Assembly: GCA_902593285.1 (NCBI GenBank)
Contig: CACJHW010000001.1
Location: forward strand, 142,001 to 206,000
Direction: 5' to 3'
Length of the DNA: 64,000 nucleotides
From: an uncultured Pelagibacteraceae bacterium
Lineage (GTDB): Bacteria; Pseudomonadota; Alphaproteobacteria; Pelagibacterales; Pelagibacteraceae
Made by a program: the position numbers and the translations under genes. The notes under the pieces are model-generated. The model had not been told where the DNA came from. It ran no database searches and saw only the letters and a list, made by a program, of their open reading frames with translations. Each line of letters begins with the position of its first letter. The first letter of the stretch is position 1. Shown here piece by piece: positions 1-64,000 of the stretch.

Positions 1-273
1 ATCATAATTTTTCCAATTTATGTCTTCAATTTTTGTTTCTTGAGAAAATGTAATTTTATTTTTATTAATTATTAAATGATTTTGATCATAATCTAAATCA
101 GCATTTAATTTTCCATGTATAGAATCATATTTGATTAATTTAGATGTAGTCTCTGAATTTGACCTGTTGTTTATATGATTAATTTTTAAATTTTTATTTT
201 TACTTTCGACAATTGATCTAACAACCATACGACCAATCCGTCCCATTCCATTAATTCCAATTTTAATTGTCAT
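1..273 (-). CDS. gap: Glyceraldehyde-3-phosphate dehydrogenase, N-terminal part (truncated by window edge)
   Basis: Reverse strand from 273 reads MTIKIGINGMGRIGRMVVRSIVE..., the GAPDH Rossmann N-terminus; directly downstream of tkt. Confidence 0.88.
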   Translation of the reverse strand, partial: MTIKIGINGMGRIGRMVVRSIVESKNKNLKINHINNRSNSETTSKLIKYDSIHGKLNADLDYDQNHLIINKNKITFSQETKIEDINWKNYD

Positions 274-274
274 T

Positions 275-2233
275 TTATTTATTTAATAATTTTTTTGTGA
301 TATTTTTAATGTTTGTACTCTCAAGTCCAAAATATTTATAAATATCTTTATAGGGTGCACTTTTTCCGAATTCATCAATTCCAAAAGCAATACCGTTATC
401 CCCTAAATATTTTTTCCAACAATCGCTTGATCCAGCTTCGATGGATATTTTAAATTTTGTTTCTTCTAAAATTTTATTTTTATAAGATTTTGATTGTAAT
501 TCAAAAAGTTCCATACAAGGCATTGATATCACTTTGGAGTATATTTTATCTTTGGCTAATTTATGGCTAACCTCTGAAGCTAGATTAACTTCAGATCCAC
601 TCGCTAATATTGTTAGATTAATTTTTTTATTTGTTCTTAAAACCTCATAAGCACCTAATGAGCATAAGTTTTTATTTGGATATGTTTTTCTTACTGGATT
701 TAAATTTTGTCTTGTTAAAGACAGAACGCTGGGTGTTTTTGAGCTTTTTAATGCATGTTCCCAACACTCGATAGTTTCAATTCTGTCTGCAGGTCTGAAT
801 ACATTTAGGTTAGGTATAGCACGTAAGCCCGAAAGCTGTTCTATAGGTTGATGGGTAGGGCCATCTTCTCCTAGCCCGATAGAGTCATGAGTCATTACAT
901 AAATGACTCTTTTTTTCATTAAGGCAGACAATCTGATCGAAGGTTTGCAATAATCAGAAAATATTAAAAAAGTACCTCCATAAGGAATTAGGTTACTGTG
1001 AAGTGCGATACCATTCATGACCCCACTCATTGCGTGTTCTCTCACTCCGTAGTGAATGTAGTCACCAGTAAAATCTCCAGGTTTAATTATTTTATGGTTT
1101 TTAGTTTTTGTATTATTCGATCCCGCTAAATCAGCAGAACCACCAATTAAATTATTTTTTTGTTTTGTTAACGCATTCAATGTCATTTCTGAACATTTTC
1201 TAGTAGCTAAACTTTTTGGGTCCTTTATTGCATTCTCTTTTTCTTTCTTTAGCGCCGTAGTAAAGTTATTTTTTAAAGTTTGATTAAATTTTATTTTTTT
1301 TCTTTTTAATGCTTTGTTCCATTTTTTTTCTAAAATTTCACCTCTTTGGCCAATTTTTCTCCATTCTTTTAAAATTTTATTTGGGATATCAAAAGGTTTG
1401 GTTTTCCAATTTAAGGCTTTTCTTACAAGCTTGATTTCTTCTATTCCCAACGGACTTCCATGGGACGATGCTTTTCCTGATTTATTCGGTGAACCATATC
1501 CAATCTTTGTTTTACAAGAAATCACAGTAGGTTTTTTAGCTTTTTGAACTTTTTTTAGTGCTTTAAAAATTTCTTTTTCATTATGACCGTTGATAGAAAT
1601 ATAATCCCAACCATATCCTTCAAATCTTTTTTTAAAATTATCTGAAACCGCGAGATTTGTTGGACCATCAATTGAAATTGAATTGTTATCAAATAGCATA
1701 ACTAAATTTTTAAGTTTTAAATGTCCCGCTAAACTCATCGCTTCATGACTTATTCCTTCCATTAAGCACCCATCTCCAGCTAAAACATAAGTTTTGTGAT
1801 TAATTAAATCTTTACCTAATTTATTTTTTAAAATTTCTTCAGCTATTGCAAAACCAACTGCATTAGATATACCCTGTCCTAGAGGACCTGTTGTAGTTTC
1901 AATACCTGTTTTCGGATGATATTCAGGATGTCCAGCGCAAATAGAATTAAGCTGCCTAAATTTTTTAATATTATTAATTGATATACTTTTATATCCAGTT
2001 AGGTAAAGCAAAGAATATAAAAGCATAGAACCATGACCTGCAGACAAAACAAATCTATCTCTATTTAACCAATCCGGGTTGTTTGGATTAAATCTTAAAA
2101 AATTTTTGAATAAAACTGTTGCAACATCTGCCATACCCATTGGCATTCCTGGGTGACCTGAATTTGCTTTTTGAACGGCATCAATTGATAAAAATCTGAT
2201 GCAATTAGCTAAATCATTGTGTAGTTTGCTCAA
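275..2233 (-). CDS. tkt: Transketolase
   Basis: 652 aa; [46 protein letters not shown], thiamine-diphosphate enzyme motifs. Confidence 0.96.
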
Positions 2234-2286
2234 AATTATCCTGACTAGACTAAGAAGAATCTATTTAATAATATAAACATATATAT

Positions 2287-2610
2287 ATGAATTCTATAAA
2301 CGAGAAAGAAAAAAAATTAAATATTGCATTAGAGGAATTAAAAAATTTAGATCTAACAAATCCTGAATTACAAAAAAATATCGAAAATTTAAGCTCAAAA
2401 CAAAATCAATTAGAAATTGAAAAAACACAGATTGAAGAAAAATATAAAACTTTGCTCGAGGAACATGAAAATCTATCAAAAAAACTTGAGGATTTAAAAA
2501 ACAAAGAGAAGTTGGAAGAAAGAAAACAAATTGAATTTTCTGAAAAAATTGACGAACTTAATCAAGAAACTGATACACTATTGGATGAAATAGATAAATG
2601 GCAAATGTAA
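2287..2610 (+). CDS. Small coiled-coil protein upstream of zapA (DUF4164-like)
   Basis: 107 aa heptad-rich, K/E/L-rich; overlaps the zapA start. Confidence 0.6.
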   Translation: MNSINEKEKKLNIALEELKNLDLTNPELQKNIENLSSKQNQLEIEKTQIEEKYKTLLEEHENLSKKLEDLKNKEKLEERKQIEFSEKIDELNQETDTLLDEIDKWQM

Positions 2611-3044
2611 GTATAAAATTTAACAATAAAGAGTTTTTGCTCGCTTGTGAAGATGGACAAGAAGAGCACTTAGAAGAATTGTTAATTCAGATTAACAAAA
2701 AGTTTAATAATTTAAAAAATGATTTGGGAAATCTAGGTGAAAATAAATTATTATTAATTACAGCTGTAAAAATAATGGATGAATATTATGAAACTAAGAA
2801 AAAAGTAGATCAAAAAAAAGAAGAATTAAATGATCTATCAAAAAAATTTAAAGAACTAAAATCTCTAATTTACGATTATAGGGACACAAAAGAATCTGAA
2901 ATTGAAAAACTAAATCTTGATCATGAAAATTTAAAACAAGAAATTGACGATAATCAAAAAAAATATGAAAATTTAATTGATGAAGCTGCTGATCAAATAT
3001 CAAATTTTGTAAAAAAAGCAAAATTAGAAAACATTTCAAATTAG
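2598..3044 (+). CDS. zapA: Cell division protein ZapA-like
   Basis: N-terminus MANVSIKFNNKEFLLACEDGQEEHLEELLIQINKKF; next to 5-formyl-THF cyclo-ligase as in other proteobacteria. Confidence 0.8.
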   Translation: MANVSIKFNNKEFLLACEDGQEEHLEELLIQINKKFNNLKNDLGNLGENKLLLITAVKIMDEYYETKKKVDQKKEELNDLSKKFKELKSLIYDYRDTKESEIEKLNLDHENLKQEIDDNQKKYENLIDEAADQISNFVKKAKLENISN

Positions 3045-3048
3045 GTCT

Positions 3049-3594
3049 GTGAGTAAATCTAAGCTAAGAAGTAAAATTTTAAATCTTAGAAAAAAAAATT
3101 CGAATAAAAAACTTAGTCTCAATCCTGACAAAATTTATCGATTTTTAAAAAAAAATAAAATTAATTTCAAAAATGTAGGAGGGTATTACCCTTGTAATCA
3201 TGAGATTGATGACTTGGACATGCTTTATTTTTTAAGAGACAAAAAGGCAAATATTTCCTTACCAATAATTAGAGAAAATAACCAAATGGATTTTTTTGAA
3301 TGGACAAATAAAGATCCTTTAAAAATTAATAAGTATGGAATTGCTGAGCCAACTTTAGGAAAGAAAATTTACCCAGATATAATATTTGTTCCTTTAGTAG
3401 CTTATGATGATGATTTGAATAGATTAGGCTATGGCGGAGGATTTTATGATCGTTATTTAGAAAAAGTATCTAAAATTAAAAAAATATCTAAAATTGGATT
3501 AGGATTTTCATACCAGGAGATAAAAAAAATACCTATCAACAAGTATGATAAGAAACTTGATTTAATAATAACCGAAAAAAAAATTATACAATGA
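3049..3594 (+). CDS. 5-formyltetrahydrofolate cyclo-ligase
   Basis: 181 aa; FVPLVAYDDDLNRLGYGGGFYDRYL motif; GTG start at 3049. Confidence 0.92.
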   Translation: MSKSKLRSKILNLRKKNSNKKLSLNPDKIYRFLKKNKINFKNVGGYYPCNHEIDDLDMLYFLRDKKANISLPIIRENNQMDFFEWTNKDPLKINKYGIAEPTLGKKIYPDIIFVPLVAYDDDLNRLGYGGGFYDRYLEKVSKIKKISKIGLGFSYQEIKKIPINKYDKKLDLIITEKKIIQ

Positions 3595-4394
3595 GAATTT
3601 TATTTTTAGGAGATGTTGTTGGAATTTCAGGATGTTCTAAATTAACAAGTAATTTATTAAATGAAATTGATAAAAACAAAATCGATTTTGTAATAGTAAA
3701 CGGTGAAAATGCAGCAGTTCAAGGTGTGGGGCTAACTAAAGAAATATGTAAGGATTTTTTTAATTGTGGAGTTGATGTTATCACAACTGGTAATCATGTT
3801 TGGGATCAAAAAGAAATTATGGAATTTATTGATAAAGAAGAAAGATTATTAAGACCTAAAAATTTATTTGAACCTGCACCAGGAAAAGGTTTTCAGATTT
3901 ATAAAACAAAGAACGATATTAAAATTGGAGTTCTTAATTTGATGGGCAACGTTTTTATGAAAAAGTGTGAAGATGTTTTTGAAGCTTCTCAAAAATTTTT
4001 AAAAGATAATGAAATGAAAAAGGATTTTGATTTACTTGTGGTTGATTTCCATGGTGAAATTACTAGCGAAAAAAATGCTATAGGACATCTATTTGATGGA
4101 AAGGCAACTCTTGTTGTTGGAACCCATACTCATATTCCAACAAACGATGCCAGAATACTTAATAATGGCACTGGATATCAAACCGATGCAGGTATGTGCG
4201 GGGATTATGATTCAGTGATTGGAATGAATAAAGAAAATTCCTTGAATAGATTTTTAAAAAAGAATTCAGTGAAACACTTTCCAGCTACTGGAGATGCTAC
4301 TTTGTGTGGTGTTATTGTAGATTGTGATATAAAAACAGGTTTAGCAATAGACATCAAAAGCTATGTATACGGAGATCAACTAAAAAATATTTAA
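3591..4394 (+). CDS. YmdB-family metallophosphoesterase (TIGR00282-like)
   Basis: MRILFLGDVVGISG, VNGENAA, TTGNHVWDQKE, VGTHTHIPTNDARIL. Confidence 0.9.
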   Translation: MRILFLGDVVGISGCSKLTSNLLNEIDKNKIDFVIVNGENAAVQGVGLTKEICKDFFNCGVDVITTGNHVWDQKEIMEFIDKEERLLRPKNLFEPAPGKGFQIYKTKNDIKIGVLNLMGNVFMKKCEDVFEASQKFLKDNEMKKDFDLLVVDFHGEITSEKNAIGHLFDGKATLVVGTHTHIPTNDARILNNGTGYQTDAGMCGDYDSVIGMNKENSLNRFLKKNSVKHFPATGDATLCGVIVDCDIKTGLAIDIKSYVYGDQLKNI

Positions 4395-4399
4395 AGATC

Positions 4400-5125
4400 A
4401 TGGCAGGACATTCACATTGGGCAGGAATAAAACATAAAAAAGGTAAGGCTGATAAGCAAAGATCAAAGATATTTTCAAAATTATCTAAAGAGATTACTGT
4501 TGCAGCAAAACTTGGTGACAAAGATCCAGCAATGAACCCTAGACTAAGATCTGCAGTACAGGCTGCTAGATCTGCAAATATGCCTAAAGATAATATTGAA
4601 AGAGCAATAGATAAATCTTCTGCAGCTACAGGAGCAAATTTTGAAAATTTAAGATACGAGGGGTTTGGACCAGAAAAGATTGCTGTTATAGTTGAAACTT
4701 TAACAGATAACAAAAATAGGACCGCATCAAATATTAGAACTATTTTTCAAAAGAGTGGAGGCAGTTTAGGAACCCAAGGTTCAGCATCTCATAATTTTCA
4801 ACAATTGGGTATAATCAAAATTGATAAAAAAGAGATATCTGATGAAAAAATTTTAGATTTAGCGATAGAGTCAGGTGCTGATGAATGTTTCTCTTATGAG
4901 GATTATCATGAGGTCCAGTGTCAAATGAGTGAAATATATAATGTAAAAAAAAAACTTGAGAAAATTATTGTGAATTTTATTTCTACAGAAATTGAATGGG
5001 TCCCATTAAATAGTGTTGAAGTAAATAAAAATAATAAAGAAAGTATTGTGGGCTTTTTAGAAACTCTTGAGGAAGATGACGATGTTCAGAACGTTTATTC
5101 AAATGTTAATTTAGGTGTTATTTAA
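4400..5125 (+). CDS. YebC/PmpR family transcriptional/translational regulator
   Basis: MAGHSHWAGIKHKKGKADKQRSKIFSKLSKEITVAAK signature. Confidence 0.95.
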   Translation: MAGHSHWAGIKHKKGKADKQRSKIFSKLSKEITVAAKLGDKDPAMNPRLRSAVQAARSANMPKDNIERAIDKSSAATGANFENLRYEGFGPEKIAVIVETLTDNKNRTASNIRTIFQKSGGSLGTQGSASHNFQQLGIIKIDKKEISDEKILDLAIESGADECFSYEDYHEVQCQMSEIYNVKKKLEKIIVNFISTEIEWVPLNSVEVNKNNKESIVGFLETLEEDDDVQNVYSNVNLGVI

Positions 5126-5619
5126 TGATGATTATTGGAATTGATCCAGGCATCTCAGGTTCAATCTGTTTTTTTCAAGATGGTATAATAAAAGATGTAA
5201 TTGAAATGCCAACCATGACAGATGGAAAGAAGAATAAAAGACAAGTAAATGGTGCTCAAATATTTAATGAAATTAGTGAAAGAATAAACAAATTTGATAA
5301 AAAAAATATAAAGGTTGTAATTGAACAAGTTTCTGCAATGCCTGGTCAAGGCGTTACTAGTATGTTTAATTTTGGTCAATCCTTTGGTATTTTAAAAGGG
5401 GTATGCAGCGCAATGCATTTACCTGTTTACTATGTTAGGCCTGCTAAGTGGAAAAAATATTTTAATCTTATTAATTCAGAAAAAGATGCGAGCAGAACAA
5501 GAGCTATTGAAATTTTTCCATATTTTTCATCACAATTGTCAAAAAAGAAAGATAATAACAAGGCAGATGCTATTCTAATAGCTAGTTTTTTCTACGAAAC
5601 TTATCAAAAAGAAGAATAA
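5125..5619 (+). CDS. RuvC-like Holliday junction resolvase / RNase H-fold nuclease
   Basis: MIIGIDPGISGSI, VVIEQVSAMPGQGVTSMFNFGQSFGILKGV, KADAILIA; acidic residues placed as in RuvC; downstream of yebC. Confidence 0.8.
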   Translation: MMIIGIDPGISGSICFFQDGIIKDVIEMPTMTDGKKNKRQVNGAQIFNEISERINKFDKKNIKVVIEQVSAMPGQGVTSMFNFGQSFGILKGVCSAMHLPVYYVRPAKWKKYFNLINSEKDASRTRAIEIFPYFSSQLSKKKDNNKADAILIASFFYETYQKEE

Positions 5620-5672
5620 TCAATTTAAATTAATAGACAAAATCATGACACATTTACGTGTGATGAGTAAGC

Positions 5673-6347
5673 ATGGAAGCAGATATAGCAGCAAAAGCAG
5701 TAGAATTAGGAACAAATACTGATTTTTCATTATTCAGTTTATTTTTTAGAGCAGACATAATTGTTAAGTCTGTAATGATTATATTAATATTGTGTTCAAT
5801 ATATTCTTGGGCTGTAATTATTGAAAAGTTTCGTTTATTTAAAAAAATAACTAAATCTTCAGAGGAATTTGAAGAAAAATTCTGGAATTCTAAATCTGCT
5901 GAAACTTTTTATAATAGTTTACCTAGCAAGCTTGAGGATCCAATGTCACTTGTGTTTCAAGATGCAATGGAAGGATTACTTAAAAAAAAATCTAGAACTA
6001 ACATTACTGAAAGAATGAGTGCATCTTTAGAATCAGGAATTGAAAAACAAATGACAAAAATTGAAAAAGGTTTTACTTTTTTGGCAACAGTAGGTTCAAC
6101 AGCACCATTTATTGGATTGTTTGGAACTGTTTGGGGAATTATGAATTCTTTTCAATCTATAGCTATTTCAAGAAACACAAGTCTTGCGATAGTTGCACCA
6201 GGAATAGCCGAAGCCTTATTTGCAACTGCACTTGGTCTATTGGCTGCAATACCAGCAGTAGTGGCATACAATAAATTTAATAATGATGCCAAAAAATATT
6301 CAGAAAAATTAGAAAATTTTTCAAAAAGATTTTTAACAATTATTTAA
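5673..6347 (+). CDS. tolQ: TolQ proton channel subunit
   Basis: TVGSTAPFIGLFGTVWGIMNSFQSIA and GIAEALFATALGLLAAIPAVVAYNKF. Confidence 0.95.
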   Translation: MEADIAAKAVELGTNTDFSLFSLFFRADIIVKSVMIILILCSIYSWAVIIEKFRLFKKITKSSEEFEEKFWNSKSAETFYNSLPSKLEDPMSLVFQDAMEGLLKKKSRTNITERMSASLESGIEKQMTKIEKGFTFLATVGSTAPFIGLFGTVWGIMNSFQSIAISRNTSLAIVAPGIAEALFATALGLLAAIPAVVAYNKFNNDAKKYSEKLENFSKRFLTII

Positions 6348-6764
6348 ATGGCATTTAAATTAAATCGTTCTTCTAAAGAACCAATGAGTGAAATAAATGT
6401 TACACCTTTTGTGGATGTAATGCTTGTATTGTTAATAATTTTTATGGTTACAGCACCATTGTTAACTGTTGGTGTTCAAGTTGATTTACCAGAAAGTTCA
6501 GCAGATTCTTTGCCAGAAGAGACAGAACCTTTAACACTTTCAATTAATGCAAAAGGTGAAATTTTTATTCAAGAGGCAAAAGTAGAATATGATAATATTA
6601 TTGCAAAGGTTTTAGCGGTTTCAAAAAATAGAACTGATACCAGAATTTATGTTAGAGGCGATAAAACTATAAATTATGGAAGAGTTTTAGAAATAATGGG
6701 ATTACTATCAGGATCTGGTTTTACTAAAGTAGCATTGATTTCAGAACCATATAAACAAAGGTAA
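6348..6764 (+). CDS. tolR: TolR (ExbD/TolR family)
   Basis: MSEINVTPFVDVMLVLLIIFMVTAPLLTVGVQVDLP. Confidence 0.95.
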   Translation: MAFKLNRSSKEPMSEINVTPFVDVMLVLLIIFMVTAPLLTVGVQVDLPESSADSLPEETEPLTLSINAKGEIFIQEAKVEYDNIIAKVLAVSKNRTDTRIYVRGDKTINYGRVLEIMGLLSGSGFTKVALISEPYKQR

Positions 6765-6769
6765 TTAAA

Positions 6770-7633
6770 GTGAATAGAAGTTTAATTATTTCTTCTGTTT
6801 TACATGCTTTGTTAATTTTTATTACAGCTATGAGCTTACCTTTTTTGGCAAAGAAACCGCTTGATATTCCACCAGTTGTATCAGTTGAGTTAATTCAAAT
6901 TGCAGAAAAAACCAATATTCCATTTGCACCTAAGGCTAAAAAAATAATTGAAAAAGTAAAAGAGAAAGAAAAGAAACTTGTTTCAGAACAAGCTCCACCA
7001 AAAAAAGTAGAAAAAACGAAAACAAAAACAGTTCTGGCTCCTGATCAAAAAAATAAAAAAATAGAGAATGAAACACCTGAAGCAATCCCACTGCCAGATA
7101 AAACTTTAAAAAAGGTTGAAACAAAAGAAGAAAAAAAACAAAATCCTGAAAAAGTAGATGATGAAGTTAAACAGGTATCAGAATTTGAAAAAAAAGATTT
7201 ATTTGATCCAAATAATATTGCTGCTTTAATTGACAAATCAAAAGAGGAGAGCGCAGAAGTTTTAAAAACAAATGACGACATTACTCAAGATCAAGAAAGA
7301 AATGTAGAAAATACAGGTCTTACACTAAGCGAAGAGGATGCTCTTAAAGCACAAATATTTGGGTGTTGGAGTATTCCATTAGGATTACCTTATAATGAAA
7401 ATCTTTTAGTAAGAATAAAGTTAAAATTAAAACCTGATGGAACAGTATCAAAAACAGAAATTTTGGACCATGCAAGAATGAATAAACCAGGCCAAGGATT
7501 TTATAAGGTATTAGCAGAAAGTGCTTTGAGAGCTGTTAAGTTATGCCAACCATTAAGAGTTCCAACGACTGGATATGAAAGATGGAAAGAATTACAATTA
7601 AATTTTGATGCAAGAGAGATGTTAGAAGGGTAG
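6770..7633 (+). CDS. tolA: TolA-like periplasm-spanning protein
   Basis: N-terminal TM, K/E-rich linker, conserved C-terminal domain; between tolR and tolB; GTG start. Confidence 0.85.
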   Translation: MNRSLIISSVLHALLIFITAMSLPFLAKKPLDIPPVVSVELIQIAEKTNIPFAPKAKKIIEKVKEKEKKLVSEQAPPKKVEKTKTKTVLAPDQKNKKIENETPEAIPLPDKTLKKVETKEEKKQNPEKVDDEVKQVSEFEKKDLFDPNNIAALIDKSKEESAEVLKTNDDITQDQERNVENTGLTLSEEDALKAQIFGCWSIPLGLPYNENLLVRIKLKLKPDGTVSKTEILDHARMNKPGQGFYKVLAESALRAVKLCQPLRVPTTGYERWKELQLNFDAREMLEG

Positions 7634-7642
7634 TATATTTAA

Positions 7643-8983
7643 ATGACAAAAAAAATTTTAGTTTTATTGTTTATATTAATACCTATTAATGTAAATGCTT
7701 TAATAGAAGTTGATATAACTCGGGGAAATTTAAATCCACTTCCATTAGCAGTTTCCCCTTTATCAATTGATGAAAAGTCTAGAAAAGATTTTGAAAAAAT
7801 ACTTAAAAAAGAAAATATTGGTTCTGAAATATCAAATATTGTTGAGAAAAATTTGAGGACCTCAGGATTGTTTAACCCTCTTGATAAAAAGGCTTTTTTA
7901 CAAGCTCCTGATATTGCTAATTTAAAACCAAGATTTGAAGATTGGAATTTAATTAAAGCTCAAGCACTTATTACTGGTAAAGTAAATTATGTTGATGATA
8001 AATTAAGAGTTGAGTTTAGATTATGGGATGTTTTAGCTGCCAAAGAAATGATGGCTTTAGCTTTTACCACAGTACCTAATAATTGGAGACGAGTAGGGCA
8101 TATTATTTCTGATAAAGTTTACGAAAGGCTGACAGGAGAAAAAGGTTATTTTGATACAAGAATAATTTATGTCTCAGAAGAAGGACCAAAAACACAAAGA
8201 ATAAAAAAATTAGCAATCATGGATCAAGATGGAGCTAATAATAAATTTTTGACATTAGGGAATGAGTTAGTTTTAACACCTCGATTTAATCCTGCAAGCC
8301 AAATGGTAACTTATTTGTCTTACTTTAAAAACATGCCAAGGGTTTACTTATTAGATATAGAAACTGGTACACAAGAGGTGGTTGGAGATTTTCCTGGAAT
8401 GACATTTGCACCACGTTTTTCACCTGATGGTAAAAAAATAATTATGAGTTTTGCTAAAGACGGAAAGTCAGATATTTACACCATGGATTTAGAAAACAGA
8501 ATTGTCGAAAAAATTACTAACCATCCATCTATTGACACTTCCCCATCTTATTCTCCTGATGGAAAATATATTACATTTAATTCTGATAGAAGTGGTTATC
8601 AGCAAATTTATGTAATGAAGAACGATGGGAGTGATGTAAAAAGAATTTCTTTTGGTAACGGTTTATACGGAACACCTGTATGGTCTCCAAGAGGAGATTT
8701 AATAGCATTTACAAAATTACATAAAGGTAAATTTTACATAGGTGTCATGAGGACTGATGGTAGTGGCGAAAGGTTGTTAACTGAAAATTATTATCAAGAG
8801 GCACCATCTTGGTCTCCAAATGGTAGAGTATTAATTTTTTATAGAGAGACAAAAACTAACTCAAAAGGAGAAGGGTTTTCAGCAAAATTGTGGTCTATAG
8901 ATTTAACAGGTTATAATGAAAGGCAAATAAAGACACCAACAGATGCTTCAGACCCATCATGGTCATCTTTATTAAGTAATTAA
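7643..8983 (+). CDS. tolB: TolB beta-propeller protein
   Basis: Signal peptide; repeated [33 protein letters not shown]. Confidence 0.95.
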
Positions 8984-9080
8984 AGATTAATTTTTTTAAA
9001 TTTCTTGATTTTTAGACTTGAAACCTCTATTTAGTTGTGAAAAAGTTAAGAAATTGAAATTAGTAGCAAGGAGCAATTTA

Positions 9081-9572
9081 ATGAGATTAAACAAAATTTT
9101 TAAAAACACACTTTTAGTATTAGCAGCTTGCTTAGTGCTATCTGCATGTGCAACTAAAAAAGAAGTGGCAACAGACATTCAAGGTCAAATGCAAGGTGAT
9201 GTTTACACGGGAACAGACACAGTTGAATATTTAGCTGATGGGGTTCCAGACAGAGTTTTCTTTGCAACAAATGAGTCAATATTAACAACTGCATCAAGAG
9301 AAACTTTAAGAGCCCAAGCAGCTTGGTTAAGAAAGAATCCAAACATTAATGTAGTTCTTGAAGGTCATGCTGACGAAAGAGGAACAAGAGAGTACAACTT
9401 GGCTCTTGGTGAAAGAAGAGCAAATGCAGCTAAAGACTATTTAATGACTTACGGAATATCTTCTGACAGAATTTCGGTATTAAGTTATGGTAAGGAGAGA
9501 CCAGTTGACTCTGGTTCAAATCCATTAGCTTGGTCAAAAAACAGAAGATCAGTAACTGTTAAAGCAAATTAA
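9081..9572 (+). CDS. pal: Peptidoglycan-associated lipoprotein Pal
   Basis: Lipobox LVLSACATKK; OmpA-like VVLEGHADERGTREYNLALGERRA. Start moved from 9018 to 9081 (AAGGAG upstream). Confidence 0.95.
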   Translation: MRLNKIFKNTLLVLAACLVLSACATKKEVATDIQGQMQGDVYTGTDTVEYLADGVPDRVFFATNESILTTASRETLRAQAAWLRKNPNINVVLEGHADERGTREYNLALGERRANAAKDYLMTYGISSDRISVLSYGKERPVDSGSNPLAWSKNRRSVTVKAN

Positions 9573-9585
9573 TTATTTAAAATTT

Positions 9586-9626
9586 AAGACCCTAAAACCT
9601 TTATTAGATTTAGGGTCTTTTTTTTG
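9586..9626 (+). terminator. Rho-independent terminator after pal
   Basis: AAGACCCTAAA ... TTTAGGGTCTT perfect 11-bp stem followed by a T-run. Confidence 0.9.
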
Positions 9627-9655
9627 CCATTTTTATAATCATAAATCTAATCTAA

Positions 9656-10663
9656 ATGATGCTCATATTTAAATTAGTAATTTTAAAATTATTTTTAATC
9701 TTAAATTTGGTTTTTATAAATATTTCTTTTGCAGATAACCATAATATTTATGAAACATTAGAAATAATAAAAAATGATCTTAAAACTCTTGAACGAGCAG
9801 TTTATTCTGGATCTATAGAAGTGAAAGATAACACCAATGATAGTTCAGTTTCAGATTTGGATCAAAATTCAGAAGATGTTTTAACTAGACATTTGTTAAA
9901 ATTATCTGAGGTTGAGGATCAGTTTAGAGAACTCACTAATAAATTTGAAGAAATAAATTTTAAGTTGGATAAATTATCTACCCGTGTTTCAAAAATTCAA
10001 GCAGATAACCAAATAAGATTTCAAGATATAGAGACCAACATTAGCTCTGTAAATATAAGTAGCGTAGAAAATCAATTAAGTTCAAAGCCAAAAACAGATG
10101 AGCAAAAAGTTTTGCCTGGAAGTTCGCAACCTCAAGATTTAGGAACAATTTCTTATAAGGATACAGAAACAAATGAAACTTCACAACAAATCCAATCTGT
10201 TGATACTACAGCTTCAATTGTGACAGAAACTTTTCAGTCTGAAGAAAAAATACTTCCTCAAGACTTAAATGTAGAGGAGCAATATGAATTCGCAACTAGC
10301 TTTTTAAAAGTTGGGGATTATAGCACAGCAGAAAGAGCATTCAGGGAATTTGTAATTTCCAACCCTGATAATGAGTTAGCTGGTAGTGCACAATATTGGT
10401 ATGCAGAAACATTTAGAATTAGACAATTATATACTGATGCAGCTTCTGCTTATTTGGAGGGTTACCAAAAATATCCTAAAGGAAAAAAAGCTCCAATTAA
10501 TCTATTAAAACTAGGAGTATCAATGGTTCAAATTGGTGAAAAAGACCAAGGATGTAAAATGATAAATGGTGTAGAATTACAATATCCTAATGCAAATCAG
10601 TCTGTAATACAAAAAGCAAAATATGAGTCCAAAAAATTTGAATGCATCAAACAAGACTCATAA
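9656..10663 (+). CDS. cpoB: Tol-Pal system protein CpoB/YbgF
   Basis: Signal peptide, coiled coil, C-terminal TPR (EQYEFATSFLKVGDYSTAERAFREFVISNP). Confidence 0.88.
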   Translation: MMLIFKLVILKLFLILNLVFINISFADNHNIYETLEIIKNDLKTLERAVYSGSIEVKDNTNDSSVSDLDQNSEDVLTRHLLKLSEVEDQFRELTNKFEEINFKLDKLSTRVSKIQADNQIRFQDIETNISSVNISSVENQLSSKPKTDEQKVLPGSSQPQDLGTISYKDTETNETSQQIQSVDTTASIVTETFQSEEKILPQDLNVEEQYEFATSFLKVGDYSTAERAFREFVISNPDNELAGSAQYWYAETFRIRQLYTDAASAYLEGYQKYPKGKKAPINLLKLGVSMVQIGEKDQGCKMINGVELQYPNANQSVIQKAKYESKKFECIKQDS

Positions 10664-11651
10664 GTTTTTATTAAATCAATTAAAAGACAAACAAACTTCT
10701 AAAATTTATAAAAAATTTGAAAAAAATCTTAATTTAAAAGAGAATTTTATAGTTACAGTTTCTGGTGGACCAGACAGTCTAGCTTTATGTTTTTTATCAA
10801 AAATTTATTCGATTAAAAAACATCTAAAAGTAAAATATTTGCACGTTGATCATAAACTTAGAAATAATTCAACAAAAGAGGCAAAATTTGTAAAATTACT
10901 TCTAAAAAAATTGTCTACAAATCTTGAGATTTTAACCTGGATTGGAAAAAAACCAAAAAGCAACATTCAATCAATTGCAAGAGATAAAAGATATACACTC
11001 TTGATCAATAAGGCAAAAAAATTAAAAATAAAAAATATTTTACTGGGTCATCATAAGGATGATTTAATAGAGAATTTTTTTATTAGAATTTTGAGAGGCA
11101 GCGGTTTAAATGGCATGGTGTCATTTGATCAAAAAACTAATCTACAAAATATTAATTTGATTAGACCTTTGTTAAAATTTTCTAAACAAAATTTAAAGTA
11201 TATTACAAAAAAAGTTTTTAAAAACTATGTTGAAGATCCCTCTAATAAAAACGATGAATTTAAAAGAGTAAAAATTAGAAATTTTATAAAGCAGCTGGAA
11301 TTAGAGGGATTGGATAATGATAAATTTAATCTAACGATTAAAAATTTAAGATTCGCTAACGAGTCAATTAAATACTTTGTAGAAAAAAATTTAAAAGATA
11401 ATTCAACAATTTCAAATAATAATAAGTTTGTTATTTTGAATAAAAATTTTTTTCTTCAACCAGAAGAAGTAGTTTTTAGGTCTCTCACAGATGTGTTAAA
11501 AGGTGTTGGCAAAAAATACTACCCAGTAAGAGGAAAAAAAATTGATAACTTAATTTATCAAATTAAAAATAATACCTCTTTTAAGATCACTTTAGGAAAC
11601 TGTGAAATAAAGAAGGTAAATAACTCAGTTATAGTATCAAAAGAGCGTTAA
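10623..11651 (+). CDS. tilS: tRNA(Ile)-lysidine synthetase
   Basis: VTVSGGPDSLALCFL PP-loop; HVDHKLRNNS; LLGHHKDDLIENFFIRILRGSGLNGM. Confidence 0.92.
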   Translation: MSPKNLNASNKTHKFLLNQLKDKQTSKIYKKFEKNLNLKENFIVTVSGGPDSLALCFLSKIYSIKKHLKVKYLHVDHKLRNNSTKEAKFVKLLLKKLSTNLEILTWIGKKPKSNIQSIARDKRYTLLINKAKKLKIKNILLGHHKDDLIENFFIRILRGSGLNGMVSFDQKTNLQNINLIRPLLKFSKQNLKYITKKVFKNYVEDPSNKNDEFKRVKIRNFIKQLELEGLDNDKFNLTIKNLRFANESIKYFVEKNLKDNSTISNNNKFVILNKNFFLQPEEVVFRSLTDVLKGVGKKYYPVRGKKIDNLIYQIKNNTSFKITLGNCEIKKVNNSVIVSKER

Positions 11652-11714
11652 AGTTGACGAAATAACTGATATTTTGTCACTTGTTAATTTAATAATAATT
11701 CTTATTTTAAACCT

Positions 11715-13622
11715 ATGAATTTAAAAAATCTTGCAATGTGGGGAATAATAATATTCCTAACCATAGGTCTTTATAACATGTTTAAAAATCCACAGTCTAA
11801 CGTTAGAGGTGGAAATCAAATAATATTTTCAGATTTTTTAAATTCAGTAGATGACGGTGAAGTTCTAAAAGTTGAGATCCAGGGAAATAACATCAAAGGT
11901 ACTTATTCGAATGGAAATTCTTTTTCAACTTATGCTCCTAATGATCCAAATCTTATAGAAAAATTATCAGAGAAAGGCGTGAGTATTTCAGCAGCACCTT
12001 TAGATGAAAAAATGCCTTCATTGTTTGGTGTACTCTTATCATGGTTTCCTATGTTATTACTGATTGCAGTGTGGATTTTCTTCATGAGACAAATGCAGGG
12101 TGGCAAAGGTGGAGCAATGGGATTTGGAAAATCAAAAGCTAAAATGATGAATGAATTAAAAGGAAAGGTTACTTTTAATGATGTTGCTGGTGTAGAGGAA
12201 GCTAAAGAAGAAGTAGAAGAAATGGTAGAATTCTTAAAAGATCCTAAAAAATTTAGTAGGTTGGGTGGTAAAATTCCAAGAGGAGCTTTACTTGTTGGTC
12301 CTCCAGGAACTGGTAAAACTTTATTAGCAAGGGCAATTGCAGGTGAAGCAGGTGTTCCGTTTTTCACTATTTCAGGATCTGATTTTGTTGAGATGTTCGT
12401 TGGAGTAGGAGCATCTAGAGTAAGAGATATGTTTGAACAAGGTAAAAAAAACTCTCCATGTATTATTTTTATAGATGAGATAGATGCTGTTGGAAGAAGT
12501 AGAGGGGCAGGTCTAGGGGGTGGAAATGATGAGAGAGAACAAACCTTAAACCAGTTATTAGTTGAAATGGATGGTTTTGATACAAATGAAGGTGTCATAA
12601 TTATAGCTGCAACAAACAGACCAGATGTGCTTGATCCAGCATTATTAAGACCAGGAAGATTTGATAGACAGGTAGTAGTTTCAAATCCAGATATTATTGG
12701 AAGAGAGAAAATTTTAAAAGTTCACGTAAAAAAAATAAAAATGGCACCAGATGTTAATTTAAGAACAATTGCAAGAGGCACGCCAGGATTTTCAGGTGCT
12801 GATCTTGCAAATATAGTTAATGAAGCAGCTTTGTTAGCAGCGAGAAAAAATAAGAGGATAGTCACATTACTAGAATTTGAGGAAGCAAAAGATAAAGTTA
12901 TGATGGGTGCTGAAAGACGTTCAATGGTCATGACAGAAGATGAGAAAAAACTAACTGCATACCATGAGGGTGGACATGCTCTAGTGTCGTTTAATATGCC
13001 AAGTTATGATCCAATCCATAAAGCTACTATTATACCAAGAGGAAGAGCTCTTGGAATGGTAATGAACTTACCTGAAAGAGACAAACACGGTTACTCAATA
13101 AAATATCTTAAAGCGAGATTAGCTGTTTGTTTTGGAGGAAGAGTAGCTGAAGAATTAATTTTTGGAAAAGATAATATATCTACAGGAGCAGGAGGAGGAA
13201 ATGGGTCTGATATTAATCAGGCTACACAGTTAGCAAGAGCAATGGTAACAAAATACGGAATGAGTGAAGAAATGGGTCCAGTTGAATATGGAGAAAACCA
13301 AGAAGAAGTGTTTTTGGGAAGATCTGTTACTCAAACTCAATCGGTATCAGAGGAAGTTGCTCAGAAAATTGATAAAGAAATAAGAAAGCTTGTAGATGAA
13401 GGATATAATAAAGCTAAGGAAATTTTAACAGAAAAAATAGAGGATCTACATAAAATTGCGAAAGCTCTGATAACTTATGAGACTTTAACTGGTGAAGAAA
13501 TAGAAAATATAATTAATAAAAATTTATATCCTAAAGATAAAATTTTAGATAATCCAGAAACAAAAGATGATCAAGATTCAGCTTTGGGCGCGATGGGTTT
13601 GAAACCAAAAATTGTTCATTAA
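11715..13622 (+). CDS. ftsH: ATP-dependent zinc metalloprotease FtsH
   Basis: [29 protein letters not shown] zinc site; 635 aa. Confidence 0.97.
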
Positions 13623-13628
13623 TAAATA

Positions 13629-14681
13629 ATGCCAAGATATTACACAAGAGCGTGTAATTTCTACTTCGGCAAACAATCAAAAATTTTAGTAAATAAAAAA
13701 AAATCTATCCCTTTACATCAGATTAAAGAAATATCTTTTGACCATGTTGAGATAATTACAAGAAAAAAAATTAGAAAAATTTCAATAAATAAAATTAAAA
13801 ATTTAACAAAAAAAATAAAAACAAAAATAAATTCAGATTTAAAAAAAATTAGATCAAAAAAATCAAATTTTTCAAACTTAAATTTTAAAAAAATTCCAAA
13901 TATATTGGGTGTTTTAAATCTTACTCCTGATAGTTTTTCCGATGGAGGAAAATTTAACAAAAAAAATAAAGGCGTCATTCATGCTATCAATTTATATAAA
14001 ACTGGTGCTTCGTTAGTAGATGTTGGCGGAGAGTCTACAAGACCAGGGTCGAAGGAAGTGAATGAAAATCGAGAATGGTATAGAATTAATAAGACATTAA
14101 AATTAATTGTAAAAAAAATACCAATATCTTTAGACACAAGAAAATCTGCAATTATGGAAAATGGTATTAGAATGGGGGTTAAACTTATTAATGATGTTTC
14201 AGGATTAAGCCACGATCCTAAAACAATAAATGTTTTAAAAAAGTATAAAATTCCATTTGTAATACAGCATTCTGTTGGGACACCAGAAAATATGCAAAAG
14301 AATCCAATATATAAAAATGAATTATTAGATATATATGATTATTTTGAAGATAAGATTAAGTTAATAAGGTCTAAAGGTATTAAACACAATAATATAATTT
14401 TAGATCCTGGAATTGGATTTGGAAAAAATTTGAAACATAATATGAATCTTATAAGAGGTGTTTCTATTTTTCATTCATTAGGTTTTCCTATACTAGTAGG
14501 GAATTCAAGAAAAAGATTTATTAAAGATATATCAAAAAAAAATGATAGCGAAACAAGGATCGGTGGAACTATGGCATCTTCAATTTATTTAATGATGCAA
14601 GGAATTCAGATTTTAAGAATTCATGATGTTAATGAAGTTATGCAAGGTATTAAAGTTTTTAAACAGATAATCAAAAATTAA
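13629..14681 (+). CDS. folP: Dihydropteroate synthase with N-terminal extension
   Basis: ILGVLNLTPDSFSDGG and VDVGGESTRPGS; catalytic domain starts about 95 aa in. Confidence 0.92.
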   Translation: MPRYYTRACNFYFGKQSKILVNKKKSIPLHQIKEISFDHVEIITRKKIRKISINKIKNLTKKIKTKINSDLKKIRSKKSNFSNLNFKKIPNILGVLNLTPDSFSDGGKFNKKNKGVIHAINLYKTGASLVDVGGESTRPGSKEVNENREWYRINKTLKLIVKKIPISLDTRKSAIMENGIRMGVKLINDVSGLSHDPKTINVLKKYKIPFVIQHSVGTPENMQKNPIYKNELLDIYDYFEDKIKLIRSKGIKHNNIILDPGIGFGKNLKHNMNLIRGVSIFHSLGFPILVGNSRKRFIKDISKKNDSETRIGGTMASSIYLMMQGIQILRIHDVNEVMQGIKVFKQIIKN

Positions 14682-16012
14682 TGGCAAAAAAATATTTTGG
14701 AACAGATGGAATAAGAGGAGCAGTTAATAGCAAATACATAAATGGAGATATGTTCTTTAAATTTGGACTTGCTAGTGGAACATACTTTAAATCTCAAAAA
14801 AAAAGAAAACAAACAGCAATAATCGCAAAAGATACGAGATTGTCTGGATATACACTTGAACCAGCTCTTGTCTCAGGTTTGGCTTCAGCTGGCATGCATG
14901 TTTATACCCTAGGACCCTTACCAACTAATGCGTTGGCTATGTTAACAAAAGAGATGAAGGCAAATATGGGTATAATGATTACCGCTTCTCATAATCCACA
15001 TTTCGACAACGGTTTAAAATTGTTTGGTCCTGATGGAATGAAATTATCAGATAAAATAGAAAAAAAAATTGAGAGTCTCATTGATAAGAAAATCTCAAAA
15101 AATCTCTCGCATTCTGAAAAATTAGGAAGAGTTAAAAGATTAGAAACAGGCACCAAAAATTATATTAAAATATTAAAAAAAAATTTCACAAAAGAGTTTA
15201 ATTTAAGAGGACTAAGAATAGTAATCGACTGTGCAAACGGTGCTGGTTATAAGGCAGGTCCTGAATTATTGAAATCATTAGGAGCTAAAGTGATAGCAAT
15301 AGGTGTTAAACCAAATGGTTTAAATATTAATAAAAAATGTGGATCAACTTTTCCAAGAAATATTAGGTCTGCTGTAAAAAAATATAAAGCTCATATCGGA
15401 ATATCTTTAGATGGAGATGCTGACAGAATTATTATGTGTGATGAGAAAAGCAATATAATAGATGGAGATCAAATTATAGCTGCTTTAGCTACAAGATGGA
15501 AAAATAAAAAAATGTTAAAAGGAGGAGTTGTTGGAACATTAATGTCAAATTATGGTTTAGAAAAATATTTTAAATCTAAAGGAATAAAATTTTTGAGGGC
15601 AAATGTTGGAGATAGATATGTTAAAGAAAAAATGCAAAAATATAATTTTAATTTAGGCGGTGAACAATCGGGACATATCATTTTAGGTAAATTTGCAACT
15701 ACAGGAGATGGTTTGTTAGTAGCTTTAGAAGCTCTTTTTGCTTTAAGAAAAGGAAAAAAGGCAAGTGAATTTTTTGAACAATTTAAGAAAACACCTCAGC
15801 TCTTAGAAAATATAGAAGTAAAAGACAAAAATATTATTAACAAACCAGAGATAAAAAAAATTATAAAAAATGCAGTTAAATTAATTAAAGGTAAAGGAAG
15901 AATTTTGGTAAGAAAATCAGGTACAGAGTCTAAAATAAGAGTAATGGGAGAAAGTGAAAACAAAGCTCTTCTATATAAATGTGTGAACATGATTACGAAA
16001 AAAATTAAATAA
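14681..16012 (+). CDS. glmM: Phosphoglucosamine mutase
   Basis: KYFGTDGIRG, MITASHNPHFDNGLKLFG, SLDGDADRI. Confidence 0.95.
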   Translation: MAKKYFGTDGIRGAVNSKYINGDMFFKFGLASGTYFKSQKKRKQTAIIAKDTRLSGYTLEPALVSGLASAGMHVYTLGPLPTNALAMLTKEMKANMGIMITASHNPHFDNGLKLFGPDGMKLSDKIEKKIESLIDKKISKNLSHSEKLGRVKRLETGTKNYIKILKKNFTKEFNLRGLRIVIDCANGAGYKAGPELLKSLGAKVIAIGVKPNGLNINKKCGSTFPRNIRSAVKKYKAHIGISLDGDADRIIMCDEKSNIIDGDQIIAALATRWKNKKMLKGGVVGTLMSNYGLEKYFKSKGIKFLRANVGDRYVKEKMQKYNFNLGGEQSGHIILGKFATTGDGLLVALEALFALRKGKKASEFFEQFKKTPQLLENIEVKDKNIINKPEIKKIIKNAVKLIKGKGRILVRKSGTESKIRVMGESENKALLYKCVNMITKKIK

Positions 16013-16013
16013 A

Positions 16014-16826
16014 TTGAAACCTAATTCTAAAATTTTAATTATTGCAGGATCTGACTCATCTGGTGGAGCAGGTATTCAAGCTGATATAAAAACTATCACT
16101 GCTCTTGGTTCTTATGCAATGACAGCAATAACAGCAGTTACATCACAAAATACCACAGGTGTAAAATCAATTTTTGGGATTAATCCAAAAGAAATTTTTA
16201 ATCAAATTATTTATAGTTGTAAAGATATAAGACCTGATGCAATAAAGATTGGTATGCTGCATTCTTCAGAGGTTATTAGAACGGTAATAAAAGCTTTGGA
16301 TGTAATTAAAGTTAAAAAAATCGTATTAGACCCAGTAATGGTTGCTAAAGGAGGGGCTAAACTGATCGATAGTAAAGCTATTCAACTTTTAAAATTAAAA
16401 CTAATTAAAAAAGTATCACTTATTACTCCCAATATCCCTGAGGCAGAAATTTTAACTAAAACAAAAATTATAACAAAAGAGGATATGATTTTTGCCGCCA
16501 ATAAACTTATAGGTTTAGGAGCTAAAAATGTACTTATAAAAGGTGGTCATTTAAAACATAAAAATGTATTAGATATTTTAATAAACACAAAAGATCTAAA
16601 GATCTTCAAAAGCGAGCGTCACAAAACAAAGAATACTCATGGTACAGGTTGTACATTATCTAGCTCAGTTACAACTTTTTTATCATGTGGAAAAACAGTA
16701 AAGAAATCTTGTGAGCTAGGAATTAAGTATGTAAATTCTGCAATTAAATCTAACCCGAAATATGGAAAAGGTCATGGCCCAATTAACCATCTCACTTCCT
16801 TAAAAGTAAACAGAAAATTTAAATAA
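16014..16826 (+). CDS. thiD: Hydroxymethylpyrimidine/phosphomethylpyrimidine kinase
   Basis: [56 protein letters not shown] start. Confidence 0.93.
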
Positions 16827-18118
16827 TGAAAAATATAGTCGTTGTTGGATCTCAATGGGGTGACGAAGGTAAAGGAAAAATTGTTGATTGGTTATCTGAA
16901 CAGGCTGATGTAGTGATAAGATTCCAAGGAGGTCACAATGCTGGTCATACTTTAGTGATTGATGGTGTTACTTATAAATTGAGATTATTGCCATCTGGAA
17001 TAGTTAGAAAAGGCAAAATATCAATTATTGGCAACGGAGTTGTTGTAGATCCATGGGCTTTATTAGAGGAAATAGAAGAAATAAAATCTAAAGGTGTAGA
17101 AGTAAATGTAAATAATTTTATTATTTCGGAGTCTGCAAATTTAATTTTGCCTTTTCATAGAGAAATGGATGAGATTAGAGAGGATGCAGCAGGAAAAAGC
17201 AAAATAGGAACTACAAGGCGTGGAATTGGACCAGCATATGAAGATAAAGTTGGAAGAAGATCTATAAGAGTTATGGATCTAAGATCTGAAAAAAATTTAG
17301 ATCAAAGACTCGACTCTGTACTAGTTCATCATAATGCAATTAGAAAGGGCTTAGGAAAAAAAATTTTTGAAAAAGATCAGCTTAAATCTGATTTGCTTAA
17401 AATAGCACCAAAAATATTAGAATTTTCTCAGCCAGTTTGGTTAAAGATTGATCAATTTAGAAAACAAAAAAAAAGAATTTTATTCGAAGGAGCCCAGGGT
17501 ATTTTACTTGATGTAGATCATGGAACTTATCCTTTTGTAACTTCATCTAATACTGTTGCCTCAAGCGCAGCTACAGGAACTGGTTGTGGCCCTAATTCGA
17601 TTAATTATGTTCTTGGAATTACAAAAGCTTACACAACAAGAGTTGGTGAAGGTCCTTTTCCTACAGAGTTAACGGATGATGTTGGTGAACTTTTAGGAAC
17701 ACGTGGAAAAGAATTTGGAACTGTTACAAGTAGAAAAAGAAGATGCGGATGGTTTGACGGTGTTTTAGTAAGGCAAACTATTAAAGTTTCAGGTATTGAT
17801 GGTATCGCTTTAACAAAATTAGATGTACTCGATGAATTAGATGAAATTAAAATGTGTGTTGCTTATGAGCTTGATGGTAAAAGATTAGATTATTTACCTG
17901 CTGCTGTAGAAGATCAAATAAAAATAAAACCAATTTATGAAACTTTTCCAGGTTGGAAAGTTTCTACAAATGGAGTTAAAAATCTAGACTCATTACCTGA
18001 AAATGCAAAAAAATATATTTTTGCTGTTGAAGATTTTATTGGTGCAAAAGTATCAAGTATTTCAACTAGCCCAGAAAGAGATGATACTATTTTAATTGAA
18101 AACCCTTTTGAAGTTTAG
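16826..18118 (+). CDS. purA: Adenylosuccinate synthetase
   Basis: [29 protein letters not shown]. Confidence 0.97.
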
Positions 18119-19008
18119 TTTGCGGGTAAAAGATTTTTTGATTTAGCTAATAGAAGCATATGCTTTTGGAGTTTTTCAAATGCTTTATTTTCAATTTGTC
18201 TGACTCTTTCTCTGCTAATTTTATATTTTTTACTTAAATCTTCAAGTGTGGTTGGGTTATCATTTAGTCTTCTCGAGTATAAAATTTCTCTTTCTCTATC
18301 GTTAAGAACTTTAATAGAGTCTTTTAATAGATCTTTTCTTTGATCCATTTCCTCGTGGTGGGCTAATTTTAAATCATGATCAAGTTCTTTATCAACCAAC
18401 CAGTCTTGCCACTCATCTCCATCTTCCCCAACTTGAGCATTTAGCGAGAACTCCTTTCCAGAAAGTCTTCTATTCATAGAAACGACTTCTTCTTTACTTA
18501 CATCGAGCTTATTAGCTATATGATCAACGTGTTCATCTCTTAAATCTCCTTCAGTTTCTGGAGAAATTTGATTTTTAATTTTCTTTAAATTAAAAAATAA
18601 TTTTTTTTGAGCAGTAGTAGTTCCTATTTTAACAAGACTCCAAGATCTTAAAATATATTCTTGGATAGAAGCCTTAATCCACCACATTGCATAAGTTGCC
18701 AATCTAAAACCTTTTTCTGGTTCAAATTTCTTAACAGCTTGCATAAGACCTACATTTCCCTCTGAAATCATTTCATTAATAGGTAAACCATATCCTTTGT
18801 AGCCCATAGCAATCTTTGCAACTAATCTTAAGTGACTAGTGACTAGTTTTTCTGCAGCTTTAATATTTCCGGTTGTTTTCCAGTTTTTTGCTAGCATATA
18901 TTCTTCTTCTGCAGCTAACATCGGAAATTTTTTAATCTGCTCTAAATATGCAGATAGGCCACCTTCATTAGAAAGGGTTGGCAGATTATTGCTTATTGTT
19001 GTGCTCAT
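18115..19008 (-). CDS. rpoH: RNA polymerase sigma-32 factor RpoH
   Basis: Sigma-70 family regions plus [10 protein letters not shown] (RpoH box). Confidence 0.93.
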
Positions 19009-19049
19009 AGCAGTGTTTATTTAATTAATTATACCTAATTTTCAATAAT

Positions 19050-20030
19050 TTATTCTTCAGTGTTTCTAAGCATTTTTAGAATATTATTTAGATCTTGTGG
19101 CAAAAGTGAGGAAAAAATCATCTCTTTCTTAGAACGTGGATGTATGAATCCTAAAGTTTTTGCATGCAGGAATTGCCTATTTAATTTTGTAATTAAATTT
19201 TGGATATCTAAATCAATATTTTTTAATTTTTTATATTTTTTTTTATATTTATCATCTCCAACTAGACTATTACCCTTATAATTCATATGAACTCTTATCT
19301 GGTGTGTCCTTCCTGTTTCTAATTTACATTCAACTAAACTCAAAGTTGGTGTTTTCTGATTTTCAAAAATTTCAAGTGTTTTATAATTTGTTATAGCTTT
19401 CTTACCTTTAGAACTACTAACTTCCATTAGCTGTCTATTTTTTGAACTACGAGTTATAAATGTTTCAATCCTCCCTGAGGATGGTCTTAATTTTCCCCAT
19501 ATTAAAAGTTGGTACTCTCTTATAATTGTATGATCACTAAATTGTTTTGATAAATTTTCATGAGTTTCATTGTTTTTTGCAATTACAACTAAACCAGATG
19601 TGTTTTTATCAATTCTATGAACAATACCAGGTCTTAACTCGTCACCTATATTTGATAAAGAATCCTTGTCATAATGCATCAATGCATTAACTATTGTTTT
19701 ATCATAATTTCCAGCTCCTGGATGCATGATTATTCCAGCAGGTTTATTAATTACTAATAGATCATCATCTTCGTATATTATTTCTAATTTAAATTCGTAA
19801 GGTTTAAGGGATGCTATTTCAGGCTCTGGAATTTTAAGATTTATAGTATCACCAATTGAGACTTTTTTTGAAGGACTTTTAATTATTTCATTATTTAGTG
19901 TTAACTTTTCTTTTAAAATTAAATTTTTAATCCTAGTTCTACTAATTAATTCCTCTCTTTTGTTAATTAAAACATCAACCCTTAAATTCTTCTCATCCTC
20001 CTTGACTATAAAATTAATGTTTTTTTCCAT
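19050..20030 (-). CDS. rluD: RluA/RluD-family 23S rRNA pseudouridine synthase
   Basis: S4 domain; GIVHRIDKNTSGLVVIAKN; GRTHQIRVHM. Confidence 0.9.
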   Translation of the reverse strand: MEKNINFIVKEDEKNLRVDVLINKREELISRTRIKNLILKEKLTLNNEIIKSPSKKVSIGDTINLKIPEPEIASLKPYEFKLEIIYEDDDLLVINKPAGIIMHPGAGNYDKTIVNALMHYDKDSLSNIGDELRPGIVHRIDKNTSGLVVIAKNNETHENLSKQFSDHTIIREYQLLIWGKLRPSSGRIETFITRSSKNRQLMEVSSSKGKKAITNYKTLEIFENQKTPTLSLVECKLETGRTHQIRVHMNYKGNSLVGDDKYKKKYKKLKNIDLDIQNLITKLNRQFLHAKTLGFIHPRSKKEMIFSSLLPQDLNNILKMLRNTEE

Positions 20031-20053
20031 AAAATATAATATTAATACTATAT

Positions 20054-20130
20054 GCGCTTGTAGCTCAACTGGATAGAGCGCCTGACTTCGGATCAGGAGG
20101 TTCTGGGTTCGACTCCTAGCAGGCGCACCA
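20054..20130 (+). tRNA. tRNA-Arg(TCG), CCA encoded
   Basis: Cloverleaf read by eye: acceptor GCGCTTG/CAGGCGC, anticodon loop CTTCGGA with CCTGA/TCAGG stem, T-arm CTGGG-TTCGACT-CCTAG, 3' ACCA. Confidence 0.95.
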
Positions 20131-20132
20131 AT

Positions 20133-20924
20133 TTATTCTCCCATGTTTATCAAAGTTCCCTTTTCTCTTGCTTTATCGAAAGAGTAATAAAATACGGATA
20201 TTGATAAAATTAAATAAAACCCATTAAGATAGACTGCATTTATTATATTTTCATAATTGACTGTTCCATTAACTAAAATATTTCTAGTCTCCTCAAAAAT
20301 ATATACTAATGGCAATGCGAAAGCGATTGATTGGAATATTTCTGGTAATATTTCAACTGGGTAGTATATACAGCCAAAAGGTGCTAACAAAAACATGGTA
20401 GACCATGCAATATTTTCAAAAGACGGACCAAATCTTAATAATCCTGCTGACACAAGTAGACCAAGCGTAATTCCAAATAAATATAAACTTAAGAAAAGAA
20501 AAGCCAAAGGAAAACCAAGTTTTAACAATGAAATTCCAAACAATGGAGAAGTTAATAGTATAGCCGGGATTAAACCAATTAATGCTCTAATTAAAGCAGT
20601 TAAAACTAGAGATACAATTATCTCACTAATTTTCATTGGTGCAATAAATAAGTTTGTAAAATTTCTGCTCCAAATTTCCTCCAAAAATAACATATTAAAG
20701 CCAATACTGGTTCTAAATAAAAAATCATAAAGAATTGCACATGAAAGAATAACTCCTACCGCACCACTGTAGTAAGTACTATGAGCTGCAAAAAAATTAG
20801 AAATAAATCCCCAGAGAGTAATTTGAATTGAAGGCCAATAAATTAAGTCTAATATTCTTGGAAATGATCTAGTTATTAAATAAAAGTGTCTTAAAAAAAG
20901 ACCATAAATTCTCATTAAATTCAT
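20133..20924 (-). CDS. ABC-2 type transporter permease
   Basis: 263 aa, six TM-like segments, ABC-2 pattern; adjacent to ATPase. Confidence 0.85.
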   Translation of the reverse strand: MNLMRIYGLFLRHFYLITRSFPRILDLIYWPSIQITLWGFISNFFAAHSTYYSGAVGVILSCAILYDFLFRTSIGFNMLFLEEIWSRNFTNLFIAPMKISEIIVSLVLTALIRALIGLIPAILLTSPLFGISLLKLGFPLAFLFLSLYLFGITLGLLVSAGLLRFGPSFENIAWSTMFLLAPFGCIYYPVEILPEIFQSIAFALPLVYIFEETRNILVNGTVNYENIINAVYLNGFYLILSISVFYYSFDKAREKGTLINMGE

Positions 20925-20926
20925 TT

Positions 20927-21652
20927 TTATTTTCTCGCAATTTCTAAAAATACTTCTTCTAAATTTCTTCTTCCATACTTTGTTATTAACTCTTCAGGAG
21001 TTCCTCTATCCACTATTAAACCATCTTTCATCATTAAAACAGAACTACATAATCTTTTTACTTCTTCCATATTATGAGAGGCAAGCAAAACTGATATTTT
21101 TTTTTCCTTTTTGTATTCTTCTAAAAACGATCTTACAAAATCACCAGTTTCAGGATCTAATGAGGCAGTGGGTTCATCCAACAAAAGTACCGTTGGATCA
21201 TTTATTAAAGCTTTAGCAAGACTTACCCTGTTTTTTTGTCCAGAAGAAAGTTCTCCTGTAATTTTGTTTAAAAGGTCTTTTAATCTAAGTTTATTTGCAA
21301 GATGATCTATTCGGTCATTTAAATTTTGAATATTATATAATTTTCCATAAACAATTAAATTTTGTTTAACTTTAAGTTTTTTAGGTAATTCAATATATGG
21401 TGAAATAAAATTCATTTTATGGAGAAGTGAGATTTTGTTTTTTTCAATATTTTCTCCGTTGATTAAAACCTCACCACTACTTGGTTTTAATAATCCTAAA
21501 ATCATTCCAATAGTTGTAGTTTTTCCACATCCATTAGGTCCCAATAAACCAACCATTTCATTTTCATTAATTTTAAAATTTATATTAGTTACTGCTACTT
21601 TATCTTTATATTTTTTTGATAGATTTATTACTTCAATAGAATTTGTCATCAA
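20927..21652 (-). CDS. ABC transporter ATP-binding protein (ABC-2 exporter)
   Basis: GPNGCGKTTTIGMILG, LSSGQKNRVSLAKALINDPTVLLLDEPTASLDP. Confidence 0.93.
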   Translation of the reverse strand: MMTNSIEVINLSKKYKDKVAVTNINFKINENEMVGLLGPNGCGKTTTIGMILGLLKPSSGEVLINGENIEKNKISLLHKMNFISPYIELPKKLKVKQNLIVYGKLYNIQNLNDRIDHLANKLRLKDLLNKITGELSSGQKNRVSLAKALINDPTVLLLDEPTASLDPETGDFVRSFLEEYKKEKKISVLLASHNMEEVKRLCSSVLMMKDGLIVDRGTPEELITKYGRRNLEEVFLEIARK

Positions 21653-22581
21653 TATTTAGAGGCTCTCTTTAATCTATCATTAATTGTTTTGCCAAGACCT
21701 TTGTTTGGAATCGTCTCAACTGCAATCTTTTTAAAACCATCGTTTTTAATTTTTCTTAAAGTTGAATATAAATTCTTTGCAGCCTCATCTATATTTTTCA
21801 TTTTGGATAAATAATAATAGTTTTTTAATTTTGATTTTCTTTTTTTAATTAATAAATAAGCCTCATCTTTTTTTGGTTTTTTAACATTGATTCTTAAAGG
21901 TATCCCGGGTGAGTAATGTAACGGAAATAAACCAGGTGATAATTTTTTTTTTGAATTTGTATTAATTAATAATTTTTTTTTTAAAACATTTTCGATTTTT
22001 TTAGTATCTAGGCCTCCATATCTTAAAAGTGAGGGCTTTTCTAAAAGGTTTAGTATTGTAGACTCAACTCCAATTTTACTTTTTCCTCCATTTAAAATAT
22101 ATTTTATTTTTGAACCAAATTCTTCCTTTACATCAGATGGTTTAACTGAACTTAATCTTGAGGATATATTTGCACTAGGTGCCGCTACCGGATAATCTAA
22201 ATTTTTTAATAAATTTCTTAACAATTTATGTTTAGGGAAACGTACGGCAATACTTTTTTTATTATTAGTGACAAATTTTGATATTTTTGAGTTATTTTTT
22301 AATTTCAGAACATAAGTTATCGGACCTGGAGAAAATTTTTTGTAAAGTTTAATTAAATTATCATTTATATCACAGTCTTCTCTAAGTCTTTGAATATCGT
22401 AATAATGAACAATTAGAGGATTATTTAATGGTCTTTTTTTAAGACTAAATATTTTCTTAACTGCACTATTCGAGTAAGCGTTTGCAGCCAATCCATAAAC
22501 AGTTTCTGTTGGTACCGCAATACAATGATTATTATCTAAATATTTTTTTGCTTTTTTGATATTTGATTGAATAGATTTCAT
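21649..22581 (-). CDS. Threonylcarbamoyl-AMP synthase (Sua5/YrdC/YciO family)
   Basis: CIAVPTETVYGLAANAYS; KRPLNNPLIVH; Sua5-type C-terminal domain. Confidence 0.93.
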   Translation of the reverse strand: MKSIQSNIKKAKKYLDNNHCIAVPTETVYGLAANAYSNSAVKKIFSLKKRPLNNPLIVHYYDIQRLREDCDINDNLIKLYKKFSPGPITYVLKLKNNSKISKFVTNNKKSIAVRFPKHKLLRNLLKNLDYPVAAPSANISSRLSSVKPSDVKEEFGSKIKYILNGGKSKIGVESTILNLLEKPSLLRYGGLDTKKIENVLKKKLLINTNSKKKLSPGLFPLHYSPGIPLRINVKKPKKDEAYLLIKKRKSKLKNYYYLSKMKNIDEAAKNLYSTLRKIKNDGFKKIAVETIPNKGLGKTINDRLKRASKY

Positions 22582-22601
22582 GTATTAATAATTATTATTA
22601 T

Positions 22602-22850
22602 ATGAAAGATAAAATATTACCACTTGATTATGATCAGTATTCAGTTGAGGAGCTTACAGAAAAAGCAAATAAGATTATAGAGTCTCTAGAGAAGGAAAAT
22701 GATCTAAACAATTCAGTTGATAGTTATCAAGAACTTCTAAAATTAAATAATATTATTGAAAAGAAATTTCATAAAAATTTTAAATCTATTGGGGAAGAGA
22801 CAAATAAAAAGGTTAAAGAGATAACTAAAAAAAATGAAAAAACAGCTTAA
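22602..22850 (+). CDS. xseB: Exodeoxyribonuclease VII small subunit-like
   Basis: 82 aa helical, YSVEELTEKANKIIESLEKENDLNNSVDSYQELLKLN; upstream of ispA and dxs as in other proteobacteria. Confidence 0.7.
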   Translation: MKDKILPLDYDQYSVEELTEKANKIIESLEKENDLNNSVDSYQELLKLNNIIEKKFHKNFKSIGEETNKKVKEITKKNEKTA

Positions 22851-23706
22851 TAAAATAGCTAAGGATACAAATATTTTCCTTAAAAAATATATTAATTCAC
22901 AGAAATATTCTCAGCTAAAGTCACCGATGAAGTATGGTTTGTTTCCAGGTGGAAAAAAAATAAGATCTAAAATCTTAATAGACTTAGGGTCATTATTTTC
23001 AATAGATTATAAAACATTGATAATAGTTGGTTCAGCCGTTGAATGTATTCATGCTTATTCTCTTATTCATGATGATCTACCCTGCATGGATGATGATGAT
23101 ATAAGAAGAGGAAAACCTTCAACTCACATTAAATTTGGTGAGTCTACAGCAGTTCTGGCAGGAAATTCATTACTGACTTTAGCTTTTGAAATTTTATCAA
23201 GTCCTAAATTGAAATTAAATGAAAAGATAAAAATCAACCTAATCAAAAAATTATCAGAATGTTCAGGACATTTAGGAATAGCTGGTGGGCAATATTTAGA
23301 TTTAAGTTATGAGAGAAAAAAAATATCTAGGAATAAAATATTAGAAATGGAAATAAAAAAAACTGGAATGTTATTTAGTTTTTGTTGTGCAGCTCCAGCA
23401 ATAATTAAGAAAAAAACAATCCAAGAAATTAAATTTTTTGAAAATATTGGATCAAAAATTGGTCTATTATTCCAAATAGCTGATGATTTAATTGATCTGA
23501 AAAGTAATTCTAAGGAAGCTGGAAAAAAAACAGGAAAAGATAAAAAAAAAGGCAAGGCAACACTTATAAATTTAATAGGCTATGATGACTCACTTAAGTA
23601 TTGTGATAAGATAATAAAAGATATTAATAAGAATTTAAAAAAATATGGTTCAAGATCTGAAAAAATAAATGAAACATTAGGCTATATACTGAATAGAAAA
23701 AAATGA
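22834..23706 (+). CDS. ispA: Short-chain polyprenyl diphosphate synthase (farnesyl/geranyl type)
   Basis: [20 protein letters not shown] first Asp-rich motif; QIADDLID second. Confidence 0.92.
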
Positions 23707-25619
23707 AAAAAAATTATCAATTTTTAAATAATATCAATTTTCCATCTGATTTAAGAAAAGTTTCTGAAAATAATTTACAAAAAGTAGCAGATGAGGTGAG
23801 GGAGGAAATGATAAGTGCTGTTTCAGAAACAGGAGGTCACCTTGGTGCTGGTTTGGGAGTGGTTGAATTGACAGTTGCACTTCATTATGTTTTTGATACC
23901 CCAAATGATAAATTAATATGGGATGTTGGCCATCAATCTTACCCACATAAAATTCTAACTGGAAGAAAAGATAAAATTAGAACTTTACGACAGGGCGATG
24001 GTTTATCAGGTTTTACAAAAAGATCTGAAAGCGAGTATGACCCATTTGGAGCGGCACATAGTTCAACATCTATTTCATCTGCATTAGGAATTGCAGAGGC
24101 AAATAAATTAGAAAATAAGTCTTCCAATGTAATAGCTGTCATAGGTGATGGAGCAATCAGCGCAGGTATGGCTTATGAAGCCATGAATAATGCTGGAGCA
24201 TCTAAGACAAAAATGATTGTTATTTTAAATGATAACGACATGTCAATTGCAAAACCAGTTGGAGCAATGAGAACTTACTTGGCAAAATTATTTACTGGTA
24301 AAATATATTTTAGTCTTAGAGAAACCTTAAAATTAATTACATCTGCATTTTCAAAAAGATTTAGTGCTAAAGCAGGAAAAGCAGAGGATTTTTTCCGTTC
24401 AGCAGTTACCGGAGGTACATTGTTTAGTTCACTTGGTTTTTATTATGCAGGTCCTATAGATGGTCATGATTTATCAAGCCTAGTTCCAATTTTAAAAAAT
24501 GCAAAAGAATCAAGACACGAGGGTCCTATAATGATCCATATTAAAACTCAAAAAGGAAAAGGTTATTCTTATGCAGAAAAAGCAAATGATCATTATCATG
24601 GAGTGTCAAAATTTAATGTTGAGACTGGTGAACAAGTAAAGAGCAAATCAAATCTTCCAGCTTATACAAAAGTATTTGCAAACACGTTAGTTAAACATGC
24701 TAAAAAAGATAGCAAAATAGTTGGAATAACAGCTGCGATGCCTGGAGGGACTGGCATGGATATTTTTGGCAAGGAATTTCCAAATAGAATGTTTGATGTT
24801 GGAATAGCGGAACAACATGCTGTAACTTTTGCAGCCGGTCTAGCAACCGAAGGATACAAACCATATGCTGCAATTTATTCTACATTTTTACAGAGAGCAT
24901 ATGATCAAGTTGTCCACGATGTTGCCATCCAAAGTTTACCAGTTAGATTTGCGATAGATAGAGCAGGATTAGTTGGTGCTGATGGATCAACACATGCTGG
25001 GTCATTTGATATAACTTACTTATCAACTTTACCAAACTTTGTAGTAATGGCAGCAAGTGATGAAGCTGAACTTGTTAAAATGATTAATACTTCAGTAGAT
25101 ATAAATGACAGACCTTCTGCAATTAGATATCCAAGAGGGACTGGAGTAGGTGTTGATCTCCCATCAATAGACGAAAAAATTGAAATTGGTAAAGGAAGAG
25201 TCGTTCAACAAGGGACACAAGTTTGTATTTTAAACCTCGGTACTCGACTTGAGGAGTGCAAGTTAGCTTTAGAGGAATTAAAAGCAAAAGGGGTTTCAAC
25301 AACTTTGATAGATGCCAGATTTGCAAAGCCTTTAGACGAGGAACTTATATTAAAATCTGCTAAGGAACATGAGCTTATGATAACTATTGAAGAGGGATCA
25401 ATAGGTGGTTTCGGTTCTCATGTTAAAAATTTATTAGCTGAAAGAGGAGTATTTGATAAAGGTTTTAAATTTAGATCAATGACTTTACCAGATGAATTTA
25501 TTGAACAAGCTGATCCAAAAAAAATGTACGATAAAGCTGGATTAAACAGTTCTCAAATTTCTAAGAAAATCTCTGATATTTTGTTTCAAAAGGAGACAAT
25601 AAGAGTTGTGAAAAATTAA
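23703..25619 (+). CDS. dxs: 1-deoxy-D-xylulose-5-phosphate synthase
   Basis: [42 protein letters not shown]; follows ispA. Confidence 0.96.
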
Positions 25620-25625
25620 TTTAAG

Positions 25626-26708
25626 TTAACCACATTGGGCTTTATTCATTAAGTAGTGGTCAAGTAAAACACAGTTCATCATAGCTTCACCAATTGGTAC
25701 AGCTCTAATTCCTACACAAGGATCATGTCTACCTTTAACAGATATTGAAGTGTTTTTCCCAAATTTATTTATAGTTTTTCTACTAGTTAAAATTGACGAT
25801 GTTGGTTTGACAGCAAAAGATGCAATAATTTCTTGGCCCGTAGAAATTCCACCAAGAATTCCACCCGCTTTATTTGAATAGAATTTTAATTTATTTCCTT
25901 TTGAAGAAATTTCATCTGAATTTTGTTCTCCACTTAATTGTGCTGAGTTCATTCCTGCACCTATATTTACACCTTTGACTGCATTAATACTCATTAGACC
26001 TGAAGCTATGTCAGTATCCAATTTTGAATAAATTGGAGCACCTAAACCAACTGGGATACCTCTTGCTCTTATTTCAATTATTGCTCCACATGAGGATCCT
26101 GATTTTCTTACACCAAGTAAATATTTTTCCCATAATTTAATCATTGATTTATCTGGACAAAAAAATGGATTTTTTGAAATTACTTTATCGTTCCATTGAT
26201 TTGTGTCACATCCAAGAATTCCTAGCTGAGTTACTGCGCCAATTACTTTAAATTTTTTACCTAATTTTTTTTGAAGTACAACTTTTGCTATTGCACCAGC
26301 CGCAACACGTGCTGCAGTTTCTCTAGCAGAAGATCTGCCACCACCTCTATAGTCTCTAATTCCATATTTTTTAAAATAAGTAAAATCTGCATGACCTGGT
26401 CTGAACTTATCTTTAATATTACTATAATCTTTGGATCTCATATCTTTGTTATAGATTATGAGAGAAATAGGTGTTCCTGTAGTTTTGCCCTCAAACACTC
26501 CTGACAATATTTGAACTTTATCATCCTCTTTTCTCTGAGTTGTAAATTTAGATTGTCCTGGTTTTCTTTTGTCTAATTCTATTTGAATATCTTGATCTTT
26601 AAGAGTTATGTTTGGAGGACAACCATCCACAATACAACCAATTGCAGGTCCATGAGACTCTCCCCAAGTTGTGAAACGAAATAGCTTTCCAAAAGTATTA
26701 AATGACAT
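25626..26708 (-). CDS. aroC: Chorismate synthase
   Basis: [47 protein letters not shown]. Confidence 0.97.
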
Positions 26709-26741
26709 TATTTATATTATATAGATTATTTTGTTTAAATT

Positions 26742-27368
26742 ATGAATCAAAAAAACTCTTTAGGTCTTAATAGTTGCTTTCTTGATATAGATGATCCAAT
26801 TCAATTATTTCATGAATGGATGGAGGAAGCAAAGAAAACTGAGCCAAATGATCCAAACGCAGTTGCTTTGGCCACATCAGATAAAAAAAACATTCCTTCA
26901 GTAAGAATGGTTTTACTTAAAGATTTCAACAAAGATGGATTTGTATTTTATACAAACTTAAATAGTCAAAAGGGAAATGAATTAAAGGAAAATCCAAATG
27001 CTGCGATGTGTTTCCATTGGAAAAGTCTCTTAAGACAAATAAGAATTAATGGAAAGGTGTCATTAGTTTCTGATCAGGTTGCAAATGAATATTATTCATC
27101 TAGAGCGTATGAAAGTCGAATAGGAGCATGGGCTTCTCAGCAAAGTGAAGAATTAAATTCTCGAGAACAATTATTAAAATCTATACAAGATTACAAAAAA
27201 AAATATAGCAACAAATCAGATGTACCAAGACCAAGTCACTGGTCTGGATGGATTTTATCTCCAGATAGTATTGAATTTTGGTTAGATGGTGAGAACAGAA
27301 TCCACGAGAGATTAAAATATAATAAAGATAACTCCGGGCAGTGGATAAAGTCTTTATTAAGTCCTTAA
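26742..27368 (+). CDS. pdxH: Pyridoxamine 5'-phosphate oxidase
   Basis: VRMVLLKDFNKDGFVFYTNLNSQKG; FWLDGENRIHERL. Confidence 0.95.
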   Translation: MNQKNSLGLNSCFLDIDDPIQLFHEWMEEAKKTEPNDPNAVALATSDKKNIPSVRMVLLKDFNKDGFVFYTNLNSQKGNELKENPNAAMCFHWKSLLRQIRINGKVSLVSDQVANEYYSSRAYESRIGAWASQQSEELNSREQLLKSIQDYKKKYSNKSDVPRPSHWSGWILSPDSIEFWLDGENRIHERLKYNKDNSGQWIKSLLSP

Positions 27369-28378
27369 AAATTTCTTGATAAACTAAATGATGTTAATCT
27401 TTTAAGAATATTTTTTTCTTCAGAGTCTTTAAATACACTTAGAGAATTTGAGGCTAAATTTATATAGTGCTGGGCTTTTTGATAGCATTCCTGAATTATT
27501 TTATACTTATTTATAAGAGCAATAATTTGATTGAAGTCATCTTTTGTTCTTAACTCTTTTTTAAACATATTTGATAAAATTTTCTTTTCATCATTTCCTA
27601 ATTTTTGAAAAAGTAAAATTATTGGTAACGTAATTTTTCCTTCAAAAAAATCTTGACCAATTTTTTTGCCAAATTGTTTGAGTTCGGCATTATAGTCTAG
27701 TGTGTCGTCTGCTATTTGAAAAGTTAATCCTAAGTTTCTTCCATAAAATTCTAAAGCATCTTTTTCTTTATTTCCAGCATCAGATAAAATTGCACCAACT
27801 TTAGTTGCTGCTGCAAATAACTCAGCGGTTTTAGCTGAGATGATTTTTAAATATGTTTCTTCCAGCATATCAACTTCACCTTTGTGTTGAAGTTGTAGAA
27901 CTTCTCCTTGAGCAATTTTTGATGAAGTGGAAGATAATAATTTTAAAACTTCTAGGTTTCCGTCTTCTACCATCATTTCAAAACATCTACTCAATAGATA
28001 ATCTCCTATTAAAACTGACGAATGATTACCCCAAACTTTGTTTAAAGTTTCTTTCCCTCTCCTAACAGTGCCTTCATCAATTACATCATCATGCATCAAC
28101 GTTGCGCTGTGAATTAATTCAACACACGCAGCTAAATTTATATCTCTAGAGCCTTTAGAGTAACCGCATAATTTTGCACTACCCAATGTTAGCAATGCTC
28201 TTAATCTTTTTCCTCCAGTTTCTATGTGATAATCTGTCATTTTTTGAACCAGCTGTACGTCACTAGATAATTTTGATTTTATTTTTTCTTCGGTTAAAAC
28301 CAGTTTTTCTTCAACCGAGTCTTTAAGCTGAAAATATGAATCATTTATCTGATTTTTAAGCTGTACAACTGTTCCCAT
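27365..28378 (-). CDS. ispB: Long-chain polyprenyl diphosphate synthase
   Basis: GGKRLRALLTL, HDDVIDEGTVRRGKET, QIADDTLDY. Confidence 0.92.
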   Translation of the reverse strand: MGTVVQLKNQINDSYFQLKDSVEEKLVLTEEKIKSKLSSDVQLVQKMTDYHIETGGKRLRALLTLGSAKLCGYSKGSRDINLAACVELIHSATLMHDDVIDEGTVRRGKETLNKVWGNHSSVLIGDYLLSRCFEMMVEDGNLEVLKLLSSTSSKIAQGEVLQLQHKGEVDMLEETYLKIISAKTAELFAAATKVGAILSDAGNKEKDALEFYGRNLGLTFQIADDTLDYNAELKQFGKKIGQDFFEGKITLPIILLFQKLGNDEKKILSNMFKKELRTKDDFNQIIALINKYKIIQECYQKAQHYINLASNSLSVFKDSEEKNILKRLTSFSLSRNF

Positions 28379-28492
28379 AACATTTTTAAATTAGTATAAT
28401 TTGTTTATATATATTACTTATCAATTGACGCACCAGTTTCTTCAATTATAAGTAGTCTTTATATTCAATAAATAATTCTATAAGACTTACCT

Positions 28493-29299
28493 ATGTTCTC
28501 TTTTTTTAAAAAGAAAAAAATTGTTGCTCACTTAAAATTAAGTGGGGTTATTGGTAATGCTGGAAAATTTAAACAAGGTATTGATTTTGCAGGTCAAGAA
28601 GAGCTAATTAAAAAGGCTTTTTCTCTGAAAAAAGCGACATGTGTTGCTCTATCAATCAATTCTCCAGGAGGGTCACCAGTTCAATCTCATTTAATCTACA
28701 GTTTTATTAGACAACAAGCAAAAAAACACAAAAAAAAAGTTATTGTTTTCGCTGAAGACGTAGCAGCATCTGGAGGTTATTTGATTTCTTGTGCTGGGGA
28801 CGAAATATATGCAAATTCAAGTTCAATAATTGGATCTATAGGAGTGATATATTCTTCTTTTGGATTTACTGAGTTGATAAAAAAAATTGGGGTTGAAAGA
28901 AGAGTTCATACCGCTGGCAAAAACAAAAGCACACTTGATCCATTTTTAGAAGAAAAAAACGAGGATATTGAAAGATTAAAAAATATTCAATTGGATCTTC
29001 ATAAAGACTTTATAGATGTTGTTGAAAAAAGCAGAGGATCAAAATTAAACAAATCTGATGTAGAACTTTTTTCAGGTGAGTTTTGGTCAGGTAGTAAAGC
29101 AAAAAATTTAGGATTGATTGACGGAATTGGTAATGCACACGAAATATTAAAAGATAAATTTGGTGAAGATGTAATTATTAAAAAATTTGAAAAATCAAAA
29201 GGATGGTTAAGTCAAAAACTTTCTTCATCCAGTAATCAAGTAGATCAAATAGCAAGTATTTTAGATGAAAGATCAATTTGGCAAAGATATGGTTTCTAA
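28493..29299 (+). CDS. S49 family (SppA/SohB-like) serine peptidase
   Basis: [47 protein letters not shown]. Confidence 0.92.
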
Positions 29300-30170
29300 A
29301 GCAAAAAAAGAAAAAAAAAAAATTCAAACATTCCAAGATACAATTTTAAATCTTCAGAAATTTTGGAGTAAAAAAGGATGCATTATTCTTCAGCCTTATG
29401 ATATGGAAGTTGGTGCAGGAACTTTTCATCCAGCTACTACCCTAAGATCACTTGGAACCAAACCATGGAAAGCAGCTTATGTACAACCATCAAGAAGACC
29501 TACAGATGGAAGATATGGAGATAATCCAAACAGGTTGCAACACTATTATCAATTTCAAGTTTTAATTAAACCTTCCCCTGAAAATATAAAAAAACTTTAT
29601 TTAAATAGTTTATCTACTATAGGAATAGATCATAATGAACATGATATAAGGTTTGTTGAGGATGATTGGGAGAGTCCAACATTAGGTGCTGCAGGATTGG
29701 GGTGGGAAGTATGGTGTGATGGAATGGAAATTACTCAATTCACCTATTTTCAACAAATGGCTGGATTTGATTGTAAACCTGTATCAGTTGAAATCACTTA
29801 TGGTTTAGAAAGAATTTGTATGTTCACTCAAAAGGAAAAAAATGTTTATGATTTATTATGGAATGATGAAGGTGTAAAATATCACGAAGTATTTCATCAA
29901 GCCGAAAAAGAATTTTCAGCATACAATTTTGAACACGCGAATGTAGAAACACTTTTGAAAATGTTTGAAATGCATGAGTCCGAGGCAAAAGATTTGGTAG
30001 AAAAAAAAATTTCTTTACCAGCATATGATCAATGTTTAAAAGCTAGTCATGTGTTTAATATTTTGGATGCAAGAGGTGCAATCAGTGTCGCACAAAGAGC
30101 AGGTTATATTGCTAGAATAAGAGATATTACAAAATCTGCAGCAGGCGTTTGGTTAGATAGTCAAAAATAA
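29289..30170 (+). CDS. glyQ: Glycyl-tRNA synthetase alpha subunit
   Basis: [29 protein letters not shown]; probable start at 29289 rather than 29265. Confidence 0.96.
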
Positions 30171-32239
30171 TGTCAGAGTTTTTTTTAGAATTATTTAGCG
30201 AGGAAATACCCTCAAATCTTCAACAAAATTTAAGGGAAGACTTACTTAAAAGTTTTAATGATTTTTTTTTAGAAAAATCAATTTTATTTAAAAAAAGCTC
30301 ATCATACTCAACGCCAAACAGACTAGTGGTATTATTTGAAGGTGTTCAAAAAAATGTTGTACTAAAATCTGAGGAGATTAAAGGTCCAAATATCAAGTCA
30401 CCAGAGGTAGCAGTAGACGGGTTTGTTAGGTCAAATAAAATATTAAAAAAGGATCTCTACCAAAAGAAAACCGATAAAGGAGAATTTTATTTTTTCAAGA
30501 CAAAATCGAAAAAACTGCACACACATGAATTGCTAGAGGAATTTATCCCAATATTGTTAAGTAAAATTCAATGGAAAAAATCAATGTATTGGGGAACTTT
30601 TGACCTAAATTGGGGGAGACCGTTAAAATCAATTCTAGCTGTATTTGATAAAAAAAAATTAAATTTTAATTTTCATCATCTAACATCTTCTAACTCAACT
30701 TTTATTGATAAAGAATTTGAGGAAAATAAAAAGTCATTCTTAGAATTTAAAAATTATAAAAGTTTTTTTAAAAAAATTGATATTATCGTTGATCACAACG
30801 AAAGAAAAAAGTTAATAGAAAAAAAATTCAACAATATATTAAAAAATAAAAATATTAAAATTCAACATAATCCTAGATTGCTTAATGAGGTTGTAGATTT
30901 AACAGATCAACCAAATATCCTTCTTTGTGAATTTGATAAAAAATTTTTAAATATTCCAAAAGAAATATTGATTATTACCATGCAATACCATCAAAAATAT
31001 TTCCCTGTATTTGATAATAAAGAAAATATTACTAATGAGTTTTTAGTGGTCGCAAATAAAAAAGATAAAAAGGGATTAATTAAATTAGGAAATGAAAGAG
31101 TGGTCGAAGCAAGATTAAGTGACGCAGAATTTTTTTGGAAAAAAGATAAATCTCAAAATATGGTCAAAAAAGTTACTAAATTAAAATCAATGAATTATTT
31201 TAGAGGATTAGGAAGTTATTTTGATAAAGCTCAAAGAATGAGAAAATTGGGTGGAATGATATCTGATGAACTTTTAATTAGTAAAGAAAAAGTTGAATTA
31301 TCAGCATCAATTTGTAAAGTTGATTTATTATCAGAGCTAGTGGGTGAATTTCCAGAACTCCAAGGTGTAATGGGAGGTTATTTTGCTATTGCACAAGGTT
31401 TTGATAAAGATTTGGCTTTGGCCATAAGTGAGCAATATTTACCCACAGGATCAGGCTCAAGTGTCCCAAAAAAACCATTTAGCATAGCCCTTTCTTTAGC
31501 TGATAAGATAGACACTTTAGTTGGTTTTTTTGGTTTAAATCAAAAGCCAACAAGTTCTAAAGATCCATATGCTCTAAGAAGATTAGCATTAGGAGTAATA
31601 AGAATAATAGTTGAAAATAAAAAAGATTTTAAAATAAAAGATTTAATTAATTATTCTTTAAGCCTGTATTTAGATCAAGGTTTTGATATTGATAATAAAT
31701 CTTTACAAAATGAGTTATCAGATTTTTTAATGGATAGATTAAAATATCACATGAAGGAAGAAAATATTAGAAATGATATAGTTCAAGCATCAACCAGTTC
31801 TTTTAACTTAGATCAATCTGTTATTATTTTTAATAAAGCTAAACATTTAAATAAAATTATTAACAAACCAGATGGTTTAGATATTATTGCAAGCTATAAA
31901 AGAGCCTCAAACATTTTAGACGGTGAATTAAAAAATAATAAAATAGAGTTATCAAATACAACTGACCCTGGTATTTTTAAAACTGAGTTAGAAAAAAACC
32001 TATTTAAAAAAATTAGTGAATTAAGGAAATATTTTTCAGGCATTAATAATAAAGATGAAAATTATGTTCAAACGTTGGACAATTTAGCTAGTGTTAAAAG
32101 AGAGGTTTTTGACTTTTTTGATAATGTAATTGTGAACGAGGATGATCCAGTCATAAAGAAGAATAGGCTGGAACTAATCCAAATGATGTGTAAAACGTTT
32201 AACAATTATGTTAATTTTTCTCTAATTGACTCCCATTAA
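30170..32239 (+). CDS. glyS: Glycyl-tRNA synthetase beta subunit
   Basis: FFLELFSEEIPSNLQ; ATG overlaps glyQ stop region. Confidence 0.95.
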   Translation: MSEFFLELFSEEIPSNLQQNLREDLLKSFNDFFLEKSILFKKSSSYSTPNRLVVLFEGVQKNVVLKSEEIKGPNIKSPEVAVDGFVRSNKILKKDLYQKKTDKGEFYFFKTKSKKLHTHELLEEFIPILLSKIQWKKSMYWGTFDLNWGRPLKSILAVFDKKKLNFNFHHLTSSNSTFIDKEFEENKKSFLEFKNYKSFFKKIDIIVDHNERKKLIEKKFNNILKNKNIKIQHNPRLLNEVVDLTDQPNILLCEFDKKFLNIPKEILIITMQYHQKYFPVFDNKENITNEFLVVANKKDKKGLIKLGNERVVEARLSDAEFFWKKDKSQNMVKKVTKLKSMNYFRGLGSYFDKAQRMRKLGGMISDELLISKEKVELSASICKVDLLSELVGEFPELQGVMGGYFAIAQGFDKDLALAISEQYLPTGSGSSVPKKPFSIALSLADKIDTLVGFFGLNQKPTSSKDPYALRRLALGVIRIIVENKKDFKIKDLINYSLSLYLDQGFDIDNKSLQNELSDFLMDRLKYHMKEENIRNDIVQASTSSFNLDQSVIIFNKAKHLNKIINKPDGLDIIASYKRASNILDGELKNNKIELSNTTDPGIFKTELEKNLFKKISELRKYFSGINNKDENYVQTLDNLASVKREVFDFFDNVIVNEDDPVIKKNRLELIQMMCKTFNNYVNFSLIDSH

Positions 32240-34905
32240 TGAAAAAACTTATATTAAACTTTAATTCTAAGGATAGTAAAAAAATTAAAAATCCTAAAAA
32301 CTTTTTAGGAGGAAAAGGTGCTAATCTCTCTGAAATGGGAAGAATGGGTCTTCCAGTGCCTCCTGGTTTTACAATATCTACAAAAGTTTGTGAAATTTTT
32401 TATAAGGATAAAAAAAAATTAAATAAAATTTTAATTTCTCAAATTAAAAAAGAATTAAAATTAATCGAAAAAGATGTTTCTAAGAAATTTGGGGACCTAA
32501 AAAATCCACTTTTGTTGTCTGTGCGGTCTGGTGCAAGAGTATCAATGCCAGGTATGATGGATACTATTCTAAATCTAGGTCTGAACGATAAAACAGTCAA
32601 AGCTTTAGCAACTAAAACTTTAAATGGAAGATTTGCCAAAGACAGTTATAGAAGATTCATTCAAATGTACAGTAACGTTGTAATGGGTGTAGAAGGTTAT
32701 CATTTTGAGGAATTAATTGAAAATTATAAACTTACGAAAGGTGTTTTGTTAGATACAGATTTAGATGAAAGTGATTGGGATGGATTAATTGAAGATTTTA
32801 AAAGAACAGTAAGAGAAAAGGCAAAAAAAGATTTTCCCCAAGATGTTCATGAACAATTGCTGGGAGCAATTAGTGCAGTATTTTTATCTTGGGAAAGTAA
32901 TAGAGCAAAAGTTTACAGAAAACTAAATCAAATCCCAGCAGAGTGGGGAACTGCAGTAAATGTTCAATCAATGGTTTTTGGAAACATGGGTGATGATTGT
33001 GCAACAGGAGTTGTGTTTACAAGAAATCCATCAGATGGATCAAATGAAATATATGGTGAGTATTTAATTAATGCTCAAGGTGAAGATGTTGTAGCGGGCA
33101 CAAGGACTCCTCAATACATAACAAGAAAAGCTAGGAGAGACGCTAAAGTAAAAGAATTATCAATGGAAGAATCTATGCCAAAAGTTTTTAAAGAACTCCA
33201 AAAAATTTTGAAAAAATTAGAGATGCATTACAAAGATATGCAAGACGTAGAGTTTACAGTTGAAAATAGTAAACTATGGATGCTTCAAACAAGATCAGGA
33301 AAAAGAACAGCAAAATCAGCAGTCAAGATCGCAGTTGATATGGTTAAAGAAAAATTAATCTCTAAAAAGGAAGCCGTATTAAGAATTGACCCAAATTCTT
33401 TAGACACACTTTTGCACCCTACTTTGGATGAAAAAAGTTCAATTAATATAATAGCAAATGGATTGCCAGCATCACCAGGTGCAGCCAGTGGTAAAGTTGT
33501 ATTTACATCAGAAGAGGCTGAAAGATTAACCGCAATGATGCAAGATACAATTTTGGTTAGAGTAGAGACCTCCCCAGAAGATATACAAGGAATGCATGCT
33601 GCTAAAGGAATTTTGACTGCCAGAGGAGGAATGACAAGTCATGCAGCTGTTGTTGCAAGAGGTATGGGGAGACCATGTGTATCAGGATCAAGTGAAATTG
33701 ATATAAACTATGATAATAAATCTTTTAAAACTTCTTCAATTGAAATTAAAGAAGGAGACGTAATCACTATTGATGGATCAACTGGAAGAATTATTGCTGG
33801 AAGTGTTTCAACTGTGAAGCCTGAAATATCTGGTGATTTTTCCAAGTTAATGTCTTGGGCAGATAGCTTTAGAAAATTAAAAGTAAGAACAAATTCTGAA
33901 ACTCCAAAAGATACTAAAACAGCAAAAGATTTTGGTGCAGAAGGTATTGGATTATGCAGAACTGAACATATGTTTTTTGATGAAGAACGGATTTTATCTG
34001 TAAGGGAAATGATATTATCTAAAACAAAAGAAGACAGAGCAATAGCATTACAAAAACTGTTACCACATCAAAGAAAAGATTTTATAGATATTTTTAAAAT
34101 CATGAGTGAATTACCTGTTACAGTAAGATTATTAGACCCACCATTACATGAATTTCTACCACGTACAGAAAAGGAAATTAATGAGGTTGCTAGTATAGTT
34201 AATCTCCCAATTAAAGAGGTTGAGTCAAGAATTGAAGAGCTTCATGAGCAAAATCCTATGTTAGGTCATAGAGGATGTCGTCTGGGAATATCTTTTCCTG
34301 AAATTTATGAAATGCAATGCAAAGCAATATTTGAAGCTTTGGTTTACCTTAAAAAAAATAAAATTAAATCTGCATTTCCTGAAATAATGATACCTTTAGT
34401 ATCTACAGAGGCTGAGATTAAAATAATGAAAGAATTAGTAATTAGAACTGCTAGTCAAGTTCAACAAGAAAATAAATTGAAAATAGAGTTTTTAGTAGGA
34501 ACGATGATTGAATTACCTAGAGCAGCAATAAAAGCAAAGGAGATCGCTAAGCATGCAGAATTCTTTAGTTTTGGAACAAATGATTTAACTCAGACTACTT
34601 TTGGGATCAGTAGAGATGACAGTGGCAAATTTTTAAATGATTATTTAGAAAACAAAATATTTTCTGTTGATCCTTTTGTTTCAATAGATGAAGGAGTTTC
34701 AGATTTGGTTGAAATAGCAGTCGAAAAAGGACGAAAACAAAACAAAAATCTAAAGCTAGGTATCTGTGGAGAGCATGGAGGAGACCCTCATAGTATATTT
34801 TTTTGTTCTAATGCAGGATTGAATTATGTTTCTTGTTCACCTTATAGAGTTCCTGTTGCAAGGTTGGCTGCCGCTCAAGCTGAAATTAAAAAAAAATTAA
34901 ATTAA
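32239..34905 (+). CDS. ppdK: Pyruvate, phosphate dikinase
   Basis: GGKGANLSEMGRMGLPVPPGFTIST; GGMTSHAAVVARGMGRPCVSG; 888 aa. Confidence 0.97.
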   Translation: MKKLILNFNSKDSKKIKNPKNFLGGKGANLSEMGRMGLPVPPGFTISTKVCEIFYKDKKKLNKILISQIKKELKLIEKDVSKKFGDLKNPLLLSVRSGARVSMPGMMDTILNLGLNDKTVKALATKTLNGRFAKDSYRRFIQMYSNVVMGVEGYHFEELIENYKLTKGVLLDTDLDESDWDGLIEDFKRTVREKAKKDFPQDVHEQLLGAISAVFLSWESNRAKVYRKLNQIPAEWGTAVNVQSMVFGNMGDDCATGVVFTRNPSDGSNEIYGEYLINAQGEDVVAGTRTPQYITRKARRDAKVKELSMEESMPKVFKELQKILKKLEMHYKDMQDVEFTVENSKLWMLQTRSGKRTAKSAVKIAVDMVKEKLISKKEAVLRIDPNSLDTLLHPTLDEKSSINIIANGLPASPGAASGKVVFTSEEAERLTAMMQDTILVRVETSPEDIQGMHAAKGILTARGGMTSHAAVVARGMGRPCVSGSSEIDINYDNKSFKTSSIEIKEGDVITIDGSTGRIIAGSVSTVKPEISGDFSKLMSWADSFRKLKVRTNSETPKDTKTAKDFGAEGIGLCRTEHMFFDEERILSVREMILSKTKEDRAIALQKLLPHQRKDFIDIFKIMSELPVTVRLLDPPLHEFLPRTEKEINEVASIVNLPIKEVESRIEELHEQNPMLGHRGCRLGISFPEIYEMQCKAIFEALVYLKKNKIKSAFPEIMIPLVSTEAEIKIMKELVIRTASQVQQENKLKIEFLVGTMIELPRAAIKAKEIAKHAEFFSFGTNDLTQTTFGISRDDSGKFLNDYLENKIFSVDPFVSIDEGVSDLVEIAVEKGRKQNKNLKLGICGEHGGDPHSIFFCSNAGLNYVSCSPYRVPVARLAAAQAEIKKKLN

Positions 34906-34908
34906 GTA

Positions 34909-35160
34909 GGGGGCGTTCTGTTGCCAGGTGCCCCAAACCCCGTTTGCTTAATTAACTAAGTTAATTAGGCAGCAAGTGCGTAACTTTCGTTAGCAATTAT
35001 AAATTAGCCCGTTACGGTGGAACAATCCCGAACGAAAGAATAGCCTTTAGTCACCCGTCGAATCTATTTCACCCCCATAAAAAAATGGTGGAGGTGGTGG
35101 GTACTGCCCCCACGTCCGCAATGGTTATTACGAAATTCGTTTATCGTCATAGTTGGAAAA
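34909..35160 (-). ncRNA. ssrA: Circularly permuted two-piece tmRNA
   Basis: Reverse strand: acceptor piece GCGGACGTGGGGGCAGTACCCACCACCTCCACCA (3' CCA at 35086), short spacer, then coding piece GGGGGTGAAATAGATTCGACGGG from 35076; tag ORF GCT AAC GAA AGT TAC GCA CTT GCT GCC TAA at 34994-34965 = ANESYALAA*; coding end GGGGCACCTGGCAACAGAACGCCCC. Outer ends approximate. Confidence 0.92.
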
Positions 35161-35265
35161 CCAACATATATAATATAAAACATGATATATAATATTCAAT
35201 TTAATAAAATAATATTTCAAATAAAATTGATAATAAATCAACAACAATTAAATGATTAAAGATAA

Positions 35266-36300
35266 GTGAAAAAAAATAAAAAAATTTTAGTTGGAATAAT
35301 AGGTAGAAACTTTGGATATAATGTTATTTATAGAGCTCTTCTTAGGAGCAACTTATTCAAAGTAATTTCATTTTGTTTTAAAAATAAAAAAAATATTCCA
35401 AATTTACCAAAGAATATTAAAATATACACTGACTGGAAAAAAATAGTTAAGGATAAAAAGGTTAATGCATTGATTGTCTCTACACCTCCTATTACACATA
35501 AAAAGATTCTTTCTTATGCGGTAAAAAATAATAAACATATTTTTTGTGAGAAACCATGCACTAAGTCTAGTAAGGATTTAAAAGAAGTTATTTATCTAAT
35601 AAATAAAAAACCCTTCTTATCTCATATGGTTAATTATACACTGGCATATTTACCAGCATTTCAACTTTTAAAAAAAAAGATATTTCATCCCAAAACCATA
35701 ATTAAAGAAGCTTATTTAGAGTGGGTAATTTTTAATAGATCTATGGATAAAAGTTGGAAGAATTATCATACGAAAGGAGGAGGCATATTATTTAACTATT
35801 ATTGTCATACTTTATATTATTTGGAATTAATATTTGGAAATATACATTCTACAAAAGTTGATATTAAAAATCATATTAAAAATGAAAATAATTATATATT
35901 AGGGGATATCATCTTTAAGTCTAAAATAAAAATTAAGATTAAAATATTAGTAGGAAATTTAAAAAAGCATAAAAAATCAATTCACCAGCTAAGAGTCAAA
36001 ACAAGCGATAATGATTGCCTAATTCTTAGTAGCAGCACAAAAAAATTATCAGATCAATTCCAATTATATAAGTTAAAGAATATTAAAAGTATAAATTCAA
36101 AAAAAATTCTTTTTTTGGGAAATTTATCAAAAACAGATTTTAGAATAAGTCCAACTTTGGCTAATTTGAAAAGGTTTGCGAAGTCTATTAATCTAAAAAA
36201 GATTGATAGAAGTAGTTTTTTTATTGCAAATCGAATACACTACATCATAAATAAATCATTAATTTCTTCCAAAATGAATAAAAGAGTTATAATCAATTAA
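35266..36300 (+). CDS. Gfo/Idh/MocA family oxidoreductase
   Basis: VGIIGRNFGYNV Rossmann start; ALIVSTPPITHKKIL; HIFCEKPCTKSSKDL; GTG start. Confidence 0.85.
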   Translation: MKKNKKILVGIIGRNFGYNVIYRALLRSNLFKVISFCFKNKKNIPNLPKNIKIYTDWKKIVKDKKVNALIVSTPPITHKKILSYAVKNNKHIFCEKPCTKSSKDLKEVIYLINKKPFLSHMVNYTLAYLPAFQLLKKKIFHPKTIIKEAYLEWVIFNRSMDKSWKNYHTKGGGILFNYYCHTLYYLELIFGNIHSTKVDIKNHIKNENNYILGDIIFKSKIKIKIKILVGNLKKHKKSIHQLRVKTSDNDCLILSSSTKKLSDQFQLYKLKNIKSINSKKILFLGNLSKTDFRISPTLANLKRFAKSINLKKIDRSSFFIANRIHYIINKSLISSKMNKRVIIN

Positions 36301-36309
36301 TATTTAAAA

Positions 36310-37368
36310 ATGACAAAAAAAAGGGCTTTAATAATAGGAATAACTGGTCAAGATGGAAGTTATCTTGCAGAATTCTTAATTAAAAAAAATTATATTGTTC
36401 ATGGAATGGTTAGAAGATCTTCTATGCCAAATACTCAGAGAATTGATCATATTTTATCAACATCAAGAGATGAAGAGTCTTCAAATAAAAAAATTATACG
36501 AGAATATGGCGATCTTAGTAGTTCAGAAAATATTCAAAATATAATTAGACGAATTAAACCTGATGAAATTTATAATTTAGGTGCACAGAGCCATGTGAAA
36601 GTAAGTTTTGAAATACCAGAATATACATACGATATTGTTGCAGTTGGTCCATTAAGAGTTTTAGAGGCGATTAAAAATATAAAACCAAATATTAAATATT
36701 TACAAGCTTCTTCATCAGAAATGTTTGGTAATAGTGAAAATAATATTCAAAATGAAAATACTCAATTTAATCCAGAGTCTCCTTATGCCTCAGCAAAAAC
36801 CTTAGGATATTGGACAACAAGGAATTATAGGGATAATTTTAAAATATTTGCATCCAATGTCATTATGTTCAACCATGAGTCACCAAGGAGAGGGCTAAAT
36901 TTTGTCACAAAAAAAATTGTAAGAGGGTTAATAGAAGTTAAGAATAAGAAAAGAAAATATTTATATTTAGGAAATCTTAATGCTAAAAGAGATTGGGGAT
37001 ATGCAAAGGAATATTGTGAAGTTATGTGGAAAATGCTTCAATTAAAAAAAGCTGATGATTTTGTTATTGCGACAAATACTCATTACAGTGTAAGAGATTT
37101 TGTGGAAGCTGCAGGTAAAGAACTTAACTTTGAAATAATCTGGAAAGGTAAAGGAACTAAAGAGGTAGGTATTGATAAAAAAACAAATAAGACTGTTATA
37201 AAAATAGACCCGTATTATTTTAGACCAAATGACGTACAGAGCCTTTTAGGAGATGCTAGTAAATTATATAAAGCCATCAAGTGGAAGCCAAAAACGAGTT
37301 TTAAAAAGCTTGTGAAGATTATGGTTGATAAAGAGATTGAGCTAATAAAAAACAATAAAATTTACTAA
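36310..37368 (+). CDS. gmd: GDP-mannose 4,6-dehydratase
   Basis: ALIIGITGQDGSYLAEFLIKKNYIVHGMVRRSS; YNLGAQSHVKVSFE; FNHESPRRGLNFVTKKI; DVQSLLGDASK. Confidence 0.95.
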   Translation: MTKKRALIIGITGQDGSYLAEFLIKKNYIVHGMVRRSSMPNTQRIDHILSTSRDEESSNKKIIREYGDLSSSENIQNIIRRIKPDEIYNLGAQSHVKVSFEIPEYTYDIVAVGPLRVLEAIKNIKPNIKYLQASSSEMFGNSENNIQNENTQFNPESPYASAKTLGYWTTRNYRDNFKIFASNVIMFNHESPRRGLNFVTKKIVRGLIEVKNKKRKYLYLGNLNAKRDWGYAKEYCEVMWKMLQLKKADDFVIATNTHYSVRDFVEAAGKELNFEIIWKGKGTKEVGIDKKTNKTVIKIDPYYFRPNDVQSLLGDASKLYKAIKWKPKTSFKKLVKIMVDKEIELIKNNKIY

Positions 37369-37370
37369 AA

Positions 37371-38624
37371 TCAATTTATTATCTTTGGAATAGGAAGAGG
37401 TAATATGAATTTTCCTTTAAAGCCTTTATCTCGTAAATTTTTCATTACATTTTTTCCGTAGTGCCAAGATAAAATTAAAGCATAATCTGGTTGTTTTTTA
37501 AAAAAATACTTTTCATCTAAAACTTGAATATGAGTATTAGGTGTATATAAATTTAGCTTCAAAGAGGTGCTTTGCTCAGCAATATAATCTAAAATTCTAT
37601 TATTAATATTGCAGTACGCTAATAAAGTTATACATCTGCCTGGACAACCTATCCCAACAATTCGTTTGTTCTTTTCTTTAATATTTAGAAGTAAATCTGA
37701 GAGTTTTTTTTTATTTTTTTTTATATCATTCGAAAACTTGGTATATTTTTTTGATGTGTAAAAACCTTTGGATCTCTCATAATTTAATATTTTTTTTACA
37801 TTATTAGAAGGTTTAATCTCTTGATTGAGTGATGCTATTACACGTATTGAACCACCATAATTTGGAATTTTTATGGCATCAATTATTTTAAAGCCATACA
37901 TTCTCATTAAGACATCTAAAGGTTTTAGTAAATAAAATCTTAGATGTTCATGATAAATTGAGTCATATTGAAGTTGCTCTATAATATTCACTGCATAATG
38001 TGACTCTGTAACAAAAAGTCCTTTTTTTTTATCCAGCAATAACTTAACTCCCTCCATAAATGAATTTAGTTTATTTATATGAGCAAATATATTTGTGCCA
38101 GTAATAACCTCTGCTTTTTGAAACTTTTCTGATATTTTTTTAGCTGATTGAATGTCAAAAAAACTTTGCAAGGTTTTTATTCCATTTTTATTAGCTAACT
38201 TTGCAATATTTGTTGGCTCTACACCTAAAACTTCAAATTTTTGTTTTTTAAATCCTCTAAGCAGAGTTCCATCATTAGATCCAATGTCAATAGCTAAAGG
38301 GTTTTTAGAAAATTCAAAATTATCTCTTAGATATTTACTTGTACTGTGTAGTAAATTGGTTAGTGGTTTTGTTATCCCACTCTTATATGGATATTTTAAA
38401 TGAAATACCTCTTTGTTGTTGACTGTATAATCTAGTTGGATTAATTGGCAATTTGTACATCTAACCAAATTAAGTGGATAGCTTTTTTCTTTTTTTAATT
38501 GTTTTTTTGTGAGAAGAGAGTCACATAACCCTGTTGATCCCATTTTAATAATTTTTTGTAGTTTTTTAGAATTACATACTTGACAATAATTTAATTTTCC
38601 AAATTTAGAGTCTTTAGCTTTCAT
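37371..38624 (-). CDS. Three-module SAM-dependent sugar C-methyltransferase-like protein
   Basis: Zn-binding N-terminus CQVCNSKKL...RCTNCQL; AIDIGSNDGTLL SAM site; NIFAHINKL; C-terminal GIGCPGRCITLLAYCNI domain. Confidence 0.85.
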   Translation of the reverse strand: MKAKDSKFGKLNYCQVCNSKKLQKIIKMGSTGLCDSLLTKKQLKKEKSYPLNLVRCTNCQLIQLDYTVNNKEVFHLKYPYKSGITKPLTNLLHSTSKYLRDNFEFSKNPLAIDIGSNDGTLLRGFKKQKFEVLGVEPTNIAKLANKNGIKTLQSFFDIQSAKKISEKFQKAEVITGTNIFAHINKLNSFMEGVKLLLDKKKGLFVTESHYAVNIIEQLQYDSIYHEHLRFYLLKPLDVLMRMYGFKIIDAIKIPNYGGSIRVIASLNQEIKPSNNVKKILNYERSKGFYTSKKYTKFSNDIKKNKKKLSDLLLNIKEKNKRIVGIGCPGRCITLLAYCNINNRILDYIAEQSTSLKLNLYTPNTHIQVLDEKYFFKKQPDYALILSWHYGKNVMKNLRDKGFKGKFILPLPIPKIIN

Positions 38625-38683
38625 AATTTTATTTCTACTGTTATTGATCTATATATATTATTAATTTATAAAATTTACTTAAT

Positions 38684-39391
38684 ATGACATATGACTTGGA
38701 AATAGTGATACCAGTTTTTCGTGAGGAACACAATATTTCTGAAACTTTAAGCAATATAAAAAAAAAGATTAACCTAAATTTCCGTATTTTAGTCGTCTAT
38801 GATTTTATAGATGACCCAACCATTGCTGTTGTCAAAGACAACTTTAATGATGATAAAATTATTTTAGTCAAAAATAAATATACTGGTCTAAATGGAGCTA
38901 TGAAAACAGCTTTCGAGATGTCAGAAGCAAAATCGACCATGTTATACACTGCTGAGGATCATCAAAACTATGAAGTTATTATTGATATGTATAACAAATT
39001 CACACAAGGCTATGATGTGGTATGTGCTAGTCGATTAATGGCTGGAGGAGATTATCATCAAGTTAAACAACCATTTATAAAGAGTATTTTGGTTAAGATT
39101 GTTTCATTTATATTAGATAATCTTACATCACTTCCAACTAAAGACCCAACAAATGGAATAAAATTATTTTCTAGTAAAGTAATTAAAAGTTTCCCGATCG
39201 AATCAAAATTAGGTTTTACTTTTGCAATTGAACTTTTAGCAAAGTCCTATAGGAATAATTATAAAATTGCTGAGGTACCAGCTCTATCACCAATACGAAA
39301 GTTTGGTAAAAGTAAGTTTAGTTATTACTCAATAATATTTTATTTACCTTGGTTTATTTACATTTTATTAACTAAACCAAAAAAAAATTAA
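38684..39391 (+). CDS. Family 2 glycosyltransferase (DPM1-like)
   Basis: LEIVIPVFREEHNISETLSNI; VVCASRLMAGGDYHQ; DPTNGIKLFSSKVI. Confidence 0.85.
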   Translation: MTYDLEIVIPVFREEHNISETLSNIKKKINLNFRILVVYDFIDDPTIAVVKDNFNDDKIILVKNKYTGLNGAMKTAFEMSEAKSTMLYTAEDHQNYEVIIDMYNKFTQGYDVVCASRLMAGGDYHQVKQPFIKSILVKIVSFILDNLTSLPTKDPTNGIKLFSSKVIKSFPIESKLGFTFAIELLAKSYRNNYKIAEVPALSPIRKFGKSKFSYYSIIFYLPWFIYILLTKPKKN

Positions 39392-39458
39392 ACTAAATAG
39401 CTAAAGATCAAATCCATTATAAGTTGAATAAATAGAATTTTAATATTTATTAAATTTA

Positions 39459-40436
39459 ATGTATGAAGTATTAAAACGCTCTTCCAATATGAAATTAACT
39501 AATGAACAATCTGCTGAAATTAAAAACCAACAATCTCAAAATAATAGTACAAAAAGAGTTACTGCTCCAGAACTTGAAAAAATTCTATATGAGGCAATTC
39601 CAGCTTTAGATCATGGTTTTGTTAGAGTAATTGATTACATGGGTGATGATACATCTATAGTTCAATCAGCAAGAGTTTCTTACGGCAAAGGTACAAAACA
39701 AGTTTCAACAGATAAAGGATTAATTAAATATTTAATGAGACATTGGCATAGTACACCATTCGAAATGTGTGAAGTAAAATATCATATTAAACTTCCTATA
39801 TTTATTGCAAGACAGTGGATTAGACATAGGACCGCTAATGTCAATGAATACTCTGCTAGGTATTCAATTTTAGATAAAGAATTTTATTTACCATCTCTAG
39901 ACAATTTAGCTGCTCAATCAACCAGCAACAGACAGGGGCGAGGAGATGTTTTGGAAGGCAAACAAGCTGAAGAAGTTTTAGAACTGTTAAAAAATGATGC
40001 TGAGAGAACATATGATAATTACGAAACTATGTTGAATGAAAGATTTGATGGCTCTACTATTAACGAAAATAAAAAAGGATTAGCTAGAGAATTAGCACGA
40101 ATGAATTTAACATTAAATACTTATACCCAATGGTATTGGAAAACTGATTTGTTAAATTTAATGAATTTTTTAAGACTAAGAGCTGATAGTCATGCTCAAT
40201 ATGAAATAAGAGTTTATGCGGACATAATGTTGGATACAGTTAAAAAATGGGTACCAATAACATATGATGCATTCATGGATTATAGAGTAGGCGGTACTGA
40301 AGTTTCAGCAAAAGGAAAAGTAATAATTCAAAAACTTATTAAAGGTGATAACATTGATTTAGAAAGCTCAGGACTTTCTAAGAGAGAGTGGAATGAGTTG
40401 ATGATAGCCTTTGATCTTAAAGATAAGTTGATTTAA
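39459..40436 (+). CDS. thyX: Flavin-dependent thymidylate synthase
   Basis: [19 protein letters not shown] (ThyX RHR-x7-S motif); start could be 39489. Confidence 0.95.
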
Positions 40437-41292
40437 TTTTATTTGCAAAATCTAAATAAATTTTAGAAATTTCATGTTCTGGATTAGCCTCAACAATAGG
40501 CTTACCTTCATCTCCATTTTTTCCAACCTCAGGATTAATTGGAATTTCACCTAAAAATTCTTTTTGAAATTCTTCTGCAGTTTTTTTAACTCCACCTTCT
40601 CCAAAAATTTTATATTTCTTACCATCATCTCCAATAAAAAAACTCATGTTATCAACTAAACCTAATATTTTAACTCCAAGTTTATCAAACATTTTAATTC
40701 CTCTCTTAACATCTAAAAGAGCTACTTCTTGAGGTGTACTTACAATAATTGCACCATCCATTTTTATTTCTTGAGAAAATGTAAGTTGAGTATCACCAGT
40801 TCCTGGTGGCATATCAACAATAATAAAATCTAAATCTTTCCAATTAACTTTTTGAGTAAAAGTTTTAATAGCACTCGTCACCATTGGACCACGCCAAATC
40901 ATGGGTGTTTGTTGATCAGCTAAAAAACCTATGGACATACATTGAATTTCATATTTCGTAATTGGATCTAATTTTTGACCATCACTTTTTGGTTTTTCAT
41001 TAATATCAAACATTTTAGGAATTGATGGACCATAAATATCTGCATCTAAAAGACCAACTTTGCATCCAACTTTTTTCAAAGCTAAAGCAAGATTCGTCGC
41101 AAATGTAGATTTGCCAACACCACCTTTTGCACTGGAGATTGCAATTGTAAACTTAGTTCCAAGAATAGGATTTTTAGTGAATTTTTTGGGCTCTAGCTTA
41201 CTTTTCATTGCGGCACTAAGTTCAGGTTTTTTATCAGTCATAAAAGTATCATTACTTGTTTTTTGTAATAAAGACACTATATACTTTGGCAT
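40417..41292 (-). CDS. Mrp/ApbC-type Fe-S cluster carrier ATPase
   Basis: [21 protein letters not shown] deviant Walker [28 protein letters not shown]; true start may be the internal Met at 41241. Confidence 0.93.
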
Positions 41293-42393
41293 ATGTCAGA
41301 CGATTTTAAAGGTCAAAGTCCTTGGGGATCACCTCCTGGTGGAGGTGGCGGCGGTAATGGATCAGGTAGAGGTCCGACACCACCAAACATCGACGAATTA
41401 ATTAGAGATCTTCAAAATAAAATTAAAAGATTTTTACCTGGTGGAAAAACTTCAGGAGGTAAATCTATAAGTTTAATTTTATTAGTTTTAGCTTTTGTAT
41501 GGTTGGCAAGTGGTCTTTATAGAGTACTACCAGATGAACAAGGGGTGGTATTAAGATTTGGTAAGTTTGTAAAAACTACACAGCCTGGTTTGAACTATCA
41601 TATCCCGTTTCCTGTTGAAACAGTGCAAACTCCAAAGGTCACTAAGGTTAATAGAATGGATATAGGATTTAGATCTGAAAGAGACAGTGGTTTCTCTACA
41701 GGTGGCGGTGTTGCTGATGTTCCACAAGAAAGTTTAATGTTAACTGGGGATGAAAATATCGTTAACATAGACTTTTCAGTATTTTGGGTAATTAAAGATG
41801 CTGGGAATTTTTTATTTAAAATTCAAGACCCAGAAGGAACTGTTAAAGCGGCTGCCGAAACTGCGATGAGGGAAGTAATTGCAAAAAGTGATATTCAACC
41901 AATTTTAACAGAAGGTAGATCTAAAATTGAGGTTGAGACACAAAATATAATACAAAGTATTTTAGATGATTACGAAAGTGGAATTCAAATTACACAAGTT
42001 CAAACACAAAAGGCTGACCCACCTGATCAAGTAATTGATGCATTTAGAGATGTACAGGCTGCAAGAGCAGATATGGAAAGATCTAAAAACGAAGCTGAAG
42101 CTTATGCCAATGATGTAATTCCAAGAGCACGAGGGGAAGCGCAAAAAATTTTACAAGCAGCAGAAGCGTACAAGAAAGAGGTTGTTGCTAAAGCAGAGGG
42201 TGAAGCAAGTAGATTTATAGCAATCTATAACGAGTATAAAAATGCTAAAGTAGTTACTCAAGAAAGAATGTATTTAGAAACTATGGAAAAAGTTTTAGCA
42301 GATATTGATAAAGTAATTATTGAAAAAAATGCAGGTTCAGGTGTAGTTCCATACTTACCTTTGCCTGAGTTAAAAAAGAAAGCGACAAATTAA
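41293..42393 (+). CDS. hflK: FtsH protease modulator HflK
   Basis: Gly-rich N-terminus, single TM, band-7 domain; paired with hflC. Confidence 0.95.
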   Translation: MSDDFKGQSPWGSPPGGGGGGNGSGRGPTPPNIDELIRDLQNKIKRFLPGGKTSGGKSISLILLVLAFVWLASGLYRVLPDEQGVVLRFGKFVKTTQPGLNYHIPFPVETVQTPKVTKVNRMDIGFRSERDSGFSTGGGVADVPQESLMLTGDENIVNIDFSVFWVIKDAGNFLFKIQDPEGTVKAAAETAMREVIAKSDIQPILTEGRSKIEVETQNIIQSILDDYESGIQITQVQTQKADPPDQVIDAFRDVQAARADMERSKNEAEAYANDVIPRARGEAQKILQAAEAYKKEVVAKAEGEASRFIAIYNEYKNAKVVTQERMYLETMEKVLADIDKVIIEKNAGSGVVPYLPLPELKKKATN

Positions 42394-42394
42394 A

Positions 42395-43267
42395 ATGAAA
42401 GCTGGAAAAATTTTAGCAGGAGTACTAGTTGCAATAGGTGTTGTAGCCTTTTTATCAATAATTATAGTTAAGGAAGTTAACCAAGCAATTATTCTTCAAT
42501 TTGGTGATCCAAAAAGAATTATAATGAAGCCAGGATTAAATTTTAAAATTCCTTTCATTCAAAACGTTGTTTATTTAGATAAAAGAATTTTAAACTTAGA
42601 TGCTCCACCAGAAGAGGTTATTGCATCAGATCAAAAACGATTAATTGTGGATGCATTTGCAAGATTTAAGATAGTTGATCCACTTAAGTTTTATATTTCA
42701 GTGGGGAACGAAAGAGTTGCAAGATCAAGATTATCTACAATTATAAATTCAAGAATTAGAAATGTACTAGGTCAAGAAGAATTACAAACATTATTATCTA
42801 AAGATAGATCTAAGCAAATGGCTTTAATTAAAGAGGGTGTTAATAACGAAGCAAAAAACTTTGGAATTACTATTGTTGATGTCAGAATTAAAAGAGCAGA
42901 TCTACCTCAAGCTAACAGTGATGCAATTTATAGAAGAATGCAAACTGAAAGGGAGAGAGAAGCAAAAGAATTTAGAGCAAAAGGAGCAGAGATGGCAGTT
43001 ACGATTACATCAACTGCGGACAAAGAAGTTACTGTAATCTTAGCAGATGCTCAAAAACAATCCGAGATTATGAAAGGGGAAGGTGACGGAGAAAGAAACA
43101 AAATATTTGCTGACGCCTTTGGTCAAGATCCAGAATTTTTTGCTTTCTACAGAGCTATGCAAGCATATGAAAAAGCTCTTATTGGTGGTGAAACTTCTTT
43201 AATTTTATCACCTGATAGTGAATTTTTTAAATTTTTTGGAAATATAAAACCTGAAATCCAACAATAA
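42395..43267 (+). CDS. hflC: FtsH protease modulator HflC
   Basis: Band-7 domain; DVRIKRADLPQANSDAIYRRMQTERERE. Confidence 0.95.
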   Translation: MKAGKILAGVLVAIGVVAFLSIIIVKEVNQAIILQFGDPKRIIMKPGLNFKIPFIQNVVYLDKRILNLDAPPEEVIASDQKRLIVDAFARFKIVDPLKFYISVGNERVARSRLSTIINSRIRNVLGQEELQTLLSKDRSKQMALIKEGVNNEAKNFGITIVDVRIKRADLPQANSDAIYRRMQTEREREAKEFRAKGAEMAVTITSTADKEVTVILADAQKQSEIMKGEGDGERNKIFADAFGQDPEFFAFYRAMQAYEKALIGGETSLILSPDSEFFKFFGNIKPEIQQ

Positions 43268-43274
43268 TTCTTAA

Positions 43275-43460
43275 ATGCGTGAGCTAGTTATAGCTTTTGG
43301 TCTATTCTTATTCATTGAGGGAATTTTGTACGCCTTATTTCCAGCAAAAATGAAAAGTATGTTAAAAAAACTAGAACTTGTTAAAGATAGTCAGCTTAGA
43401 TCAGGTGGACTTATTTTTGCATTTATAGGTTTTATAATTGTTTATTTTATTAAGAGTTAA
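43275..43460 (+). CDS. DUF2065-like small inner membrane protein
   Basis: 61 aa, two TM segments; FIEGILYALFPAKMKSML; between hflC and degP. Confidence 0.75.
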   Translation: MRELVIAFGLFLFIEGILYALFPAKMKSMLKKLELVKDSQLRSGGLIFAFIGFIIVYFIKS

Positions 43461-43461
43461 T

Positions 43462-44877
43462 ATGAATAAGATTAAACTTATATTCTTAACCCTTGTAATA
43501 TCATTTAGCTTTTCGCTAAATGTAAACTCTAAACCAGTTCCTGCTTCCTTTGCAGATCTTGCAGAAAAATTAATGCCATCTGTTGTAAACATTTCTACAA
43601 CAACCACTATCACAACAACTTCTAATCCTTTTCCTTTTCAATTTCCTCCAGGGTCTCCTTTTGAGGATATGTTTAAAGAATTTGGAACACCTCAGGAAAG
43701 ACAATCAGCTGCTTTAGGTTCTGGGTTTATAATAGACGAGAAAGGAATTGTAGTTACAAATAATCACGTTATTCAAGATGCTGACGACATTATTGTTAGG
43801 GTAAATGGAGACCAGGAATTTAAAGCTAAGGTTCTAGGTGCTGACCCTCTAATGGACATTGCTGTTTTGCAATTAGAAACAGATGAAAAGTTTATTCCAG
43901 TAGCATTTGGAGATTCTGATAAAGCAAGAATTGGAGATTGGGTTTTAGCAATTGGAAATCCATTTGGTTTAGGTGGAACTGTTACTGCAGGAATTATTTC
44001 AGCAAGAAATCGATCAATTGGTTTATCAAGATATGAAGATTTTATACAAACAGATGCTTCTATTAACTCAGGAAATTCAGGTGGACCTTTATTTGATATG
44101 GAAGGAAATGTAATTGGAATTAATACCGCAATTCTAGGACGTAACGGTTCTATAGGTATTGGATTTTCCATACCATCAAACAGCGCTCAAATTGTAATTA
44201 AACAATTAATTGAATTTGGTGAAACAAAAAGAGGTTGGCTGGGTGTTAGAATTCAAGATGTTACAAAAGAAATTGCTGAAGTTGAAAAATTAGATAAGGC
44301 CCGAGGGGCATTAGTCGCAAGCGTTGCTGAAAACAGTCCTTCAGAAAAAGCAGGAATACAAGCTGGTGATATTATTTTAGAATTTAATGGAGAAAAAATA
44401 AATCAAATGAAAGAACTTCCAGCTATTGTAGCAAGAACAGAAGTTGGAAAAAAAGTTGAAGTTAAAGTTTGGAGAGATAAAAAAGAGATTATCAAAAATG
44501 TTATTTTAGGAAGATTAGAAACTTCGGATGATTTTAAAATAAGTAAAAATCAAGAAAATCAAAAACAAAATAATGAAGAAATAATTGAAAGCCTAAGAAT
44601 TGCAGTAAGACCATTAACTAAAGAAGATATTAAAAATAGAAATTTACCAAATCAGACAACAGGACTTGTGATAACAAAAATTGCAAACAACAGCCCTGTA
44701 GCAAATTCAATAGAGCTCAATAGTATTATTGTTGAAGCTCAGAAGAAAAAAATCAGATCAGCTGAAGACTTAAGAAATATTACTAAAGAAGTTCTTAATT
44801 CAAATCAAAAGACAGTTTTACTTGCAATCTATAATAATCAAAATCAAAGACGATACATTGGTGTTAAGCTAGACTAA
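43462..44877 (+). CDS. DegP/HtrA-family periplasmic serine protease
   Basis: Signal peptide; TNNHVIQDADDI, DIAVLQL, NSGNSGGPLFD; two PDZ regions; start set to 43462. Confidence 0.94.
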   Translation: MNKIKLIFLTLVISFSFSLNVNSKPVPASFADLAEKLMPSVVNISTTTTITTTSNPFPFQFPPGSPFEDMFKEFGTPQERQSAALGSGFIIDEKGIVVTNNHVIQDADDIIVRVNGDQEFKAKVLGADPLMDIAVLQLETDEKFIPVAFGDSDKARIGDWVLAIGNPFGLGGTVTAGIISARNRSIGLSRYEDFIQTDASINSGNSGGPLFDMEGNVIGINTAILGRNGSIGIGFSIPSNSAQIVIKQLIEFGETKRGWLGVRIQDVTKEIAEVEKLDKARGALVASVAENSPSEKAGIQAGDIILEFNGEKINQMKELPAIVARTEVGKKVEVKVWRDKKEIIKNVILGRLETSDDFKISKNQENQKQNNEEIIESLRIAVRPLTKEDIKNRNLPNQTTGLVITKIANNSPVANSIELNSIIVEAQKKKIRSAEDLRNITKEVLNSNQKTVLLAIYNNQNQRRYIGVKLD

Positions 44878-44879
44878 TA

Positions 44880-45788
44880 ATGGATTTAAAATCCAAGATC
44901 ATATTAATATCTGGTCCTACAGCTTCAGGTAAATCAAACTTTGCTATTAAAGTTGCAAAAAAAGTTGATGGAGAGATCATCAACGCAGATAGCATGCAAG
45001 TATACAAAGAACTTAACATATTATCAGCTAGACCAGATCCAAAAAAATATCAGAAAATAAAACATCATTTGTACGGTTTTCATACTGTAACGAAAAACTT
45101 TTCGACAGGTGATTGGCTTAAACTAGTAATTAAAAAAATTAGGGAAGTTCAAAAAAGAAAAAAAATTCCAATTCTTGTTGGAGGCACAGGTTTATACTTT
45201 AAAGCTTTAACTAATGGTTTAGTTAAAATACCAAATATTACACTAAAATTAAGAAATCAAATTAGAGAATTGCAAAAAAAACTTGGACAAAAAAAGTTTT
45301 ATGAAAAACTATTAAAATTAGATCCATCCTCAAGAGGAAAAATAAATCCCACAGACTCTCAAAGATCCATCAGAGCTTATGAAGTTAAAAAGTTTACAAA
45401 AAAATCTCTAACTGAATGGTTTAAAAATACAAAATCAAACTTCGTGGAAGATGATTTTTTTAAAGTTTATATTGATTTTCCTAGACAAGAATTAATTGAA
45501 CGTATCAATGTAAGGACAAGGGAGATGATAAAAAATGGAGCAATAAAAGAGGTAAAAGATCTCATAAAGTTAAGAGTTAAAAAAGATAAAACTGCCAACA
45601 AGGCCATTGGAGTTAATGAAATTAGAGAATATTTAAAAAAACAAAAAAATTTGAATGATACTAGAGATAAAATAGCCATAAAAACTAGACAATACGCCAA
45701 AAGACAAAGTACTTGGGCTAGAGGTAACATGATTAGTTGGATGAAACTGAAGCCACAAGACATAAATAATTTTTTGAAAAAAATTTAA
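44880..45788 (+). CDS. miaA: tRNA dimethylallyltransferase
   Basis: ILISGPTASGKSNFAIKVAKK; NADSMQVYKELNILSARP; VGGTGLYFKAL. Confidence 0.95.
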   Translation: MDLKSKIILISGPTASGKSNFAIKVAKKVDGEIINADSMQVYKELNILSARPDPKKYQKIKHHLYGFHTVTKNFSTGDWLKLVIKKIREVQKRKKIPILVGGTGLYFKALTNGLVKIPNITLKLRNQIRELQKKLGQKKFYEKLLKLDPSSRGKINPTDSQRSIRAYEVKKFTKKSLTEWFKNTKSNFVEDDFFKVYIDFPRQELIERINVRTREMIKNGAIKEVKDLIKLRVKKDKTANKAIGVNEIREYLKKQKNLNDTRDKIAIKTRQYAKRQSTWARGNMISWMKLKPQDINNFLKKI

Positions 45789-45840
45789 AATTTTCATTCT
45801 TAAACTTGACCAATGAGTACAACTTCAGCTAGATTGCCTA

Positions 45841-47607
45841 ATGCCAAAATTATTAACTGGAGCAGAAATTGTATTTAAGTGTCTTGAAGATCAGAAGGTA
45901 GAACATATCTTTGGTTATCCAGGTGGCGCAGTGTTACCAATTTATGATGAATTAAAAAACCATCCTTCTATAAAACATATTTTGGTTAGACACGAACAAG
46001 GCGCTGGTCACGCGGCAGAAGGTTATGCAAGATCATCAGGAAAACCAGGTGTAGTTTTAGTTACATCAGGTCCTGGAGCAACCAATGTTGTTACAGCTTT
46101 AACAGATGCTTATATGGACTCTGTACCATTAGTTTGTATTTCTGGTCAAGTTCCAACACATTTAATTGGAACAGATGCATTTCAAGAATGTGACACTACA
46201 GGAATTACAAGACCTTGTACGAAACATAATTGGTTAGTTAAAGATATAAATGATCTTTCAAAAGTTATGCATGAAGCTTTTAGAGTTGCAACAACTGGAA
46301 GACCTGGACCGGTTTTGATTGATATTCCAAAAGATGTTCAGTTTGCAAAAGCAAAATATAAAAAACCAAATAAAGAAAAAAAATTAAATGGAAAATCTCA
46401 TAATAAATTTTCTCAAGATCAAATTGATGAATTAGTAAAATTATTAAGCAAAGCTAAAAAACCAATAATTTATAGTGGTGGAGGAGTAATTAATTCAGGA
46501 CCCAAAGCAAGTCAGGCATTAAGAGAATTTGTTGAGTTAACTGGTTTTCCTATAACTTCAACACTTCAAGGATTGGGTGCATACCCTGGTGATGATAATC
46601 AATTTTTAGGAATGCTTGGTATGCATGGCACTTATGAAGCAAATAATGCTATGCATGATTGTGATCTTTTAATTAATATCGGTGCAAGGTTTGATGATCG
46701 TATTACTGGAAAAATTGATGAGTTTTCACCAAATTCAACAAAGGTTCATATTGATATAGATCCATCATCAATTAATAAAATTATCAAAGTAGATCTTGCA
46801 ATAGTTGGAGACGTTACGAATGTAATCAGTAAAATTAATAAAACAATTTCTAAAAGAAAAAATGGTCATAGCAAGTCAAATAAATCAAGTATAGCTAAGT
46901 GGTGGGAACAAATTGGAAAATGGAGAGAAAAAGACTCTCTTAATTTTGTAAATAGTGATGAAAGCATAAAACCTCAACATGCCGTTCAAAGACTTTATGA
47001 ATTAACTAAGAATAAAGATACTTATGTTACTACCGAGGTAGGACAACATCAAATGTGGGCTGCTCAGCATTACAAATTTAATAAACCAAATAGATGGATG
47101 ACATCTGGTGGTTTAGGAACTATGGGATATGGATTGCCAGCAGCAGTCGGCGTTCAAATTGCTCATCCTGAAAAATTAGTAATTGATATTGCAGGAGAAG
47201 CCTCAGTTTTAATGACTATGCAAGAAATGTCTACTGCAGTTCAATATAATCTTCCTATAAAAATATTTATTTTAAATAATCAATATATGGGAATGGTTAG
47301 ACAATGGCAGGAATTATTGCATGAAAAAAATTATTCTGAAAGTTATTCTGAAGCATTACCTGATTTTATGAAAATGGCAGAAGCTTATGGATGCAAAGGA
47401 ATTAAAGCAGACAGTCCAGCTGAGCTTGATGATAAAATTCGAGAGATGATTGATTATGATGGACCAGTTATATTTGATTGTCATGTGGATCCTAACGAGA
47501 ATTGCTTCCCAATGATACCATCTGGAAAACCTCATAACCAAATGATCTTGGGTCCAAATGATCAAGAGGAAAACAAAATCAAAGGAAAAGGCAAAGCCTT
47601 AGTATAA
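45841..47607 (+). CDS. ilvB: Acetolactate synthase large subunit
   Basis: GYPGGAVLPIYDEL, RHEQGAGHAAEGYARSSGKPGV, ThDP-binding C-domain. Confidence 0.96.
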   Translation: MPKLLTGAEIVFKCLEDQKVEHIFGYPGGAVLPIYDELKNHPSIKHILVRHEQGAGHAAEGYARSSGKPGVVLVTSGPGATNVVTALTDAYMDSVPLVCISGQVPTHLIGTDAFQECDTTGITRPCTKHNWLVKDINDLSKVMHEAFRVATTGRPGPVLIDIPKDVQFAKAKYKKPNKEKKLNGKSHNKFSQDQIDELVKLLSKAKKPIIYSGGGVINSGPKASQALREFVELTGFPITSTLQGLGAYPGDDNQFLGMLGMHGTYEANNAMHDCDLLINIGARFDDRITGKIDEFSPNSTKVHIDIDPSSINKIIKVDLAIVGDVTNVISKINKTISKRKNGHSKSNKSSIAKWWEQIGKWREKDSLNFVNSDESIKPQHAVQRLYELTKNKDTYVTTEVGQHQMWAAQHYKFNKPNRWMTSGGLGTMGYGLPAAVGVQIAHPEKLVIDIAGEASVLMTMQEMSTAVQYNLPIKIFILNNQYMGMVRQWQELLHEKNYSESYSEALPDFMKMAEAYGCKGIKADSPAELDDKIREMIDYDGPVIFDCHVDPNENCFPMIPSGKPHNQMILGPNDQEENKIKGKGKALV

Positions 47608-47612
47608 TCATA

Positions 47613-48161
47613 ATGCCGAAATCAAAGTCAGCTTACAGCATACCTACGAAGAAACAAAAACCAGATACATATATTTTTGTAGTATGGGTAGATAATGAGG
47701 CTGGAGTTTTGGCAAGAGTAGTTGGTTTATTTTCTGGTCGAGGTTACAACATCGAGTCGTTAGCTGTTGCAGAGGTTGATGCGGTAAAAAATATTTCAAG
47801 AATAACAATTGTTACCACTGGAACACCTCAAGTAATTGATCAAATAAGACTCCAATTAACAAAGTTAGTGCCTGTTCATAAAGTTGCTGAATTTAAAAGA
47901 GAAGATAAAGGCGTAATTTTTAAAGAAATGGCTTTATTTAAGGTTGTAGGAAAAAGAAATAAAATTGAAAAATGCTTAAATGCTTGTAAAAAATTTAATC
48001 CCGTAATATTAGATGAAACAAAAACTTCAGCAGTAATTCAAATAACTGCTCTAAGAAGAGAAATTGATAAAATGAATAAAAAATTAAAGCCCTTAGGACT
48101 TATTAGTACTTCGAGAACTGGGGCAGTAGCAATGACTAGGGGTGCTAAAATATTTAATTAA
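47613..48161 (+). CDS. ilvH: Acetolactate synthase small subunit
   Basis: VWVDNEAGVLARVVGLFSGRGYNIESLAVAEVD ACT domain. Confidence 0.96.
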   Translation: MPKSKSAYSIPTKKQKPDTYIFVVWVDNEAGVLARVVGLFSGRGYNIESLAVAEVDAVKNISRITIVTTGTPQVIDQIRLQLTKLVPVHKVAEFKREDKGVIFKEMALFKVVGKRNKIEKCLNACKKFNPVILDETKTSAVIQITALRREIDKMNKKLKPLGLISTSRTGAVAMTRGAKIFN

Positions 48162-49202
<1,041 letters not shown>

Positions 49203-49284
49203 ATTTTATCAGTAAATTATTGCTACTATAATTCAATTATTTCACTTATACTTTTTTATATAAATTTAAAAAACGAGGGGAATA

Positions 49285-50847
49285 ATGAAGACTAAAAATA
49301 TAGTAAGAATACTATTGTCATTAGTTCTAGTATTCGGATTTTCTTCAGCATGGGCAAAAACTATTAAATGGTCTATGCAAGGAGACAGTTTAACACTAGA
49401 TCCACATGCACAAAATGAGGGTCCAACTACTCAAGTATCTAGACAAGTTTATGAAGCTCTAGTTCAAAGAGGCTTGGACATGAAAATAGGGCCTGCTTTA
49501 GCAACAAAATGGAAAGCTACTGATCCAAATACTTGGATTTTTACTTTAAGAGAAGATGCTAAGTTTTCAGATGGTTCTGGAATGACATCAGCAGATGTTG
49601 TTTTTAGTATATTAAGAGCTAAGCAAAGAACATCTGACTTTAAGGAATACATCAGCACTGTTGCTAATGTTGAAGCGGTTGGAGATTACTCTGTTAAAAT
49701 AACTACAAGCAAACCAAATCCTATTCTTTTAAACCAACTATCAAACATTTTTATAATGTCTAAAGCTTGGTCAGAGAAAAACTTTGCAATGTCTCCACAA
49801 AATTGGGATGCAGGACAAGAAACTTTCTCTGCTACTAATGCTATGGGAACTGGTCCTTTTAAAATAACTTTAAGAGAGCCTAACACCAAGACAGTGTTTA
49901 AAAGAAATAAACATTGGTGGGGTGAAATGAAGGACAAAAAAGTGACTCAAATTGAATTAATGCCTATTAAAAATGCAGCTACAAGAGTAGCAGCCTTATT
50001 ATCTGGTGAAATTGATATAGTTACTGATGCTCCTGTCCAAGACTTAAAAAGAATCGGATCTTCTTCAGCTCATAAAGTTGAAAGCACAGCTCAAATGAGA
50101 ACAATTTTCTTAGGTATGGATCAAGCAGCTGACAAATTAAGAACTGGAAATACAGGTGATAATCCATTTAAGAAAAAAGAAGTAAGACAAGCTCTTTATC
50201 AAGCAATTGATATTGAAGCGATCAAGAAAAAAGTTATGAGAGGTTTAAGTGAACCAGCAGGAATTATAACTTTCCCAGGTGTAAATGGATATACAGCTGA
50301 TCTTGATAAAAGATTACCTTACGATGTTGATGCTGCAAAAAAACTTTTAGCTGATGCAGGTTATCCTAATGGTTTTGACGTTGAACTTAGATGTCCTAAT
50401 GACAGATATGTAAACGATGAGGCAATATGTACTGCTGTTGTTGGAATGTTGGGTAAAATTGGAGTTAAGGTTAACTTATTTGCTCAAACTAAAAGTAAAC
50501 ACTTCAAAGAGCTTAAAGATGATCAAGGTGATTTTTATATGCTAGGATGGGGTGTTCCAACTTTAGATAGTCACTATGTTTTCCATTACTTATATGAGTC
50601 TGGTGCTAGCTGGAACAAAGTTAACTTTAGTAATGCAGATGTTGATGCTGCAATTAGAGTTATGGAAGGTGAAGTTGATTTAGATAAGAGAAATGCTGCA
50701 ATTGCAAAAGCTTGGAAAATAGTAAAAGATGATATTTCTTATCTTCCTTTACATCACCAAGTAATTTCTTGGGCATCTAAAAGCAATGTTAATGTTCCTA
50801 TCAGACCGAATAACGAACCGTTATTCAGAACTGCTAGTTTTAACTAA
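49285..50847 (+). CDS. Peptide/opine-type ABC transporter substrate-binding protein (SBP family 5)
   Basis: Signal peptide; SLTLDPHAQNEGPTTQVSRQVYEALV; WIFTLREDAKFSDGSGMTSADVVFSI. Confidence 0.92.
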   Translation: MKTKNIVRILLSLVLVFGFSSAWAKTIKWSMQGDSLTLDPHAQNEGPTTQVSRQVYEALVQRGLDMKIGPALATKWKATDPNTWIFTLREDAKFSDGSGMTSADVVFSILRAKQRTSDFKEYISTVANVEAVGDYSVKITTSKPNPILLNQLSNIFIMSKAWSEKNFAMSPQNWDAGQETFSATNAMGTGPFKITLREPNTKTVFKRNKHWWGEMKDKKVTQIELMPIKNAATRVAALLSGEIDIVTDAPVQDLKRIGSSSAHKVESTAQMRTIFLGMDQAADKLRTGNTGDNPFKKKEVRQALYQAIDIEAIKKKVMRGLSEPAGIITFPGVNGYTADLDKRLPYDVDAAKKLLADAGYPNGFDVELRCPNDRYVNDEAICTAVVGMLGKIGVKVNLFAQTKSKHFKELKDDQGDFYMLGWGVPTLDSHYVFHYLYESGASWNKVNFSNADVDAAIRVMEGEVDLDKRNAAIAKAWKIVKDDISYLPLHHQVISWASKSNVNVPIRPNNEPLFRTASFN

Positions 50848-50857
50848 TTAAAAATTA

Positions 50858-50891
50858 TTACAAGCCCTTTAAAAATTTAAAGGGCTTGTAA
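50858..50891. repeat. Perfect inverted repeat (16-bp stem, 2-nt loop) between SBP and permease genes
   Basis: TTACAAGCCCTTTAAA-AA-TTTAAAGGGCTTGTAA; not followed by a T-run. Confidence 0.9.
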
Positions 50892-50908
50892 GTTTAAACC
50901 TTCACAAA

Positions 50909-51892
50909 TTGATAAAATATTTTTTTAAAAGGCTGTTTCAATCTGCTTTGGTGATGCTGGTTGTCGCTTTTGTTTCTTTCTCTTTATTTAATTTTGTTGG
51001 AGATCCGATTAATAACATGGTTGGAGAAGAGACTTCTGATGAGGAAAGAGCAGAATTAAGAGAAACATTAGGTTTGATGGATCCAATTCATGTTCAATTT
51101 TCAAGATTTATAGTTAATGCTTCAAAGGGTGAGTTTGGAATTTCATATCAATTAAGAAGACCTGTTTCAGAATTAATAGTTGAAAGATTGCCTGCAACTA
51201 TTGAACTTGTTGTTATTTCTGCATTAATTGCTCTTATAACTGGTACATTATTAGGAGTTTATACCGGCATAAATCGAAAAGGCTTTTTAAGCGATTTTGT
51301 TTTGGCAGTCTCCTTGTTGGGGGTTTCGCTCCCCACATTTGTAATTGGTATATTATTTATATATTTATTTGCAGTAATCTTAGGAATATTACCCTCATTT
51401 GGAAGAGGAGAAGTTGTTGATTTAGGTTTTTGGACTACAGGTTTTTTAACAGTTTCAGGGCTAAAAGCAATTATACTTCCTTCAGTAACATTAAGCCTTT
51501 TCCAAATGACTTATATTATCAGACTTGTGCGAGCAGAGATGATGGAAATATTACAAACAGATTATATTAAATTTGCACGCGCTCGAGGTATCAGCGAAAA
51601 TAGTATTAAATATAAACATGCATTAAAAAATGGATTGATACCTGTAATAACTATAGCAGGAATAAATATTGGAACTTTAATTGCGTTTTCAATTATTACC
51701 GAAACCGTTTTTCAATGGCCTGGAATGGGCTTCTTATTTATTCAAGCAGTTCAATTTGTAGATATACCAATCATGTCAGCTTATTTAGTATTTATAGCTT
51801 TTGTTTTTGTAATGATAAATTTTATAGTTGATATTCTTTATTATCTAATTGATCCAAGAATAAGAGTTAAAGGAGATACAGCAAGTGGATAA
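50909..51892 (+). CDS. DppB/OppB-like ABC permease
   Basis: Multi-TM; YIRLVRAEMMEILQTDYIKFARARGIS; TTG start likely. Confidence 0.92.
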   Translation: MIKYFFKRLFQSALVMLVVAFVSFSLFNFVGDPINNMVGEETSDEERAELRETLGLMDPIHVQFSRFIVNASKGEFGISYQLRRPVSELIVERLPATIELVVISALIALITGTLLGVYTGINRKGFLSDFVLAVSLLGVSLPTFVIGILFIYLFAVILGILPSFGRGEVVDLGFWTTGFLTVSGLKAIILPSVTLSLFQMTYIIRLVRAEMMEILQTDYIKFARARGISENSIKYKHALKNGLIPVITIAGINIGTLIAFSIITETVFQWPGMGFLFIQAVQFVDIPIMSAYLVFIAFVFVMINFIVDILYYLIDPRIRVKGDTASG

Positions 51893-52814
51893 CAAATCTT
51901 TAAGTACTTGGGAAAGAGTAAAAGATAGTGATATTTATCATAGCTTTATTAAATCTCCTACTGCAATTGTATCATCTACTATTTTATTTATAATTTTTTT
52001 CTGCTCTTTCTTTGTTGAGTTCATAACACCTTACAATCCCTTTGACCCGTCCTCTCTATCACTGATGGATGCATTCACACCACCGTCATGGACAGAAGAT
52101 GGTCTGGCTAAATTTATTTTAGGCACTGATGGACAAGGAAGAGATATGCTATCAACAATTTTGTATGGATGTAGGATTTCTTTAATTGTAGGTTTTTCTG
52201 CGATAATTTTTAGCTTAATTCTTGGAGTTGGATTGGGATTAACGGCTGGATTTTTTGGGGGAAAATATGAAATGATGGTAATGAGGTTAACCGATGTTCA
52301 GTTAACAGTACCTAGTATTTTGATGGCATTATTGGTTGATGGTATAGCAAGAGGATTAATCTCGAGAGAAATGCATGATGAAATGGCAATTTACGTTTTA
52401 ATATTTGCAATCGGGATTTCAGAGTGGCCACAATTTGCAAGAGTTTCAAGAGCAGCAACTTTGGTCGAAAAAAATAAAGATTATGTTTCAGCATCAACAA
52501 TAATCGGTGTTTCAAATTTAATTATTATGTTTAAACATATTTTACCAAATATTTTAAGACCAGTATTAGTAATTGGAACTATTGGTTTAGCTCTTGCTAT
52601 TTTAGCAGAGTCTACTTTAAGTTTTTTAGGAGTTGGTGTACCTCCAACAACACCTTCTTTAGGGACATTGATAAGACTTGGTAATGACTTTTTATTTTCA
52701 GGAGAATGGTGGATCACTTTTTTTCCAGCAATTTTCTTAGTTATTTTAGCATTTTCAATTAATTTATTAGGGGATTGGATGAGAGATACTTTAAATCCAA
52801 AATTAAAAAAATGA
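51885..52814 (+). CDS. DppC/OppC-like ABC permease
   Basis: GTDGQGRDMLSTILYGCRISL; PNILRPVLVIGTIGLALAILAESTLSFLGVG. Confidence 0.92.
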   Translation: MDNKSLSTWERVKDSDIYHSFIKSPTAIVSSTILFIIFFCSFFVEFITPYNPFDPSSLSLMDAFTPPSWTEDGLAKFILGTDGQGRDMLSTILYGCRISLIVGFSAIIFSLILGVGLGLTAGFFGGKYEMMVMRLTDVQLTVPSILMALLVDGIARGLISREMHDEMAIYVLIFAIGISEWPQFARVSRAATLVEKNKDYVSASTIIGVSNLIIMFKHILPNILRPVLVIGTIGLALAILAESTLSFLGVGVPPTTPSLGTLIRLGNDFLFSGEWWITFFPAIFLVILAFSINLLGDWMRDTLNPKLKK

Positions 52815-54493
52815 CATTTTTAAAAATAAATAATCTTAGTGTTGATTATCAAATGAGAAAAGAAACTGTTTATGCTGCTAAGAATGTAAATATTGAGGTT
52901 AACAAAGGAGAAATTTTAGGATTAGTTGGAGAGTCTGGATCAGGAAAAAGTACAGTAGGAAACGCTATTATAAATTTAATAGATGATCCAGGTAAGGTAT
53001 CGAGTGGCTCAGTTATTTTGGGTGATCTTAACATTCATGAAAATTCTGAAAGTATTGTTAAATATAGAGGAAATAAAATTGGATTGATATTTCAAGATCC
53101 TCAAACTTCACTTAACCCAATTCTTACCGTGGGTGAGCAGTTAATTGAAACAATTCAAACTCATCTTAAACTAAGTAAAGAGGAAGCAAAAAATAAATCA
53201 ATAAATCTATTGAAAGAAGTTGGTATAAAAGATGCAGAAACAAGATTTGATAATTATCCTCATCAATTCTCAGGTGGAATGAGACAGCGAGTAGTAATTT
53301 CTCTAGCTCTATGTTGTGAGCCAGAATTGTTAATTGCAGATGAGCCAACAACAGCATTAGATGTATCAATTCAATCTCAGATTTTAGAACTTATTAAAAA
53401 ATTAACAAAAGAAAGAAATCTTGCAGTTATCTTAATTACTCATGACATGGGAGTTATAGCTGAGACAGCTGATCGTGTAGCGGTTATGAAAAGTGGTAAT
53501 TTGGTTGAAATCGGTGAAACCAAAAAAATATTAACCAATCCACAAGAAAATTATACCAAAAGTTTAGTGAGCTCAGTTCCACCAACTAATAAAAAAATTT
53601 CAAGATTTGTAATAGTTGAAAAAGAAAACAACGATAAAAAAGAAAATAATATCAAGATATTAAATAGATGGTCAAAGAAAGAAATTATAAGTCAAGATTT
53701 AGTTCAGATAAAAAATTTGAATAAAAGTTTTGATGATAATTTTTTTACAGAAAATTCTAAAAATTCTGTCATGGCTGTTAATAATGTTTCATTTGAAATA
53801 AAAGAGGGCGAATCTTTTGGCTTGGTAGGAGAAAGTGGGAGTGGAAAATCTACAATTGCTAAAATGATTGTAAATTTATTTAAACCTACATCTGGTGATA
53901 TTTTCTTTGACAACGTTTGTATAACCAAAATTAAACAGAGATCTGAATTAATGAAATTTAGAAAACAAATTCAAATGATATTTCAAGATCCTTATTCTTC
54001 ACTAAATGGAAGATTAAAAGTAAAAGATATAATTGCAGAACCAATTACACTTCATAACCCATCTATATCTACTTTAGATTTAAATAATTATATTTATGAC
54101 TTACTTGAGTCTGTAGAATTAACTCAAAAATCTGCAGATCGATATCCACATGAATTTTCAGGAGGGCAGAGACAGAGAATATCAATTGCAAGAGCTCTTG
54201 CCACACAACCAAGACTTTTAGTTTGTGATGAACCTACCTCTGCTTTGGACGTAAGTATCCAAGCCCAAATATTAAATTTACTTAAAGATCTTCAAGAACA
54301 ATTAAATTTAACAATTTTGTTTATAAGTCACGACTTACCAGTTGTTAGACAAATGTGTGATAGAATTGGCGTCTTAAAAGATGGCAAATTATGTGAAGTT
54401 TCAAACACTGAGGATTTATTTTTAAAACCTGGCCATGAATATACAAAAGAACTTTTAAGATTAATGCCTAAAATTGAGTCTATTTATAATTAA
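52811..54493 (+). CDS. Fused duplicated ABC ATPase of the peptide transporter (DppD-DppF type)
   Basis: Two Walker A (GESGSGKSTVGNA, GESGSGKSTIAKM) and two signature motifs (FSGGMRQRV, FSGGQRQRI); ATGA overlap with the permease stop. Confidence 0.93.
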   Translation: MTFLKINNLSVDYQMRKETVYAAKNVNIEVNKGEILGLVGESGSGKSTVGNAIINLIDDPGKVSSGSVILGDLNIHENSESIVKYRGNKIGLIFQDPQTSLNPILTVGEQLIETIQTHLKLSKEEAKNKSINLLKEVGIKDAETRFDNYPHQFSGGMRQRVVISLALCCEPELLIADEPTTALDVSIQSQILELIKKLTKERNLAVILITHDMGVIAETADRVAVMKSGNLVEIGETKKILTNPQENYTKSLVSSVPPTNKKISRFVIVEKENNDKKENNIKILNRWSKKEIISQDLVQIKNLNKSFDDNFFTENSKNSVMAVNNVSFEIKEGESFGLVGESGSGKSTIAKMIVNLFKPTSGDIFFDNVCITKIKQRSELMKFRKQIQMIFQDPYSSLNGRLKVKDIIAEPITLHNPSISTLDLNNYIYDLLESVELTQKSADRYPHEFSGGQRQRISIARALATQPRLLVCDEPTSALDVSIQAQILNLLKDLQEQLNLTILFISHDLPVVRQMCDRIGVLKDGKLCEVSNTEDLFLKPGHEYTKELLRLMPKIESIYN

Positions 54494-54546
54494 TTTTTTG
54501 TAAGCCTAAAATGGTCCATTAAAAGTGATTATTTAACTAATTATTT

Positions 54547-54574
54547 TGCAATCTCTCTCATAGATTGTATTATA
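54547..54574 (+). promoter_or_regulatory. Putative sigma-70-like promoter upstream of leuA
   Basis: TTGCAA - 16 bp - TATTAT, 21 bp before the ATG at 54596; in AT-rich DNA such matches arise by chance. Confidence 0.4.
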
Positions 54575-54595
54575 GATTTTCTAAAAATTTTAGTT

Positions 54596-57201
<2,606 letters not shown>

Positions 57202-57206
57202 GAAAA

Positions 57207-58055
57207 ATGGCTACTGGCAGAGATGATTTTGTAATTGCCATTAGGTCAGCTTTCTTAAAAAAAAAAGATAAACAAAAATTTTCTTTACTAACTTTAATTA
57301 TCTTATCAATTTTTGTAATTGTTCTAAGTAATTTTAATTTTAAAGCAATACAATTTGTTAAATTAGGAATTAATGAAGTAATTTATAGATCATCTCATAT
57401 TGCATCAATCCCAGAAAATAAATTAAAAGAAATAACTTCAAAATTCAAATCACATATGGACTTATATGAAAGTCATCAGAAAGATTTAATTAAAATAGAA
57501 AATTCTGATCAACTTAAATTACAAAATGAGTTTTTAACTTCAGAAAATAAAAAGCTTAGAGAGTTACTTGACGAAAGTATAAATTCACAAGAAATTTTTG
57601 CCAGAGTTTTAATTGATAAAGACAGCCCATATTTAAAATCAGTAGTATTAAATAAAGGCACAAAAGATAAAGTAAAAATTGGAATGGCAGTTATTGATGA
57701 TGTTTATCTAGTTGGCCAGATAATTGAGGTAAATTATACTAATTCAAGGGCATTACTATTGTCTGATCTTAATAGTAAAATACCATCTGTTCTAGAGCCA
57801 GATGACATACAAGCTGTGATTTCTGGAACAGGAAGTGATTTTGGAAAAATTGAACATATTCAAGAAGAATTTAGAGAAGATTTTAAAAATAAAGAAATTT
57901 TTGCTTACACTTCAGGTCTTGGTGGTTTATTCAAACCTGGTATACCAATTGGAAAAATTAACAACATATCAGAAGGAAAAATTAATTTTTTTTCTGATTT
58001 TACACAACTCAACTATGTAAAAATAGTTTCTTATAAAATAGGTGGAGAAGAATAA
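57207..58055 (+). CDS. mreC: Rod shape-determining protein MreC
   Basis: TM plus coiled coil; ARVLIDKDSPYLKSVVLNKGTKDKVKIGMAVI. Confidence 0.92.
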   Translation: MATGRDDFVIAIRSAFLKKKDKQKFSLLTLIILSIFVIVLSNFNFKAIQFVKLGINEVIYRSSHIASIPENKLKEITSKFKSHMDLYESHQKDLIKIENSDQLKLQNEFLTSENKKLRELLDESINSQEIFARVLIDKDSPYLKSVVLNKGTKDKVKIGMAVIDDVYLVGQIIEVNYTNSRALLLSDLNSKIPSVLEPDDIQAVISGTGSDFGKIEHIQEEFREDFKNKEIFAYTSGLGGLFKPGIPIGKINNISEGKINFFSDFTQLNYVKIVSYKIGGEE

Positions 58056-58573
58056 TGTCATCACTTAATAAAAGTCCTTTTTTAAAAATATTCTTATCCT
58101 ATGTACCATTTATAATGCTATTTTTTTCTGTATTTAATGAATTTGATTTTAATTACTTAAAAATTGAATATTTTGCTTTTAATTTTGTTCATCTATTAAT
58201 TTTCTTTTGGACTTTAAGAAATCCTGATCAATTAGGTTATCTAGCAATTTTCTTTGCAGGAATAATTAATGATGTTGTAATAGGTATACCAATAGGAATT
58301 AGTAGTTTTTGTTACCTTATTCTTTGCTCAGTAACAGCTTACATAAGAAACATTACTTTAACCCCAAACTTTATGAAGGACTGGATATCATTACTATTCA
58401 CAATTTTATTAATAAATTCAATTCAAGTAATTATTTTGGATTTAGTCTTTTTAATTAAAGTTGATTACACAAATTATTTGATTAACTCAGGTTTTACTTT
58501 TTTATTTTATCCAATATTTTTTTTATTTTTTAATTTTTTAAACGAAAGAATTTCATATCAAACAAATGATTAA
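58055..58573 (+). CDS. mreD: Rod shape-determining protein MreD-like
   Basis: 172 aa, multi-TM, between mreC and PBP2. Confidence 0.85.
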   Translation: MSSLNKSPFLKIFLSYVPFIMLFFSVFNEFDFNYLKIEYFAFNFVHLLIFFWTLRNPDQLGYLAIFFAGIINDVVIGIPIGISSFCYLILCSVTAYIRNITLTPNFMKDWISLLFTILLINSIQVIILDLVFLIKVDYTNYLINSGFTFLFYPIFFLFFNFLNERISYQTND

Positions 58574-60488
58574 ATTTAATTCAGGAATAAGAAAAACAGA
58601 TGTGATTAATAGAAGGATGTTCATAATCGGAGCAGCAAAAGTAGTAATTTTTTTTGGTATCGTTGCCCGTTTATTTTCTTTTCAAATAAACGAAAATAAA
58701 AAATATCTTACTCTTTCAGACAAGAATAGAATTAGAGAATGGAAACTCCCACCTACAAGGGGAAATATAGTCGATTATTTTGGAAATATAATTGCAGGAA
58801 ATTTAAAAGTTTATCAATTACACATAATTCCGGAGCAAGTTGAGAATTTCAATTATTTATTAGTTAGATTAAAAAATCTTTTAAATTTAAGTGATAAAAG
58901 AATTGCAAGAATAAATAAATTAAGATTAGAATTAAAACCTTGGGATAGTATAATTGTTTCTGAAAATTTAAGTTGGAGTCAATTTGTAAAAATTAATAAT
59001 TATTTATACGATCTTGTGGGTGTTAAACCTGTAATGACAATCTCCAGAAATTATCCATTTAACGATGTATACACACATGTTCTTGGATACGTAAGCCAAC
59101 CAAATGAACAAGAAATTTTAGAAAATGAAACCATCCAAGAAAGATTTGTACCAGGAATGAAAATTGGAAAACTGGGTTTAGAGAAAAGACTTGAAAATCA
59201 TTTAATTGGAACAAATGCCATTCAAAGATATGAGGTAAATGCTTACGGTAAAAGAATTAATCAACTTGAACATCAAAAAGGTAAACAAGGTTCAAAAATA
59301 CGTTTAACCGTAGATACAGAAATACAAAAGGCTTGTGGAGAATTGTTAAATGAAAAAGCAGGATCTATAAGTGTAATGGATATTTATACTGGAGATATAA
59401 TAGCAATGTATTCATCTCCATCTTATAATCCAAATTTATTTTTATTCGGAATAAGTCAAGATGAGTGGCAATTAATTAGAAATAATCCATTAAAACCACT
59501 AATAAACAAAACTCTTTCGGGTCTATACTCACCAGGTTCAACAATAAAACCTATCGTTGCGCTTTCAGCTTTAGAAAACAAAGTAATAGATACAAAGTTT
59601 AAAGTTAAATGCACAGGAAAAATGGAGTTATATGGACAGACATTTCACTGTTGGAAGGAAAAGGGACATGGCTGGGTTAGTTTGAAAAATGCAATGAAAC
59701 AATCTTGTGATACATATTTTTATGAGGTTGCTAGGTTACTAGGTGTTGATAGATTAAAGATTACAGCTGAAAAGTTTGGCTTAGGTAAAAAAGTTCTCGG
59801 CGATTATTTTGATAATGAAAAAAAAGGATTATTTCCAAATACAAAATGGAAAAAAAACAATCTTGGTAAAGGCTGGGTATTAGGAGAGACCTTAATAACA
59901 GGTATTGGTCAAGGCTATACACAAACAACACCTTTACAACTTTGTATGATGACAGCACAAATTGCAAATGGAGGCTTTGCTGTAAAACCGAAAATAATAG
60001 TGGATAGTAATCCAATTTCTTATGAAGATGCAAAACAATCAATGGAAAGTGGTTTATTATTTGATACCGACTCTGCGGAATTGTTAGATAAAAAGTTATT
60101 TAAAAACCAAAGAAATATTAAGATTGTTCAAGAAGCAATGTTTGCTTCTACCAATGAAAGATTTGGAACTTCTTATAAATCAAGAATTGATGACCCTAAA
60201 TATCAATTTGCAGGAAAAACTGGAACAGCCCAGGTTAAAAGAATTAGCAAAAGAGAGAGGGAATTGGATTTAGAATTAGAGCAAATACCATACAAAGATA
60301 GAGATCATGCTTTGTATGTTGCTTATGGCCCATATATTAACCCGAGATATGCGCTTAGTATAATTGTTGAGCATGGTGGTTCAGGAAGTAAGGCGGCAGC
60401 ACCAATTGCAAAAAAATTATTTAAATTAATAATCGACAGACATGATTTAAGAAATAAACAATCAAATTTTGAGAGGATTACCGTTTAA
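58566..60488 (+). CDS. mrdA: Penicillin-binding protein 2
   Basis: PPTRGNIVDYFGNIIAGN; SGLYSPGSTIKPIVALSAL; KTGTAQV. Confidence 0.95.
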   Translation: MIKFNSGIRKTDVINRRMFIIGAAKVVIFFGIVARLFSFQINENKKYLTLSDKNRIREWKLPPTRGNIVDYFGNIIAGNLKVYQLHIIPEQVENFNYLLVRLKNLLNLSDKRIARINKLRLELKPWDSIIVSENLSWSQFVKINNYLYDLVGVKPVMTISRNYPFNDVYTHVLGYVSQPNEQEILENETIQERFVPGMKIGKLGLEKRLENHLIGTNAIQRYEVNAYGKRINQLEHQKGKQGSKIRLTVDTEIQKACGELLNEKAGSISVMDIYTGDIIAMYSSPSYNPNLFLFGISQDEWQLIRNNPLKPLINKTLSGLYSPGSTIKPIVALSALENKVIDTKFKVKCTGKMELYGQTFHCWKEKGHGWVSLKNAMKQSCDTYFYEVARLLGVDRLKITAEKFGLGKKVLGDYFDNEKKGLFPNTKWKKNNLGKGWVLGETLITGIGQGYTQTTPLQLCMMTAQIANGGFAVKPKIIVDSNPISYEDAKQSMESGLLFDTDSAELLDKKLFKNQRNIKIVQEAMFASTNERFGTSYKSRIDDPKYQFAGKTGTAQVKRISKRERELDLELEQIPYKDRDHALYVAYGPYINPRYALSIIVEHGGSGSKAAAPIAKKLFKLIIDRHDLRNKQSNFERITV

Positions 60489-61613
60489 ATGTTTCAGCAC
60501 GATAGATTGAGTAGTGAGATTACATTATTTCAAAAAATAAAAAACTTAGATTATATACTATTGATTTCTATCACCCTTCTTTCTGTATTAAGTGTTTTTG
60601 TTATGTACTCTACAGATGGTGGTGAAATACTTTTTCATACAAAAAATCATTTTGTAAAACTTGCAGTTTTTTTCCCATTAATGATTTTTGTGGCTTTCTT
60701 TAACATAAAATTTTGGCATAACTTTTCTTATATAATCTACTTTATAGTAATACTTTTATTAATTTATGTTTCATTTTTTGGAATAAAGTCCTCTGGTTCA
60801 AAAAGATGGATGGATCTTTATTTATTTGTTCTGCAACCTTCAGAACTTATGAAAATAGCAATCATAATGTGTCTTGCAAAATACTTTCATAGAATAAAAA
60901 TAGAAAATGTTAATTCATTTACCAGTATAACTATTGTGTTATCGATTATAATAATTCCAATAATTTTTGTAATTTCTCAACCAGATCTTGGTACATCTAT
61001 ATTAATTGCTGTAAGTGGATTAATTATATTGTGGTTAGGAGGTATGAAAATTAAATATTTTATATACTCATTTATTACTTTCTTAATTTCACTCCCATTT
61101 ATAATTTCATTTCTTAAACCATATCAAAAACTAAGAATATTAACTTTTTTAGATCCAGATAGAGATCCTTTGGGCGCTGGATATCAAATTATACAGTCAA
61201 AAATAGCTATTGGCTCAGGAGGCCTTAACGGAAAAGGTTTTTTAAAAGGAACTCAAAGCTACTTAGATTTTTTACCTGAAAAACATACAGATTTTATATT
61301 CACTTTATTTTCAGAAGAGTTTGGTTTTATAGGCTCAGTTGGTCTTTTGATATTATACTCAATAATAATTTTTAGAATTATAAGAATAGGAGCAATTTCG
61401 AGAAGCAATTTTGCTAGACTTTTTTGTTTTGGTTATGCTTTTGCAATTTTTATTTATATTGTAGTAAATTTATCTATGGTTTTGGGTCTGCTACCTATAG
61501 TTGGTTCTCCGTTACCCATCATGTCGTATGGAGGTTCCTCAATGTTAGCCACTATGATTGGATTTGGTATAGTATTGAGTGCAAAAATTAATCATAAACA
61601 AATGATTGCATAA
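60489..61613 (+). CDS. rodA: RodA peptidoglycan glycosyltransferase (SEDS)
   Basis: GSKRWMDLYLFVLQPSELMKIAIIM; QPDLGTSILIA; LPIMSYGGSSMLATMIGFG. Confidence 0.95.
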   Translation: MFQHDRLSSEITLFQKIKNLDYILLISITLLSVLSVFVMYSTDGGEILFHTKNHFVKLAVFFPLMIFVAFFNIKFWHNFSYIIYFIVILLLIYVSFFGIKSSGSKRWMDLYLFVLQPSELMKIAIIMCLAKYFHRIKIENVNSFTSITIVLSIIIIPIIFVISQPDLGTSILIAVSGLIILWLGGMKIKYFIYSFITFLISLPFIISFLKPYQKLRILTFLDPDRDPLGAGYQIIQSKIAIGSGGLNGKGFLKGTQSYLDFLPEKHTDFIFTLFSEEFGFIGSVGLLILYSIIIFRIIRIGAISRSNFARLFCFGYAFAIFIYIVVNLSMVLGLLPIVGSPLPIMSYGGSSMLATMIGFGIVLSAKINHKQMIA

Positions 61614-61656
61614 TTTGTCACTCTCTTAATTTAATTTTTAATTGTATAACAAATTT

Positions 61657-62898
61657 ATGAGTAAAAATACTAAGGTAGGAATAGTTGGAGCAGGGATTCA
61701 AGGTGTGTCTAATGCTTTGTTTCTTCAAAAAAAAGGTTTCGATGTAACTATCTTTGATAGAGATAACCCAGGTAGCCAAGCCGCCTCTTATGGTAATGCA
61801 GGTCACTTTTCACCATATGCATCTCTTTCTTTAAACAGAACTGATGTTCTAGCAGATGTGCCTGCAATGTTGCTTAGCTCTTCAGGTCCACTTGCTTTAA
61901 AATGGAATTACGTTCCTAAAATGATTCCATGGTTTATAAAATTTATAATGAATACTACTAAAACTAAGATGATGCATACTGCTAAAAATATGCACCAAAT
62001 TTTAGATCTAGCTTTACCCGCATATGATGAATTATTTGAAGAGATAAACTTAGAAGGTTTGGTTGAAAACAAAGGAATTCTTTATATATGGAACGATAAA
62101 GATCTAAAAAGTAGAGAATTAGAAATTAAAGTAAGAGAAGAACTGGGTGTTGAACAACAATTAGTCACTAAAGCCGAAATACACGACCTTGAACCACATA
62201 TTAAACCGTTTTACCATGCTGGTGTGTATTATCCTTATGCAAGACATGCAAGAAATCCAAAAAAAATTCTTTTAAAACTATTTGATTTATTTTTGCAAAA
62301 AGGTGGAAAATTTAACAAAGTAAATATTAAAGATATTAGTTTTGTTGAAGAAAATCCAGTTTTTAAAACTGAAACTCAAAGTTATATTTTTGATAAAGCT
62401 GTAATAGCTTGTGGAGCTTTTTCAAAAAAATTAACAGATAATCTTGGTGAAAAAATACCCTTAGATACAGAGCGTGGATACCATGTTCATTTCAAAAATT
62501 GTGATCATTTATTAAGTAGACCTGTAATATTTTCTAATCGTGGATTTGGAATTACACCGATGGAACAAGGTTTAAGAGTTGTTGGAACGGTAGAATTTGG
62601 TGGATTAGATAATCCATTATCTAAATCAAGAATTAAGAATTTAATAAATAATGCAAAATATATGCTTGGTGATTTACCTGAACATGAGGATGAGTGGCTA
62701 GGTTTTAGACCAACTTTACCAGATTTTTTACCTGTTATGGGTCCATCAAAAAATTACAAAAATATTTATTATTGTTTTGGGCATCATCATTTAGGATGGA
62801 CTTTAGGTCCAATTTCTGGAAAGATTGTTTCTGGGATGATAGCGAACGAAAATACAAATTTAGATTTAAAACCTTATAGTTCGCTTAGATTTAGTTAA
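61657..62898 (+). CDS. DadA-like FAD-dependent amine/D-amino-acid oxidoreductase
   Basis: VGIVGAGIQGVSNALFLQKKGFDVTIFDRDNPGSQAASYGNAGHFSPYA; start set to MSKNTKV (61657). Confidence 0.9.
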   Translation: MSKNTKVGIVGAGIQGVSNALFLQKKGFDVTIFDRDNPGSQAASYGNAGHFSPYASLSLNRTDVLADVPAMLLSSSGPLALKWNYVPKMIPWFIKFIMNTTKTKMMHTAKNMHQILDLALPAYDELFEEINLEGLVENKGILYIWNDKDLKSRELEIKVREELGVEQQLVTKAEIHDLEPHIKPFYHAGVYYPYARHARNPKKILLKLFDLFLQKGGKFNKVNIKDISFVEENPVFKTETQSYIFDKAVIACGAFSKKLTDNLGEKIPLDTERGYHVHFKNCDHLLSRPVIFSNRGFGITPMEQGLRVVGTVEFGGLDNPLSKSRIKNLINNAKYMLGDLPEHEDEWLGFRPTLPDFLPVMGPSKNYKNIYYCFGHHHLGWTLGPISGKIVSGMIANENTNLDLKPYSSLRFS

Positions 62899-63801
62899 GT
62901 GACTAAAGATAATAATTTTTTAGCTTATTTATATCTATTTTTAACAGTAACTTTTTGGGCAGGAAATTTTGTAGTAGGTAAACTTGCAAGTTTTTATGAA
63001 GTTCCTCCATTTTCATTAAATTTTTATCGATGGCTTTTTGCCTGGTTAATTTTAGCACCTTTTACAATTCCTGAAATATTAGAGAAAAGAAACTATATAA
63101 TTAAAAACTATAAACTTTTTATTGTTTTAGGAGTTACTAGTATAACGGTATTTAATTCTATTGTTTATTATTCATTAAATTTTACTCAGGTGATTAGTGG
63201 AGTTTTAATGATTTCAACTATACCTGTGATGATCATGTTGTTTTCTTCAATTTTAAAAATTGAAAAGACAAATATTTTTCAAATTATAGGGGTAGTATTT
63301 TCTTTTGCAGGTGTAATTATGATTATAACAAAAGCAAATATAGAGATATTAAAAAATTTAGATTTTAATAAAGGGGACATAACCATGGTTATAGCAATGT
63401 TCTCATGGGCTTTATATTCTACATTGTTAAAAGGAAAAAAATATGAATTAACCCAAATATCATTACTTCAAGTAGTAATTACTTTTGGTTTAGTATTTTT
63501 AATACCAGTTTATTTTATTGAATATCAAATTGGCTTTAGAATTAATTTAGAACTACCTTTTATTTTAATTTTATCCTATGTAGTTTTGTTTCCAGGTTTG
63601 GCATCTTTTCTTTTATGGATAAAAGGAATATCTATGATTGGTGCTAATCGTTCTGGTGTTTTTTTACACCTAATGCCAATTTTGAGTGCGATAATGGCGA
63701 TGATTTTTTTTAGTGAAAAATTTATGTTTTATCATATTTTAGGAGCTTGTTTTATTATAACAGGAATATTGTTATCAAATAAGAAAGTTAAAAATGCTTA
63801 A
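62899..63801 (+). CDS. EamA/DMT-family transporter
   Basis: About ten TM segments; TVTFWAGNFVVGKLASFYEVPPFSLNFYRW; GTG start. Confidence 0.9.
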   Translation: MTKDNNFLAYLYLFLTVTFWAGNFVVGKLASFYEVPPFSLNFYRWLFAWLILAPFTIPEILEKRNYIIKNYKLFIVLGVTSITVFNSIVYYSLNFTQVISGVLMISTIPVMIMLFSSILKIEKTNIFQIIGVVFSFAGVIMIITKANIEILKNLDFNKGDITMVIAMFSWALYSTLLKGKKYELTQISLLQVVITFGLVFLIPVYFIEYQIGFRINLELPFILILSYVVLFPGLASFLLWIKGISMIGANRSGVFLHLMPILSAIMAMIFFSEKFMFYHILGACFIITGILLSNKKVKNA

Positions 63802-64000
63802 AGTAGCTATATTAGATGATTATCAAAATGTTGCTCAACAATTTGTAGATTTAGAAAAACTATCTGGAAAATATGAATTTAAGATTTTTAGCGAACCTTT
63901 TTTAGATGAGGCAGATGCAATTGATCAGCTAGCTGATTTTGAAGCTTTATTAATAATGAGAGAAAGAACTCCAATTACAAAAAATTTAATTGATAATTTA
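63794..64000 (+). CDS. D-2-hydroxyacid dehydrogenase family, N-terminal part (truncated by window edge)
   Basis: Reads MLKVAILDDYQNVAQQFVDLEKLSGKYEFKIFSEPF...LLIMRERTPITKNLIDNL; overlaps the EamA stop. Confidence 0.75.
   Translation, partial: MLKVAILDDYQNVAQQFVDLEKLSGKYEFKIFSEPFLDEADAIDQLADFEALLIMRERTPITKNLIDNL

Follow-up and report, generated by a model that had tools for sequence, protein, structure and literature searches.

A circularly permuted two-piece tmRNA gene in a SAR11 genome, its nine-codon tag, and a search for the tag adaptor SspB

Results

The ssrA gene of the window

The window, a 64,000-nucleotide stretch of an uncultured Pelagibacteraceae genome, carries on its minus strand a circularly permuted tmRNA gene that is almost certainly the housekeeping ssrA of this SAR11 (Pelagibacterales) bacterium, specifying a two-piece tmRNA. 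Its permuted form is ordinary for the group, not new, since a split, permuted tmRNA in a 217 bp intergenic region was described in Candidatus Pelagibacter ubique HTCC1062 in 2009 (PMC2704228), matches occur throughout SAR11 (see below), and the current database holds 11,946 permuted tmRNAs (PMC11915505). The absence of the adaptor SspB across SAR11 is apparently a previously unreported pattern; a literature search by title and abstract, with subscription papers mostly outside its reach, found no published report of it.

The Rfam model RF01849 (alpha_tmRNA) matched over its full length at 35203-34905 on the minus strand with 229.4 bits (E=3.3e-65), clearing the gathering score of 50 bits. The newer Rfam model RF04321 (tmRNA_permuted) matched the same gene at 131.2 bits (E=2e-25), and ARAGORN, which is independent of Rfam, called a permuted tmRNA with the tag ANESYALAA. 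The full-length permuted match rules out a standard, non-permuted tmRNA. These results bear out a preliminary description made from the letters of the window, which had proposed a circularly permuted alphaproteobacterial tmRNA, with its acceptor half about 9 nt upstream of its 5' half and a clean nine-codon tag frame, and had named the alpha_tmRNA covariance model as the check. The parts of the gene are as follows.

34905..35203, minus strand: ssrA, circularly permuted tmRNA (RF01849 and RF04321 matches, ARAGORN tmRNA*)
35086..35165, 5' end approximate, minus strand: acceptor piece, with a GTTGG/CCAAC hairpin, the 5' strands of the inter-piece helices, the T-arm, CACCTCC, discriminator A and encoded CCA (sequence, Rfam alignment, pair counts in 40 SAR11 sequences)
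35096-35090, minus strand: acceptor 3' strand CACCTCC (sequence)
35089, minus strand: discriminator A, then CCA at 35088-35086 (sequence)
35085-35077, minus strand: 9-nt intervening spacer TTTTTTTAT (sequence; equivalent position in 90 SAR11 genes)
34908..35076, 3' end approximate, minus strand: coding piece, starting GGGGGTG (sequence, Rfam alignment)
from 35076, minus strand: start of the coding (5') half, GGGGGTGAAATAGATTCGACGGG (sequence)
34994-34968, minus strand: tag frame GCT AAC GAA AGT TAC GCA CTT GCT GCC (sequence, ARAGORN)
34967-34965, minus strand: tag stop TAA (sequence)
34908..34942, minus strand: conserved 3' structured element of the coding piece, around GGGGTTTGGGGCACCTGGCAACAGAACGCCCCC (Rfam model end, SAR11 alignment)

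Both the sequence and the ARAGORN call place the acceptor half before the coding half. The acceptor stem GGGGGTG/CACCTCC, followed by A-CCA, is tRNA-Ala-like with a G3:U70 pair, the alanine identity pair. The ARAGORN tag ends in a ClpX-type AA tail directly before the stop. In piece order, acceptor stem, inter-piece helices, 3' element and tag frame the gene is like RF01849 and the two-piece ssrA of Caulobacter; it differs from the permuted tmRNAs of other alphaproteobacteria in its nine-codon tag, its lack of an ANDN start and its 9-nt spacer (median 31 nt in the others). The HTCC1062 tmRNA, from a member of the same taxonomic order, is likewise split and permuted; its neighbour is thyX (PMC2704228), as against a ppdK-like gene in the window.

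Pairing between the two pieces

We aligned 40 distinct SAR11 genes, projected the Rfam pairing onto the alignment and counted pairs. Standard pairs filled 92.4% of cells, a percentage slightly biased toward the model because the pairing is the Rfam model fitted to the window sequence; the compensatory changes carry no such bias. Twelve pairs covaried, with both sides changed, and none of 500 shuffles equalled the observed covariation score. Sliding the partners by 1-3 columns dropped pairing to 41-50%. Nine of the twelve covarying pairs sit in the three helices predicted to join the pieces (helices 2-4), all of which covary and have 76-99.5% of cells paired. The acceptor helix is 100% paired and invariant, G3:U70 appearing in 40/40 sequences (as UG, columns 96-122), and CCA is likewise invariant in 40/40. 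Three column pairs are unpaired in most SAR11 sequences: 54-156 and 55-154 in the long inter-piece helix, and 69-141 beside the tRNA domain. The covariation between pieces supports the two-piece form given in the preliminary description, with the cut sites placed by prediction.

Going by the family, cleavage, alanine charging and tagging would proceed as follows. A single precursor transcript would carry the acceptor half, the 9-nt linker and then the tag-coding half. The linker would be excised by tRNA-processing nucleases, RNase P generating the 5' end at GGGGGTG and a 3'-processing step freeing the encoded CCA, and the two RNAs would stay joined through the acceptor stem and the inter-piece helices. 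AlaRS would charge the acceptor piece via G3:U70, SmpB would bring the charged tmRNA to ribosomes that have stalled, and A-ANESYALAA would be added to the growing chain, which would then be degraded. Alternatively, the precursor might stay uncut and work as one molecule that retains the 9-nt loop, as could be imagined from the very short linker and from a predicted stem that closes a small loop in the uncut strand. Such a molecule would lack a free 3' CCA for alanine, yet CCA and G3:U70 are invariant in all 40 sequences, and two-piece processing is established in Caulobacter (Keiler 2000, as cited in PMC11915505); we regard an uncut tmRNA as very improbable and a two-piece product as the expected one.

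Tag and spacer in SAR11 and other alphaproteobacteria

An alpha_tmRNA match was found in 269 of 297 genomes of the host order. Five SAR11 genomes lacking one were checked for a standard tmRNA, with none over the cut-off (0/5), and we read these five as assembly gaps. We fetched 91 SAR11 loci, of which ARAGORN called 90. All 90 tags have nine codons and fit the pattern AN....A[LI]AA; the commonest is ANESYALAA (37), followed by ANDELALAA (20) and ANDKFALAA (13), with others fewer, and none starts with ANDN. The spacer is 4-17 nt in these 90 genes, with a median of 12. Exact copies of the tag DNA were located in at least 119 contigs, whose titles, among the matches listed, were all Pelagibacteraceae, Pelagibacterales or Pelagibacter; ARAGORN called ANESYALAA in 115 of these 119. 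Together with the matches across the order, the titles uphold the SAR11 affiliation of the gene, which the preliminary description had supposed correctly.

Outside SAR11, among 130 class-wide loci, the 111 called by ARAGORN have tags of at least 10 codons. A fallback search gave one nine-codon tag, ANDNVALAA, in an SspB-positive genome (G406). The median spacer of the class-wide loci is 31 nt, several being only 5-10 nt. The comparison of tag and spacer across SAR11 genomes that the preliminary description proposed thus gave nine codons and 4-17 nt throughout. Its remark that the tag is short stands against other alphaproteobacteria but not within SAR11, and its impression that the spacer is unusual does not hold for SAR11. 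Judged from these genes, the nine-codon tag and the short spacer are SAR11-wide traits.

Several alphaproteobacterial tags are exceptionally long, at 20-35 codons, and many of them contain repeats of an NxN motif (L131 in genome G410, L147, L153, L203, L214, L225 and others). They are predictions by ARAGORN or the fallback search, and some may be false frames.

Partner proteins and the adaptor

SspB is a tag-binding adaptor that carries tagged proteins to the protease in other bacteria. We searched for it by profile in SAR11 genomes of at least 90% completeness plus the host (79% complete), and found it over the cut-off in none of the 155, host included. The same profile found SspB in 135 of 142 other alphaproteobacteria, drawn from a class-wide sample of 144 genomes after excluding two SAR11 genomes (the host and one other); reduced genomes of 0.7-1.0 Mb are among those in which it was found. 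Both ssrA and sspB are present in 132 alphaproteobacterial genomes, and in 94 of these sspB follows ssrA on the same strand at a distance of at most 1 kb, with a median gap of 110 bases. ClpA was over the cut-off in none of 21 genomes of the SAR11 order (0/21). SmpB was present in all 21, including the host (G000:C7:24040-24465, 195 bits), and ClpX was over the cut-off in 15 of the 21, among them the host and all 11 with completeness of at least 90%. At the level of sequence, the anatomy of the gene, its conserved pairing and the presence of SmpB and ClpX as partners in the genome are all demonstrated.

Because neither SspB nor ClpA was found in SAR11, tagged proteins perhaps go straight to ClpXP there, with no adaptor. 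In the E. coli tag, AANDENY binds SspB and ALAA binds ClpX, and E. coli ClpXP degrades the SENYALAA degron, which does not bind SspB, without SspB; the ...ESYALAA ending of SAR11 resembles this SspB-independent degron (PMC8512704). On the fuller reading, SAR11 dropped the adaptor layer: SspB and ClpA would be gone, the ssrA-sspB pair broken, the minimal nine-codon tag read by ClpXP, and selection for ANDN relaxed by the loss of SspB. We hold this tentatively, as a serious possibility. Alternatively, a housekeeping tmRNA might rely on another adaptor to deliver its tag, one diverged from SspB or unrelated to it and therefore invisible to the SspB profile. Sub-threshold SspB matches (12.9 bits) do occur in two SAR11 genomes, and an AAND start is kept in some SAR11 tags once the charged alanine is counted; the two matches, however, span just 28-35 positions, one with an internal stop, and the profile's success in 135 of 142 other alphaproteobacteria, genomes of 0.7-1.0 Mb included, makes such a hidden adaptor unlikely. 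On these results, one of the most numerous groups of marine bacteria seems to rescue its ribosomes without SspB and ClpA and with a uniformly shortened tag, and SAR11 provides a natural experiment on whether the ssrA tag owes its length and sequence to SspB.

Tag sequence may also go with SspB across the class. An ANDN start was present in 108 of 123 SspB-positive genomes with a readable tag. Outside SAR11, three permuted genomes without SspB gave a readable tag: ANDNELALAA, AKSDYAEYALAA and ANQNNAFVVACNDNAPIAIAA. Fisher's exact test of ANDN against SspB, which ignores phylogeny, gave p=0.048 without SAR11 and p=0.009 with SAR11 counted as one lineage. Because these tests ignore phylogeny and independent losses are few, we offer a link between loss of SspB and loss of ANDN as a suggestion; genomes G321, lacking SspB with ANDN retained, and G406, with SspB and a nine-codon tag, are counter-cases. 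A short tag likewise fails as strict proof of SspB loss, given SspB-positive G406 with its nine-codon tag and SspB-negative G321 with ANDN.

Two genomes placed in the class lack SspB and have the tags ADDNFEYAMAA (G364:C7:644426-644829, L231) and AEDNFEYKLAA (G343:C29:4348-4524). The G364 tmRNA is a standard one-piece form (152.9 bits); either this lineage retains an unpermuted tmRNA or the genome is misplaced.

Flanks of the gene and phage-borne copies

Next to the 3' end of ssrA lie two features.

32239..34905, plus strand: convergent gene, presumably pyruvate phosphate dikinase-like (ppdK-like), its stop abutting the tmRNA 3' end (ORF)
34888..34896, minus strand: 9-T run just beyond the 3' hairpin, within the 3' end of the ppdK-like gene (sequence)

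On the other side of ssrA, from 35266-38624 and beyond, are what we take, from sequence recognition only, to be surface-polysaccharide genes (an oxidoreductase, a GDP-mannose dehydratase-like and a methyltransferase-like gene); the name of the ppdK-like ORF is assumed on the same basis. Adjacency of ppdK and ssrA is not a SAR11 rule, being seen in only part of the SAR11 loci.

The start of a polysaccharide-type cluster at this point could be taken to mean that the window ssrA is a decayed or horizontally acquired copy, a phage or island remnant, instead of the housekeeping gene, and phage-like contigs can hold a permuted tmRNA with ANESYALAA. Two-piece tmRNAs, permuted like the window gene, are encoded by Melnitz and Pelagibacter phage Mosig (PMC9004378). 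At blastn sensitivity, GenBank phages gave no match to the window tmRNA. Five IMG/VR contigs (L362-L366) carry a diverged permuted tmRNA whose tag is identical to that of the window gene, with a longer linker and a different coding piece and 3' part. Against acquisition, the host genome, assembled in 37 contigs (1.04 Mb, 79% complete), has no alpha_tmRNA match other than the window ssrA, which is full length and well paired and aligns with SAR11 chromosomal genes, while the phage copies differ in linker, coding piece and downstream sequence. An acquired or decayed copy is therefore scarcely credible. An island integrated at ssrA was also considered and rejected, since the window contains no repeat of the tmRNA 3' end that would mark one.

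L366, with its tmRNA at L366:1484-1804, also encodes a helicase loader, single-strand DNA-binding protein, DNA end protector, tail tube and baseplate hub; from this gene set it looks like a T4-like phage with the SAR11 tag.

A simple terminator scan scored none, the 9-T run after the last hairpin included; the run is a possible terminator tail. The poly-T past the tmRNA (34888-34905) is the reverse complement of the terminal lysine codons of the ppdK-like gene, and the two genes may share these positions, as coding end of one and terminator tail of the other.
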